A stretch of 52,411 bases of DNA from Sphingobacteriales bacterium (GTDB lineage Bacteria > Bacteroidota > Bacteroidia > CAILMK01 > JAAYUY01). The stretch spans positions 1-52,411 of the forward strand of contig JAAYUY010000050.1 in assembly GCA_012517435.1 (NCBI GenBank). The letters run 5' to 3'. Below, piece by piece: positions 1-52,411 of the stretch. The notes under the pieces were generated by a model that saw nothing but the letters and a program-made list of their open reading frames with translations, made no database searches and was not told where the DNA came from. Position 1 is the stretch's first letter, and each line of letters opens with the position of its first letter. Both the position numbers and the translations under genes were made by a program.

Positions 1-179
1 ATAAAATGAGCCATGCCATTATCTTTCTCGCTTTCATATCTGCTTCCCGTGCCAATCAGGAATCCGCAGTAAACAATACCGCTTTTGGCAGTGGGAGTAA
101 AAACGATACGCAGTCCGTTGGGCAACTCATAGAGATAAGTACCATCCCCATTATCATATTTTTTCCATAAACTATCCAT
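1..179 (-). CDS. M16 (insulinase-family) zinc peptidase, N-terminal fragment
   Basis: Only the first 59 codons are inside the window; the gene runs off the left edge. The reading begins at an ATG at 179 (MDSLWKKYD) with an in-frame stop shortly upstream. It contains ELPNGLRIVF followed by a GTGSRYES-like segment and then GMAHF at the edge, the standard run-up to the inverted zinc motif HxxEH of M16 peptidases, so the first zinc His is probably residue 58. No signal peptide is present, so this copy is probably cytoplasmic. Known for the family: two M16 halves form a clamshell that degrades peptides. The active-site Glu and second His lie outside the window and cannot be checked. Confidence 0.85.
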   Translation of the reverse strand, partial: MDSLWKKYDNGDGTYLYELPNGLRIVFTPTAKSGIVYCGFLIGTGSRYESEKDNGMAHF

Positions 180-233
180 CGATTCAGCCAATTATCTGTC
201 AGAATTTACCCAAACAATTTTAAATTTTGAGTG

Positions 234-241
234 CGAAGTTA
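234..241 (-). promoter_or_regulatory. Putative -7 element (TAACTTCG) for the M16 peptidase gene
   Basis: Read on the minus strand the bases are TAACTTCG followed by CAC, one mismatch from the Bacteroidota -7 consensus TAnnTTTG. It lies about 55 nt before the ATG at 179. The same TAnnTTCGCAC form precedes asnS and rpoN in this window. I see no clear -33 TTTG at the expected distance. Confidence 0.35.
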
Positions 242-307
242 GTGTTAATCAGCATGATTGACTGACTTTTTTTTAACACTTGTCTGATTTATCCACAAAA
301 TTAACAG

Positions 308-315
308 TATTTTTG
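308..315 (+). promoter_or_regulatory. Putative -7 element (TATTTTTG) for the BtuF-like gene
   Basis: TATTTTTG matches the Bacteroidota -7 consensus TAnnTTTG exactly and lies 8 nt before the ATG at 324, so the transcript would have almost no leader. Together with the minus-strand element at 234-241 it makes 180-323 a divergent promoter region. No convincing -33 TTTG is visible. Confidence 0.4.
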
Positions 316-323
316 AGGTTGTT

Positions 324-1124
324 ATGAAAACAATAATTGACCAAACAGGAAATGAAATCAGGGTGGCCGATGAAATTGAAAGCCTTGTTTCATTGGTACC
401 TTCATTGACAGAGCTTTTGTTTTTCTTCAAAATGGATGAAAAAATCAAAGGTGTAACCGATTTTTGTGTTCATCCTGTCGATAAGGTCGCCCTCAAAACG
501 AAGGTGGGAGGGCCACTCAATTTCGACATTGACAAAATTGAAAGTCTCCGGCCTGATATAGTATTTGCATCGAAAGGAGAAAACAGTAAAGGGCTGGTCA
601 ATAAATTAATGGAGAAAGTGCCTGTTTTTATCTGTGATATCAATAGTCTTGAAGATGCATTCAAAGCTATAGAAAAAATCGGATTTATATGTAATCAGAC
701 CGATTTGGCTCAAAACCTGACACAAAACCTATCGATAAGTTTTGACAAACTGAAAGAACCGACTGGTATCAGTGTCATTTATCTTGTTTGGGAAAAACCT
801 TTTATCGTAGCGGGAAACAATACCATTGTTCATGATATTCTGACCAAAACCGGTATTAAAAATGCCTTTGGAGGGATTAAAGGTTATCAGAAAATCACCA
901 ACAAGCAATTAACTGAAGCTCAGGCAGATATCGTTCTTCTCCCGTCTGAACCTTTTCAGTTCGGGCAACATCATATTGAACAATACAAACAACTTCTCCC
1001 CCATTGTAAAGTACTTCTCGTTGACGGACAGTATTTCTGCTGGTATGGCAACAGACTTTTACTGGCTGTCAACTATCTGAAAAACCTGAAGTTACTCATG
1101 CAATCGATTTGCAAAAAGCTTTAA
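324..1124 (+). CDS. BtuF-like substrate-binding protein (helical-backbone metal receptor), without signal peptide
   Basis: A 266-residue protein of the class III periplasmic-binding-protein family that binds cobalamin or metal chelates (BtuF/FhuD type). Recognisable pieces are IDQTGNEIRV at the N-terminus, the SLVPSLTELLFF lobe helix, VGGPLNFDIDKIESLRPDIV (the common VG...DIEKI..L.PDLV segment), and a C-terminal part with LPSEPFQF and VDGQYFCWYG. The protein starts straight at the mature domain with no signal peptide or lipobox, so it should stay in the cytoplasm, unlike a normal ABC binding protein. No permease or ATPase gene is adjacent. It may act in cytoplasmic corrinoid or metal-chelate handling, but the ligand is not deducible. 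Confidence 0.8.
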   Translation: MKTIIDQTGNEIRVADEIESLVSLVPSLTELLFFFKMDEKIKGVTDFCVHPVDKVALKTKVGGPLNFDIDKIESLRPDIVFASKGENSKGLVNKLMEKVPVFICDINSLEDAFKAIEKIGFICNQTDLAQNLTQNLSISFDKLKEPTGISVIYLVWEKPFIVAGNNTIVHDILTKTGIKNAFGGIKGYQKITNKQLTEAQADIVLLPSEPFQFGQHHIEQYKQLLPHCKVLLVDGQYFCWYGNRLLLAVNYLKNLKLLMQSICKKL

Positions 1125-1141
1125 ACTGTAAACAAAAGAAA

Positions 1142-3007
1142 ATGAGACAATTATATAAATCATTTCATTACCCGCCTGTAACACTGATGCTGGTTACGCT
1201 TGTAAGCAGCATTTCTGCACAGGATATCCAACAGGGTATTCAAAAATTCCCCCTTCAAAAAATTGTCAATCTACAAAACATTGACCATGATTATTATTTT
1301 TCACTGATAACCACAGAAATGCCTGTACCCGGAGATGAATTAACATATCTCGAAAAAATCAAAAAGAATATTCCGCCAAAAGATTACAGCAGCAGAAGAG
1401 AAAACACGCTGGTATTAAATGAAAAACCAGCGGTATTGATCAATTTTGAAGGAAATAAATTTCACGGACATGTACCAAACGACAATCATCTGGCTGTTTC
1501 AAATGAAGGCAAAATTATTTCGGTAACCAATTCCATCATTCATTTTTATTATAACGACAGTCAGATTCATTCCCCTGTATCGCTCGACACCTTTGGTGCA
1601 CTTATTCAGCATCCCCACGGGAAATATGACCCACGTGTGATTTACGACCCGAAAAGAGACCGTTTTATCATCGTTTTTCTGAATGGATTTACCGATCAGA
1701 CAAGTTTTATTTATGTAGCCTTTTCTGAAAGCAACGACCCCTTAGGCAACTGGCATTTATATACGCTCCCGGGCAATCCTCTTCAGGACACAAGCTGGTC
1801 GGACTTCCCCATGATTGCTGTCAACAATCATGAACTTTTTCTGACCATTAACCTTTTGAAAAATATCAGCGGAAACGAAACATGGAAAACCAATTTCAAA
1901 CAAACACTTATCTGGCAGGTTGACCTGAACAGCGGATTTTCTGGCGATTCGCTTCTGGCCAAGTTTTACGATAATATTGATTTTGAAGGAAAAAGACTAA
2001 GAAATATCTGCCCGGTTCCTCATTATACAGGTGCATCTGGTGAAAATATGTTTTTTCTCTCCAACATGAACTTCAGCCAGCAGACCGATTCATTTTTTCT
2101 GCTCGAAATTACCGGAAAAATGGACAATCCGTCAACAAAGCTTAACATTCATTACATAAAGGCTGATAATAACTACGGAGTAGCTCCTTCAGCCGACATG
2201 CCTTTCAACCGCCTGCTCGAAACCAATGATGCACGCATTCTCGATGCTGTCGTCTTTCCTGACAATTCCATCCGCTTTGTCGGAAATTCCATTGATTTCA
2301 GCAACAATAAAGCAAGTTTTTATCATGGCAAACTAAGTAAATCAGGCAACAATTATCAGATAAAACTTGACATCATCCATCATCCAAAACTTGAATTTGG
2401 TTATCCCAATATTGAATATACAGGAGATGGCAGCAATGATGAAGGCATTATTCTGGTAAACCACAGTGCGGATAGTACCAATCCCGGAATATCGGCATTC
2501 TTTTATAAAAATGGAGATTTTTCAGAACCTGTCGTGGTAAAGGAAGGCCAAACCACCGTAACCGTTCAGACCGGAAAAACGCAAAGATGGGGAGATTATA
2601 CCGGCCTTCAGCGAAAATATAACGAAAATGGAGTCGTATGGGGTTCAGGTTATTTTGGTAAGTTTATTTCTGCTTCACAGCGTGTCAACGGAACATGGAT
2701 TGCCCAGTTGAAAAGTCCTACTTACTTGTCTGCTCATGAATCTGCTATTTCACATCCACTACTCACATACCCCAATCCTTTTGAAGATCAGGTAATTGTA
2801 GAATTTGACAATCGTTATCTCCAGAAGTACTTATTTCAGATTTTCACACAGGATGGCAAGCTGGTCAAGCAATTGAGGGAAGATTATGTCAAACCGGGAA
2901 AAGCCAGAATTAGCTTTTATATGGATAATATGCCAAACGGAACCTATCAGTTGGTAATCTCAAACGAAAGAGGAGAAAAAATTGTCAGGTCCCTTCTTAA
3001 GAAATAA
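1142..3007 (+). CDS. Secreted protein with T9SS C-terminal sorting domain, function unknown
   Basis: 621 residues from the ATG at 1142. An upstream in-frame start would overlap the previous gene and place charged residues ahead of the signal peptide. The N-terminus holds a hydrophobic signal segment ending in SSISAQ. The large middle region has repeated beta-rich stretches such as DPRVIYDPKRDRFIIVF and SDFPMIAVNNHELFLT, which look like blades of a propeller, but I cannot name the family. The last 85 residues start TYPNPFEDQVIVEF, contain a DGKLVKQL strand and GTYQLVISNERGEKIVRSLLKK-type ending, which is the type A T9SS sorting domain. It is therefore expected to be exported to the surface or medium. 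It ends 2 bp from the convergent tamL stop. Confidence 0.8.
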   Translation: MRQLYKSFHYPPVTLMLVTLVSSISAQDIQQGIQKFPLQKIVNLQNIDHDYYFSLITTEMPVPGDELTYLEKIKKNIPPKDYSSRRENTLVLNEKPAVLINFEGNKFHGHVPNDNHLAVSNEGKIISVTNSIIHFYYNDSQIHSPVSLDTFGALIQHPHGKYDPRVIYDPKRDRFIIVFLNGFTDQTSFIYVAFSESNDPLGNWHLYTLPGNPLQDTSWSDFPMIAVNNHELFLTINLLKNISGNETWKTNFKQTLIWQVDLNSGFSGDSLLAKFYDNIDFEGKRLRNICPVPHYTGASGENMFFLSNMNFSQQTDSFFLLEITGKMDNPSTKLNIHYIKADNNYGVAPSADMPFNRLLETNDARILDAVVFPDNSIRFVGNSIDFSNNKASFYHGKLSKSGNNYQIKLDIIHHPKLEFGYPNIEYTGDGSNDEGIILVNHSADSTNPGISAFFYKNGDFSEPVVVKEGQTTVTVQTGKTQRWGDYTGLQRKYNENGVVWGSGYFGKFISASQRVNGTWIAQLKSPTYLSAHESAISHPLLTYPNPFEDQVIVEFDNRYLQKYLFQIFTQDGKLVKQLREDYVKPGKARISFYMDNMPNGTYQLVISNERGEKIVRSLLKK

Positions 3008-3009
3008 AC

Positions 3010-5319
3010 TCAGAACGGATAACCAATTCCAAGGTTAAATTGAATATCCCTGAATTTAAAATCCCTGATCACCCATCGGCTTCCTGCATCTTTTGAGGGA
3101 TCATGCAGCGGAATACCAAAATCAGTTCTGAGGATAAAGTAGCTGAAATCATACCTGAGACCCAGACCTGTACCGGCAGCCAGTTGCCTGTAAAACTGAT
3201 TCAGGTGAAAAGCTCCACCCGGCCTTGAGTCTTCCTGCCTTAGCGTCCAGATATTGCCAGCATCCAGAAAAACAGCAGCTTTAAGCATTCCAACCAAATC
3301 GAAGCGGTATTCGATGTTAGCTTCTAATTTTATTTCGCCTGTACGTAAAAAAGGAATTCCACTTGGATTTTTATATTCTCCCGGCCCGATTCCCCGAAGC
3401 GGCCAGGCTCTGATGCTGTTGGCACCTCCTATAAAATATCTTTTTTCAAAGGGCAGAATTTCAGAATTGCCAAAAGGCACGCCTACACCTGCAAAGATGT
3501 GTCCGGCTATTGAAGACCAATCGGTAAGCTTCTGGGAATAACTGGCATCTACATCTGATTTAAGGTACTGGTAAAACGGGACTTTAAAAATTTCATAAAC
3601 AGTTGTGTCACTTGCGCTTTTATTGCCTTCTGCCAAAACAAATAACATCCGGGGAAGATTTCCTGCCGTTTCTATCAGGTTGACTTTTATCCGCCAGATG
3701 GCCGAGTATTTAGGGTCTTGCCCTTTGTAAACCAAACCATAACGGAAGGTATTGATTAAATGGGTTTCGTAAGCATTTTTCAGCAATTCATCTTCCGTTG
3801 AATCAAGCAAAGTAATAAGCCTGGGGTTTAATATTTCAGTTTTGATTCTTCCAATTTCAATAGGTGTGAGAAAATGCTGAAAATCAGGGCTTTTATAGGA
3901 ATAGGAATAGGAAAAATTGAGTGACGACCTTTCATAGTCAATGTTTCTCTCAAAATATTGTGACAGACTCAGAAAAGTTCTGGAAGTTGTAAAAATACGG
4001 TCAGTGTATGTTTTTGCAAAAAAATATGCTTCCGGAAATGAAAAAGAAGTGGATAGTTCAAACTGATAGTTGTTCGATGATTGTTTTCCCTCAAATACAT
4101 TTGCCTGAATATCAACAGCCCCGCCAAACCTGACATTCCATAGTACTGCCCTTCGGAACAAATTCCGGTTACGGTAGTTCAGGCTCCCTGAAACTCCGAA
4201 ATAACGGTAATGTTCTGCTGTAATATTCTTGGTTTCTTCTGTCGTATTTGCCTCTACTTCAAGCGAATACGATTGTTTTTCCATAGGGGTCAGCTTGATA
4301 AGACAATCCAGTAAGGATGTATCTGAATATATATCTTTCTTCTCAAAAAAATCAATATCGATAAACTTATAGATTTCCAGATCATTATAATTAATGATTG
4401 ATTCCTTTACCTTTGACATGTTGAAAGCATCTCCCGGCCTGAATTCAAGCCTTGACAGAATGATTTCGGGCCTGACATAGTAATCTTTTCCAAGAAAATA
4501 ATAATCCTTGATTTTCAGGGTGTCTTTATTCAGGGTGTCAAAAATGTTGTAATTGGGATTGAAGTTTATCCGGTTAAAAATGTATAACTTGTGGGCTGAG
4601 GTATCTCCCGGATTGTTTATAAACAGGTTAATATTGACTTTTTCCTCCCTGATGGAAGAAGTATCGACTTCATAATAGATAAAGTATTTGCTGAACTTAA
4701 AATAGCCATAGTCATTCAAAACTTTGGCGATTCTTTCCCTTTCAGCAGTCAGGTTTTCGCTGTCATAAAAATCCCCGCTGCGAATAAAAGACTGTGAGCG
4801 GTGAAGTGAAACAAGGCTGTCAATTTTCCTGTCAGGGATGTAGTAATTCACCTGATCTATTTTCATCCTTTTTCCTGCATAAATGTAATAATAGGTTGAA
4901 GCCTTGAATTTCCTGAAATACACCCTGTATTCAACCCGGGGTCTGAAATAGCCTTTATTGACAAGATAGTCAAACATCTGAGCGGCTGATTCATAGGTGA
5001 GCGTGCTGTCGAGAAAGAGAGGATGAACACCTGTCAGATTTTTAAGTGTACGATTGTACCAGTTGTTTTTCTTTCTGTCAAGATGAAGATAAAGGCCGGT
5101 CAGGGGTAAATCAATCCCAATCAGTTTTTTCCTGACTTTTTGCTTCATTAATTCTGAAAGCTCGTATTGCAGGGCACTTTCGGCATTGGCCACTTTAGTT
5201 TTTCTCAGAAGATACTGATTTTCATTAAGATACTTTTTTACAGAACAGGAAGATAAAATCAGCAATATTGTCATTGCCACTGTAAATTTGCCCCATAAGC
5301 TTTTAGCCGATGCTTTCAA
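3010..5319 (-). CDS. tamL: TamA/BamA-like outer-membrane lipoprotein (TamL)
   Basis: 769 residues. The N-terminus (TTG start at 5319, LysXX-containing n-region, then ILLILSSCSVKKYL) gives a lipobox with Cys25, as in the Bacteroidota TamA-like lipoproteins. POTRA-like modules follow, including AQMFDYLVNKGYFRPRVEY and ERIAKVLNDYGYFKFSKYF. The C-terminal half is an Omp85 barrel, with GGANSIRAWPLRGIGPGEY matching the conserved barrel/L6 region and a terminal Phe. Known for the family: insertion or translocation of outer-membrane components together with TamB. No TamB gene is next to it here. An in-frame stop two codons upstream of the ACT/GAG codons leaves TTG as the only sensible start that keeps a positively charged n-region. 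This start overlaps the divergent methyltransferase gene by 10 nt. Confidence 0.85.
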   Translation of the reverse strand: MKASAKSLWGKFTVAMTILLILSSCSVKKYLNENQYLLRKTKVANAESALQYELSELMKQKVRKKLIGIDLPLTGLYLHLDRKKNNWYNRTLKNLTGVHPLFLDSTLTYESAAQMFDYLVNKGYFRPRVEYRVYFRKFKASTYYYIYAGKRMKIDQVNYYIPDRKIDSLVSLHRSQSFIRSGDFYDSENLTAERERIAKVLNDYGYFKFSKYFIYYEVDTSSIREEKVNINLFINNPGDTSAHKLYIFNRINFNPNYNIFDTLNKDTLKIKDYYFLGKDYYVRPEIILSRLEFRPGDAFNMSKVKESIINYNDLEIYKFIDIDFFEKKDIYSDTSLLDCLIKLTPMEKQSYSLEVEANTTEETKNITAEHYRYFGVSGSLNYRNRNLFRRAVLWNVRFGGAVDIQANVFEGKQSSNNYQFELSTSFSFPEAYFFAKTYTDRIFTTSRTFLSLSQYFERNIDYERSSLNFSYSYSYKSPDFQHFLTPIEIGRIKTEILNPRLITLLDSTEDELLKNAYETHLINTFRYGLVYKGQDPKYSAIWRIKVNLIETAGNLPRMLFVLAEGNKSASDTTVYEIFKVPFYQYLKSDVDASYSQKLTDWSSIAGHIFAGVGVPFGNSEILPFEKRYFIGGANSIRAWPLRGIGPGEYKNPSGIPFLRTGEIKLEANIEYRFDLVGMLKAAVFLDAGNIWTLRQEDSRPGGAFHLNQFYRQLAAGTGLGLRYDFSYFILRTDFGIPLHDPSKDAGSRWVIRDFKFRDIQFNLGIGYPF

Positions 5320-6056
5320 AGTCTCAAATAAATTTTATCAAATCACTCGAACAAAAAAAACAGCGCAAAGCATTTAAACTGTTTTTAGCCGAGGGCGTAA
5401 AAATAGTCAATGAATTGCTTATATCCAATTACAAAATCGATTCAGTTTTTGCAACAAAAGAATGGCTAAAAAACAATATCGGCAAGTTATTATCTAAACA
5501 AATTGTGAATGTTTTTGAAATTACCGCTGACGAACTAAAAAAAATAAGCCTGCTTACCACCCCTAATCAGGTGCTTGCATTGGTAAAAATGCCGGATGAG
5601 TCCGATCCTGTTGAAAGCGACCTGATTGTAGCACTCGAAAGCATCAGAGATCCCGGAAATTTAGGCACTATTATCCGCATTTGCGATTGGTTTGGTATCT
5701 CAACCCTTATTTGCTCTCCCGACTGTGCCGATTTTTACAATCCGAAAGTCATTCAGTCAACCATGGGAAGTTTTACAAGAGTACAACTAATTGAATATGA
5801 ACTTCATCAGTTAAAAAAACTCTACCCTGACCATCATATTTACGGAGCATCTCTCAACGGAAATAATATTGTTCATTGCAAACCGGAGAAAAAATCCGTT
5901 CTTGTCATCGGGAATGAATCAGCAGGTATCAGCGAAAGTTTAATGAAACACTTAGATTCATCCATCATGATTCCTCGTTACGGAAAAGCCGAATCACTCA
6001 ATGCTGCGGTTGCCTGCGGAATTATCGTCAATTATTTCAGGTCAAACCTGCAATAG
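5310..6056 (+). CDS. SpoU/TrmH-family RNA 2'-O-methyltransferase
   Basis: 248 residues. The N-terminal segment SKSQINFIKSLEQKKQR...LFLAEGVKIVNELL is the SpoU substrate-binding domain. The C-terminal SPOUT domain shows all three motifs: ALESIRDPGNLGTIIR (motif 1), VLVIGNESAGIS (motif 2) and IPRYGKAESLNAAVACGI (motif 3 with the catalytic-region Ser-Leu-Asn). Family members methylate ribose 2'-OH groups of rRNA or tRNA using S-adenosylmethionine; the target base cannot be told from sequence. Its start codon lies inside the start region of divergent tamL, so its promoter must be inside the tamL coding sequence. It ends 3 bp from the convergent cupin gene. Confidence 0.9.
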   Translation: MLSKSQINFIKSLEQKKQRKAFKLFLAEGVKIVNELLISNYKIDSVFATKEWLKNNIGKLLSKQIVNVFEITADELKKISLLTTPNQVLALVKMPDESDPVESDLIVALESIRDPGNLGTIIRICDWFGISTLICSPDCADFYNPKVIQSTMGSFTRVQLIEYELHQLKKLYPDHHIYGASLNGNNIVHCKPEKKSVLVIGNESAGISESLMKHLDSSIMIPRYGKAESLNAAVACGIIVNYFRSNLQ

Positions 6057-6059
6057 ACT

Positions 6060-6434
6060 TCATTCAACAACAAATTCATCTTCCTTTCTCCAGGGCGGAT
6101 CAACAATTACCAAAAAACAAAGCGGTTCATTACCAGTGTTAACAAGATACTGACTGCATTCCGGTGGAATATAATAGGAACTCCCTGAACAAACCTCGAC
6201 CGGCTGATGATTGATATACATTACACCTTTACCTGAAACGATATAATAGGTTTCAGATTGCTTCAGATAATGATCAAGGGTTTTGCCCTGCGGATCAATC
6301 CATGCATAAGCCAGACTGTGATGAGTATTTACAGAATTTCTGCCGGGATGAAAAATTTCCTTTAAAAAACAATGATCGCCCGCTATAATAGCCTCAATAT
6401 CATTGATATGACGAACTACAGGCTCCCCCTTCAT
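6060..6434 (-). CDS. Small single-domain cupin protein
   Basis: 124 residues. The cupin core is visible as HHSLAYAWIDPQGKTLDHYLK followed by SETYYIVSGKGVMYI (motif 1, with Glu in the metal-ligand position) and SGSSYYIPPECSQYLVNTG (motif 2). The ending CFLVIVDPPW is typical of small sugar- or metal-binding cupins. In motif 2 the usual His ligand seems to be Gln, which may alter metal binding. The ATG at 6434 overlaps the stop of the upstream gene as ATGA, so the two are translationally coupled. Substrate unknown. Confidence 0.75.
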   Translation of the reverse strand: MKGEPVVRHINDIEAIIAGDHCFLKEIFHPGRNSVNTHHSLAYAWIDPQGKTLDHYLKQSETYYIVSGKGVMYINHQPVEVCSGSSYYIPPECSQYLVNTGNEPLCFLVIVDPPWRKEDEFVVE

Positions 6435-7165
6435 TGAATTAAAAAGATTTTATCTTTTGCTTTATTAAGGGTAATGAGGGTAACGTTCATTTCGAGCGTC
6501 TGACTGGCAACTTCCTGAATAATGGTGTAGGGAAAAAGAATTCCTTTTACCGGCTGGTAATTTTTATAAGAAGTTATGATTTCCAGTTTACCTTCAGGGC
6601 TTTCAATTTTGGCAACATTCATGATTTTTAAACCGCTTTTAACATCATAATAATCAAAAACAGGATTGCCGCTTCTGGGGGTGATTTTAATTTTATAGGC
6701 CTGCGTTCCATCTTCCAGTTCGGCAATGCCAAGAAGCTCAATATTATCTCCCAACTCATTGTATTTCATCTCTTTAAATAAAACAGCTTCGTATTTCATT
6801 CTTTCCAGTTGTTCACCCTGAAGTTCCATTTTATTGCCCATGGCTATCACCATTCCTTTCTGTCCATCAAATATTTGCTTCTGAATGGAAATGTCGGGAG
6901 TAGCCATTTCAAAATAGAACTTATTAGGAACTGCATTGTGTATCGTAATTACAATGTCATTTCCCTGAATGGAGCTTTTTGCCCATGTCGAAATACTCTT
7001 GACCGCATTCAGTTTTTCTTTTCCGCCAATGGCATTGACATAGTTATCTATGACAGTCTGAGGTGTAAGTCCATCGGGAGCAGGTTTCATTTTTTCCAAT
7101 TGTGGATAAGCATTTAAAAATGCACCTGAAAAGAAAATCAGAATAATAGCTTTTATAGTTCTCAT
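6431..7165 (-). CDS. Secreted LolA/lipoprotein-sorting-like protein
   Basis: 244 residues from the ATG at 7165. A longer reading from 7213 would prepend 16 residues before a well-formed signal peptide (MRTIKAIILIFFSGAFLNAYPQ), so I chose the shorter start. The mature part begins TPQTVIDNYVNAIGGKEKLNAVKSI, the opening common to LolA-fold proteins annotated in Bacteroidota as outer-membrane lipoprotein-sorting proteins, and continues with beta strands ending in GILFPYTIIQEVASQTLEM. Such domains also occur at the C-terminus of, or next to, M16 peptidases, but the peptidase gene at the left edge is not adjacent. Role unknown; periplasmic lipid or lipoprotein binding is inferred only from the fold. 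Coupled by ATGA to the downstream cupin. Confidence 0.65.
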   Translation of the reverse strand: MRTIKAIILIFFSGAFLNAYPQLEKMKPAPDGLTPQTVIDNYVNAIGGKEKLNAVKSISTWAKSSIQGNDIVITIHNAVPNKFYFEMATPDISIQKQIFDGQKGMVIAMGNKMELQGEQLERMKYEAVLFKEMKYNELGDNIELLGIAELEDGTQAYKIKITPRSGNPVFDYYDVKSGLKIMNVAKIESPEGKLEIITSYKNYQPVKGILFPYTIIQEVASQTLEMNVTLITLNKAKDKIFLIQ

Positions 7166-7417
7166 AATTTTTTTTAGGCAAAGGTACTTAAAATGTGAAT
7201 GTAAATTACCCAAAAACAGGTTTTTCAGGATAGTAATTAACGAATCAATAAAGGTAGAATAAATGGATTAACAAAAACTGCCAAGATCTAAACAAGCTGT
7301 AAATCCGGGATTTATAAACCATTTTTACAAAAGTACTCTGATATTCAGAATCATAGACTCAATAATGTAAGGAACTCTTATGCAGATTTTTTTATCAGCC
7401 AGAAAAGGATGTTTGAT

Positions 7418-7425
7418 TAACTTTG
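7418..7425 (+). promoter_or_regulatory. Putative -7 element (TAACTTTG) for the PLD-like gene
   Basis: TAACTTTG, followed by C, is an exact TAnnTTTG match. Transcription would begin near 7432, just ahead of a short frame starting at 7448 and about 100 nt before the preferred start of the PLD-like gene. No exact -33 TTTG is seen. Confidence 0.45.
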
Positions 7426-7447
7426 CAAGTTGAAGAATGTATTGACC

Positions 7448-7520
7448 ATGGAGAAAGAATCTGTTTCAGAGAATTTGGTTCTGGAAGATCTGGTTGTTTA
7501 TATTGCTAAAAATGCAGAAT
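7448..7520 (+). CDS. Possible 23-aa leader peptide overlapping the PLD-like gene start
   Basis: ATG at 7448 opens the frame MEKESVSENLVLEDLVVYI..., ending with TAG at 7518-7520. It lies immediately after the -7-like element and overlaps the alternative ATG at 7512 of the PLD-like gene in another frame. The composition is rich in acidic and hydrophobic residues. It may be an upstream frame that modulates translation of the next gene, or chance. No homologue recognised. Confidence 0.25.
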
Positions 7521-7529
7521 AGCAGCTTA

Positions 7530-8324
7530 ATGAAAATTTTAACCACACCATGGAAAAACGATTTTCTTGAGCTTGTGAGCCAATCCAGAAAATCAATAAA
7601 AATAACTTCCCCATTTGTAAAAAATGATGTTTGTTCTGAATTAATCAGTGCAAAAAAAAGCTCTTCGAAAATTGTTTTAATTACTTCGATTAAACTGATG
7701 AGCATCTATTCGGGAGCACTTGATATTTCTGCAATTGAAAATATTATCAACAACAATGGAACAGTTAAGAATTTTCCCAGACTATATTCCAAGATTTATC
7801 TGTTTGATGATAAAAAAGCAATTATTACATCAGGCAATCTGACTTATGGTGGGTTGATTAAAAATTATGAATATGGTTTATACATAGATGATCAGACTGT
7901 AGTTCAAAACGTTGTCCGTGACTTCAACTCATTATCCAAAAATGAAATAACAGGAATTGTCAGAAAATCTGATCTGGAGACGGTAAAAAGCATATTGGAA
8001 AAAATAAAGGAATCAGTTTCTCCTAAAATTCCGAAATTTGAAGCTGAAACACCGGAAGAAAACTTAGATGTAATAATGACCGATATTGAACCCATCATTA
8101 ATTCTTTGTCAGGCTGGAAATTAGAAGTATTTAAGTGTGTTAACTCAATTCCCGGTCAAATTTTTACATTAAATGAGATTAATAAATTTGAAAACCATCT
8201 TAAGAAGATTTTTCCTGCCAATAAACACGTTACAGACAAAATCAGACAACAACTTCAATTTTTAAGGAATTTGGGATTAATAGAGTTTTTAGGTGAAGGC
8301 AAATACAAAAAATTATGGGAATAA
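7530..8324 (+). CDS. Phospholipase D-like domain protein with C-terminal DpnI_C-like winged helix
   Basis: 264 residues from the ATG at 7530; an ATG at 7512 would add six residues. Residues 1-140 resemble a single-copy PLD-like (HKD) domain: KSIKITSPFVKND, then RLYSKIYLFDDKKAIITSGNLTYGG. In this HxKx4D motif Lys88 and Asp93 are present, with Gly102-Asn103 in place, but the catalytic His is Tyr86 (codon TAT). Residues 195-264 (GWKLEVFKCVNSIPGQIFTL...IRQQLQFLRNLGLIEFLGEGKYKKLW) closely resemble the winged-helix domain at the C-terminus of DpnI and Dam-replacing endonucleases. A DNA-binding protein related to PLD-type restriction nucleases (BfiI-like fold) is therefore likely, but it may be catalytically dead. 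No methyltransferase or other defence gene is adjacent. Confidence 0.65.
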   Translation: MKILTTPWKNDFLELVSQSRKSIKITSPFVKNDVCSELISAKKSSSKIVLITSIKLMSIYSGALDISAIENIINNNGTVKNFPRLYSKIYLFDDKKAIITSGNLTYGGLIKNYEYGLYIDDQTVVQNVVRDFNSLSKNEITGIVRKSDLETVKSILEKIKESVSPKIPKFEAETPEENLDVIMTDIEPIINSLSGWKLEVFKCVNSIPGQIFTLNEINKFENHLKKIFPANKHVTDKIRQQLQFLRNLGLIEFLGEGKYKKLWE

Positions 8325-8538
8325 GTTGGTTTTAAAAGACTTCCAGATTTTAAACATAACCTCAGAATCCGAGGCGGTATCTTAAAGGAGCCATCATATA
8401 TTTTCTGTGGGTTCCCCATTAACTCATTTTGCACCCCATCCAATATGAAAACCCATCTCAAATACATATTCTCGTTAAGCCTTGAGCCTTTTCCTTTCAA
8501 GAATTTGAAATTTTATTTTTCCTGTTAAAAATAATTTA

Positions 8539-8546
8539 TACCTTTG
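8539..8546 (+). promoter_or_regulatory. Putative -7 element (TACCTTTG) for rpmE2
   Basis: TACCTTTG followed by CAG is an exact TAnnTTTG match 19 nt before the rpmE2 ATG. The rest of 8325-8538 holds only a weak CCTC...GAGG inverted repeat and no gene. Confidence 0.5.
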
Positions 8547-8565
8547 CAGCCGAAAAAATTTAGTC

Positions 8566-8826
8566 ATGAAAGAAGGAATTCACCCAAAAAAATACAGATT
8601 TGTCGTTTTTCAGGATATGTCGAATGGTACGTCATTCCTGACTCGTTCGTGTGTTGATACCAAGGAAACCATTACATGGAAAGACGGAAAAGAATATCCG
8701 TTTTTTAAACTTGAAATCAGCAATACTTCGCATCCATTTTTCACCGGGAAAAAGGTATTTGTTGATACCGCAGGACGTGTCGAAAAATTCTTTTCCAAGT
8801 ATAAGAAAACAGAACCCAAAAAATAA
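8566..8826 (+). CDS. rpmE2: 50S ribosomal protein L31 type B
   Basis: 86 residues. The sequence [27 protein letters not shown] and the C-terminal [20 protein letters not shown] segment are diagnostic of L31. The zinc-binding cysteines of the C+ form (CxxC) are absent, so this is the zinc-independent type B protein. It is followed by a strong intrinsic terminator and then by the GlmU-like gene. Confidence 0.95.
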
Positions 8827-8850
8827 CTCTTGTTTTATACTCAAAAAAAG

Positions 8851-8882
8851 GCTTCTTTTGAAATTCAAAAGAAGCTTTTTTA
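8851..8882 (+). terminator. Intrinsic terminator after rpmE2
   Basis: A 10-bp perfect stem, GCTTCTTTTG (8851-8860) with CAAAAGAAGC (8866-8875), closes a 5-nt loop and is followed by a run of T. An A-run precedes the stem, so it could also stop transcription from the other strand. It ends 11 nt before the next ATG. Confidence 0.85.
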
Positions 8883-8892
8883 TTTTTAATCT

Positions 8893-10071
8893 ATGGCAAA
8901 TTACATTCTGTTTGACGACCATCAGGTTTGGGAAAACTTGCTCCCCCTAACCTATACAAGGCCGGTCTCCGAAATACGTACCGGAATTCTTACCATCGCT
9001 GAAAAATGGAATTACTATCTGAACACATCTGTATCAAAATTAACTGAAGACTACCTCAGCAGAAAGTTCCCGACAAAAATCAGCGGAGACGACATCTATA
9101 TCAATTCTTCCATTCTTCCTGACAATGAGCTTGTTGAAGCCATCCATAATCTTAAGCCAGGTGAAGTGTTGCTTTCCAAAAATGAATGGCTTGCCTCCTA
9201 CGGACATCCCAAAACTTTCTTTAACCAACACAATCAATCTGAAAAGAAGATATTTAGTGGTAATTATCAGGCAATCAGACATTTATGGGATATTTTTCTG
9301 CTCAACGGGAAAGAGATTAATCGCGATTTCGGGATTCTGACAAAAGGGAAATCATCAGTTACTTTAAGTTCAAGTAACCGTATATTCGGTCAGCATCCGG
9401 TTTTTGCCGAAGAAGGAGCAAGCGCTGAATGTGCCATTTTCAATACTACCTTTGGTCCCATTTACCTTGGGAAACATTCACTGGTCATGGAGGGGAGCAT
9501 CATTCAAGGACCTTTTTCGCTTGGTGAAAGCTCTCAGGTCAAACTGGCTGCAAAAATTTATCCCGGCTCCACAATCGGACCTCAGTGCAGGGTAGGTGGA
9601 GAACTTAATAATGTTGTATTTTTAGGTTTTTCCAACAAAGCCCATGATGGCTTTCTGGGAAATGCTGTCATCGGTGAATGGTGCAACATCGGAGCAGATT
9701 CCAACAATTCCAATCTGAAAAACACCTATGAAAATGTGAAAGTCTGGAATTACAGCCACAAATCATTTATGGATAGTGGTTTACAGTTTTGCGGATTATT
9801 CATGGGAGACCATTCAAAATGCGGGATTAATACCATGTTCAACACCGGTACCAGTGTCGGGGTTTCCGCAAATATTTTCGGAGCGGGCTTTCCGCGAACC
9901 TTTATCCCATCTTTTGTATGGGGAGGAGCAGCAGGATTTACCACCTACAAGCCCGAAAAAGCTTTTCAATCCATGGCAGCCGTAATGTCGAGAAGAAATT
10001 GTGAGCTTAGCGAACTGGATAAATCGATTTTAAGCCATATCTTTGAAATCACAAAAGAATTCAGGAACTAA
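8893..10071 (+). CDS. GlmU-like sugar nucleotidyltransferase family protein (Bacteroidota alternative form)
   Basis: 392 residues. The N-terminus, YILFDDHQVWENLLPLTYTRPVSEIRTGILTI, is the signature of the Bacteroidota GlmU-related family, in which the nucleotidyltransferase domain lacks the classic LxxGxGTRM loop. From about residue 190 the sequence turns into left-handed beta-helix hexapeptides (IYLGKHSLVMEGSIIQGPF, GSTIGPQCRVGGELNNVVFLG, IGEWCNIGADS). Known members are proposed to act in nucleotide-sugar or N-acetylglucosamine 1-phosphate metabolism, but activity is not certain. It heads a run of closely spaced genes (44 bp to tpiA). Confidence 0.8.
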   Translation: MANYILFDDHQVWENLLPLTYTRPVSEIRTGILTIAEKWNYYLNTSVSKLTEDYLSRKFPTKISGDDIYINSSILPDNELVEAIHNLKPGEVLLSKNEWLASYGHPKTFFNQHNQSEKKIFSGNYQAIRHLWDIFLLNGKEINRDFGILTKGKSSVTLSSSNRIFGQHPVFAEEGASAECAIFNTTFGPIYLGKHSLVMEGSIIQGPFSLGESSQVKLAAKIYPGSTIGPQCRVGGELNNVVFLGFSNKAHDGFLGNAVIGEWCNIGADSNNSNLKNTYENVKVWNYSHKSFMDSGLQFCGLFMGDHSKCGINTMFNTGTSVGVSANIFGAGFPRTFIPSFVWGGAAGFTTYKPEKAFQSMAAVMSRRNCELSELDKSILSHIFEITKEFRN

Positions 10072-10115
10072 ACTCTTTTGCCTTATTTCATTTCACATTG
10101 ACAAAGTTTTTCGGT

Positions 10116-10880
10116 ATGAAAAGGTTCAAAATTGCAGCAGGAAACTGGAAAATGAATACTACCAATGCTTCTGCAGAATTGTTTTTAAATGAACTCACGA
10201 ATTTATTGAAAGGAGCAAAACAGGATGCTGATAAAAAAATCATCATTTTCCCCCCCTATACCCACCTTAATTTATTTTCCAAAATATTGAAAAACAGTAT
10301 GATAGAATATGGAGCACAAAATCTCCATCAAAACGACCATGGTGCTTTTACCGGAGAAATCTCAGCTGAAATGCTGACTGAGGCAGGTTGCCGTTATGTG
10401 ATTGTCGGGCATTCAGAAAGAAGACAATATTTTCATGAAACCAATGAACTACTGGCTCTGAAAATCAGGCAGGCATTAAAATATCAACTCACGCCCATTT
10501 ATTGTATCGGTGAAACCTTCGATCAGCGTCAGCAAAATATTTATTTTCAGGTTATTGAAGAACAGTTAAACACAGGTCTTTTTCATCTTTCTGAAAATGA
10601 ATTGCTTCAATGTATTATTGCTTACGAACCGGTCTGGGCTATCGGAACCGGAGTCAATGCCACCCCCGCTCAGGCCCAGGAAGTACATCATTTCATACGT
10701 CTGAAAATCGCTGAAAAGTACAATGAAAACATTTCACAGCAAATCAGCATACTTTACGGAGGCAGTATCAAACCTTCCAATTCAGCCGAACTCTTCTCTC
10801 AACCCGACATTGACGGTGGCCTAATTGGCGGGGCTTCTCTGCAGGTGAACGATTTTTTTGCCATCATTAATTCTTTTTAA
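10116..10880 (+). CDS. tpiA: Triosephosphate isomerase
   Basis: 254 residues, the normal length, from the ATG at 10116. The upstream in-frame TTG would add six non-conserved residues. It interconverts dihydroxyacetone phosphate and glyceraldehyde 3-phosphate in glycolysis. All catalytic elements are present: AAGNWKMN with Lys12, the electrophilic His in VGHSERR, the base Glu in AYEPVWAIGTG, and the phosphate-binding YGGSIKPSN and GGLIGGASL segments. Its stop shares one base with the prmA start (TAATG), indicating translational coupling. Confidence 0.97.
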   Translation: MKRFKIAAGNWKMNTTNASAELFLNELTNLLKGAKQDADKKIIIFPPYTHLNLFSKILKNSMIEYGAQNLHQNDHGAFTGEISAEMLTEAGCRYVIVGHSERRQYFHETNELLALKIRQALKYQLTPIYCIGETFDQRQQNIYFQVIEEQLNTGLFHLSENELLQCIIAYEPVWAIGTGVNATPAQAQEVHHFIRLKIAEKYNENISQQISILYGGSIKPSNSAELFSQPDIDGGLIGGASLQVNDFFAIINSF

Positions 10881-11707
10881 TGCGCAGCCTCGAGTTTGAA
10901 ATACATTGTCCTGAAAATTATCATGAACTTCTGATTTATGAACTTTCTCAGGATACAGAAATCAGTTTTCTTCAAAGTGAGCATATATTAAAGGCCTACA
11001 TACCTGATCATGAGAAAATAAAAAACCGGATTGTTACTGTTTTAAGCAGCTATTCCAATGTCATTCCCGACTTTTCCTTCAACATAATTCCTGTTCGTGA
11101 AGAAAACTGGAACAAACTGTGGGAAAGTAATTTCGAACCTGTGGTACTGGCCAATAAATACATCATCATCGCTCCTTTTCATCATTCATACGATCAGCAA
11201 TATCAATCAGTTTTAATACAGCCGGAGATGGCATTTGGTACCGGGCATCACGCCACTACAGCCCTGATGACAGATTTCCTGATTCAAATGAATGTGAAAG
11301 GAAAGAGTATTATTGACTTCGGATGTGGAACCGGAATTTTATCTATCATAAGTGAAAAAGAAGGTGCCGGTAAAATTCTGGCTATCGACAATGACAGCAG
11401 GGCTGTGGCAAGTGCGGGAAAAAACATCAGACTCAATCATTGTAATAGGATTACTGTAAAAAAAGGCACATTGCAAAGTATCGGAAATGAAAAATCTGAT
11501 ATGATTCTGGCAAATATCACAAAAAACACCATTCTGCGTTATTTAAAAGCAATGGGTAATATTCTGAACAAAGATGGAAGCGTGATATGCAGTGGTTTTC
11601 GCCCGGAAGACTTTTCTGATATTGAGCATTCTTTTCAGCAACATGGATTCAGGCTACTTGAAAAAGCGCAAAAAGACGGATGGGGAGCAGCAAAATTTAA
11701 AATTTAA
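10880..11707 (+). CDS. prmA: Ribosomal protein L11 methyltransferase
   Basis: 275 residues. It trimethylates lysines and the N-terminus of L11 using S-adenosylmethionine. The N-terminal substrate domain ends in the PrmA signature ENWNKLWESNFEPV. It is followed by QPEMAFGTGHHATT, the AdoMet motif I IDFGCGTGILSI, the acidic motif LAIDNDSRAV, and LANITKNTI in place of the catalytic NPPY-like motif, as usual for PrmA. It ends GWGAAKF. The start overlaps the tpiA stop; the next gene begins 10 nt after its stop. Confidence 0.95.
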   Translation: MRSLEFEIHCPENYHELLIYELSQDTEISFLQSEHILKAYIPDHEKIKNRIVTVLSSYSNVIPDFSFNIIPVREENWNKLWESNFEPVVLANKYIIIAPFHHSYDQQYQSVLIQPEMAFGTGHHATTALMTDFLIQMNVKGKSIIDFGCGTGILSIISEKEGAGKILAIDNDSRAVASAGKNIRLNHCNRITVKKGTLQSIGNEKSDMILANITKNTILRYLKAMGNILNKDGSVICSGFRPEDFSDIEHSFQQHGFRLLEKAQKDGWGAAKFKI

Positions 11708-11717
11708 AAATCTGTTC

Positions 11718-14700
11718 ATGGCAGGAAAAAGAAAAATAAACTTTCAGTGGAGTGTTTCAGGAATCATATTTTTACTACTGACACTCTGTATTTTCAAATC
11801 ATCAGCTCAGGTGTATGATTTTTCAAAGGATCCTGAAAAGTTTCAAAGCGAAATCAGGACTTTATTTAAAGGAATTCAGGTTGAAAAAACGAATAAAATT
11901 GTTGATGAATTCCTGTTAAAATTAAAAAACGATCAGTTTTCCGCAGAAGAATTTTTAAAAATTGTGAACACCTGCAATTTCATGTTAAAACTTCACCTGA
12001 AGGCACTTCCTCATTTCGAACAATATCTTGAACTTTTAAATGCCTACAAGAACAATTTTATTACTATCGACAAATTTAATCAATGGGATGAAGTGTACAG
12101 GGAAGTTGCCAAAAACAATAAACGCTATCTGGACGATTTCAATGCCTGTATATTAGCTCTTTTTTCTCAGAACGCTGTTTACAGTGAAGTCAGCAAAACA
12201 TGGAAAATCAATACTTTCGACTACAACATTATCTATGAAAAAGTTCCTCAGATAGTCGTAGAGCATCCCATTAGCCTCACCTGCCGGACAAAGGAAGACA
12301 CCCTGATTATACACCAGACGACAGGTATTTATTATCCTATTGATTATAAATGGCGAGGTTCAAATGGTTTGGTCAACTGGAGAAGGGTTTTACTTGACAC
12401 GACAGAGGTATATGCCAAAATCAGGAACTATGTCATCAATACCAAATCCGCTGAACTTGAAGCAGATTCGGTTGAGTTTTGGAATAAAAGATATTTTTCC
12501 AACAAACTTTTTGGCAAGCTGTGGGATAGGGCTATGACCACCTATTCCGGTGTAAATTCCAAATATCCAAAATTCAGGTCATATAAGGCTGTTTATATTC
12601 TGGATAAATTATCTAAAAACGTACTCTATATAGGGGGATTCACGCAGGAAGGAATTGATATGCTGGGCTCGAGCAGTATGGATATTCCGGGGGAACCCAA
12701 AGTCAAAGCGAGAGTAATTATCTCATATAAAGGGAAACCTACCCTTAGAGCAGAATCAGATGCTTTTCTAATTACACCTGAAAAAATTGTTGCCAGCAAT
12801 TCCACGGTTTCGATTTATTACCAGAAAGATTCTTTGTTCCATCCAAAAATTATCTTCAACTATTCGATCCTAACGAGAAAAATAATGCTTACCCGTGGAG
12901 ACAATGGCATGTACCGGAGCCCCATGTACGATACCTATCACAAGCTTGAAATGGAATTCGACCAGCTTGAATGGAATATTGACGACCCAAAAATGGATAT
13001 GCGTCTGTTCTATGGAAGTGAAGGTTCCGCATGGTTTACTTCTTCTGACTTCTTTACCGCTGAAACTTTCAATAAAATTCAGAGTGTCCTTGATTTTAAT
13101 CCTGTTGTCAAGCTAAAGGAAATTTCTGTCAGAAAGAGGACTAAAGTCATTTCACAGGCAGAATTTGCCGACTATATCGGGGTTCAGCCCGAATTTGTTA
13201 CTTCATTGCTGATTACCCTCACCATGCAGGGTTTTATCATTTACGATGAAGACAAAAAAACAATCTTAATCAGAGACAAAACCATACTGTATGCCAATGC
13301 AGCCGATAATAAAATGGACTACGACCTGCTGCGAATTGAATCTATCATTAAAAAAAGTAATGCAGTTTTTAGCCTCGAAAGCGGGAATCTGGACATTGAA
13401 GGAGTGGGAAATGTATTATTCAGCGACAGTCACAAGGTTTACATTTATCCGCAAAACCAGAAACTAATTATCAAGAATGACAGAAACATGGAGTTTAACG
13501 GATATGTCAGGGCAGGGCTTTTTGAATTTTTCGGTTCCAATTTTAATTTTGACTACCAGACCTTTAAAATTTCCATGAACAACATCGACTCCCTCAGGTT
13601 CTGGGTAAGAATCGACCCCACCAAGCCAACACTTATCGCATTGATACAGAGTGTTCTGCAAAATGTCAGCGGATATTTATACATCGATAATCCCAAGAAT
13701 AAATCAGGGCGAATAAATTATCCGGAGTATCCCATCTTTGAGTGTACGAAAAACTCCTTTGTCTATTACGACCGAAAAGAAATTCTGGGAGGAGTGTATT
13801 CCCGCGACCGGTTTTATTTTGAAATAAAGCCTTTTAAGGTAGATAGCTTATATACTTTTACCATGGAAGGCCTTACTTTTGACGGCACCTTTCATTCAGG
13901 AGGCATTATGCCTGTGTTTGACTACCGGCTGGTTCCCCAGAAAGACAGGTCGCTTGGATTTACCAAAACAGATGTTTTTCCGCTCTACATCAATCAGGGG
14001 AAGCCAAAAGGAGAAGGTGATGTTACTATTTCATTGAGCAACAAAGGCTTAAGAGGAACCGGAAGCATAGAATACCTGACTTCGATTACCAAATCACCAG
14101 ATTTTATTTTCTTCCTCGATTCTGTGAGAGCAAACAGTACCTCGTTCAACCTTGAACACAATGCCATGAACAAATATCCCAAGGTTATTGGCCAGGATGT
14201 TTTCACCCGATGGTATCCCTATAAAGATACCATGATCATCGAAAAGCTTCAGATACCCTTTAAAATCTATGAAAAAGGATATGATTTTTCCGGAAATCTG
14301 GTTCTGACGCCAGCCAGACTTAGCAGCAGCGGAACTTTCGATTACCTGAACAGTACCATTTCCTCCGGAGAATTTGTATTTACCCCCACAAAACTGCTTT
14401 CAGAAGATGCCACCCTGCGTATCGAAAGCGATGACCCGAACCTCTCAGCCATTATTGCACCCAACATTAAGCTCGATCTTGATATTGAAAAAGATGTGTT
14501 AAAAGGACAATCTATCAGCGATCAGCATAAAATCCTTTTTCCTCTTAACAGGTATCTGACCAGCATGAAAAAATTTGTGTGGTACAGCCTCGAAGACAGG
14601 GTTGAACTCAATAAGGGAGATTTTCAGACAGATAAGGATTGCTACTTTATGTCAACCCATAAAGATCAGGATTCATTGCAGTTTCAGTCAACCTATGCTG

Positions 14701-16148
14701 TTTATGATTTAAAAAAATACTATATCAATGCTGAGAAGATACCTTATATTCCCGTAGCCGATGCACGAATTTTCCCCTTTGAAGGCAAGGCAGTTATCGA
14801 ACGTGATGCCCTGATGCAATCGCTGAAAAATGCTAAAGTTAAAGCTGATACCATTAATTTTTACCACGAACTCTATGATTGTTTAATCAATGTTTTTGGT
14901 AAATATAAATATACGGGATACGGAAAATATGACTACATCGACAAATACAAAACCAGGCAGGTGCTTAACTTTTACCAGATTCGGGTGGATGAAAGCCGAA
15001 GGACCTATGCCCGTTCAAAGATTACCGACAGCATGAATTTCAAACTCAGTCCGCAATTTAAATTTACCGGATATGCCGATTTGAACGGAAACATCAGAGA
15101 GCTTGATTTTGACGGATTTGTATTCCCCGATCATAAAAGACCGGAATTCCGCACCGGATGGTTTTCCTATCACAACCGCATCAATCCCGACTCTGTCTAT
15201 TTTGCCCTCTCCTATCCAAAAGGCAAAGAAGGGCGTGAACTTTACACAGGTATTTATTTAGGCACCGATTCTCCCTATGTTTACAATCTTTTCCTTGGCT
15301 ATAAAAAAGCTTTTGCCGATCAGGAGATTTTTACCGTAACCGAAGGCATCCTTTATTATGATGAAAAGAAAGCTTCTTTCGTCTTTGCTGATAAAGACAA
15401 AATCTATTATGAAGAATTAAGGGGAGCACTTTTCTCGCTGAAGCCTGCTAACGGTGATGCTTACGGGGAAGGAAAATTTGATTTTGGAGAAGATATAAAA
15501 GCTATCGACATAGCAACTGCCGGAACTTTTAATTATTTTGCCGAGAACGGTAAATTTATTTTTGATATTGTGATGACTATCCAGTTCCCGTTTGATGAAA
15601 AAGCAATGAACCAGATGATAGATGTGGTGGTTCAGTCAAGCTATTTCAGAAAAGACACACGAAACAAACGGGATGCTGTCCAGAAAGGGATAGCCGAACT
15701 GGTTCCGGATGAAAAAGAGATGCGAACGATTCTGGCAGAAATTGAAAACTTCGGACAAATTCCGATTACAAAAAACCTGACCAAAACCTTTGTCCTTTCT
15801 GATCTTAAAATAACTTTTGAGCCTGAAGAAAGAGTATTTCAGTCGGATGACAACATGCTCGGATTAATCAGCATACGCAAAGCCACTATTAACAAATACA
15901 TAGGCGGAGCCATGCAATTAAGTAAAAAACGAAGTGGTACTTCATTTACATTATATCTCGAGAGCGATAAGGAAAACTTTTATTTCTTCAAATACAACTA
16001 CGGCATATTCAATGTAGTTTCGTCTGACAAAGAATTCAATAAAATTTTCACTTCAACGCTGACAAAATACTCAGAAAACAAATACCGTCTGAAACGGGCA
16101 GCCCCACGTGATCTGGAAACCTTTAAAAAGAAAATGAAACTGTATTAG
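11718..16148 (+). CDS. Giant exported beta-strand-rich protein, family not recognised
   Basis: 1476 residues from the ATG at 11718; an earlier in-frame start would lie inside prmA. The N-terminus has a positively charged stretch, a hydrophobic signal segment and a SSAQ cleavage site, so it is exported. Residues about 30-200 are helical (repeated EEFLKIVNTCNFML-like helices). A short helix-turn-helix-like block occurs around ISQAEFADYIGVQPEFV. From about residue 560 to 1300 there are many amphipathic beta strands in LEADSVEF-, GEGDVTISL- and SGNLVLTPARL-like repeats, resembling OstA/LptA or TamB/AsmA-type groove proteins. It ends in a basic helix. It sits 10 nt after prmA and 1 nt before plsY, so it is an integral operon member. 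A role in envelope lipid transport is only an inference from fold impression and neighbours. Confidence 0.6.
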   Translation: MAGKRKINFQWSVSGIIFLLLTLCIFKSSAQVYDFSKDPEKFQSEIRTLFKGIQVEKTNKIVDEFLLKLKNDQFSAEEFLKIVNTCNFMLKLHLKALPHFEQYLELLNAYKNNFITIDKFNQWDEVYREVAKNNKRYLDDFNACILALFSQNAVYSEVSKTWKINTFDYNIIYEKVPQIVVEHPISLTCRTKEDTLIIHQTTGIYYPIDYKWRGSNGLVNWRRVLLDTTEVYAKIRNYVINTKSAELEADSVEFWNKRYFSNKLFGKLWDRAMTTYSGVNSKYPKFRSYKAVYILDKLSKNVLYIGGFTQEGIDMLGSSSMDIPGEPKVKARVIISYKGKPTLRAESDAFLITPEKIVASNSTVSIYYQKDSLFHPKIIFNYSILTRKIMLTRGDNGMYRSPMYDTYHKLEMEFDQLEWNIDDPKMDMRLFYGSEGSAWFTSSDFFTAETFNKIQSVLDFNPVVKLKEISVRKRTKVISQAEFADYIGVQPEFVTSLLITLTMQGFIIYDEDKKTILIRDKTILYANAADNKMDYDLLRIESIIKKSNAVFSLESGNLDIEGVGNVLFSDSHKVYIYPQNQKLIIKNDRNMEFNGYVRAGLFEFFGSNFNFDYQTFKISMNNIDSLRFWVRIDPTKPTLIALIQSVLQNVSGYLYIDNPKNKSGRINYPEYPIFECTKNSFVYYDRKEILGGVYSRDRFYFEIKPFKVDSLYTFTMEGLTFDGTFHSGGIMPVFDYRLVPQKDRSLGFTKTDVFPLYINQGKPKGEGDVTISLSNKGLRGTGSIEYLTSITKSPDFIFFLDSVRANSTSFNLEHNAMNKYPKVIGQDVFTRWYPYKDTMIIEKLQIPFKIYEKGYDFSGNLVLTPARLSSSGTFDYLNSTISSGEFVFTPTKLLSEDATLRIESDDPNLSAIIAPNIKLDLDIEKDVLKGQSISDQHKILFPLNRYLTSMKKFVWYSLEDRVELNKGDFQTDKDCYFMSTHKDQDSLQFQSTYAVYDLKKYYINAEKIPYIPVADARIFPFEGKAVIERDALMQSLKNAKVKADTINFYHELYDCLINVFGKYKYTGYGKYDYIDKYKTRQVLNFYQIRVDESRRTYARSKITDSMNFKLSPQFKFTGYADLNGNIRELDFDGFVFPDHKRPEFRTGWFSYHNRINPDSVYFALSYPKGKEGRELYTGIYLGTDSPYVYNLFLGYKKAFADQEIFTVTEGILYYDEKKASFVFADKDKIYYEELRGALFSLKPANGDAYGEGKFDFGEDIKAIDIATAGTFNYFAENGKFIFDIVMTIQFPFDEKAMNQMIDVVVQSSYFRKDTRNKRDAVQKGIAELVPDEKEMRTILAEIENFGQIPITKNLTKTFVLSDLKITFEPEERVFQSDDNMLGLISIRKATINKYIGGAMQLSKKRSGTSFTLYLESDKENFYFFKYNYGIFNVVSSDKEFNKIFTSTLTKYSENKYRLKRAAPRDLETFKKKMKLY

Positions 16149-16149
16149 C

Positions 16150-16779
16150 ATGATTGAAATTCTCATACCCGTCATCGCTTATTTATTAGGCTCAATTCCA
16201 ACGGCCGTGTTGATAGGCAAATATTTTTACGGAATCGATGTCAGAGAGAAAGGGAGCGGAAATGCAGGCGCTACCAATACTTTCAGGATTTTAGGAGCAA
16301 AAGCCGCCATCCCCGTCTTGTTTATCGACATTCTGAAAGGATTTCTTGCCGTCAAACTGATTTTAATTTCAGGTCTCGGCCATCAGCCGGAAGCCCTCAA
16401 AATCCAGATGCTCTCAGGTATTCTGGCTTCTCTTGGTCATATCTTCCCTGTATTTGCAAAATTCAGGGGCGGTAAAGGTGTGGCAACCCTGACAGGCGTT
16501 GTTCTGGCTATTGAGCCCAATGCACTTTTGTTTGCATTGCCCGTTTTTATTCTGACCGTTCTTATAACCCGTTTTGTTTCTCTTGGCTCTATTCTGGCCA
16601 CCGTCAGCTTACCCTTTGTTTTTCTGTTTATCCTGCATCTTACCCGCTTCGAATATCTTGTTTTTTCGCTGATAATCATCACTATTGTCATCTTTACCCA
16701 TTGGAAAAATATTCTCAGATTGATGGAAGGAAAAGAAAATGCCTTCAGTTTAAACAGAAAATCACATGACAGTAAATAA
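16150..16779 (+). CDS. plsY: Glycerol-3-phosphate acyltransferase PlsY
   Basis: 209 residues, multi-pass membrane protein. It transfers an acyl group from acyl phosphate to glycerol 3-phosphate, the first step of phospholipid synthesis. The three PlsY motifs are clear: GSIPTAVLIGK near residue 14, the glycine-rich GSGNAGATNTFR (about 36-47), and the C-terminal GHIFPVFAKFRGGKGVAT (about 96-113). Five hydrophobic segments fit the known topology. It begins 1 nt after the giant exported protein and overlaps clpS by 14 nt. Confidence 0.95.
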   Translation: MIEILIPVIAYLLGSIPTAVLIGKYFYGIDVREKGSGNAGATNTFRILGAKAAIPVLFIDILKGFLAVKLILISGLGHQPEALKIQMLSGILASLGHIFPVFAKFRGGKGVATLTGVVLAIEPNALLFALPVFILTVLITRFVSLGSILATVSLPFVFLFILHLTRFEYLVFSLIIITIVIFTHWKNILRLMEGKENAFSLNRKSHDSK

Positions 16780-17035
16780 CCCTGATAATCAGTCAGAACG
16801 AATCAATATCCACAAAAATCATCAACTCATTCTGCACAATGATGATGTAAACACCTTTGATTTTGTCATTAAAACCCTGATGGATATTTGTCACTTTGAC
16901 GAGGTTCAGGCAGAGCAGATTGCCCTTCTGACCCATTTTAAAGGAGAAATAGTCATCAAACATGGTGATAAAAACTATCTGACCGCCTTAAAGCTCTCCC
17001 TTGAAGAGGCAGGACTAACAGTTTCTATCGGATAG
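16766..17035 (+). CDS. clpS: ATP-dependent Clp protease adaptor ClpS
   Basis: 89 residues. It delivers N-degron substrates to ClpAP-type proteases. The ClpS core LILHNDDVNTFDFVIKTL carries the NDD(V)NT motif that binds the N-terminal residue, followed by EQAEQIALLTHFKGE-like helix (here VQAEQIALLTHFKGE), in which the usual HxxG is HFKG, and the C-terminal strand LEEAGLTVSI. The start overlaps plsY by 14 nt and the stop is 5 bp from the convergent hybrid kinase gene. Confidence 0.92.
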   Translation: MTVNNPDNQSERINIHKNHQLILHNDDVNTFDFVIKTLMDICHFDEVQAEQIALLTHFKGEIVIKHGDKNYLTALKLSLEEAGLTVSIG

Positions 17036-17040
17036 AAAGT

Positions 17041-19014
17041 TTATTTGAAGCCAATCGCCATCTGCATCTTGTCTTTTGTCTTAAACCAATGATCGAGAAG
17101 GTTGTAGAGCTCATTCGGTTGAAATGGCTTAGTAATGTAGTCATTCATTCCCTGATAGATACAGGATTCCAATTCATCACGCATGGCGCTGGCTGTCATG
17201 GCAATGATAGGTATTTTAAGGTTGAATTCTTCCCTGATAACTTTTGTTGCTTCATATCCATTCATGACAGGCATCTGAAGATCCATCAGAATAATATCAT
17301 AGCTTTTCTTTCTGACCATTTCGGTTGCTATTTTACCGTTTTCTGCCACATCTATATTTAAACCCCAGTTTTTAAGAACCTTTAATGCCAGCAACTGATT
17401 GATCTTGTTGTCTTCCACAAGCAAAACATGATAATTGGTCCAGTCTTCTTCCTTGACGCTCTTAATGACAGTTTCTTCTTCTTTTTTCACTGCATTTGTG
17501 TTTACTTTAAATCCTAAGGTAAATGAGAAAGTACTTCCAACTCCCACCTTACTTTTCACCCATATTTTACCTCCCTGAAGTTCAACAAGCTGCTTGCAGA
17601 TGGATAATCCCAGACCGGTGCCACCATATTTTCTTTCAGTATCGGTGGTAGCCTGAGTGAAAGTTTCAAAAATATAGGCAATTTTATTTTCAGGAATGCC
17701 AATGCCGCTATCCGACACATCAAACTGTAAATACTGTTTCCCTGATTCTTCATGTAGCAGATTTACTTTCAGCCTTACTTCTCCCTTTTCAGTAAACTTA
17801 ATGGCATTTCCAATCAAATTGACAATGACCTGATTCAAACGATAGTAATCTCCCTTCAGTGATTTTGCAATATTGTCATCGAAGTCAAAATTCAGACTGA
17901 TATTTTTCTCTTCAGCTTTAACACGCAATATTTTTAAAGTGGTCGAAAGCTGGTCATACAAATCAAAATCAATCTCTTCGAATTTAATTTTACCTGATTG
18001 AATCTTTGCCAGATCGAGCAAATCATTGATAATTACCAGGAGGTTGTCTCCGCTGCTTTTGATAGCTTTCAGGTAATCAATCTTCTCCTGATTGGTTTCC
18101 ATTCCCAGTAAAATATTGGTCAGCCCGATGATACCGTTCATGGGCGTACGAATTTCATGGCTGATATTCGCTAGAAAACGCTCCCGCATGGCCAGCGATT
18201 CCTCAGCTATTTCTTTGGAATGCCTGAGTTCAGCCTCGATTTTCTTCCTTTCCGTAATATCCTGAATAGTCCCCAAAACGGTGTATGAATTGCCATTGTC
18301 CGGATTGCTGACAAATAATCTTGTATTGATAAATTTATGGCCGGTTGGAGTATTAATCCTGAAATCAATATCCTGCGGCTCAGCTGTTTTTATGGCCATA
18401 TCGAGTGCCTGCATGACAGCTGAATAATCATCTTTATGAATTTGCTTTAAAAAATGTGAAAAAGATACATCCTCCGGGCTAAGACAAAAGATTTTTTGCC
18501 CCTCTTCCGTCATGATAAGTTCACGTGTTTCCGTATGATATTCAAAACTGCCGATATGTGCCAGTTTCTGGGCTTCTTTCAGCCGCATCTCGCTTCTGAC
18601 AAGCGCCTGCTCTATTTTCTGGCGTTTCTTTTCAGTCTCATAATTTTTCAGGGCATTACGAAGACTCATCGACAAACCTTCCGGAGAAATCAGGCTTTTC
18701 GGAATATAATCGGATGCTCCCGCGCGGATAGCCTCAGCCGCCACCCTTTCGTCCCCGTAGCTTGTCAGGATGACTACAGGTATTTTTATGCCTTTTTCCC
18801 TGATGGTTTTCATCAATGTTATCCCATCAATATCAGGGAGTTTTAAATCTGAAAATATGCAATCAAATTCTTCTTTTTCCAGCATCTGAAGTGCTGTTGT
18901 AGCATCGAGGGCATAATCAATACTTAAATATGCCTCTGATTGCATTAACGACTTTTTAATTGACAATGCGTCAATACGGTCGTCATCAATAATAAGAATT
19001 CTTAGCGTATTCAT
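17041..19014 (-). CDS. Hybrid sensor histidine kinase: REC-PAS-HisKA-HATPase-REC
   Basis: 657 residues, no membrane segment. The N-terminal receiver has the acidic IIDDD pocket and phospho-acceptor Asp56 (FSDLKLPDIDG). A PAS domain spans about 145-255, ending QDITERKK. HisKA carries His286 (NISHEIRTPMNG). HATPase motifs are N-box NLIGNAIKFT (400-409), DSGIGIP, FETFTQ and GGTGLGLSI. The C-terminal receiver has VEDNKINQ and Asp578 (LMDLQMPVMNGYEA) with the Lys of TKPF. It is the last gene of a four-gene signalling operon and its ATG overlaps the stop of the single-domain receiver (ATGA). The N-terminal receiver may take phosphate from an upstream kinase and regulate this one. Confidence 0.93.
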   Translation of the reverse strand: MNTLRILIIDDDRIDALSIKKSLMQSEAYLSIDYALDATTALQMLEKEEFDCIFSDLKLPDIDGITLMKTIREKGIKIPVVILTSYGDERVAAEAIRAGASDYIPKSLISPEGLSMSLRNALKNYETEKKRQKIEQALVRSEMRLKEAQKLAHIGSFEYHTETRELIMTEEGQKIFCLSPEDVSFSHFLKQIHKDDYSAVMQALDMAIKTAEPQDIDFRINTPTGHKFINTRLFVSNPDNGNSYTVLGTIQDITERKKIEAELRHSKEIAEESLAMRERFLANISHEIRTPMNGIIGLTNILLGMETNQEKIDYLKAIKSSGDNLLVIINDLLDLAKIQSGKIKFEEIDFDLYDQLSTTLKILRVKAEEKNISLNFDFDDNIAKSLKGDYYRLNQVIVNLIGNAIKFTEKGEVRLKVNLLHEESGKQYLQFDVSDSGIGIPENKIAYIFETFTQATTDTERKYGGTGLGLSICKQLVELQGGKIWVKSKVGVGSTFSFTLGFKVNTNAVKKEEETVIKSVKEEDWTNYHVLLVEDNKINQLLALKVLKNWGLNIDVAENGKIATEMVRKKSYDIILMDLQMPVMNGYEATKVIREEFNLKIPIIAMTASAMRDELESCIYQGMNDYITKPFQPNELYNLLDHWFKTKDKMQMAIGFK

Positions 19015-19448
19015 GGCAATTCAATTATTTTCCAATAACTTTTCAAGGTGCCTACTGCGGCAACAAATTTTTCAAAATTTAAAGGTTTCAAAATATAACC
19101 GGCTACATTGAGGTTATAAGCATTTATCCTGTCGCTGTCTTCGTTGGAAGTGGTCATGATAAAAACCGGTATGGATTTCAGTTCCTCATCTTTTCTGATT
19201 TCACGCAAAAACTCAATCCCGTTCATTTTTGGCATATTGATATCGAGCAGGATAATCTTTGGCAACGGATTTATTTTTTCGACCCCATTTCCTCTGAGCA
19301 TATTTAAGGCTTCAAGCCCGTTGTTGGCAATTATCAAAGGATTTTGCATGTTATTCTTTTTGAATGCCCTCTGTACATTCATCTGATCAACCATGTCGTC
19401 TTCAACGAGCATGATGCTTACGAGTCTTTCTTCCATAGTGTTCTGCAT
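19011..19448 (-). CDS. Single-domain response regulator (Rcp1-like)
   Basis: 145 residues consisting only of a receiver. The acidic pocket is MLVEDDMVD, the phospho-acceptor is Asp69 (ILLDINMPKMNG), the conserved Thr/Ser is in IMTTSNEDSD and the Lys in YILKPLNF. The insert before the Asp (RGNGVEKINPLPK) is characteristic of Rcp1-type receivers that pair with phytochrome-like kinases. There is no output domain, so it probably acts as a phosphate shuttle. The start could also be the second Met (19436). Placed 13 nt after the soluble kinase and overlapping the hybrid kinase. Confidence 0.92.
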   Translation of the reverse strand: MQNTMEERLVSIMLVEDDMVDQMNVQRAFKKNNMQNPLIIANNGLEALNMLRGNGVEKINPLPKIILLDINMPKMNGIEFLREIRKDEELKSIPVFIMTTSNEDSDRINAYNLNVAGYILKPLNFEKFVAAVGTLKSYWKIIELP

Positions 19449-19461
19449 TTATCTTTGTTTA

Positions 19462-20178
19462 TTAGTTTGTTACATTTAATTCTTTCGGCCAGGTAAAGAT
19501 GAATTCACTTCCCTCTCCCTGTTTTGATATTAACTGAATATTTCCCCCTACAAAATCCAGAATTTTTTTTGCCAGTGTAAGGCCTACACCTGTTGTTTCC
19601 CTTACGTCTTTTGAATTGACCGTATAAAAGACTGTAAAAACCTTGCCCTGCAAATCTTCTGGTATGCCAGGACCGTTGTCTTTTACGGAAAACACATAAC
19701 AATCCTCTTTTTCTTTACAGGAAATCCGGATATGGCCATCTTCCTTATCATGAAAAACAACAGCATTTTCGATCAAGGCATACAACACCTTATATAATTT
19801 ACTGTGCATGGTCCTGAATACAGGCATTTTTCCGGTTTCGACCTTCATCTTTTTACTGTCAGGAATCATTTCAAGGATTTCAGCTATCATTGCTCCTGTA
19901 TTCACCTCCGCCATGTCCAACTCCATCCGCCTGACTCTCGACAACTCTGTAAGGGCATTCATCATGTTTTCAATGCGTTTTACCCTGTTTTTCAATAGGT
20001 CAAAATTCTCTCTTACATCGCCAGTTGTTCCGTTTAAATCTTCATCAATCCACTCAACAAGATTATTGATAGCCCTCAAAGGTGCCTTCACATCATGCGA
20101 CACGATGTAAACAAAAGACTCTAATTCTTCTGTTTTCCTTTTCAGTTCTTCTTTTAATCTGTTGATTTCTTCTGTCAT
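19462..20178 (-). CDS. Small cytoplasmic histidine kinase (HisKA-HATPase only)
   Basis: 238 residues. A short coiled-coil N-terminus leads straight to the H-box FVYIVSHDVKAPLRAINNL with His28, then HATPase with N-box-like ALIENAVVFHDK, DNGPGIPEDL and TTGVGLTLAKKI. There is no sensor domain or membrane segment. The H-box is nearly the same as that of the upstream membrane kinase (IVSHDLKAPLRAINNL), so the two are probably paralogues that share or exchange phosphotransfer partners. The N-box reads ENAVVFHD rather than SNAVKYHD, a modest departure. Located 6 nt after the upstream kinase. Confidence 0.9.
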   Translation of the reverse strand: MTEEINRLKEELKRKTEELESFVYIVSHDVKAPLRAINNLVEWIDEDLNGTTGDVRENFDLLKNRVKRIENMMNALTELSRVRRMELDMAEVNTGAMIAEILEMIPDSKKMKVETGKMPVFRTMHSKLYKVLYALIENAVVFHDKEDGHIRISCKEKEDCYVFSVKDNGPGIPEDLQGKVFTVFYTVNSKDVRETTGVGLTLAKKILDFVGGNIQLISKQGEGSEFIFTWPKELNVTN

Positions 20179-20184
20179 AGCTGT

Positions 20185-21504
20185 TTATTTTTTAGGCCAT
20201 GTAAAATGAAAGGTCGTTCCTTTCCCTTCTTTCGATTCAATCCATATTTTTCCGCCTTTTTCTTCAATAATCTTTTTTACAATAGATAGCCCTATACCTG
20301 TACTTTCCACAGTGTCGCGTGCTTCTATGGTTTGAAATATTCCGAAAATCTTTTCATGATATTCTTCCGGAATTCCGGGACCATCATCCTTAACCATAAA
20401 TTCAACCATATTGTCGTTTTCGAAACACCTGATTTCAACATTACCTTTTGGCTTATCGTGGTATTTTACCGCATTGCTGATTAAATTGCTAAATACCTGC
20501 TGTAGGGTAATTTGTTCGGTTTCCAGAACAGGTAAACCCTGTTCAACATGAAAGGCAATCCTATCTGTAACAGCGAGATTATCAATCACATCTTTTACCA
20601 AATCCCTTACACTTACTGTCGATTTTTCTATTTTCTGGCGTCCGACCCTGGAATATTCAAGAATCCCGTTGATCAGATTTTCCATCCTGTTGACCCTACC
20701 TCGCATCAGACGTATATGGTTTTCAACTTCTTCCGGTACCTCTCCCAAATCCTCAATGATCCATTCCGATAAGTTGTTGATGGCTCTGAGCGGAGCTTTC
20801 AAATCATGAGATACAATATAGGCAAACTGATCAAGCTCTTTATTGGCTTTTTCCACTGCAATTAAAGATTCTTTGAGTTTCCTTTCGTTTTCTTTCTGTA
20901 TGCTGATGTCCTGAGCAACAATGACGATAAAGTTTTTATTAAAATCTTTCAGATGATTGACAGAAACAAGTACCGGTATCTTTTTCCCGGTCTTTGTCAT
21001 AAACTCTGTTTCAAAAAGGCTTCCCTTCCCGAACCCATTCAGATTGAATATTTTACTGACATGATTCCCGATAATTTTTTCCGGTTCACAGCCTAACTTT
21101 TCACAGGTAGTCGGATTAACCGTTTTAATAATGTTGTGTTCATCAAGAACAATCAAAATATTCCCCATATTCTGGAAAATATCATTCAGGTAATTTTTAG
21201 CGCTGGCTGTTTCTATTAATTTCATGGAACTTTTAACACTTGCCCTGATAACCAGAAAAACAAACATGGCACCTCCGAGAAAAACCATACCCGTTATAAA
21301 TGCCATTATGTCCATTTTGTCTAAAAAAACCAACACCAAAGCACCAATGTAGCCTAATAAAAATGAAACAATGAAATAGGAAAGTATCTTCCATGATTTG
21401 AACATCTTACCTTCCTGAAGGCTAAGAAGCTGGCGGGTCTGAAAGATGGATAACACCATGAAAATAATACCGCCTCCGATTAAAACTGCTGATATTGTCT
21501 GCAT
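20185..21504 (-). CDS. Membrane histidine kinase with PAS domain
   Basis: 439 residues. Three predicted membrane helices lie at about 4-20, 40-60 and 66-87 with almost no periplasmic loop, so it probably senses a membrane or cytoplasmic signal. A PAS domain spans about 105-205 (ILIVLDEHNIIKTVNPTTCE ... VAQDISIQK). HisKA has His233 (YIVSHDLKAPLRAINNL), and the HATPase shows SNAVKYHDKPKG, DDGPGIPEEY, and STGIGLSIVKKI. This is the first gene of the four-gene signalling operon; a promoter with both -33 and -7 elements lies upstream. The sensed signal is unknown. Confidence 0.93.
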   Translation of the reverse strand: MQTISAVLIGGGIIFMVLSIFQTRQLLSLQEGKMFKSWKILSYFIVSFLLGYIGALVLVFLDKMDIMAFITGMVFLGGAMFVFLVIRASVKSSMKLIETASAKNYLNDIFQNMGNILIVLDEHNIIKTVNPTTCEKLGCEPEKIIGNHVSKIFNLNGFGKGSLFETEFMTKTGKKIPVLVSVNHLKDFNKNFIVIVAQDISIQKENERKLKESLIAVEKANKELDQFAYIVSHDLKAPLRAINNLSEWIIEDLGEVPEEVENHIRLMRGRVNRMENLINGILEYSRVGRQKIEKSTVSVRDLVKDVIDNLAVTDRIAFHVEQGLPVLETEQITLQQVFSNLISNAVKYHDKPKGNVEIRCFENDNMVEFMVKDDGPGIPEEYHEKIFGIFQTIEARDTVESTGIGLSIVKKIIEEKGGKIWIESKEGKGTTFHFTWPKK

Positions 21505-21581
21505 CTTCTTAAATTTTTAAAATTATTCGGTTTTAATTTCCGATTTTTGCTCAAAAATAAAAAAAACGGTTGGGGCAAATG

Positions 21582-21610
21582 CAAATTTATTTTAATTTTC
21601 ATAAGACAAA
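21582..21610 (-). promoter_or_regulatory. Promoter of the histidine kinase operon (TTTG-N17-TAAATTTG)
   Basis: On the minus strand TTTG (21610-21607), a 17-nt spacer and TAAATTTG (21589-21582) reproduce the Bacteroidota sigma-ABfr consensus. The expected start of transcription is near 21575, about 70 nt before the kinase ATG. It is the best-formed two-part vegetative promoter I see in the window. Confidence 0.6.
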
Positions 21611-21648
21611 AAACTGATAATCATTCATTTACAAATAAAACTTTTAAC

Positions 21649-22443
21649 ATGTTTCTGGAAGGAAATTTATTCAAACTTGCTGCTGAATACAACGACCCGG
21701 TCAGCTATTGGCTCCCGCTGAATGAAAAACTTGTTTATCTGAATGAACTCATTGGGCATTCAGTTAAAATTCATTATCAAGGGATTATTAATTGTATTAA
21801 ATGTGGCAGAAGGACACCGAAGTCATATCAGCAAGGCTTTTGTTACCAATGTTTTATGACCGCCCCCGAAGCTGATCCCGGCATTATAAACCCTGAACTG
21901 GACATGGCTCACGAAGGGATATCTCGTGACATGGAATGGGCAAAAACCTACAGCCTGGTCGAACACACCGTCTATCTGTCGATCACAAGCGGAATAAAGG
22001 TGGGCGTAACACGAAGCTCTAATGTTTATACCCGTTGGATTGATCAGGGTGCAAGCCAGGCCATTTCGCTGGCAAAAACTCCCTACAGACATCTGGCAGG
22101 AATTATTGAAGTGGAACTTAAAAAACACTTTAACGACAAGACCAACTGGCAAGACATGCTATGTGGCAGAACGAACGGAAATACCGATCTGATTGCCGAA
22201 AAGAAGAGAGCTGCTATGCTCCTGCCTGAGGAATTAAAAACATATCTGACTGAAGATGATTCAATTACGCATATTAATTATCCGGTTACCCGGTATCTCG
22301 ACAAAGTTAAAAGCATTGATATTGAAAAGCTGACAGGATTTAGCGGCATACTAACCGGAATTAAAGGACAGTATCTGATGTTTGACGACATGGTGCTTAA
22401 TGTCAGAAAGTATGGCGGATATTTGGTCAGTTTTGAATACTGA
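21649..22443 (+). CDS. DUF2797 family protein with zinc-finger-like and possible GIY-YIG-like core
   Basis: 264 residues from the ATG at 21649. A longer reading from 21547 runs through the promoter region and lacks conservation. Four cysteines form a CxxC-CxxC site: Cys49, Cys52, Cys65 and Cys68 (CIKCGRR ... GFCYQC). The block HTVYLSITSGIKVGVTRSS (106-124), then RWIDQGAS (129-136) and IIEVELKKHF (152-161), is the DUF2797 signature. Its order VY-x6-KVG...R...E resembles the GIY-YIG nuclease fold, as in T5orf172-type proteins. Function is unknown; the nuclease relation is my inference. No operon partner; it converges on the K+ channel gene. Confidence 0.75.
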   Translation: MFLEGNLFKLAAEYNDPVSYWLPLNEKLVYLNELIGHSVKIHYQGIINCIKCGRRTPKSYQQGFCYQCFMTAPEADPGIINPELDMAHEGISRDMEWAKTYSLVEHTVYLSITSGIKVGVTRSSNVYTRWIDQGASQAISLAKTPYRHLAGIIEVELKKHFNDKTNWQDMLCGRTNGNTDLIAEKKRAAMLLPEELKTYLTEDDSITHINYPVTRYLDKVKSIDIEKLTGFSGILTGIKGQYLMFDDMVLNVRKYGGYLVSFEY

Positions 22444-22463
22444 TGCGCACAGAAAAAAATATT

Positions 22464-23795
22464 TTATTTCTGTCGTTCAGCCATTATTTTCTTAATGTTT
22501 TCATCAAATTCGGGATATTTGCTCCTAAGCTTATCAAAATTTTCCTTTGAAAGCCTGTACAGGTCGCAATAGGTAACTGCCTTGACACTTGCTGTCCGTT
22601 TTTCATCTTTCAGCAATGCTGTTTCACCAAATGGAGAGCCTGCGCCAAGTTTGTTGATTACCTTATTATCTATCAGTATTTCCACTTCGCCTGAACTTAA
22701 AAAATACATACAATCACCATATTCTCCCTGCGTGATGATGTAATCGTTAGGTAAGAATACCACGGGTTCCAATAACTGAACAATTTCTTTGATGAAGATT
22801 TCATCGGTATGTTGGAAAAGCGAAACTTTCGCAATAATGTCACGGTTGAGGTGCATTAAAATCTCAGTGGAAAGGGTATGCGGCAGGTCTGTAAAGAGAT
22901 TGCCTGTATCAAATCCTTTTCTGGTTTCCCATAGATAGTAATAATAGTTTTTAACTTTGTTCTGAATGGAAATTGGCAGATTTTTCGACTGCATACTGAC
23001 ATTTATTTCTTCCATGTGTTTCATAAACTGAGCCCTTGCCATATCAATATTGGCAATTAAAAGGGAAATATTACCAATGATATAGCCAAACACACCCACA
23101 CCAATAATCTCTACAATAATGGTATAGATAATCTGAAGATTACTGTTTTTATCAGGGGAATAATCTCCATAACCAATGGTGGCAATGGTAGTCAGTGTCC
23201 AGTATATTGCCCTGATATATTGATCGAAAAAACTTCTGTCTTTTTCACTTGCACCGATTCCACACCAGCCCAATGCAATAAAATTCACACCGATTATAAA
23301 CCAAAATCCCAGAGCAATCAAACGCCTGACATTTGGATTAAAATTAAGGCTTTCCTGTATTTCTCCGAAAATATGCCTTATTTTATACAGTTTAAGGATG
23401 GGAAAGCCATACAAGACAAGCATGAAATAATGCAGAAATGTCTTATTCTCCTGTTGCCCAAATATGAGAAAAGCAAGAAAAAAAAATGGTATAAAAGCAA
23501 GAAAATCAGTAATAAAAAATGTTTTTAAATAATTTCTGGCAATCATCCTCTGATCGCAGATCACTTCATATTTAATCCGGATATCCATAAAAAAGCTCAG
23601 AAAAACATCCATGGCAAACACAAAAACAATTATCCAGTAATAAATATCAGGTCGTATCAACCCAAAACTAATCCGGTAAGAAATAACTATTGATGAGAAA
23701 AGAATAAAAATCAAAATAAATATGTTCCAGAATACATTAAATCTGCATTGATTGGTAATGACAGGAATTTTATTCAATAATGATTTCAAAAGCAT
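22464..23795 (-). CDS. Cyclic-nucleotide-gated-type K+ channel (6TM plus CNBD)
   Basis: 443 residues. Six hydrophobic segments lie within residues 20-250. The pore helix and filter are YWTLTTIATIGYGDYSP, with TIGYGD at 206-211, the K+-selective form. The S4 region (ILKLYKIRHIF) has few basic residues, so voltage sensing is probably weak. A C-linker (about 252-320) and cyclic-nucleotide-binding domain follow. The phosphate-binding cassette reads SPFGETALLKDEKRTASV with the ligand Arg at 400 and Glu391, so cAMP or cGMP binding is plausible. Organisation is that of eukaryotic CNG/HCN channels and bacterial relatives such as SthK. I see no cyclase gene nearby. Confidence 0.92.
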   Translation of the reverse strand: MLLKSLLNKIPVITNQCRFNVFWNIFILIFILFSSIVISYRISFGLIRPDIYYWIIVFVFAMDVFLSFFMDIRIKYEVICDQRMIARNYLKTFFITDFLAFIPFFFLAFLIFGQQENKTFLHYFMLVLYGFPILKLYKIRHIFGEIQESLNFNPNVRRLIALGFWFIIGVNFIALGWCGIGASEKDRSFFDQYIRAIYWTLTTIATIGYGDYSPDKNSNLQIIYTIIVEIIGVGVFGYIIGNISLLIANIDMARAQFMKHMEEINVSMQSKNLPISIQNKVKNYYYYLWETRKGFDTGNLFTDLPHTLSTEILMHLNRDIIAKVSLFQHTDEIFIKEIVQLLEPVVFLPNDYIITQGEYGDCMYFLSSGEVEILIDNKVINKLGAGSPFGETALLKDEKRTASVKAVTYCDLYRLSKENFDKLRSKYPEFDENIKKIMAERQK

Positions 23796-23857
23796 GATTT
23801 TTATAAAATTTCAGTGATTTTTTGAGAGCTAAAGATAACGATTCTAACTAAACTAGT

Positions 23858-25255
23858 CTAATTGGTTGAATGACCTGTATGCATTTTTCTTTTTCCCCTT
23901 GCCAAAGAGGCAAAAACACCGGCAAAACAAAGGACAGCAAATAACAGTAACGATACATTGACGGTTTTCATAAATGCCGGTAAAGCAGCAGGGGTAATTT
24001 TAATTTTGCCAACAAAAAAGTTGATGAAAAACATTACTATCACCATGCTGATCATTTGACCGAGCAAACGCATGGTACTCAGGGTAGCCGAAGCAATTCC
24101 CAGAAAACGTTTTTCCACAGAACTCATCACTGCATTGGTATTCGGAGAAGAGAAAAGCGCAAAACCCAGCCCCAGAAACATCAGAAAACCAATTATATAG
24201 GTCAAACCAATATCCTTGTCAATAAAAGACAAAAAGAACAAGCCGACAGAGCTGACCGCCATTCCGAGAGAAGCCAGAATTCTGGGATCAATTCTGTCAG
24301 ACAACCTGCCAAACAGAGGGGTAAAAACAGCCATCACAACAGGCTGTGAAACCAGTATCATTCCGGCTTCTTTAGGTGTAAAACCTTTGGCATACTGAAG
24401 AAAAAGGCTCAGAATGAACCCAACCCCGAAAGTAGCTGAATAGTTGATAAAAGCAGCCAGATTGGAAAAAGCGAATATTTTGTTTTGGATCAACATCCTG
24501 ATATTCAGGAGGGGATGTTCGTTTTTATATTGGAGATAAACAAAAACACTTAATAACACTAAACCAGAGAGTGTAAAAGTAACCGAATAATCAGAAGGCA
24601 GATGAGAAAGGCCATAAATTAAGCCAAGAATTCCAAATGAATAAAAAACAGCACCTTTCCAGTCAAATCTTTCACCTTTCGCCTCTGCCCAGTCCCCTTT
24701 CAGAAAAAGCAGAATAATCAGAATAATTACCATGCCGACAGGAATCATCAGATAAAAAATGCTTTGCCACCCAAGGTATTCAGTCAGAAATCCGCCAAGG
24801 GAAGGTCCTAAAGCCAATCCTACGTATGTAGTTCCTGTTACATAGCCAACAGCCCTTCCACGCCTTTCTTTAGGGTAAACTGAAAGAACCAGTGCGAGCG
24901 AAGTAGTAAACATCATAGCACTTCCCAAACCCTGTAATGCACGGGATAAAATAAGCATGCTCCCGGTATAGGATAATGCGCATAAGGTGGTAGCCAAAGT
25001 AAAAACCAAAACACCTGTCAGATAAACTTTCTTCCTGCCGACAAGATCGGCAATTCTGCCAACAGGTACAAGAATCATGGATGAAGCCAGTAAAAATGCA
25101 CTCGCTACCCATCCCAGTGAAACAGCATTCATCCCGAGCTGTTTCCCGATAACAGGCAGAGCAATGTTGATGGAAGACCCCATAAAAGGAGTAAAAAAGG
25201 AGCCGATTACGGCTACGGATAAGGCAGCCCTCAAAATGGTTTTTTCGTTGCTCAA
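23858..25255 (-). CDS. MFS drug exporter, DHA2 (EmrB/QacA) 14-TM family
   Basis: 465 residues, about 14 hydrophobic segments. N-terminal motif FTPFMGSSINIALPVIGKQL and LGWVASAFLLASS are typical of DHA2 proton antiporters, followed by the loop 2-3 motif A GRIADLVGRKKVYLTG and motif C-like GLALGPSLGGFL. It should export hydrophobic toxic compounds using the proton gradient; the substrate is unknown. The start is a TTG at 25255: an in-frame stop lies two codons upstream. A minus-strand -7 element at 25283-25290 supports this start, because the ATG at 25280 belongs to another frame. Confidence 0.92.
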   Translation of the reverse strand: MSNEKTILRAALSVAVIGSFFTPFMGSSINIALPVIGKQLGMNAVSLGWVASAFLLASSMILVPVGRIADLVGRKKVYLTGVLVFTLATTLCALSYTGSMLILSRALQGLGSAMMFTTSLALVLSVYPKERRGRAVGYVTGTTYVGLALGPSLGGFLTEYLGWQSIFYLMIPVGMVIILIILLFLKGDWAEAKGERFDWKGAVFYSFGILGLIYGLSHLPSDYSVTFTLSGLVLLSVFVYLQYKNEHPLLNIRMLIQNKIFAFSNLAAFINYSATFGVGFILSLFLQYAKGFTPKEAGMILVSQPVVMAVFTPLFGRLSDRIDPRILASLGMAVSSVGLFFLSFIDKDIGLTYIIGFLMFLGLGFALFSSPNTNAVMSSVEKRFLGIASATLSTMRLLGQMISMVIVMFFINFFVGKIKITPAALPAFMKTVNVSLLLFAVLCFAGVFASLARGKRKMHTGHSTN

Positions 25256-25282
25256 CTTTTAATGTCTGTTTTCTTTTCATGG

Positions 25283-25290
25283 CAAATGTA
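25283..25290 (-). promoter_or_regulatory. Putative -7 element (TACATTTG) for the MFS gene
   Basis: The minus strand reads TACATTTG followed by CC, an exact TAnnTTTG match 27 nt before the TTG start. The -33 part is not clear. Confidence 0.45.
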
Positions 25291-25366
25291 TTTATTTTGA
25301 ATCATCAATGAATGTCCCGCCAATCATTTATCTCTGGCTGAATAAAACCCAAGCATGAATATTTTC

Positions 25367-25374
25367 TATCTTTG
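25367..25374 (+). promoter_or_regulatory. Putative -7 element (TATCTTTG) for the DedA gene
   Basis: TATCTTTG followed by CGG is an exact TAnnTTTG match 25 nt before the ATG at 25400. With the element on the other strand it forms a divergent promoter region between the MFS and DedA genes. Confidence 0.5.
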
Positions 25375-25399
25375 CGGTAAAATAATTTATTGCTAATAA

Positions 25400-25969
25400 A
25401 TGACCCCACAGGAATTAACTGCCATCTATCTGGCAACAGCAACAGCCATTTTCATCGAAGGTGAAACTGCCCTGATTGCGTCTTCCTTTGCTGCTAAAAT
25501 CGGTTATTTAAATTTCCCGCTTGTATTTTTCATTGCTTATTTCTCAACTATATCTTACGACTGGGTCTGGTTTTTTATAGGCCGGTGGAGAGGCAGAAAA
25601 TATATTGAATCCAGAAAAGGGCTTCAAAAAATGAAAATAAAAGTGGACAACTTCCTCAATAAAAGGCAAACCTTGTTTCTGCTTATTTATCGTTTTCTCT
25701 ATGGATTCAGAGGTGCTATTTGTCTGATTGTAGGCCTTAGCCAGGTGAAGGCAAAAAAATTCATTTCGCTCAGCCTCATTACTACCCTGATATGGACTGC
25801 TATTTACTCCGGACTTGGGTTCTTTTTTGGAAAAGTATTAGAAAAAAAGCTGAGCAATTTTCAAAGCTCAGCTCCTTTTATTTTGCTTGGAATAGCCTGT
25901 CTGGGGATTATTCTTTACTCCATTACCACTTACTCTACCGGTAAAAAGTTTTTTAAAAGTAAAGAATAA
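25400..25969 (+). CDS. DedA/SNARE-associated (VTT) family membrane protein
   Basis: 189 residues, about five hydrophobic segments. The VTT-domain features are FIEGETALIASSFAA near the N-terminus (acidic re-entrant helix), WVWFFIGRWRGRK, and RFLYGFRGAICLIVGLSQV, which stands for the F.GR..PG.R......G motif of the family with the Pro missing. DedA proteins are linked to undecaprenyl-phosphate or phospholipid flipping and to membrane stress tolerance. This copy is at the short end of the family. It converges on the TM2 gene with 3 bp between stops. Confidence 0.85.
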   Translation: MTPQELTAIYLATATAIFIEGETALIASSFAAKIGYLNFPLVFFIAYFSTISYDWVWFFIGRWRGRKYIESRKGLQKMKIKVDNFLNKRQTLFLLIYRFLYGFRGAICLIVGLSQVKAKKFISLSLITTLIWTAIYSGLGFFFGKVLEKKLSNFQSSAPFILLGIACLGIILYSITTYSTGKKFFKSKE

Positions 25970-25972
25970 AAA

Positions 25973-26389
25973 TCACCACATAAACAGTTTTTTGTTGTCA
26001 ATATACTGACTGATGTCGCCATCCAAAGCCCCTAAAAACAAGACTACGGTATCGACTATCTGCAGGATTCCGCAGCCTCCGCCTGTAAGCAGATAGGCAA
26101 TAAAAACCCCGGTACCAGACCCCAGATAAATTCTGTGCAGGCCAGAAATACCGGTAACATAAAATACCATGCTCAGGGCAAATGCCACCCATGGATCCTT
26201 CTCGTAAACCATTGATTGTGAAGCATTCGGAAGATTAACCGATAAAACATTATTCATGTTCAAATCAGTCGATTCCTCTGCTACATTGAACATCTGGTTT
26301 AATTCTTCATCATTTATTTTATAAGGAGATGAAGAAAGCAACGGAATAGCCGCGAAAAAGGCAATAACGGTTAATAGCACATTTTTCAT
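25973..26389 (-). CDS. TM2-domain protein with signal peptide
   Basis: 138 residues. An N-terminal hydrophobic stretch MKNVLLTVIAFFAAIPLLSS looks like a signal peptide, followed by a polar linker of about 45 residues and the TM2 domain: DPWVAFALSMVFYVTGISGLHRIYLGS, then GVFIAYLLTGGGCGILQIVDTVVLFL, with the characteristic G.HR.YLG and GGCGI.Q..D motifs. Function of TM2 proteins is unknown. It is the last gene of the ECF sigma locus, 10 nt after the preceding barrel gene, so probably co-transcribed. Confidence 0.8.
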   Translation of the reverse strand: MKNVLLTVIAFFAAIPLLSSSPYKINDEELNQMFNVAEESTDLNMNNVLSVNLPNASQSMVYEKDPWVAFALSMVFYVTGISGLHRIYLGSGTGVFIAYLLTGGGCGILQIVDTVVLFLGALDGDISQYIDNKKLFMW

Positions 26390-26399
26390 AAGCTCAAAT

Positions 26400-27038
26400 T
26401 TAAAATTTCCCCAATTTAATTGTAAATGAATAACTTAAACCATTAAAGGCGTTTGATTCTGTTTCATAGAGTTTCAGGTCTTCGACAAGGCGGTAATTTA
26501 CCCCTATTCCAAAGCGAAGATTTTTGACAAAATTCAATTCAAGATTTATTCCCGGCTCAATTACCAGAAACATATCGGAGTCTTCCCTTTTGTAGCTGAA
26601 ACCAATCTCCGGATCCCAAAAAAATGTTTCGTCAATATAAATAGCACCACCACCACCCAATAAACATGGGAAAGAAACATGGACAGGAAATTTTGGCATC
26701 AAGGTAGGTTCAATGTAAAAGCCCCCGTAAGTCATATAGAGGGACAATGACCTCGGATTTGACCCCGACCAGCCTAAATCCCGTTTCACAGTGGACGTCA
26801 GGCTGTAGCCTCCAAGCCCGAACGACATCCAGTGATTCATGATCCAACCTCCGCGAAAACCGGTAAAATATACCTGCCGGCCAAACATTTCAGGTTGAAA
26901 GGCAATTGACATCGACCCGAATCCACCTTTTGCCACTTCTTTATTTCCGAAAATCGTCTTTATTTCATTTTTCTGTGCCTGAGTGTTCATGGCAAACACC
27001 ATAAAAACAGCCATCAAAATCAATCTTAACTCTTTCAT
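26400..27038 (-). CDS. Small outer-membrane beta-barrel protein, paralogue A
   Basis: 212 residues, signal peptide MKELRLILMAVFMVFAMNTQAQ. The mature part begins NEIKTIFGNKEVAKGGFGS and is made of short alternating strands rich in Gly and aromatic residues (GGFYIEPTLMPKFPVHVSF, NLRFGIGVNYRLVEDL), ending with the terminal Phe of an outer-membrane barrel. It is clearly paralogous to the protein at 27586-28200: both start with (N/D)EIKT(I/L)FGN and share the strand FVLEPGI(N/D)-like segment. Probably 8-stranded. Part of the ECF locus; function unknown. Confidence 0.75.
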   Translation of the reverse strand: MKELRLILMAVFMVFAMNTQAQKNEIKTIFGNKEVAKGGFGSMSIAFQPEMFGRQVYFTGFRGGWIMNHWMSFGLGGYSLTSTVKRDLGWSGSNPRSLSLYMTYGGFYIEPTLMPKFPVHVSFPCLLGGGGAIYIDETFFWDPEIGFSYKREDSDMFLVIEPGINLELNFVKNLRFGIGVNYRLVEDLKLYETESNAFNGLSYSFTIKLGKF

Positions 27039-27048
27039 ATTGTTTATT

Positions 27049-27576
27049 TTAGAACTTATACAAAACTGAAAAACCTATATCAAAAACACTGCTGCCTAAC
27101 TTTTTGTAAGGACCAAAAATATTCAATGCCGGCTTAAAATCAAGGCTGACAATCACGGGATAGGTTTCAAGCCTGTATTCAACTCCCGCCAATACATCAA
27201 AACCCAGATTGGGGAAACTCACTCTCCGCTCTTTGGTTATCTCATTCCCATTGTCATCAATAGCCTTGTAATATTCTTTTTCCCTGTAAAAACCAATATG
27301 TCCGCCAAATCCATAATGAAAAAAGAATCTGTCGCTATAAATCTGTGATAATGGATCATTGTAAAAGTACAATCCGGTCAGTAAAGCTCCTTTTTCTTTG
27401 TTGTAGGCAATCAGCTCAAAAGCATTTTCATAGTCCAGGTAGGATTTATAAACAAAGCCGGCCCCAGCACCAAATCGCAGGCCAATGGCCTGAAAATCCT
27501 GTCCTTTAGTTGTTTTTAACATCATGAATATCAGATTAAAAAACAATAACAGTAGTAATTTACCTCTGCCAAACAT
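27049..27576 (-). CDS. Small outer-membrane beta-barrel protein
   Basis: 175 residues with a long hydrophobic signal segment (LLLLLFFNLIFMML) and cleavage near TKGQ. Mature strands such as AIGLRFGAGAGFVYKSYL, FFHYGFGGHIGFYRE, LGFDVLAGVEYRLETYPVIVSL and the final VFDIGFSVLYKF fit an 8-stranded OmpA/OmpX-like barrel with C-terminal Phe. It lies between the two paralogous barrels, 9-10 nt from each neighbour, in the ECF sigma locus. No function recognised. Confidence 0.7.
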   Translation of the reverse strand: MFGRGKLLLLLFFNLIFMMLKTTKGQDFQAIGLRFGAGAGFVYKSYLDYENAFELIAYNKEKGALLTGLYFYNDPLSQIYSDRFFFHYGFGGHIGFYREKEYYKAIDDNGNEITKERRVSFPNLGFDVLAGVEYRLETYPVIVSLDFKPALNIFGPYKKLGSSVFDIGFSVLYKF

Positions 27577-27585
27577 AAACTTGTA

Positions 27586-28200
27586 TTAAAAATACCCGAA
27601 TTTAAAAGAAGCATTAATAGAAAGACCTGACATATCTCTGTCATCAAGGTTTTCCAGGAAGGTACCGGAAATCAGGCGATAACTGGCTCCCAATGAAAAA
27701 CGCATGAATGACAATAAATTGAGCTGAATATCTATTCCCGGTTCCAGTACAAAAAAAGTGGAGGATTCGATCAGGGCATTATCGAAAAATAAGTTGTAGT
27801 CGCGGTAATACAACTTTGCACTACCGCTTCCGATTAACAAAGGTATTGACAGATTGATTGCTTTTGTCGGGAAAAGCATGTATTCAAAAAGAACTCCTCC
27901 ATAGCCAAAATTCAGCCTGCCGGTTGAATCATGTCCTAAACCATCAGAAAGAACTAACCTGACCGGTGTTGACAAACCCCATCCTCCTCCGCCAAGTACG
28001 AGCTGATGATTCAGGATGCAGCCCCCTTTCCCGCCCAGTAACAGTGAGGCATGGTTGGAAATACTTGTAAATTTCATATCAAAGGAACCATATCCCCCGA
28101 ATTTAAGTTCATTCCCAAAAAGTGTTTTAATTTCGTCATCATTCTGACTGAATGCCGCAGTGGCATTTAGCAAGATAATTGCCAGTAAAAGTCTTTTCAT
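27586..28200 (-). CDS. Small outer-membrane beta-barrel protein, paralogue B
   Basis: 204 residues, signal peptide MKRLLLAIILLNATAAFSQ. The mature N-terminus DDEIKTLFGNELKFGGYGS repeats the start of the protein at 26400-27038, and segments such as FGYGGVLFEYMLFPTKAINLSIPLLIG and FFVLEPGIDIQLNLLSFMRFSLGASYRL align with it throughout. Ends FKFGYF, a barrel-type terminus. Six nt separate it from the GIN protein upstream. The pair probably arose by duplication within this operon. Confidence 0.75.
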   Translation of the reverse strand: MKRLLLAIILLNATAAFSQNDDEIKTLFGNELKFGGYGSFDMKFTSISNHASLLLGGKGGCILNHQLVLGGGGWGLSTPVRLVLSDGLGHDSTGRLNFGYGGVLFEYMLFPTKAINLSIPLLIGSGSAKLYYRDYNLFFDNALIESSTFFVLEPGIDIQLNLLSFMRFSLGASYRLISGTFLENLDDRDMSGLSINASFKFGYF

Positions 28201-28206
28201 CTTGAT

Positions 28207-28953
28207 TTATTTTTGTCTGATTATTTTTCCTGTTCCCAGCGAATTTACTGTAATTTCAGCATCTCCGAAATAATAAATGTTCCCTGTTCCGAATATTTCA
28301 GCATCAATTTTTTTATTTGCTGCTGTAAATATATTTCCTGTTCCGATAATTCTTGCCTTGCAGGTATCACTGACCAATGAGGCAGTGTTTATTTCACCCG
28401 TGCCGTTTAACCTGAGTTGCGATTTCCGGCAGTTCCCCTGAAGCTGAATATTACCTGATCCGGTAATTTCCACCTGAATTTCTTCCGCTTCAACATCAAG
28501 CTCCACTTTCCCGCTTCCAGAGGCCTGTGTATTCAGAAACTCCACCAGCAATTCGTCAAGGTCGATACTGCCTGTTCCAATTAACTCAACTTCAAGCTTT
28601 CGGGCTTTTAATCCGACCGACTTGACCAAACCTGAACCTGTCATCTTAATTTTCCTGATTTCCGGGGCATGAACATAAATTTTAACAGGCTCACAGGATT
28701 TGATCCTTTTATTTTCAAGTGTCCCGATATTCAGTGTTTTGCATGCCACAGCAGTTTCAATGTCTTTCATGACGCTTTCTTCTGCCTCTATGTATAGCTC
28801 ATATTTCTGATCCTGAACAATGTACAGCTCAAACGGGCCGTTCATCACCACCATATCAAATTCAGAAACCGACCGCCATTCTTTTGTTACCTGAGCAAAT
28901 AAAGCAGGATTCAGCAAAACGAACAACAGAACGAAAAAAATCAGCTTTTTCAT
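28207..28953 (-). CDS. GIN-domain (DUF2807) secreted protein, GTG-repeat type
   Basis: 248 residues from the ATG at 28953 (an in-frame TTG lies three codons upstream). Signal peptide KKLIFFVLLFVLLNPALFAQ. The opening VSEFDMVVMNGPFELYIVQDQ is the head-GIN motif. The rest is a repeated beta solenoid with eight turns, each carrying G-S/T-G at the corner (TGSG, GTGS, SGSG, TGSG, GTGE, GTGN, GTGN, GTGK). It ends SLGTGKIIRQK, paralleling the SGSGKIIRL end of the adjacent paralogue. GIN proteins are periplasmic or surface solenoids of unknown biochemical role. Lies in the ECF sigma locus, 11 nt after its paralogue. Confidence 0.82.
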   Translation of the reverse strand: MKKLIFFVLLFVLLNPALFAQVTKEWRSVSEFDMVVMNGPFELYIVQDQKYELYIEAEESVMKDIETAVACKTLNIGTLENKRIKSCEPVKIYVHAPEIRKIKMTGSGLVKSVGLKARKLEVELIGTGSIDLDELLVEFLNTQASGSGKVELDVEAEEIQVEITGSGNIQLQGNCRKSQLRLNGTGEINTASLVSDTCKARIIGTGNIFTAANKKIDAEIFGTGNIYYFGDAEITVNSLGTGKIIRQK

Positions 28954-28964
28954 TTTTCTCAATT

Positions 28965-29768
28965 TTACAACCTGATAATTTTACCACTGCCACTGATATT
29001 CATATCAATAGCCGGACTTCCTTTATAATAGACGCTTCCACTACCACTAATTGTTACATCCAGTAACTGGCTTACATTTACCCATGCCGAACCTGAGCCA
29101 CTTATTCTAACTTTACAATAATCCTGCATGAGGTCAACCAGACGATAATCACCCGAACCTGAAATCAGCAAGTCGGTAGTCTCAGCATAGCCTTTGGCTT
29201 TAATCATGCCTGAACCACTAATGACTGATTCAAAATAATCTGTTTCAAGATAGTCAAAATTTGTATATCCTGAACCTGAAACATTGGCTTCAGTGTTATC
29301 TGCAATCAGCTTTTCTATTTTTATATCCCCTGACCCCGAAATTACCGTTTTCATATCTCTGACATTCAGGCTGTCGCTAAAAATATTGCCTGAGCCTGAA
29401 ATGACTATCTTATTCAGATCGGGGGTATGAACAAATACTTTAATCGGATAGGTTTCCCTCAGGCAATAATTATCCCTTGTCTTAATAATCAGGTTCCCTC
29501 CGAGAATGCCCGTTAATACATAAGGAATCAGGTTCTCCTCTGCTTCTACTTCTACCCAGTAAGCTGTATCCTGAATAATGTAAGTCGTAAAGTCGGTTGT
29601 CAGGTTAACACTGGTGAATAATGGCAGGGATCGTGTTTCCTGATCCACTATTCCGTTTCCATAAATACATGGATAAAAATAATCATCACATGAACTTATT
29701 AACATCACTGCTGCACTGATGATTGTCAGTGCTAAACCAATTTTAAAATACCTTTTCATCGTTTTCAT
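28965..29768 (-). CDS. GIN-domain (DUF2807) lipoprotein, SGSG-repeat type
   Basis: 267 residues from the ATG at 29768 (alternative ATG at 29759; an upstream TTG is less likely given the promoter position). Signal and lipobox: IISAAVMLISSCDDYF, so a lipoprotein. After the head (FTSVNLTTDFTTYIIQDTAYWVEVEAEENL), eight regularly spaced turns carry an almost invariant SGSG (ISGSGNIF, ISGSGDIK, VSGSGYTN, ISGSGMIK, ISGSGDYR, ISGSGSAW, ISGSGSVY, ISGSGKII), about 20 residues apart, typical of a right-handed beta solenoid. The bipartite ECF-type element at 29777-29808 sits directly upstream. Function unknown. Confidence 0.85.
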   Translation of the reverse strand: MKTMKRYFKIGLALTIISAAVMLISSCDDYFYPCIYGNGIVDQETRSLPLFTSVNLTTDFTTYIIQDTAYWVEVEAEENLIPYVLTGILGGNLIIKTRDNYCLRETYPIKVFVHTPDLNKIVISGSGNIFSDSLNVRDMKTVISGSGDIKIEKLIADNTEANVSGSGYTNFDYLETDYFESVISGSGMIKAKGYAETTDLLISGSGDYRLVDLMQDYCKVRISGSGSAWVNVSQLLDVTISGSGSVYYKGSPAIDMNISGSGKIIRL

Positions 29769-29776
29769 TTTTTCTC

Positions 29777-29808
29777 TTAATGACAATGTTTTTCATCATG
29801 GGTTGCAT
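29777..29808 (-). promoter_or_regulatory. Second copy of ECF-type promoter ATGCAACC-N13-ATTGTCATTAA
   Basis: Minus strand: ATGCAACC (29808-29801), 13 nt, ATTGTCATTAA (29787-29777). This is identical in both boxes and in spacing to the element before the sigma factor gene (32048-32079), although the 13-nt spacers differ. It lies between the stop of the DUF4097-like gene and the ATG of the GIN lipoprotein. The AAC and GTC cores match the general layout of ECF sigma promoters. It would let the GIN and barrel genes be expressed beyond read-through. Confidence 0.65.
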
Positions 29809-29815
29809 ATTCCCT

Positions 29816-30910
29816 TTATCTGTATAAAATTTTTACCGAACCTTTTACTGCATTAATAATTACCTTAACTCCACTCTCTCCGGCATCACCAAAAACACCC
29901 GTTGTTTTATACTGTTTGGTATCTTTATTAATTAATTGTGTGTTTAGAACCATCTGTTGGGGATAATTAAACGAAACATCCGTGTGAGTAAGGTTAAAAT
30001 TAAAGCTGCTCCCCGGCTGGAAAAACAGCGTAATATCAGTATAATTGGATTTAAGCTGAATACCCCTGAACATTTTATCAATCATTTCGAGATTGAGCGA
30101 GCCAAATGACGTTTCCATATTCATATCATCATCAAATCTGTAAACCATCATTTTGGTGAAATAAAGCTTTCCCTTTATAGTTCCGACCCTTTTCAACTCG
30201 ATAACATCCCTCCTCGAATCAATTTCAAGTGTTGATACTTCAGAAAGATTTACATTGGATGATTTTGAAATAAGGTTAAGCTTCCCGGCTTTTTCAAGAC
30301 TGATAGTAGAAAACTGGCAATTTAATGCTCCTTCCGGCATGTATTGTATAGAGGCTTTTCCAAACTTAATTTCAATATTGGAAAAAGAAGATAAGTCGGC
30401 TATCCTCAGATCTCCGTGAGCAAGGTCGATATCGAGCGGAGCCCTGACATTCCCTAAGTAAATATCCCCAAAACTATTTTTGATTTTCAGGCGGTTAGCA
30501 GAAGGGAGATACACGGTATAGTCAATCACGGCTTCGGCACCTATGGTCATAAAGGCATTGGTGATATTATCTATTTCTGTTTTTATAGTATTGCCCGAAG
30601 AACCTATAAGCGTTGTAGCCCTGACATAATATTCTGAAACAGAAAAGTTAAAGTTCAGCAATGTTTCAAGTTTTTTAATCTTATCCTGTGTTTTGGCAGT
30701 CATCTCAAAATTGATAACTATCCTGACAGAATCCTTTTCCCAGTTGATTACTTCAACTTTACCGAATTTATTGGTTATTTCAACAATCTGTTGTGGTGTA
30801 AGCTTATACGACCTGATCAGCCGCCTGCTTTCTTTGAGTGTCTGAGCCGGCAGCATCAGCGCTGTCAGGACTAATGCCGTTATCAGCAGGAGTATTTTCA
30901 AGTTCCTCAT
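29816..30910 (-). CDS. Secreted DUF4097-like beta-solenoid protein
   Basis: 364 residues, signal peptide KILLLITALVLTALMLPAQ. The start of the mature protein, ITNKFGKVEVINWEKDSVRIVINFEM, is the putative auto-adhesin/DUF4097 opening (fragments of the form N.fG.V.V..W..d.V.v). Later turns SFGDIYLGNVRAPLDIDLAHGDL, KFGKASIQY, STISLEKAGKL and FGSLNLEMI continue the solenoid. Proteins of this kind commonly follow an ECF sigma/anti-sigma pair in Bacteroidota. Its ATG overlaps the anti-sigma candidate by 4 nt (ATGA), so translation is coupled. Function unknown. Confidence 0.7.
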   Translation of the reverse strand: MRNLKILLLITALVLTALMLPAQTLKESRRLIRSYKLTPQQIVEITNKFGKVEVINWEKDSVRIVINFEMTAKTQDKIKKLETLLNFNFSVSEYYVRATTLIGSSGNTIKTEIDNITNAFMTIGAEAVIDYTVYLPSANRLKIKNSFGDIYLGNVRAPLDIDLAHGDLRIADLSSFSNIEIKFGKASIQYMPEGALNCQFSTISLEKAGKLNLISKSSNVNLSEVSTLEIDSRRDVIELKRVGTIKGKLYFTKMMVYRFDDDMNMETSFGSLNLEMIDKMFRGIQLKSNYTDITLFFQPGSSFNFNLTHTDVSFNYPQQMVLNTQLINKDTKQYKTTGVFGDAGESGVKVIINAVKGSVKILYR

Positions 30911-31479
30911 AATGATATATTTTTATTGTCTGATGACTTATTTTCACTTTCTCTGGCTTTCCGCAACTGAAACAGTACTTCTTCGAGTATATTCAGTTTA
31001 AGGCGGTAATTTTCAATAAGTTTCACGATTATTTCTTCATTATTAATATTGTTTCCAAGCTCAGCCTTCAATTCTTTGCAGGCTTGGTCAAGCTCTTCCA
31101 GATCGGCTTTAACATCTGCTTTCACTGATTGAAATTCAGGGTAATTTCTATTGAGTTCATCCAGCATTAAGTTGACCTGATGATTGTAATAAACCTCAGC
31201 TTCAAGGATTTCATTTTTTTCAGCTTCCATAGTCTTTTCTGACTCTGCCAATGACTGATTATCTGTGGTGTTCCTGATAAACTTTTCATACACAAATACA
31301 GAAACAAATGCAATGGCAAGCACTGCGGCAATCCTGAGCGGATAATACCAGATGGTTTTGCTCTTTTGCAGGGGAGTTTTCAGCTGATGTGCAATATTTG
31401 ACCATACTTCAGGTGATGGCTCATAGACATCAAACTCATCGCGATGGTCTTTTACAAATTTTTCAAAACGCTCACTCAT
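30907..31479 (-). CDS. Single-pass membrane protein, probable anti-sigma factor
   Basis: 190 residues. The cytoplasmic N-terminus (MSERFEKFVKDHRDEFDVYEPSPEVWSNI, written here in part as PSPEVWSNIAHQL) is typical of short Bacteroidota anti-sigma proteins encoded after ECF factors. One membrane helix lies at about 47-65 (YYPLRIAAVLAIAFVSVFVY). The remainder is long, charged and helical (about 85-180), probably a periplasmic coiled coil. There is no zinc HxxxCxxC motif. It starts 1 nt after the sigma stop and overlaps the next gene by ATGA. Sigma-binding is inferred from position and topology. Confidence 0.65.
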   Translation of the reverse strand: MSERFEKFVKDHRDEFDVYEPSPEVWSNIAHQLKTPLQKSKTIWYYPLRIAAVLAIAFVSVFVYEKFIRNTTDNQSLAESEKTMEAEKNEILEAEVYYNHQVNLMLDELNRNYPEFQSVKADVKADLEELDQACKELKAELGNNINNEEIIVKLIENYRLKLNILEEVLFQLRKARESENKSSDNKNISL

Positions 31480-31480
31480 T

Positions 31481-32044
31481 TCAGGCTGATTTTAAAATTT
31501 CCTTAATTTTATTTTTTGCTCGCATATACTGTGTTTTCGAGGTCGATTCCGAAATGTTCAGAATCTCCGCAATCTCTTCATGGTCGTAGCCTTCAAGCAG
31601 GTAAAGGGATAAGATGATCCGGTAGCCATCGGGCAATAGCTGAATGGCTTTTCTTACTTTTTCCACTTCGTACATTAATTCATCCTCATCCATGCTTTCA
31701 TCAGGTAAATCTTTTTTAAATACATTCTCCTGATATTCTATGTCAATCTTTTTCTTTTTAATGGCATTGATGCACTTATTGACCACTATCTGCTTGAGCC
31801 ATGCACCAAAAGTTGATTCAAACCGGAAGGTATGCAGCTTAAGAAAGGCATCAGTAAATGATTCCTGTAAAATGTCTTCAGCTTCTTCCCTGTTATTCAG
31901 CATACGCCAGCAAATACTAAACATTCCCCGCGAGTAGTTTTGATACAACCGGTATTGTGCCTGACGGTTGCCTTTCATGGCCTTCTCGACAAGCGCACGG
32001 TCGTTATGAACAAAATCTACCTGCAAGTTATGTTTTGTTTTCAA
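31481..32044 (-). CDS. ECF-family RNA polymerase sigma factor
   Basis: 187 residues if the TTG at 32044 is used; another TTG at codon 7 or the ATG at codon 23 (31978) are alternatives. Region 2 (about 25-92) contains YRLYQNYSRGMFSICWRML, REEAEDILQESFTDAFLKL and ESTFGAWLKQIVVNKCINAI. Region 4 (about 128-182) contains LPDGYRIILSLYLLEGYDHEEIAEIL and a helix-turn-helix ISESTSKTQYMRAKNKIKE. This is the core ECF layout. The element at 32048-32079 ends only 3 nt before the TTG, so transcripts would be nearly leaderless or use a downstream start. Probably held by the membrane protein encoded next and autoregulated. Confidence 0.92.
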   Translation of the reverse strand: MKTKHNLQVDFVHNDRALVEKAMKGNRQAQYRLYQNYSRGMFSICWRMLNNREEAEDILQESFTDAFLKLHTFRFESTFGAWLKQIVVNKCINAIKKKKIDIEYQENVFKKDLPDESMDEDELMYEVEKVRKAIQLLPDGYRIILSLYLLEGYDHEEIAEILNISESTSKTQYMRAKNKIKEILKSA

Positions 32045-32047
32045 TGT

Positions 32048-32079
32048 TTAATGACAATCATTCAGTTCTCAGGTTGCAT
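32048..32079 (-). promoter_or_regulatory. ECF-type promoter of the sigma operon (ATGCAACC-N13-ATTGTCATTAA)
   Basis: Minus strand: ATGCAACC (32079-32072), 13 nt, ATTGTCATTAA (32058-32048). It is repeated exactly, box for box and spacing for spacing, at 29777-29808 in the same operon. The AAC-containing upstream box and GTC-containing downstream box at this distance are the general form of ECF promoters, so autoregulation by the sigma factor is the simplest reading. Transcription would start at about 32046-32042. Confidence 0.65.
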
Positions 32080-32187
32080 GCAGCTGTGAATATTTCTTAA
32101 GAAAAGCAAATTTCCTGAATTATTCCGAAAAATAAAAAGCTCATTTCTCTGATTCAGTCTCCGGATTTCCCCCATTTCCCTTATGAT

Positions 32188-32288
32188 GACAAAAATTTGT
32201 CAAAGTTTCACCCAAATTGAAATTTTGTCTTTCCAGATTTGAAATTTTGTCTATATGTATCTGACAATGAGAATATTAGATTGACAAA
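32188..32288. repeat. Cluster of five TTTGTC/GACAAA hexamers upstream of hsp20
   Basis: A palindrome GACAAA-AA-TTTGTC occupies 32188-32201. Two direct copies of TTGAAATTTTGTCT start at 32217 and 32239, a 22-nt period (about two helical turns). A further GACAAA is at 32283-32288. The arrangement is that of an operator for a dimeric regulator acting on hsp20 or on the sigma operon, but no regulator can be named. Confidence 0.45.
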
Positions 32289-32387
32289 TTGTAATTTTCC
32301 AGGTCATTTCTTCAGCAATTTTTCAATGGCATTTTGATTGAAAATTAATGGGCAAATTAAAAAATGATTGTTAAACAATAAAAAATA

Positions 32388-32394
32388 AAGGAGG
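32388..32394 (+). promoter_or_regulatory. Strong Shine-Dalgarno sequence of hsp20 (AAGGAGG)
   Basis: AAGGAGG ends 8 nt before the ATG at 32403, a near-perfect match to the 16S anti-SD. Such sites are uncommon before Bacteroidota genes and I do not see an equal one at the other starts I inspected. It suggests high or conditional translation of this stress protein. Confidence 0.75.
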
Positions 32395-32402
32395 ACAAAG
32401 CT

Positions 32403-32837
32403 ATGGCACTCGTTAAATGGAACAGGGACGACAGATTCCCGGTATTTTCAAGGTTTTTTGAAGACTTTTTCAATGATGAACCCTTTTTCCCAAGCAGTTG
32501 GATGAACAGGGTTCCTGCTGTTAACATTCTGGAAAACAAAGATTCTTTTTCGGTCGAACTTGCTGCTCCGGGATTGAACAAAAACGATTTTAAAATCAAT
32601 CTCGAAAACAATCTGTTGACGATTGAATGCAGCAAGGAAGATAAAAAAGAAGAAAAAGACGAACGTTTTACCAGAAGAGAATTCTGCTACTCCAGCTTCC
32701 AGCGTTCATTCACGCTGCCCAACACCATCGATACCAATAAAATTGACGCTAAATATGAAGATGGTGTCCTGAAAATCAATCTGCCAAAGAAAGAAGAAGC
32801 TAAAGAAAAACCTGCCAGACAGATTTCTATCAAATAA
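32403..32837 (+). CDS. Small heat-shock protein, Hsp20/alpha-crystallin family
   Basis: 144 residues, standard length. An N-terminal aromatic-rich arm (FPVFSRFFEDFFNDEPFFP) is followed by the alpha-crystallin domain: VNILENKDSFSVELAAPGLNK, DFKINLENNLLTIECSKE, FCYSSFQRSFTLPNTID, then AKYEDGVLKINLPK, the A-x-x-x-G-V-L-x-I-x-L-P signature, and an I-S-I tail that may serve as the IxI oligomerisation motif. An ATP-independent cytoplasmic holdase chaperone. Own transcription unit with strong SD upstream and a terminator downstream. Confidence 0.96.
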   Translation: MALVKWNRDDRFPVFSRFFEDFFNDEPFFPSSWMNRVPAVNILENKDSFSVELAAPGLNKNDFKINLENNLLTIECSKEDKKEEKDERFTRREFCYSSFQRSFTLPNTIDTNKIDAKYEDGVLKINLPKKEEAKEKPARQISIK

Positions 32838-32860
32838 CAACCCTATTCACTATCCAGCAT

Positions 32861-32888
32861 AAGCCGGGGAAATATCCCGGCTTTTTTT
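32861..32888 (+). terminator. Intrinsic terminator after hsp20
   Basis: Stem AAGCCGGG (32861-32868) pairs with CCCGGCTT (32876-32883) around a 7-nt loop, followed by a T-run. It reaches the stop codon of the convergent NamZ-like gene. Confidence 0.85.
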
Positions 32889-34098
32889 ATTTTGAAGGCT
32901 TCAGTTCCAGCATCTGCCCCTTAAAGGTGGCATCAGGGTAAAGCAAATATTTTTTTCTGATCAGCAGGAACTGATTTATATCTGATTGCCAACTCTTTCT
33001 GATATTTTCCGGCTGCTCCCCTGCAATTATCTGCTTTCTGAGCTCATCAGTTCCGGCAAGTTTATCAAAAAAGGAATTGAAAAATGTCTCCTTATCGGGA
33101 GAATTGTCATAAAAACCAATCAACCAATGTAAATACAGCATATCTGTATTGACAACAAACTCATTGGCAAAATCAGTCAGCTTAAAGCCAGAGCAGGTTT
33201 TTCCCTCATAGAGGGGTTTATCAGCAATTCCCGGAATTGATTGAGGAGTAAAAGTAAAATTTCCCTGAGTGAAACCTGGTTTACCGATAACTTCAAAAGG
33301 GAAGCCGGTACCTCTGCCAACACTCACATCCGTGCCCTCAAAAAAACACAATGATGGGTACAAAATCATGGCTTCACGTGTACGAAGATTGGGGGAGGGT
33401 GGTATTTCAGGATAATATCGGGTATCATGATCATATCCTGACAGGCTGATTACCTTCAGCTTACATCTGATTCCGTTTTTCAGCCAGCCTTCTCCGTTCA
33501 CCATCAGGGCATATTCGCCTATAGTCATTCCATAAACAACCGGAACTGGATGAAGACCGACAAACGATGTATAAGCAGGTTTTAAAACAGGTCCGTCAAC
33601 ATAATAAGCATGGGGATTTGGTCTGTCGAGTACCATCAATGAAACATTGTTCTCCGCACAGGCTTCCATGACGTAAGCCAAGGTTGAAATATAGGTAAAA
33701 AACCTCACGCCCATATCCTGGATGTCAAAAACAACCAAATCCAATCCTTTCAAATCTTCTGGAGCGGGCTTTTTCTTATCACCATAAAGAGAAATAACCG
33801 GAATCTTTGTCTTGCCATAGTAGCTGTTTCCTACCTTCTCCCCAGCCGACACATTTCCCTGAAGTCCATGCTCAGGCGTAAAAATTTTAACCACCTGCAT
33901 ACCCGAATGTAAAAGACTATCAATCAGTTGTGTTTTGCCGATCACTGAAGTCTGATTAACAACAAGGCCAAGTTTTTTACCACTGAGAAAAGGAAAATAT
34001 TCATTTGTCTGTTCTGCACCGGTTTTAACCTGAGCATTCACTAAATTTGCCAGGCAAATAATCATAAAAAGAACCAACAAAAAACTGTGTTTTACCAT
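32887..34098 (-). CDS. DUF1343 / NamZ-type exo-beta-N-acetylmuramidase
   Basis: 403 residues with signal peptide (FLLVLFMIICLANLVNAQ). The DUF1343 family hallmarks are LGLVVNQTSVIG, KIFTPEHGLQGNVSAGEKVG, DLVVFDIQDMGVRFFTYISTL, VLDRPNPHAYYVDGP and YPSLCFFEGTDVSVGRGTGFPFE. Characterised members (NamZ) release N-acetylmuramic acid from the non-reducing end of peptidoglycan fragments. It should act in the periplasm in cell-wall recycling or degradation. The family-typical Glu in TPEHG and Asp in FDIQD are present. No muramic-acid kinase or etherase gene is adjacent. Its start is 29 bp from the divergent permease start. Confidence 0.88.
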   Translation of the reverse strand: MVKHSFLLVLFMIICLANLVNAQVKTGAEQTNEYFPFLSGKKLGLVVNQTSVIGKTQLIDSLLHSGMQVVKIFTPEHGLQGNVSAGEKVGNSYYGKTKIPVISLYGDKKKPAPEDLKGLDLVVFDIQDMGVRFFTYISTLAYVMEACAENNVSLMVLDRPNPHAYYVDGPVLKPAYTSFVGLHPVPVVYGMTIGEYALMVNGEGWLKNGIRCKLKVISLSGYDHDTRYYPEIPPSPNLRTREAMILYPSLCFFEGTDVSVGRGTGFPFEVIGKPGFTQGNFTFTPQSIPGIADKPLYEGKTCSGFKLTDFANEFVVNTDMLYLHWLIGFYDNSPDKETFFNSFFDKLAGTDELRKQIIAGEQPENIRKSWQSDINQFLLIRKKYLLYPDATFKGQMLELKPSK

Positions 34099-34127
34099 AT
34101 TAACCGGAAATTAATTTAACGAAATCA

Positions 34128-35345
34128 TTGAATCTTGAATTATACATAGCAAAAAGGCTTACTTTCAGGTCAAAACGAACATTTTCAAAGACTATTGTTT
34201 TCATTGCCATCTTTGCCATTGCCCTGAGTATTGCCATCATGATCATTTCCATCTCTATTGTCAAAGGGTACCAGAAACAAATCAAGGAAAAGCTCACCGG
34301 CTTTGCCTCTCATATTCAGGTAACGCGTACAAAATTAGTGTACACCTATGAAAGCGAACCCGTAGATTATTCACAAAACTATGTACGAACGATTCAGAAA
34401 CACCCGGGTTTTGATCATATTCAGGTGTTTGCCAATAAACCGGGTATCATTTCAACTGCCAGCGATATTGAGGGTATCATTTTAAAAGGCGTTTCAGCTG
34501 ACTTTAAACCTGATTTTCTGAAAAAAATGATGGTTTCGGGAAAGATTCCCGATTTCTCCCGTTCTTCCGCTGAAAACAGCATCGTGATTTCCGAATTCAT
34601 TGCCAAAAGGCTTCAAGTTAAAACAGGAGACCCGCTTATTGTTTATTTTGTTCAGAATCCACCCCGGACCCGTAAATTCACCATTTCGGGCATTTACAGT
34701 ACCGGAATAGAAGAACTGGATAAGGTTTTCGCCATTTGCGACATCAGGCACATTCAAAAACTGAATGGATGGCAGGAAAATCAGATTGGCGGTTATGAAA
34801 TATTTATCAATGATTTTAAACAAATTCAATTCCTGAACGAAATTTCCCGCGCTGCAGCCCCCTTCGACCAGGACTCAAAAATGATTACCGAAATTTACCC
34901 TCAGATCTTCGACTGGCTTAATTTACTGAATGTCAATGTAAGGGTCATTCTGATTCTTATGATTCTCGTAGCAGTCGTAAACATGACAACAGCTCTGCTG
35001 GTGATTATTGTCGAAAAAACTTCCATGATAGCCATACTTAAATCACTGGGAGCAAGGAATTTCTCTGTGTCAAAAATTTTCATTTATCATTCAGCCATGC
35101 TTATCTCTGCTGGTATTCTGATTGGAAATATCTTTGCCTTTACCCTTTTATTTCTTCAATATCAGTTTCATTTTTTCACACTTCCTCCCGAACATTATTA
35201 TTTGAGTTATGTTCCGGTGATGTTTACCTGGGATCTTTTTATCATTCTAAATGTTCTGTCATTTTTGCTCTGTACGCTGGCAATGCTCATGCCTGCTGCT
35301 TTCGTTTCTCGCATCTCACCCATCAGGGCACTGCGATTTCAATAA
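34128..35345 (+). CDS. FtsX/LolC-like ABC transporter permease
   Basis: 405 residues from a TTG at 34128, which gives the family-typical opening LELYIAKRL. One membrane helix near residue 25-45, a large periplasmic MacB-PCD-like domain, and three C-terminal helices (RVILILMILVAVVNMTTALLVIIVEK, then two more), ending in the FtsX-family motif VSRISPIRALRF. The segment EKTSMIAILKSLGAR matches the cytoplasmic coupling region of LolC/E permeases. The partner ATPase is not in the neighbourhood. Probably lipoprotein release or envelope transport; which one is not resolvable. Confidence 0.85.
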   Translation: MNLELYIAKRLTFRSKRTFSKTIVFIAIFAIALSIAIMIISISIVKGYQKQIKEKLTGFASHIQVTRTKLVYTYESEPVDYSQNYVRTIQKHPGFDHIQVFANKPGIISTASDIEGIILKGVSADFKPDFLKKMMVSGKIPDFSRSSAENSIVISEFIAKRLQVKTGDPLIVYFVQNPPRTRKFTISGIYSTGIEELDKVFAICDIRHIQKLNGWQENQIGGYEIFINDFKQIQFLNEISRAAAPFDQDSKMITEIYPQIFDWLNLLNVNVRVILILMILVAVVNMTTALLVIIVEKTSMIAILKSLGARNFSVSKIFIYHSAMLISAGILIGNIFAFTLLFLQYQFHFFTLPPEHYYLSYVPVMFTWDLFIILNVLSFLLCTLAMLMPAAFVSRISPIRALRFQ

Positions 35346-35515
35346 CTCCTTCCTTTTAATTATTCCTCAGTAGTCTTCATTCCTGCTATTTTTCAATTAA
35401 TCAGAGTTATTGCTCATAAAAAAAGTAACCTCTTTCTTTTCAGCGGAATTATCCTGTAAGCAAAAGAATGATCTGATAAATATCAAGTTATATAGATGTG
35501 ACTGTTTTAAATACG

Positions 35516-37810
35516 ATGGCTATGAAAAAGATTGTAACTCAAGGGATTCTGCTGTTTATATCAAGCTATTTCCTGATATTGGTAAATGTCAATGCACAAA
35601 GTGTCAGATTCGACAGAGACAACAATAACGGAATCCATTCAAAAAGCAGTTCTGCATTAAATCTGACCACACAAGGCACTGTTGAAGCATGGTTTTATCT
35701 GGATAATTACGATAATTTTGCCGGAATTGTCCATAAAGGCGACAGAAAAGATTTCAGTGATGAGGCTTACACCCTTCAGTTATGGAATAACAATAAATTA
35801 TATTTTGCGCTTGTCAACGGGGCCAATGAGGTATCATTGCAGACATCTTCTTCGCTCAGTACAGGCAGGTGGTATCATGTTGCAGCATGCTGGAACCAAT
35901 CCGGTATTGATTTATATTTAAACGGACAACTTGAAAATACAACCTCAAGCTCTCTTACCTTATCTTATTCCAACCTGAGCGACACCACCCGCAACGGATT
36001 AAACATTGGCATGCAGTTAAATGAGGATTACGATAAAACGTACAAGAAACTTAGTTTAAGTGGCTATGTTGATGAGGTAAGAATCTGGAACACCAAATTA
36101 AGTGCTTATCAGGTTCAGAAAAGGATGTTTGAAGAAATCACCAGTTCTGATTCTCTATGGAATAATCTGATTGGATACTTTAAAATGAATGAAGGAACAG
36201 GAAAAATGGTTTATGATATTAAAAACAATAGTAACCCGGGTATTTTTATCCCTAATACAACAAAACGTCCTGTATGGTATTCAACAGCCTTTCCGAAAGA
36301 AATTACTTGGACAGGAACAAGCTCAGACGACTGGGACAACGAAAACAACTGGGATATTAAAATTAAACCTCATGGTTATGCAAAGGTAAATATCCCTTCT
36401 TCAGCCTCAAACTATCCTAAAATTCAAAACTCCAACTCAAAGGCAAAAGACATGAATATCGAATCAGGGGCATGCCTCCGGGTTTCAAGCAATAAAACGC
36501 TGAATGTCAATGGAGACCTGATATTGAAAGCAGGGAATAATAAAACTGCAGCCATACTGGATGAAGGGAATGTTTCTGTTACAGGAAATATTATTATTGA
36601 AAGAATTATCACTGCAAACGGGTGGCACTATGTTTCGTCACCGGTTGCAAATGCAAACAGCAACTATTTCTGGGGGTCAGCATTGTACTACTATAATGAA
36701 CCAACCTCTGAGTGGGTAAAAGTAACCAATAACCAGACACTGACCACAATGAAAGGATATGATGCATATATCAAAACTAACAACAAAACCATCAACCTTC
36801 AGGGCAACCTGAACAAAGGGAATTACAGCATATCACTGACAGCCGCAAAAGATGGATACAATCTTGTCGGGAATCCCTACCCCTGCACCATTGACTGGGA
36901 TGCAGCCAGCGGATGGACAAAAACAAATATCACAGGTGCTATATATATTTGGGACCCTGCCATTAACAATTATATGAGCTATGCAAACGGTGCTGGCACA
37001 AATGGTGGTTCGAGATATATTCCGGCTACTCAGGGATTTTTTGTAAAAGCTAATGCCGGAGGTGGAAGCCTCGCCATTAATAACAACGCCAGGGTCTCCA
37101 CTATGTCGGTCAATCACAGGTCAACGGCTTCCAATGTACTTTCCCTTAAGGTTTTGAATGAAAATTATTCCGATGAAACCATCATCAGGTTTAACTCCAA
37201 TGCTTCATTTGAATTTGACGATCAATATGATGCAGACAAATTACTGAGTTTCGACCTGAATGTTCCTCAAATCTTTACTGTCAATTCTGACCAGAGAAAT
37301 TATTCTATCAATACCATCCCTGAACTGGTCAACTCATATTCTGTTAATCTTTCATTGATTGCCAATATAACCGGTAACTATCAGATAAGTCCGGATTTTC
37401 TAAACATGGATCCGGGGATTGAAGTATTTCTGGAAGATAAATTCAACGGCAATATTCATAACCTTCGCCAGGGAAATTATTTATTTACATCAACCAATAT
37501 CGACAATCCCGACCGCTTTGTCCTTCATTTTATTCAGTCAAAGAAAATTACCGATCTTTCGGAAAACGCAGATAATCAGATTCGTATCTTTAACAGCAGC
37601 CATCATCTTTATCTTATTTTCCCTGAAAATAAAATGGAAGCTGAAAATGTTACGGTCAATATTTTTGACATGCTGGGTAAAAATGTTTATTCACGGAAAT
37701 TAAATAACCCTTACGGCCAGATGATTATTGAAGTTCCGTTATTACATGGAAATTACATCGTTCAGTTAATGACTTCCGGTCAAACGATAAATAAAAATCT
37801 CTCTTTCTGA
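35516..37810 (+). CDS. LamG-domain secreted protein with T9SS sorting domain
   Basis: 764 residues from the ATG at 35516 (a second ATG two codons on; an in-frame GTG upstream is less likely). Signal peptide ends VNVNAQ. Residues about 25-240 are a LamG/concanavalin-like domain (TVEAWFYLDNYDNFAGIVHKG, RWYHVAACWNQSGIDLYLNG, GYVDEVRIWN). Next comes a TWTGTSSDDWDNENNW module common in Bacteroidota surface proteins, then NLVGNPYPCTIDW and a C-terminal T9SS-type domain (VTVNIFDMLGKNVYSRKL, GNYIVQLMTSG). Probably a surface glycan- or matrix-binding protein. A terminator follows. Confidence 0.82.
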   Translation: MAMKKIVTQGILLFISSYFLILVNVNAQSVRFDRDNNNGIHSKSSSALNLTTQGTVEAWFYLDNYDNFAGIVHKGDRKDFSDEAYTLQLWNNNKLYFALVNGANEVSLQTSSSLSTGRWYHVAACWNQSGIDLYLNGQLENTTSSSLTLSYSNLSDTTRNGLNIGMQLNEDYDKTYKKLSLSGYVDEVRIWNTKLSAYQVQKRMFEEITSSDSLWNNLIGYFKMNEGTGKMVYDIKNNSNPGIFIPNTTKRPVWYSTAFPKEITWTGTSSDDWDNENNWDIKIKPHGYAKVNIPSSASNYPKIQNSNSKAKDMNIESGACLRVSSNKTLNVNGDLILKAGNNKTAAILDEGNVSVTGNIIIERIITANGWHYVSSPVANANSNYFWGSALYYYNEPTSEWVKVTNNQTLTTMKGYDAYIKTNNKTINLQGNLNKGNYSISLTAAKDGYNLVGNPYPCTIDWDAASGWTKTNITGAIYIWDPAINNYMSYANGAGTNGGSRYIPATQGFFVKANAGGGSLAINNNARVSTMSVNHRSTASNVLSLKVLNENYSDETIIRFNSNASFEFDDQYDADKLLSFDLNVPQIFTVNSDQRNYSINTIPELVNSYSVNLSLIANITGNYQISPDFLNMDPGIEVFLEDKFNGNIHNLRQGNYLFTSTNIDNPDRFVLHFIQSKKITDLSENADNQIRIFNSSHHLYLIFPENKMEAENVTVNIFDMLGKNVYSRKLNNPYGQMIIEVPLLHGNYIVQLMTSGQTINKNLSF

Positions 37811-37838
37811 GGCTCGTTGCTGTAAACCATTGTTCACC

Positions 37839-37866
37839 AGGCTGTCTGTTACAGGCAGCCTTTTTT
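37839..37866 (+). terminator. Intrinsic terminator after the LamG protein gene
   Basis: AGGCTGTCTG (37839-37848) pairs with CAGGCAGCCT (37852-37861) with one G-U pair and a 3-nt loop, then a T-run. It abuts the stop of the convergent DUF4249 gene. Confidence 0.8.
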
Positions 37867-38788
37867 ATTTGACAATAATCTGACGATAAACTGCACCATA
37901 TCCGCCCCAGATACCCAGCCCCCCTTTAATATTAGATTTGATCTGAACAGGAACCGCATAAGGACCTCCGCTTGAAACCGAGTTTTCAAAAGTGCTCCAG
38001 AAAGTATAGTGATCAAAATCAATCGTACATAGTTTAACACTCACAGTATCACCTACTTTGTAAACGCCATAGGTCAGCGGATTAAAATCTGCCACACGGG
38101 GTTCACCTCTGACAACTGGTACAATCAGACTTTGCCCATCTACCAGTTTGTCGTCAAATACGGAACGGAAACGGTTAGGATAATAGGCTCCGTTGTTGAC
38201 ACTTGTAAAATACCGGTAATAGTTTTTTTCTCCTGCCCTGTCGGTTATGGTCATTTTGATAAGCTTCAGACTATCATTCTTCGGGTCCGGATGATGTTCA
38301 ACCCAAAGAGAATCAGGAACAACAGGCTTGGGGATGGTGGTTTTTGCCTCCAATCTGAAAGTATCTTTAACTATGGAAAGAGAATAGGTTTTACCTGTTT
38401 CTCCAAACATTGAAATCGTGGTATATATAACAAAATCCAGTTTTTTCAGGTCTTCTACCGAAAGTTGCAAAAAGGCAGATAAAAATCCGGCAATGGAATC
38501 AGGAAGGTTTTTAAAATTAAGCTCAAAAAGATTGACTGTTTTAGTCCCGTCCGAGACTTTTATATCTGCACCTGAAACATATATTCCTGAAAGAGTACTG
38601 ACATCTGTTTTTGAAAAATAAGGCATTGTTCTGGTCAGAATGACAATGGGAGGCATGTTGGGTTCGATGAAGCCCTCCACAACAAGCTGGTCGGCTCCTT
38701 CAGGCAATTTAATTGTTATTTCCTCCTCACAACCCATTAAGATGATCAACCCTGAAAAAATCAAATATTTAAGCCATTTTCTTATCAT
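37865..38788 (-). CDS. DUF4249 lipoprotein, partner of a TonB receptor
   Basis: 307 residues. The lipobox is FSGLIILMGCEEE with Cys20. The following ADQLVVEGFIEPNMPPIVILTRTMPYF is the DUF4249 opening; the rest is beta-rich and ends in a short basic tail. It begins 4 nt after the TonB-dependent receptor stop, so the two form an operon. By analogy with SusD-like pairs it may be a surface-exposed accessory lipoprotein for the receptor, but the ligand is unknown. Confidence 0.85.
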   Translation of the reverse strand: MIRKWLKYLIFSGLIILMGCEEEITIKLPEGADQLVVEGFIEPNMPPIVILTRTMPYFSKTDVSTLSGIYVSGADIKVSDGTKTVNLFELNFKNLPDSIAGFLSAFLQLSVEDLKKLDFVIYTTISMFGETGKTYSLSIVKDTFRLEAKTTIPKPVVPDSLWVEHHPDPKNDSLKLIKMTITDRAGEKNYYRYFTSVNNGAYYPNRFRSVFDDKLVDGQSLIVPVVRGEPRVADFNPLTYGVYKVGDTVSVKLCTIDFDHYTFWSTFENSVSSGGPYAVPVQIKSNIKGGLGIWGGYGAVYRQIIVK

Positions 38789-38792
38789 CCTG

Positions 38793-41156
38793 TTAAAATT
38801 TAAAATTCCATGTTACGGAAGGAATAATCGGGAACAGGCTCACCTTTTTCGCTTGTATGTCCAAGGTTCCCTTTAACGGATCTCCTTCTGTATCTATATA
38901 AAGGAAATAAACATTTTTATGGTTATACACATTGTAAATGGAAAAAACCCACTCACTGTCTATTTTTCGCTCTTTTTTCGATTTGATAGTGGCTGAAATA
39001 TCAAGCCGGTGGTACGGTTCAATCCGGTAGCTGTTTCGGGGCATATATTCGTTAACCAACGTATTTTCAATGATATATCTTCTCATGGGCAAGGTAGTAG
39101 CCACACCTGTTCCGTAAATAAATGTCGCCCCGAAAGAAATTCTGTCATTCAGCTGATAAAGTAATACAACAGACAGGTCGTGTGTACGGTCAAACTTTGC
39201 AGGAAAATCTTTGGTTACCAGATCTTCAAAATGGCGGGTGGTCTTTGATAAAGTGTACCCGATCCAACCCGTAAAGTCACCATATTTTTTATTGATAAAC
39301 AATTCAAGTCCATACGACTTACCTTCTCCAAAAACAAAATCCCATTCGAGTTCCCTGCCAAGTTCTTCAATATATCCATCCCTGAACTCTATCTGATTGA
39401 ACATTTTTTTATAGTAAACTTCAACTGATGTCTCAAAACTGTTATCGAGGAAATTTCTGAAATAGCCGGCAGAAAACTGGTAGCCGCTTTGAGGTTTCAC
39501 CATTTTCGAACTGGGCACCCATACATCAGTCGGCAATGTGGAAGTGGAGTTTGAAACGAGATGAATGTATTGTTTGTTGTAATTGGCTGACAGCTTGACC
39601 GATGCCTTTTGCGACAACATAATTCTGATATTGATTCTGGGCTCCAATCCACTGTAGGTTTTATTCCCGTCACCGGCTCTGAAATACTGAGTATCGTAAA
39701 TAACTCCCTCATCATTTTTAAGCAAAACCGAATAGGGAGGAACTATCGTAAACGTTGAAAATCTTAATCCAGATGTTATTTTTAACCAGTCATTCAGGTC
39801 GTAGTCGTCTGAAAAGTAAACTGCTGTTTCGTGGGCATATTTTCTTTTCAGGTCATCCGTATTGATATTAAGTCCGTCAGCAGTTGAAGCACGTGCTGTA
39901 CTGGGAATAAAGGTATGATAAACGTATTCTGTACCAAAATTTATTTTATGCAGCAAACCGGGGTAATATCCGAAATCTGTCTTGACATTAATATCTTTTA
40001 TTCCTGAAAAGAAATTGACCTTAAAATTGTCATTATCCACATCCAGCCTGAAATTGTAATCATTGTAGATAAAAGACGCATTCATAAACAATTTGTCACT
40101 GAATAAATGATTCCACCGGAGGGTGGTTGTATAGTTACCCCATGGGATGCTGACTTTGAAATCATTGTCGGGGCTGTGGAAAGTAAATACATCATCCCCC
40201 AGATAGGCTGATAAAAAGAGCCTGTCTTTCTGACTGAAGAGATAATTTACTTTTGCATTGAAATCATAAAAATAATAACCATTCCCGGAAAAATTTGTAT
40301 TTTTGATAAACGGCTGAATCAGAAAATCGGCATAGGTTCTCCTTCCCGCAAACAAAAAAGAACTTTTATCTTTTACAATCGGGCCTTCGAGCATCAGTCT
40401 CGAAGAAATAAGTCCAATACCTCCTGAGGTATGATAACTTCTGTTATTTCCTTCTTTCATGGTTACATCCAAAACGGATGAAAGCCTTCCTCCAAATTCT
40501 GCAGGCATCCCTCCTTTGTAAAGGCTCAGGCTATTGACCGCATCCGCATTAAAAACAGAAAAGAAACCGAACAAATGGCCTGTATTAAATACAGGAGCCT
40601 CGTCAAGCAAAACCAGATTCTGGTCAGCTCCTCCTCCCCTGACATAAAATCCGACATTCCCTTCCCCTGCCGACATCACACCCGGCAAAAGCTGTATGGT
40701 TTTTAGTATATCCACTTCTCCAAGTATGGCAGGTAGTTCTTTTATTACTTCAGGCTTCAGGTCAATTTTTCCCACATCACCACTGGTAACATTTTCATTT
40801 TTACGCTCAGCCTTGATTTCTACTTCGCTTGCAACCACCACTGTTGGCTGAAGCTCAATATTTTGCTGAATATTTTTGGAAAGAGAAATTGTCATCTCCT
40901 TTGCTTCATAACCCACATAAGAAATCTTCAGATGGTATTTCCCGGCAGGCAACTGAAGGGAATAAAATCCATAATGGTTGGTAATAGTACCTTTCTCTAT
41001 TTCAACCACATAGATGGATGCACCCAGTAAGCCTTCTCCTGATGAAGCATCTTTCACATACCCGCTGATCGAGTATTTTGATTGCGTAAAACCAATAAAT
41101 GGCAACATAATGAAACAAAATGCCATCAGCAGGTTAATTTTTCCTCCGGAATTCAT
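38793..41156 (-). CDS. TonB-dependent outer-membrane receptor with CarboxypepD-reg-like domain
   Basis: 787 residues. Signal peptide ends FIGFTQ. Residues about 27-110 are the carboxypeptidase-regulatory-like beta-sandwich (ISGYVKDASSGEGLLGASIYV, YEAKEMTISL). The plug domain follows (ILKTIQLLPGVMSAGEGNVGFYVRGGGADQNLVLLDEAPVF in pieces, LSSVLDVTMKEG). The remainder is a 22-stranded barrel ending in WNFKF with terminal Phe. It takes up a substrate across the outer membrane using TonB energy; the paired lipoprotein is DUF4249, not SusD, so glycans are not specifically implied. Confidence 0.93.
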   Translation of the reverse strand: MNSGGKINLLMAFCFIMLPFIGFTQSKYSISGYVKDASSGEGLLGASIYVVEIEKGTITNHYGFYSLQLPAGKYHLKISYVGYEAKEMTISLSKNIQQNIELQPTVVVASEVEIKAERKNENVTSGDVGKIDLKPEVIKELPAILGEVDILKTIQLLPGVMSAGEGNVGFYVRGGGADQNLVLLDEAPVFNTGHLFGFFSVFNADAVNSLSLYKGGMPAEFGGRLSSVLDVTMKEGNNRSYHTSGGIGLISSRLMLEGPIVKDKSSFLFAGRRTYADFLIQPFIKNTNFSGNGYYFYDFNAKVNYLFSQKDRLFLSAYLGDDVFTFHSPDNDFKVSIPWGNYTTTLRWNHLFSDKLFMNASFIYNDYNFRLDVDNDNFKVNFFSGIKDINVKTDFGYYPGLLHKINFGTEYVYHTFIPSTARASTADGLNINTDDLKRKYAHETAVYFSDDYDLNDWLKITSGLRFSTFTIVPPYSVLLKNDEGVIYDTQYFRAGDGNKTYSGLEPRINIRIMLSQKASVKLSANYNKQYIHLVSNSTSTLPTDVWVPSSKMVKPQSGYQFSAGYFRNFLDNSFETSVEVYYKKMFNQIEFRDGYIEELGRELEWDFVFGEGKSYGLELFINKKYGDFTGWIGYTLSKTTRHFEDLVTKDFPAKFDRTHDLSVVLLYQLNDRISFGATFIYGTGVATTLPMRRYIIENTLVNEYMPRNSYRIEPYHRLDISATIKSKKERKIDSEWVFSIYNVYNHKNVYFLYIDTEGDPLKGTLDIQAKKVSLFPIIPSVTWNFKF

Positions 41157-41284
41157 AATTTTATAAATCGTCAGAATTATTGCAAAATCTTAACCATATT
41201 AACAAAAGGCAGTTTGTTTTTGTTCAGTTGTCATATTTTGTCAAAAAACAATTTTTCTGCTTCAGGTATCATGATGTAATAACC

Positions 41285-41292
41285 TAAATTTG
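41285..41292 (+). promoter_or_regulatory. Putative -7 element (TAAATTTG) for the deoxyhypusine-synthase-like gene
   Basis: TAAATTTG followed by CC is an exact TAnnTTTG match 31 nt before the ATG at 41324. No clear -33 TTTG. The rest of 41157-41284 is AT-rich with no gene. Confidence 0.5.
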
Positions 41293-41323
41293 CCTTAAAA
41301 TTAACAGTTAAATTAAATTGAAT

Positions 41324-42301
41324 ATGGACAAGAAAGGACCCGTCAGCCGGTTTATCATTGAAAATTTCAGGCATTTCAATGCAGCCACTTTGATTGATGC
41401 TGCCCGTGCCTATGAAGAACAATTAAATCAGGGTAATAAAATGATGATTACGCTGGCCGGTGCTATGAGTACGGCTGAGCTTGGAATTACTCTGGCCGAA
41501 ATGATCAGGCAGGACAAGGTTCACATCATCACCTGCACGGGTGCCAACCTCGAAGAAGATGTCTTTAATCTCGTGGCACATGACTATTACAAAAGAGTGC
41601 CCCACTACCGCGATTTATCTCCTTCCGATGAATATGATTTACTGACAAATCATTTCAACAGGGTTACCGACACCTGCATTCCTGAAGAAGAAGCCATGCG
41701 GCATATCGAACATCACCTGGTTGAAGAATGGGTGAAAGCAACTAAAAATGGTACCAGACACTTTCCACATGAATTTTTTTACAACATCCTGCTTGGCGGA
41801 AAGCTGAAAGACAATTATCAGATTGAACCTAAACATTCCTGGTTGCTGGCAGCTGCTGAGAAAAATATCCCTGTTATAGTCCCGGGCTGGGAAGATTCCA
41901 CCTGCGGAAATTTCTTCGCTGCTCATTGCATTGAAGGCCTTATCAAACCTGAAATCCTTAAACATGGTGTTCAATATATGATGTTTCTGGCCGACTGGTA
42001 CCAGAAAAATGCAGGGAAAAACGGAATAGGTTTCTTTCAGATAGGTGGCGGTATTGCAGGCGATTTCCCCATCTGTGTGGTTCCCATGCTTCACCAGGAC
42101 CTTCAACTGGAAAATATTCCGGTATGGTCGTATTTCTGCCAGATCAGTGATTCAACGACCAGTTACGGATCATATTCCGGTGCAGTACCCAATGAAAAAA
42201 TTACATGGGGAAAACTTGGTATTGACACACCCAAATTCATCATCGAGTCTGATGCAACCATAGTTGCACCTTTGATTTTTGCCTATCTCTTAGGTTTATA
42301 A
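41324..42301 (+). CDS. Deoxyhypusine synthase-like enzyme
   Basis: 325 residues from the ATG at 41324 (a TTG two codons upstream is less likely). Family features: MITLAGAMSTAELGITLAEMI, HIITCTGANLEEDVFNLV (NAD-binding region), VPGWEDSTCGNFFAAHC, GIGFFQIGGGIAGDFPI and DSTTSYGSYSGAVPNEKITWGKL. The Lys in WGK (residue 297) is in the place of the catalytic Lys of deoxyhypusine synthase. The eukaryotic and archaeal enzyme modifies eIF5A with the aminobutyl group of spermidine; bacteria have no eIF5A. Bacterial homologues are therefore thought to use a polyamine acceptor, for example to make homospermidine. The substrate is not provable here. Confidence 0.88.
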   Translation: MDKKGPVSRFIIENFRHFNAATLIDAARAYEEQLNQGNKMMITLAGAMSTAELGITLAEMIRQDKVHIITCTGANLEEDVFNLVAHDYYKRVPHYRDLSPSDEYDLLTNHFNRVTDTCIPEEEAMRHIEHHLVEEWVKATKNGTRHFPHEFFYNILLGGKLKDNYQIEPKHSWLLAAAEKNIPVIVPGWEDSTCGNFFAAHCIEGLIKPEILKHGVQYMMFLADWYQKNAGKNGIGFFQIGGGIAGDFPICVVPMLHQDLQLENIPVWSYFCQISDSTTSYGSYSGAVPNEKITWGKLGIDTPKFIIESDATIVAPLIFAYLLGL

Positions 42302-42303
42302 TC

Positions 42304-43842
42304 TTACGGGAATAGTGTTCCCATCATGCGCGGGAAGGGTATGCTTTCTCTGACATGCTGAAGTTTGCACATCCACGACACAAAGCGTTCCAGCCCTAAT
42401 CCAAAACCAGCATGAGGTACCGAGCCGAAACGCCTCAAATCAAGATACCATTCGAAAGCACTCATAGGTAGTTTATGATGTTCAATGCTGGATATCAGCT
42501 TATTAATATCAGTTTCCCTCTCTCCTCCACCGACAATTTCCCCATAGCCCTCAGGAGCCAGCACGTCCACACCTTTTACCAGGCAGGGATTATCTTCAAC
42601 TTCTTTCATGTAAAAAGCCTTACATTCTTTCGGCCAGTTGTAAACCATTACAGGCACATCAAAAATCCTTGTCAGCACTGTTTCATCAGAGCCGCCAAAA
42701 TCATTTCCATATTCGAAATTTGCAGCAGATTCAAGCCATTGGGGAATATTCCTTTCAAGCTCCTGCAACTCTTTTAACTCAACTTTCAGCAACCTGATTT
42801 TCTCTTCATTAAAAGCCATTGCACCTTTCTTCAGTCCACCCGCTTTCACCAGCTTCTCTTTATCTTCAATTTCAGCTTCAATATCCTTCATTCTTTGCTT
42901 TGCCTGTTCCAAATCGTTTTTCAGCAGTTCTATTGAATTTTTCCCATTGACTGATTTTTCACCTTTCAAAATCTTAACGGCTTCATCATAGGTAATTCTT
43001 TCAAACGGATTAAGCACATTTTTCAGGTAAGTCAGGTCACGCTCAAGCACCTCAAGCTCAAATCGGCAGTTTTCCAACACATTGACAACCAGAAAGCGGA
43101 TGAAGTCTTCAATTAAATCCATGTTTTTCTTCAGGTCATAAAAGGCCATTTCCGGCTCAATCATCCAGAATTCTGACAAATGCCTTCTTGTTTTTGATTT
43201 TTCAGCCCTGAAAGTCGGCCCAAAAGTATAAATGAGCCCCTGTGCCATAGCCATAGCTTCACCATACAACTGCCCCGACTGGCTTAAATAGGCAGGTTTA
43301 TCAAAAAACTCCGTTTCAAACAGTGTGCTGGTTCCCTCAACTGCATTACCGGTGAAAATCGGGGAATCCATCTGCACAAAACCTCTTTCCTGAAAAAACC
43401 TGTGAATGGAAAAAATTACCTGGTTTCTGACCCGCATAGCCGCCCACTGCCGTTTTGACCTTAGCCACAGGTGCCGGTTATCCATCAGAAACTCAACCCC
43501 ATGCTCTTTTTTGGTAATCGGATAATCAGAAACATTCTGATAAACTTTAACATCCTGAATATGAACCTCATATCCGCCAATCTGCCGATCATCCCTGACC
43601 ACTTTTCCTTTTAGCCAAAGTGAAGATTCCAGTCCGAGGCTTTCAAGCAGGTTAAACTTTTCATCTCCAATATCCGACTGCGTTCCAACACATTGAATAA
43701 ATCCGCTCCCGTCCCGAAGTATAACAAAAACAATTCCTTTGCCTGAACGCCTGTTCATCACCCAGCCCTGAAGCTCAACCGTTTCTCCTTCAAAACCGGC
43801 AATATTTTTTATCAATATACTGTTTTCTGAAAATAAATGCAT
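42304..43842 (-). CDS. asnS: Asparagine-tRNA ligase
   Basis: 512 residues. Class II synthetase charging tRNA-Asn. The OB-fold anticodon-binding domain is at 1-105 (VELQGWVMNRR, IVFVILRDGSGFIQCV). Motif 2 FRAEKSKTRRHLSEFWMIEPE is at 211-231 and motif 3 GFGLGLERFVSW at 479-490; YGEIVGGGERE and PHAGFG are typical of AsnRS. Between about 297 and 375 lies a coiled-coil insertion rich in Glu and Lys, which makes the protein longer than the usual 430-470 residues. Its stop is 2 bp from the convergent upstream gene. Confidence 0.95.
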   Translation of the reverse strand: MHLFSENSILIKNIAGFEGETVELQGWVMNRRSGKGIVFVILRDGSGFIQCVGTQSDIGDEKFNLLESLGLESSLWLKGKVVRDDRQIGGYEVHIQDVKVYQNVSDYPITKKEHGVEFLMDNRHLWLRSKRQWAAMRVRNQVIFSIHRFFQERGFVQMDSPIFTGNAVEGTSTLFETEFFDKPAYLSQSGQLYGEAMAMAQGLIYTFGPTFRAEKSKTRRHLSEFWMIEPEMAFYDLKKNMDLIEDFIRFLVVNVLENCRFELEVLERDLTYLKNVLNPFERITYDEAVKILKGEKSVNGKNSIELLKNDLEQAKQRMKDIEAEIEDKEKLVKAGGLKKGAMAFNEEKIRLLKVELKELQELERNIPQWLESAANFEYGNDFGGSDETVLTRIFDVPVMVYNWPKECKAFYMKEVEDNPCLVKGVDVLAPEGYGEIVGGGERETDINKLISSIEHHKLPMSAFEWYLDLRRFGSVPHAGFGLGLERFVSWMCKLQHVRESIPFPRMMGTLFP

Positions 43843-43856
43843 AAAAAATTTTTGTG

Positions 43857-43864
43857 CGAAATTA
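43857..43864 (-). promoter_or_regulatory. Putative -7 element (TAATTTCG) for asnS
   Basis: Minus strand TAATTTCG followed by CAC lies 14 nt before the asnS ATG; one mismatch to TAnnTTTG. Same variant as before rpoN and the M16 gene. Confidence 0.35.
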
Positions 43865-43984
43865 GACTTAAAAAAGTATTATGAAAACTTATCTTTTCCT
43901 GTCTGAAAGATTTTCAGTATCATCCATTTATTGTACAATTTGACTTTTTCATTCAATGAAGAATGATAAATAAAAATTTCATCG

Positions 43985-43992
43985 TAAATTCG
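43985..43992 (+). promoter_or_regulatory. Putative -7 element (TAAATTCG) for rpoN
   Basis: TAAATTCG followed by CAC lies 42 nt before the rpoN ATG, one mismatch to TAnnTTTG. With 43857-43864 it makes 43843-44034 a divergent promoter region. Confidence 0.35.
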
Positions 43993-44034
43993 CACTGAGT
44001 TTGAAACAGTTATAAATCAAATTTAGCTTAATCT

Positions 44035-45507
44035 ATGTTAAAGCAGACACTCAGTCAGAAGTTGCAGCAAAAGCTATCGCCTCAGCAAATTCAATTTGTC
44101 CAGCTTCTACAACTGAACACCTCTGAAATAGCCAATAAAGTGGAGGAAGAATTGTCTGAAAATTCTGCCCTTGAACAGAATCAACCGGATGAAGAAGAGG
44201 AAATCAAAGCCGATGAAGATACCGTTCTGGCTATTGATGAAGACAATGAAGAATCTGAGGAAGACTTTGTTGCCGAAGAGTATGAACCCGATATTTCTGA
44301 ATATCTCGGAGATGAAGACAATTATCAGCAATATACACCTGAATATTCAGGGAATGAAGATAAAAAAGAAATTCCCCTGGCAAGCCATAAAACTTTATAC
44401 GACTCATTGCTGGAACAATTAAACTCTTTCGACCTGGATGAACGCCAGCTCAATATTGCCAAACATTTAATCGGAATGATAGAGGAAGATGGTTACCTCC
44501 GAAGACCTCTGAAAAGCATTTCCTACGACCTTGCCTTTATTAACAACATTAAAACCGATGAGGAAGAACTTGAACAAATACTTAATATCCTTCAAAGTCT
44601 TGATCCGCCTGGTATAGCTGCCCGTGACCTCCGCGAATGCCTACTCATTCAGCTTGAAAGAAAAGAAAACAAAGACAGATATACCCAACTGGCTATCCGC
44701 ATCATCTCAGATTATCTGAACGAACTGGCTAACAAACACTATGACAAGCTCACCAAAGCATTGGAAATCAGCAGAGATGAATTAAAAGAAACCATTAATA
44801 TCATTACTAAACTAAATCCCAAACCTGGGGAATCACAAATCAACATCAAATCCCAATACATCATCCCTGATTTTATTGTTACTCAAATCTCCGAAAATGA
44901 CTTTGATATTTCTCTTAACTCTCATAATTCTCCCCAATTAAGAATTAACAGAGACTTTCAGGAAAAACTCGAAAAATACAGCGAACAGAAAAAGAAATCG
45001 AGGAAAATGAGGGAGGAGATGCAGTTTATCAAGCAAAAACTGGATAGCGCAAAATGGTTTATAGAGGCCATCAAACAAAGGCAACAAACACTCCTGATGA
45101 CCATGAGTACCATTGTGGAATATCAAAAAGAGTTTTTCAAAACGGGAGATTACACAAAACTCAAACCCATGATTCTCAAAGATATAGCCGATAGGATCGG
45201 CATGGATATCAGTACGGTCTCCCGTGTGGTGAGTTCAAAATATGTCCAGACCGATATTGCCATTTATCCTTTACGCGAATTTTTCTCCGAAGGCATTATG
45301 AAAGATGACGGGAATGAGGTTTCAAACAGGGAAGTCAAACGAATTCTTTCAGAACTCATTGAAAATGAAAGCAAAAAGAAGCCTCTGACCGATGAAAAAC
45401 TTACTGAATTGCTGAATGAAAGAGGTTACAACATCGCCCGGAGGACAGTGGCTAAATACCGTGAACAACTGAACCTTCCTGTTGCCCGCCTCCGCAAGGA
45501 ACTTTAG
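44035..45507 (+). CDS. rpoN: RNA polymerase sigma-54 factor
   Basis: 490 residues. Region I (LSQKLQQKLSPQQIQFVQLLQL) is the Gln/Leu-rich activator-response segment. Region II (about 45-110) is strongly acidic. The core-binding region contains LQSLDPPGIAARDLRECL, and region III contains DIADRIGMDISTVSRVVSSKYVQT (helix-turn-helix) with the -24 recognition RpoN box ARRTVAKYRE at about 468-477, near the C-terminus. No enhancer-binding activator gene is in the window. The next gene starts 9 nt downstream and is probably co-transcribed. Confidence 0.96.
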   Translation: MLKQTLSQKLQQKLSPQQIQFVQLLQLNTSEIANKVEEELSENSALEQNQPDEEEEIKADEDTVLAIDEDNEESEEDFVAEEYEPDISEYLGDEDNYQQYTPEYSGNEDKKEIPLASHKTLYDSLLEQLNSFDLDERQLNIAKHLIGMIEEDGYLRRPLKSISYDLAFINNIKTDEEELEQILNILQSLDPPGIAARDLRECLLIQLERKENKDRYTQLAIRIISDYLNELANKHYDKLTKALEISRDELKETINIITKLNPKPGESQINIKSQYIIPDFIVTQISENDFDISLNSHNSPQLRINRDFQEKLEKYSEQKKKSRKMREEMQFIKQKLDSAKWFIEAIKQRQQTLLMTMSTIVEYQKEFFKTGDYTKLKPMILKDIADRIGMDISTVSRVVSSKYVQTDIAIYPLREFFSEGIMKDDGNEVSNREVKRILSELIENESKKKPLTDEKLTELLNERGYNIARRTVAKYREQLNLPVARLRKEL

Positions 45508-45516
45508 AAGTTAACG

Positions 45517-46113
45517 ATGCTGAAAATATTCTTTCGTACTATCTCCATTCTCCTGCATCCTGTATGGTACGTATTCTATCTGACTGTTTATCTTTATTTT
45601 AACACACCTTTATTTTATCACTACAGGGGTGTACGTTCATTTTATCTGCTTTGTTCTGTTGTGTTGATTAATACTGTTTTACTTCCGGTAATTTTTACAT
45701 TCTTAACACAAAAAGATTTATACCTTGAATCGAAGGAAAAACGCCCTTTTATTTATGTTGTAACCGCTTTCTTTTACTTGCTTTTTCTTTTCCTTTCTGG
45801 CAAATTTGCCTTACCGTCCCTTCTTATTTTTTATCTGAGATTCAGCATCTTATCACTAATTTTTCTGCTATTGCTGAACTTCAGAATGAAAGCCAGCCTG
45901 CATTTAGCAGGTAGCGGTAGCATACTTGCCATTCTGTTATTTCTTGCATCACAAAACCCACAAATACATGGAATAAGCTTAATCATCTGGATTGTTCTAT
46001 GTGGAATTTCAGCCAGCGGAAGGCTTTATCTTCAGCAACATTCATTAAAAGAAATTATCTGGGGCTTTCTTGCAGGTTTCTTACCACTTTTAACGTTATT
46101 CTTCCTGATATAG
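45517..46113 (+). CDS. Integral membrane protein, degenerate PAP2-like
   Basis: 198 residues with about six hydrophobic segments. I do not recognise a named family with certainty. The order of three motifs recalls PAP2 lipid phosphatases: KEKRPFIYVV (KxxxxxxRP-like), KASLHLAGSGSILAIL (PSGH-like His), and ASGRLYLQQHSLKEIIWGFLAGF (SRx5Hx3D-like). In the last the Asp is Glu and the PSGH Pro/Ser are not present, so activity is doubtful. Encoded 9 nt after rpoN; its last 18 nt overlap the convergent kinase gene. Confidence 0.5.
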   Translation: MLKIFFRTISILLHPVWYVFYLTVYLYFNTPLFYHYRGVRSFYLLCSVVLINTVLLPVIFTFLTQKDLYLESKEKRPFIYVVTAFFYLLFLFLSGKFALPSLLIFYLRFSILSLIFLLLLNFRMKASLHLAGSGSILAILLFLASQNPQIHGISLIIWIVLCGISASGRLYLQQHSLKEIIWGFLAGFLPLLTLFFLI

Positions 46114-47079
46114 CCGAAGCATGTCTTTAAGCAACGGCCATTTTTCAGATGAAATTTTAGCACCTAACTCCTCTACCACATGTCCGGCCATTAAAGCTCC
46201 GATTTCACCGCAGTTTCTGACACTCAGGTTTTTTGATAACCCATACAAAAATCCGCTTGCATACAAATCACCTGCTCCGGTCGTATCAATGCAGGTGGCA
46301 GGATAAATCCCGATCTGATCAATTTTTCCTGAATGATAAACCAGAGAGCCATGGCTACCAAGCTTCACTATGGCATAATCACATTGCTTCCCTATCTCTT
46401 TCAATGCTTTTTCAGATTCAAGACCCGTATAGGCTTTAGCTTCTTCTTCATTGGCAAAGACAATATCTGCATAATCTTCTATGAAATCCTTTAAAAAGCC
46501 TTTATTTTCATTGACCACATTAAAGCTGGCCAAATCAATGGAGATGGACAAACCATTCTCTTTTGCCATCTCCGCTGCCTTTATTATAAGCTGATGATTC
46601 TGAACAAGATAACCTTCAACATGAAGCAAATCATAATCTTCAAAATCTTCTTCCCTGAGATCACTGGCCGTCAGTTCAACTGCAGCTCCGAGATAAGTTG
46701 CAAATGTCCTTTCGCCATCAGGACTAATAAAAGCAATGGCAAAACCGCTTTCAGTATCAGAACGGTGAAGAATAGGGTTAATATTGCTTCTGATCAGGCT
46801 TTGATGAAAAATTTCACTTACCTCATCCTGCCCGACTTTTCCGATAAAACCTGTTTCAATTCCCAGTCCTGAAAGCCCATGAATTGTGTTGGCAGCGGAA
46901 CCACCGGCAGTTATCTGTTCGGCATTTGTGCCAATCGCCTTGAAAATAAAGCCGGCATGCTGTCTGTCAATGAGTTGCATACTCCCTTTGGGAAGTTTGA
47001 GTTGATCCAGTGTTTCGTCAGTTTCCAGCCGAAAAAGATAATCTGTTAAGGCATTGCCGATTCCAAGAATACGCATCAT
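46096..47079 (-). CDS. PfkB-family carbohydrate/adenosine kinase
   Basis: 327 residues. PfkB signatures: AGGSAANTIHGLSGLG (59-73, motif 1), GFIGKVGQDEVSE, and DTTGAGDLYASGFLYG with catalytic base Asp271 (motif 2). MRILGIGNALTDYLF at the start and overall size match the adenosine-kinase-like group common in Bacteroidota, which would phosphorylate adenosine or another nucleoside or sugar using ATP. The substrate is inferred from similarity. It starts with two ATG codons. Convergent overlap of 18 nt with the membrane protein gene. Confidence 0.85.
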   Translation of the reverse strand: MMRILGIGNALTDYLFRLETDETLDQLKLPKGSMQLIDRQHAGFIFKAIGTNAEQITAGGSAANTIHGLSGLGIETGFIGKVGQDEVSEIFHQSLIRSNINPILHRSDTESGFAIAFISPDGERTFATYLGAAVELTASDLREEDFEDYDLLHVEGYLVQNHQLIIKAAEMAKENGLSISIDLASFNVVNENKGFLKDFIEDYADIVFANEEEAKAYTGLESEKALKEIGKQCDYAIVKLGSHGSLVYHSGKIDQIGIYPATCIDTTGAGDLYASGFLYGLSKNLSVRNCGEIGALMAGHVVEELGAKISSEKWPLLKDMLRLYQEE

Positions 47080-47095
47080 ATTGATTTTAAAATGA

Positions 47096-47119
47096 AAAAG
47101 GCGGGAAATCCCGCCTTTT
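47096..47119 (-). terminator. Intrinsic terminator after tRNA-Asn
   Basis: A 9-10-bp stem, AAAGGCGGGA (47097-47106) with TCCCGCCTTT (47109-47118), lies 4 nt after the tRNA 3' end on the minus strand and is followed by CTTTTTCATTTT-type T-runs in that direction. Confidence 0.75.
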
Positions 47120-47122
47120 CAG

Positions 47123-47196
47123 CTCCCCCAGCTGGACTCGAACCAGCGACCTATTGATTAACAGTCAACCGCTCTAACCTACTGAGCTATGGAGGA
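47123..47196 (-). tRNA. tRNA-Asn (anticodon GTT)
   Basis: 74 nt. Acceptor stem TCCTCCA pairs with TGGGGGA (one T-G pair), discriminator G. D-arm AGCTCAGTAGGTTAGAGC, anticodon stem TTGA/TCAA around CTGTTAA with GTT, and T-arm with GGTTCGAGTCC. The CCA end is not encoded, as is usual in Bacteroidota. It lies about 3.3 kb from asnS, probably by chance. Confidence 0.95.
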
Positions 47197-47462
47197 AAAA
47201 ATTTTCGTGCAAAAATATATGCTTTTTCAAACTCTCAAAAATTTTTTTTCATTTTTCTTTCCTATGTGATTTTCAGCAATCTATTGTTTATTGACGTATG
47301 GTCAGCACTCTCTGCTACTGAGTCAGAAATGGAACGACTTACGCATTGCTGAATTCCTTTCCATTTTCATATTCAACAGCATTCTTTTCGAAAAAAGACA
47401 GTCTTTACCCTCTTTGATCATTCAAAAAATATTGATAATCAAATACTTAAAAAAAAACTCTG

Positions 47463-49112
47463 TTAAAATCCGAAATTAACTCCGAAACTCCAGGTTGAAT
47501 TTTTCCCCTGATAATAAGCCGGAGTATATTTATTCAATAGGGTCTGATTAATGGCTGATATATCAGAATTTGAATATTCAAAATAAATCAGTGCATCATG
47601 AAACAGTTCGTATCCGGCATATAAACGCCATATTTTAGCCGTCCATTCAACATTTCTCATGAATTTTTTTCCACCTGCAAAATAATTGGGATCATTTCTG
47701 ACATCAGGATAATCCGGTCCTTTTACAGCAAAGGTATAATCAAAATTCAGGTGTAATTTTTTCAAAGGCCTGTATGTCAGACGGATGTAATATTCCTGTG
47801 CATTGTCTCTAAGATAGCTTCCTAAACAATAATGATTGGATTCAAAGGTGGAGGTTGGATAATAATGCTTATATACCATTGGATTTGTCCGTGTCCATTC
47901 AAACAGAAAAAATAAGTTTTGTATGGGTAAATCAGATATTTTAACTCCTGCCTTATAGGCAAACCAATTGGAATGTTTGGCCGTATCAAAAAAATTACCG
48001 AAATTCACTTCATCCACATAAAAGGTACCGTAAAAATGCAGATGTTTAATATTTCTCGAACTTACATCAATAAAAATCTGTGCATTGTTTTCGTTACTGG
48101 CAGCAATGGTATGCTCAATGGGTTTAAAAAACAAAAATGGTATCAGATAAGCCATTTGTGCTCTGTAACTGGAATATACCATAGAATTTCCGGCTGACAA
48201 ATAAAGATATTTGAAGGGTTTCACCGTATAGATATTGGCAGCAAGGAATTTAGGATAAAAACTCTTTCTGACTGCCCCTCCTCCAAAATCATCAATAGAA
48301 CTGCTATCTACCACTTCCGAGACCAGCCATGCATGTATATAATTGAATTCAAACCATTTAACAGGCTTAATATTCAGTTTGAGATAAGGAATTGATAATA
48401 TTCTTCCGGAAAATATGACCGAACCATGATAATTACTCCCCCAGATAAAATGGTCTTTTCTGAAAGCAATTGAGCCCCATCTCCATGAATAACTTGCACC
48501 ACCCCTGATATCACTGAAATCAGTTCCGTTTCCTTTATTATCCCTCCCGGGTAAATTAATCAGATATGATTTATCCACCAGTCGTTCACTTGCCCGGTTA
48601 TCCCTGAAATTCACATAAAATCCCCATCTTTTATCAATGTAAGCGTTGGCTTCCAATCCTGTCCACTGATGCATCAGGCTGTTTTTCTGATTAATATAAT
48701 ACCTGAACCCGCCAATAGGATTTATAGATAAATTAAAAAGTGAATCCCGGTAATAAAATAAATCTGCCCGTTGTTCCTGTCTGTCCCTTATATGAGCAAT
48801 TCTTTTAATCAGATGATCGGAATAAGAAAACTCATTGATCTCTTTGACAAACTCCTTCAAATAGAATTCAAGCTCTTCTGATTGCCGTTTATTCAATAAT
48901 GATTTATTATTGTTGACCTCAGACAAAAGTCCGGAAATAGTAGCTCGCGAAAAAGGTTTGACAACCGAATTAATTTCTATTAACTGAAGGGAAGCCATTT
49001 CATCAAGAAATTCATATATCCTCTCACTTGACGGATGAACCGGTATGTCTTGTGAATACAGATGCTTGGCAAAGCAAAGAAAAAAGAGTAAGATAAATCT
49101 TATATATTTCAT
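47463..49112 (-). CDS. Wzi-like capsule-assembly outer-membrane barrel protein
   Basis: 549 residues with signal peptide (FILLFFLCFAKHLYSQ). A helical N-terminal region (SERIYEFLDEMASLQLIEINS, FSRATISGLL) precedes a long barrel with features of the capsule-assembly Wzi family: GGASYSWRWGSIAFRKDHFIWGSNYHGS, FSGRILSIPYLKLNIKP and the terminal FGVNFGF. Wzi-type lectins hold capsular polysaccharide at the cell surface. Its place at the end of a polysaccharide cluster, 10 nt after the sugar transferase, supports this. Confidence 0.8.
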   Translation of the reverse strand: MKYIRFILLFFLCFAKHLYSQDIPVHPSSERIYEFLDEMASLQLIEINSVVKPFSRATISGLLSEVNNNKSLLNKRQSEELEFYLKEFVKEINEFSYSDHLIKRIAHIRDRQEQRADLFYYRDSLFNLSINPIGGFRYYINQKNSLMHQWTGLEANAYIDKRWGFYVNFRDNRASERLVDKSYLINLPGRDNKGNGTDFSDIRGGASYSWRWGSIAFRKDHFIWGSNYHGSVIFSGRILSIPYLKLNIKPVKWFEFNYIHAWLVSEVVDSSSIDDFGGGAVRKSFYPKFLAANIYTVKPFKYLYLSAGNSMVYSSYRAQMAYLIPFLFFKPIEHTIAASNENNAQIFIDVSSRNIKHLHFYGTFYVDEVNFGNFFDTAKHSNWFAYKAGVKISDLPIQNLFFLFEWTRTNPMVYKHYYPTSTFESNHYCLGSYLRDNAQEYYIRLTYRPLKKLHLNFDYTFAVKGPDYPDVRNDPNYFAGGKKFMRNVEWTAKIWRLYAGYELFHDALIYFEYSNSDISAINQTLLNKYTPAYYQGKNSTWSFGVNFGF

Positions 49113-49122
49113 TTATTGGGAG

Positions 49123-50724
49123 TTACTTGCTTCTTGCGTTTTTAAAGATGATATTATACATCGCAAGGAAAAAATATTTAATATCTGTCAGAATTGGATT
49201 TTTAAAATACTGCTCCAGATAATTCAACTCCGATTTCTGAATTTCCTCCAGAGTTTTTGGCATATCGGCATAATAAGGTGGAATTAAACCTGGTTTGGTT
49301 TTCAGTCGTTTGTTTCTGACCTCTTCGCTGTAAAGATTAAGATAATGTGCACTCAAAGGCCTGACTCCGACAAGTTTCAGGTCGCCCCTGAAAAAATTAA
49401 TAAACATTGGCAATTCATCCAGCCAGTATTTCCGCATAAAACGGCCTAAAGTGGTAATGCGGTAGTCATTGGCAAATTTTCCGCCTTCTGCCAGATTAAA
49501 TCTTTCATAAACAAATTCCTGCAGGTATTCTGAATACGGATACATCGTCCGGAATTTATAGACATAAATCACCTTTCCGTTTTTCCCGATCCTTCTCATT
49601 TTAAAAAGTGCTCCATACGATGGATTAAAGTCATAAACCGGCTCCTTTATTTTCTTTGCAACAAAATACAGTAAGCCATTCATCACTTTTTCCTCCAAAA
49701 GTTTAAAACCACAGGAATACAGGCGCCCAAACATTTCCTGCTGCGACAACACCCTGTTGTGCCCCTGATTCAGAAAAAAATATAGTTTTCTTGTCAGAAA
49801 CAGCTTAGGCATTACTCTTTTATAAATAAAATCAAAGAAATAATAAATATGGCTGATTCCAGGAGGCAATTTTGAAAATATTCTTCTCTTCCTCAAATCC
49901 TTTGTTTCCAGACATCCAATAAATATTCCCCCATTCCTTAACTTCTGATTAACTGCCTCCAAAAATTTATTAATTCTTCTGACATCATTTATCCTGTGCA
50001 GATTAATTAACGATTCATAATCGTTAAATGGTTGTTTTTCAATATTAAAAGTTGAAGTAGTTGAAAATATCAGATTGCGTAAGGAAGTGATATCAATAAA
50101 TCTGGAAATAAACTGGTAAACATTTTTGCCAGATTCACGTTCGATAAGCTGCCTGTTCAGATCAACAATTTCCTTTATTTTCTCTTCGGGAACAGTAATC
50201 GCCAGAATGCTATTTATGGCATTTGTAATGGATGGATCGCTGGTAAGAATATTGATCCCTTCTTTACCATTTTCCTGTATCAGAGGTGGCCTGCCAATAT
50301 CCTCCAGATCAATCTCAAGCTCGGCAGCTTTATCTGCATCAGCTGTCAGTCTTTTGTTGTAGAAAAAGAAAAGTGTCAGCACAATTTCAAGAAAGAATGA
50401 CGAAAAATAAGTCCCGAAAAAAACCAACCTGGAATAGGATAACTTCTGCGAGGCAATCATAATGATAGAGATGATGGCAATTATTACTACATTGCTTCTC
50501 AAAATCGGACTTAGCGAAAGAATATAATTGTTCTTCTTGACGAATTTGTATTTTCCGAAAACTACCGAAATTAAAACCCAGAAAAACAGGTAAAACAAGA
50601 AAGAAGGCAAATAGTTGGGTAAATAGGTAGTTAGTGAAGCAGGCTTCAGGTAAACGAAAAATAAAAATGAGGCCGTAACTACTATAATGTCACCTGAAAT
50701 AAATATCAACTGCCTATTCTTCAT
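49123..50724 (-). CDS. Sugar-phosphate transferase with an unusual methyltransferase-like middle domain
   Basis: 533 residues. Four membrane helices lie at about 8-26, 40-58, 73-92 and 103-122. A middle region (about 155-360) resembles the C-terminal half of a class I methyltransferase: NLHRINDVRRINKFL, NQKLRNGGIFIG, VLSQQEMFGRLYSCGFKLLE, GLLYFVAKK. The C-terminal 160 residues are a bacterial sugar transferase domain: RRIGKNGKVIYVYKFRTM, ITTLGRFMRKYWLDELPMF with the catalytic Asp436-Glu437, and VGVRPLSAHY. The hydrophobic re-entrant helix that normally starts this domain (KRxFDxxxS...) is not visible. Such enzymes transfer a sugar phosphate to undecaprenyl phosphate to start glycan assembly. 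Confidence 0.8.
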   Translation of the reverse strand: MKNRQLIFISGDIIVVTASFLFFVYLKPASLTTYLPNYLPSFLFYLFFWVLISVVFGKYKFVKKNNYILSLSPILRSNVVIIAIISIIMIASQKLSYSRLVFFGTYFSSFFLEIVLTLFFFYNKRLTADADKAAELEIDLEDIGRPPLIQENGKEGINILTSDPSITNAINSILAITVPEEKIKEIVDLNRQLIERESGKNVYQFISRFIDITSLRNLIFSTTSTFNIEKQPFNDYESLINLHRINDVRRINKFLEAVNQKLRNGGIFIGCLETKDLRKRRIFSKLPPGISHIYYFFDFIYKRVMPKLFLTRKLYFFLNQGHNRVLSQQEMFGRLYSCGFKLLEEKVMNGLLYFVAKKIKEPVYDFNPSYGALFKMRRIGKNGKVIYVYKFRTMYPYSEYLQEFVYERFNLAEGGKFANDYRITTLGRFMRKYWLDELPMFINFFRGDLKLVGVRPLSAHYLNLYSEEVRNKRLKTKPGLIPPYYADMPKTLEEIQKSELNYLEQYFKNPILTDIKYFFLAMYNIIFKNARSK

Positions 50725-50794
50725 CCCCTCATTTTTAATTGTTTATTATCCGGCAAATTTAGGCAGGCAGCATCATAAAAATCAATCATCATTA

Positions 50795-51835
50795 TCATTT
50801 TTTTAATTCTGAGATAACCAGATCAAACATGAAATCAGTCAGGCTGATGCTGTCTTCTACTAATTTCTTTGACTTTTCCCGCCAGTATTCCCTGCTATGA
50901 GGGGAAGTCAATATCTCTTTAGCCTTTTCAAGGGCTTTATCAAGATCATACTGATTCCTTGTAAAATTAAATACCAGCCCGTATTTTTCTTCCTGTTCCT
51001 GAGTATAATACCTGCCAATCTTATCGAAAAATACTGAAGGTGTACCCAACACTGCTGCCTCGCTGCTCATGGTCGCACTTTCCCCGAATACCAATGAAGC
51101 ATGATAAATGGCATTGTGAATTTCAGAATATGGAATTTTAAGCTGAAAAGGTTGAAGTTTAGATGGAAGCGGCCTTTCTGAGGTAATAAATACTTTGGCA
51201 AATTTTGATAATTCTTCAGCAACTTTTATTTGACCTTCAGCGGTTATTCCTTTTATCCCAACATCATGGCTGGATACTCTTGAAACGAATCGAATCAAAA
51301 TATATTGCTGCCCCTCAGGTAAATTTAATAACCCAAAAATATTATTGACGGGGACAAAATAATGAGGATGGAGATAGGCAAGCTCATGATAAGCTTTATA
51401 ACGTTTTTGCTTTCTGCCATAGTTTTTCCTGAGGCATTCAGGAGTCAGAATAATATCTGTAAATGGTCTGTAAAGTAAACTTTGATCTGCATTCCCTGTA
51501 TCTTCAAGTGTTATGCACTTTTTCCCCAGCAAAAATGCCGTATGGGCAGCATAAATTGAACTATGGCTGATAAAAATATCGGGTTTAATCGATTTAGAAT
51601 ACTTATAAAGTAAATAATCGTATTCCAGCAGGTTTTTTAATTTTCCTGTAAGCCCGGGGTGGTTATTGCCCAAATGCTTAAATTCAATTTTCTCTTCTTC
51701 AAGCAATTCAATTGAAATATCTTTCTTCCGTGCGGTAACGAAAACCTCTACACCATGTCTTTGCAATCTCTTGATAAGGTGTTTAAACAGATGAACGTGA
51801 GCAGGATGACCAATATCAACAAGAACTGAAGGCAA
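50795..51835 (-). CDS. DUF354 family glycosyltransferase-like protein
   Basis: 346 residues from a TTG at 51835 (an in-frame TAA lies two codons upstream). The opening VLVDIGHPAHVHLFKHLIKRLQRHG is diagnostic of DUF354, a GT-B-fold family related to UDP-N-acetylglucosamine 2-epimerases and glycosyltransferases. Further features are DIFISHSSIYAAHTAFLLGKK and the donor-site-like FGESATMSSEAAVLGTPSVFFD. It is found in cell-surface polysaccharide clusters; the reaction is unproven. 70 bp separate it from the sugar transferase and 27 bp from the upstream GT4 gene. Confidence 0.88.
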   Translation of the reverse strand: MPSVLVDIGHPAHVHLFKHLIKRLQRHGVEVFVTARKKDISIELLEEEKIEFKHLGNNHPGLTGKLKNLLEYDYLLYKYSKSIKPDIFISHSSIYAAHTAFLLGKKCITLEDTGNADQSLLYRPFTDIILTPECLRKNYGRKQKRYKAYHELAYLHPHYFVPVNNIFGLLNLPEGQQYILIRFVSRVSSHDVGIKGITAEGQIKVAEELSKFAKVFITSERPLPSKLQPFQLKIPYSEIHNAIYHASLVFGESATMSSEAAVLGTPSVFFDKIGRYYTQEQEEKYGLVFNFTRNQYDLDKALEKAKEILTSPHSREYWREKSKKLVEDSISLTDFMFDLVISELKK

Positions 51836-51862
51836 ATCTTAAGTATTTTTTAACAGGCACCA

Positions 51863-52411
51863 TCATTGTTTATTTTTGTCATTAGAATATTTTCGTATTA
51901 ACCCATTATATATTTCTGTTATTTTTTCATAAAAGATATCAGCACTGTATTTTATCATAGTAGAATGATAATCTGTTGGATGAAATTCCTCAAGTAAATA
52001 AATTATTTTTTCAGCAAAATCTTCAGGTTCACCTGAAGAAATATAGCAATAAGGCATTCCTTGAATAACTGATTTTACATCCCCGACATCTGTACTGATC
52101 ACAGGCAAGTTACAGGCAAGTGCTTCCTTGACCACCAGAGGCCCGCCTTCATTAAAAGAAGTTACTATCAGGACATCAGCAGCATTGTAATAGTAAACCA
52201 TTTCATTTTGTGGCACATCATGTTTAATGAAAACATTATCAACGGAATATGTTTTAATCAAATTCCTCATTTCATCTTCCTGATCCCCTGATCCAAGCAT
52301 TAATAAAATACAATTTTTATATTTTGCTATCACTTTTCTAAAAACATCTATCGCTAATTTAGGATTTTTCTGCCTGACAAAACGTCCTGCAAACAAAATG
52401 ATTTTTTGTTC
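51863..52411 (-). CDS. GT4-family glycosyltransferase, C-terminal part
   Basis: The gene runs off the right edge; 182 codons are in the window and the frame stays open to the last base (EQKIILFAGRF). The segment LFAGRFVRQKNPKLAIDVF, LMLGSGDQEDEMRNLI, YYYNAADVLIVTSFNEGGPLVVKEALACNLPVISTDVGDV is the C-terminal GT-B donor-binding half of GT4 enzymes with the Glu-rich EX7E-type motif (EGGPLVVKE). Acts in surface polysaccharide assembly on the cytoplasmic side. Donor sugar unknown. Confidence 0.92.
   Translation of the reverse strand, partial: EQKIILFAGRFVRQKNPKLAIDVFRKVIAKYKNCILLMLGSGDQEDEMRNLIKTYSVDNVFIKHDVPQNEMVYYYNAADVLIVTSFNEGGPLVVKEALACNLPVISTDVGDVKSVIQGMPYCYISSGEPEDFAEKIIYLLEEFHPTDYHSTMIKYSADIFYEKITEIYNGLIRKYSNDKNKQ

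Follow-up and report, generated by a model that had tools for sequence, protein, structure and literature searches.

Genes and putative promoters at the locus

The window, the whole 52,411 nt stretch of DNA analyzed here, carries a minus strand operon headed by an ECF sigma factor gene. Its genes and two putative promoters are listed in order of transcription. G002 and G003 denote two relatives from the same family.

32048..32079, minus strand: P1, putative autoregulatory promoter, ATGCAACC-N13-ATTGTCATTAA, with -35 box TGCAACC and -10 box TTGTCATTA; exact match, with the same site upstream of the G002 and G003 orthologs
31481..32026, minus strand: ECF sigma factor, sigma-70 regions 2 and 4 (PF04542, 9.2e-14; PF08281, 3.7e-15); the open reading frame opens at TTG 32044
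30907..31479, minus strand: putative membrane-spanning anti-sigma factor, 190 aa, adjoining the sigma gene (AlphaFold2 pLDDT 86.6; no Pfam match)
29816..30910, minus strand: exported toastrack protein (DUF4097), 364 aa (PF13349, 3.8e-05), third gene of the conserved core
29777..29808, minus strand: P2, putative internal promoter with boxes identical to P1, lying after the toastrack stop codon (29816) and before the GIN start (29768)
28965..29768, minus strand: GIN-domain protein 1 (DUF2807) with a lipoprotein-like signal (PF10988, 1.9e-40), first gene downstream of P2
28207..28962, minus strand: GIN-domain protein 2 (DUF2807) (PF10988, 5.6e-39)
27586..28200, minus strand: small outer membrane beta-barrel, OmpA/OmpX-type by its model (AlphaFold2 pLDDT 87.3, strands 34-203; Foldseek to OmpA 1.0e-06)
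27049..27576, minus strand: second barrel-module protein (BAR2 family), whose homologs in other loci come directly after P2-type sites
26400..27038, minus strand: third barrel-module protein (BAR3), a paralog of 27586-28200 (33% identical in alignment)

The 187 aa sigma protein matches only PF04542 and PF08281/PF04545 in Pfam, i.e. regions 2 and 4 without region 3, as in ECF (group IV) sigma factors. Its best solved relatives are SigW, SigH and sigmaE. The first possible start codon, TTG 32044, falls at about the expected transcription start, and the in-frame TTG 32026 matches the start position in relatives. Both observations make TTG 32026 the likely true start. An Hsp20 gene (32403-32837, plus strand) is divergent from the operon; it is also found near sigma in G002 and G003, with one more gene between.

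The gene next after sigma in nearly all loci examined encodes the 190 aa protein, which has no match in Pfam or NCBIfam. Its AlphaFold2 model contains seven helices, arranged as short N-terminal helices, one TM helix and a C-terminal helical domain. There is no beta or barrel part in the model, so it does not resemble the dual membrane-spanning proteins Dma and Reo. The HxxxCxxC zinc motif of Class I ASDI is absent from the protein, whose sequence has a single Cys, and the near-invariant positions include no Cys and no His. A fold search returned no significant match; sequence similarity to coiled-coil chains was weak and was set aside as an effect of low-complexity helices. Position and topology suggest that this protein is probably the anti-sigma factor of the adjacent sigma.

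Two identical bipartite sites

The first-pass annotation had described paired identical boxes with equal spacing and unlike spacers on the minus strand. A search of the whole window found exactly two copies of ATGCAACC-N13-ATTGTCATTAA, at 32079-32048 and 29808-29777, as described. P1 and P2 are identical at 19/19 box positions and in the 13 nt gap length, their spacers agree at 4/13 positions, and their flanks are unrelated. P2 sits in the stretch of about 50 nt that separates the DUF4097 gene from the DUF2807 gene. Both sites read AAC-N17-GTC, in which GTC begins 17 nt after AAC; this distance is the usual ECF layout. The primary-sigma -7 box (TAnnTTTG) was absent from the upstream stretches examined, and an Rfam search of 25900-32900 detected no RNA element.

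With up to 3 mismatches allowed, no further match was found in the 52-kb window (0.07 expected by chance). Pattern searches of the whole genome (G000, 3.19 Mb) gave two exact matches and four with 3 mismatches, and the reversed control motif gave none. An enumeration across the window of every exact 8+11-mer pair whose gap is 5-25 nt and whose spacers are unlike recovered only the P1/P2 pair and one low-complexity AT-rich pair. Since many layouts could strike a reader, the pair alone is only moderately surprising. It is the comparative evidence, rather than the pair itself, that decides the case for P1 and P2 as putative promoters.

Conservation of the sites

Three other genomes of the family were searched, and two of them (G002 and G003) have a sigma ortholog with 57-58% identity. 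In both, the motif lies before sigma and again about 2.27 kb downstream before the GIN gene, and the spacers differ throughout. The G002 sites are ATGCAACC-N14-TTGTCATTA (sigma) and ATGCAACC-N14-TTGTCCTTA (GIN); those of G003 are ATGCAACT-N14-TTGTCATTA and ATGCAACC-N14-TTGTCCTTA, respectively. Retention of both copies with different spacers at this divergence supports the earlier proposal that the pair reflects selection and not recent duplication.

A scan of GTDB genomes added 80 sigma orthologs from Bacteroidales, Flavobacteriaceae, Sphingobacteriaceae, Cytophagales, Saprospiraceae and other groups. The distance d in GCAAC-Nd-GTC was tabulated for 83 ortholog upstream regions: d=17 occurs in 66, d=18 in 6, and any other value at most once. 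This single fixed spacing agrees with the ECF layout that the first-pass annotation had read in the boxes. The phylum consensus is (A/G)TGCAACC(C/T)TT ... TTGTC(A/T)TT(A/G). Several of the regions lacking a site fall on contig ends or in masked sequence. Four orthologs without GCAAC were first read as site losses; three of these carry GCAGC-N17-GTC instead. A matrix built from the ortholog sites and scanned over 1.15 Mb gave 119 sense and 18 antisense matches, with 11 in reversed controls, and the sites are mostly 13-35 nt ahead of start codons. Absence of the boxes upstream of orthologous sigma and GIN genes had been named in advance as the result that would speak against the sites, and the boxes are conserved there. 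These results confirm that P1/P2-type putative promoter sites are kept across the Bacteroidota phylum.

A second site accompanies the GIN/barrel module

A core of sigma, anti-sigma and toastrack is common to nearly all loci, and some extend it with GIN genes, beta-barrel genes or both. Between +2.1 and +3.3 kb, a second site was present in 29/39 loci with the GIN/barrel module and 0/40 loci without it (Fisher 2e-13, a value not to be taken literally because the loci are mutually related). The pattern spans Bacteroidales and Flavobacteriaceae, and the gene that follows such a second site is always GIN or barrel. BAR3 homologs directly follow P2-type sites in Flavobacteriaceae. Separate transcription of the module would require just this placement, which matches the suggestion that one copy serves sigma and the other the GIN/barrel genes. 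P2 is not universal, since 10/39 module loci lack a second site at the threshold used. Loci of Sphingobacteriaceae and relatives (L107, L108, L118, L119, L132-L136 and L141) keep sigma, anti-sigma and toastrack, and have neither the module nor the second promoter.

Sites in trans

A third site in the genome, on another contig and with one mismatch, precedes a 223 aa homolog of the barrel (1.6e-12). In G002 the site also precedes another GIN gene in trans (4.6e-48). Strong sites in Flavobacteriaceae precede barrel and GIN genes in trans, as well as large proteins with an N-terminal CarboxypepD_reg domain and the layout of TonB-dependent receptors. At the sequence level the same site precedes the sigma operon and targets elsewhere in the genome, which is the arrangement of an ECF autoregulon. 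A strict pattern applied to 395 genomes across the phylum gave 3 hits and 0 control hits, with 3/3 upstream of a sigma ortholog. The boxes had been offered as a search motif for the regulon, and they serve as one: most of the genes recovered by strict scans are of the sigma, GIN, barrel and CarboxypepD_reg/TonB-receptor-like types.

Two other arrangements were observed. In several Flavobacteriaceae, the CarboxypepD_reg TonB-receptor-like gene with the same promoter is divergent, on the minus strand just upstream of sigma, at L142, L145, L156 and L157, and lies elsewhere at L126, L130 and L148. In G002, two short contigs that are near copies of each other (C92 and C136; L067 and L071) have a one-mismatch site before a 366 aa exported protein of GxQIGFVN-type repeats, which has no Pfam match.

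Residue 170 of sigma covaries with the -35 box

Of the 89 rows that make up the window's clade in a tree of 108 sigma factors, 75 have the GTC-type site. Neighboring ECF clades keep the TGCAACC -35 box and mostly have CATCTTTA with a spacer one nt longer. The -35 box is thus common to several clades, and the -10 box and the spacing tell them apart. Many other Bacteroidota ECF clades (L018-L035 and L191-L242) have TGCAACC-N17/18-CATCTTTA upstream of the sigma gene in an autoregulatory-looking position.

The GCAGC-N17-GTC sites of three orthologs prompted an examination of residue 170 in region 4.2, numbered from TTG 32044, which is lysine in the window's sigma. Lysine was found in 77/77 sigmas with GCAACC/T (GCAACY) and arginine in 16/16 with GCAACG/A (GCAACR) or GCAGC; these counts include related sequences, and the independent events are few. 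Arg170 is found in two distinct regions of the tree. In a more distant ECF set, lysine accompanied GCAAC in 20/20 cases and arginine accompanied GCAGC in 8/8, the GCAGC rule having been framed while viewing the very set on which it was counted. A strict purine/pyrimidine rule at position 8 of the -35 box held in the first set and not fully in the distant set, where a Lys-type site, L222, is GCAACG; a possible Arg-type site, L192, is ACAACT. The residue rule is therefore given as two forms. The Lys/Arg covariation with the -35 box extends to many Bacteroidota ECF sigmas beyond the window's clade (loci L078-L246).

Counted back from the conserved Arg175, residue 170 appears to correspond to Met181 of M. 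tuberculosis SigH. Mutation of Met181 relaxes specificity at -31 and -30 (PMC6411747). The covariation suggests that Lys170 is the -35 specificity residue of the window's sigma, and it ties the adjacent sigma to the box in P1 and P2. Covariation of a sigma residue with the promoter base that it would be expected to contact is the best evidence obtainable here for the adjacent sigma as the reader.

Which factor reads the sites

The sites with their fixed spacing, conservation, orientation and neighbors, and their covariation with sigma, are features of the DNA itself. They argue, with a probability of roughly 0.9, that P1 and P2 are promoters read by the ECF sigma encoded at 31481-32026.

Alternatively, P1 and P2 could be true ECF promoters whose main reader is a different ECF paralog. 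The genome has about 11 related ECF genes, and because paralogous ECFs share the TGCAACC -35 box, which is common to several clades, cross-recognition is possible. But the -10 type (TTGTC vs CATCTTTA) and the spacer track the clade of the adjacent sigma, whose residue 170 also fits the -35 type, and the one paralog with its upstream region read has a different site (ACAACC, CGTC). We consider a paralog improbable as the main reader. Bipartite form and conservation alone would equally fit an operator, bound by a separate transcription factor, in place of a promoter. That such an operator should be non-palindromic, run so strongly in one direction (sense vs antisense, above), lie mostly at the short distance before start codons given above with the ECF AAC/GTC spacing, and covary with a sigma residue is very improbable. 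The idea that a short repeat arose by chance or was recently duplicated draws on the fact that a single pair in 52 kb is only moderately improbable. The differing spacers and flanks of P1 and P2 speak against it, and conservation of both copies in relatives and phylum-wide refutes it, leaving it a negligible probability. Recognition by the adjacent sigma is thus the preferred reading of P1 and P2.

Discussion

The ECF autoregulon is a well-known kind of system. Autoregulated ECF sigma/anti-sigma regulons include those of E. coli sigmaE, B. subtilis SigW and M. tuberculosis SigH. The locus described here resembles them in its two-domain sigma, its rigid AAC/GTC promoter ahead of its own operon, its neighboring transmembrane (here putative) anti-sigma and the envelope genes among its predicted targets. 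It differs in the -35 box, which is TGCAACC here and GGAAC(TT) or TGAAAC there, in a putative anti-sigma without the zinc motif, in the extra promoter inside the operon for GIN/barrel genes, and in its Bacteroidota gene set. To our knowledge, neither promoter nor regulon has been established for most of the many Bacteroidota ECF sigma factors.

At the time of the B. thetaiotaomicron mapping, EcfO of B. fragilis was the only Bacteroidota ECF whose motif was known (PMC7366714). In Bacteroides, EcfO-Reo and Das-Dma pair an ECF with a membrane anti-sigma, respond to outer membrane stress and control surface proteins (PMC13114119, PMC13088901). The present system shares with them a Bacteroidota ECF, a membrane (here putative) anti-sigma and (here predicted) control of surface proteins. 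However, Reo and Dma span both membranes (PMC13114119, PMC13088901), whereas the 190 aa protein is all helical with one TM helix, and the predicted regulon consists of GIN, barrel and TonB-receptor-like genes, where theirs are NigD or PUL genes. In Flavobacterium psychrophilum, mapped transcript starts defined SM6, an ECF-type motif whose -10 box is CGT and which lies ahead of an ECF/anti-sigma pair (PMC9723704). SM6 targets genes of type IX secretion and Band-7 genes (PMC9723704), and the motifs are compared here by description only.

Toastrack and GIN (DUF4097/DUF2807) form one domain class linked to envelope stress in PSP/Lia contexts, and coupling of toastrack to an operonically linked sigma factor was foreseen (PMC11237479). 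The domain family is the same here, but the proteins carry export signals, whereas an intracellular toastrack was argued for (PMC11237479). DUF4097 and DUF2807 were found among the nine operon proteins scanned and no PspC or Lia partner was; neither PspA nor PspC was seen in the loci read. In the open literature we found no earlier description of the motif, the regulon, its phylum-wide spread or the residue rule; the ECF reclassification and the ECF Hub, which lay outside the search, may hold a group-level predicted motif.

Autoregulation of sigma and separate transcription of the GIN/barrel genes are strongly suggested by the placement and conservation of P1 and P2. In the proposed mechanism, the anti-sigma would release sigma, and RNA polymerase with sigma would then read both promoters. 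Transcription from P1 would yield sigma, anti-sigma and toastrack, giving positive autoregulation with a built-in brake. P2 would separately boost the GIN and outer membrane barrel genes; because it is separate from P1, effector output could rise out of proportion to the regulator. Copies of the site elsewhere in the genome would add further barrel, GIN or TonB-receptor-like genes. Gene content makes outer-envelope stress a somewhat likely inducing signal. We place even odds on a broader model, a Bacteroidota-wide sigmaE-like envelope-stress response in which an ancient sigma/anti-sigma/toastrack core has a GIN/barrel module attached by its own promoter copy and specificity resides in residue 170 (Lys for GCAACY; Arg for GCAACR or GCAGC).

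An uncharacterized ECF clade gains a predicted promoter, a gene list and a candidate specificity residue, and the predictions are testable in culturable Pedobacter, Mucilaginibacter, Kriegella and Arenibacter. Neighboring ECF clades, too, can be assigned -35 boxes by the Lys/Arg rule. The GIN and toastrack proteins, which are widespread and functionally obscure, gain a putative regulatory context in an outer-envelope response.
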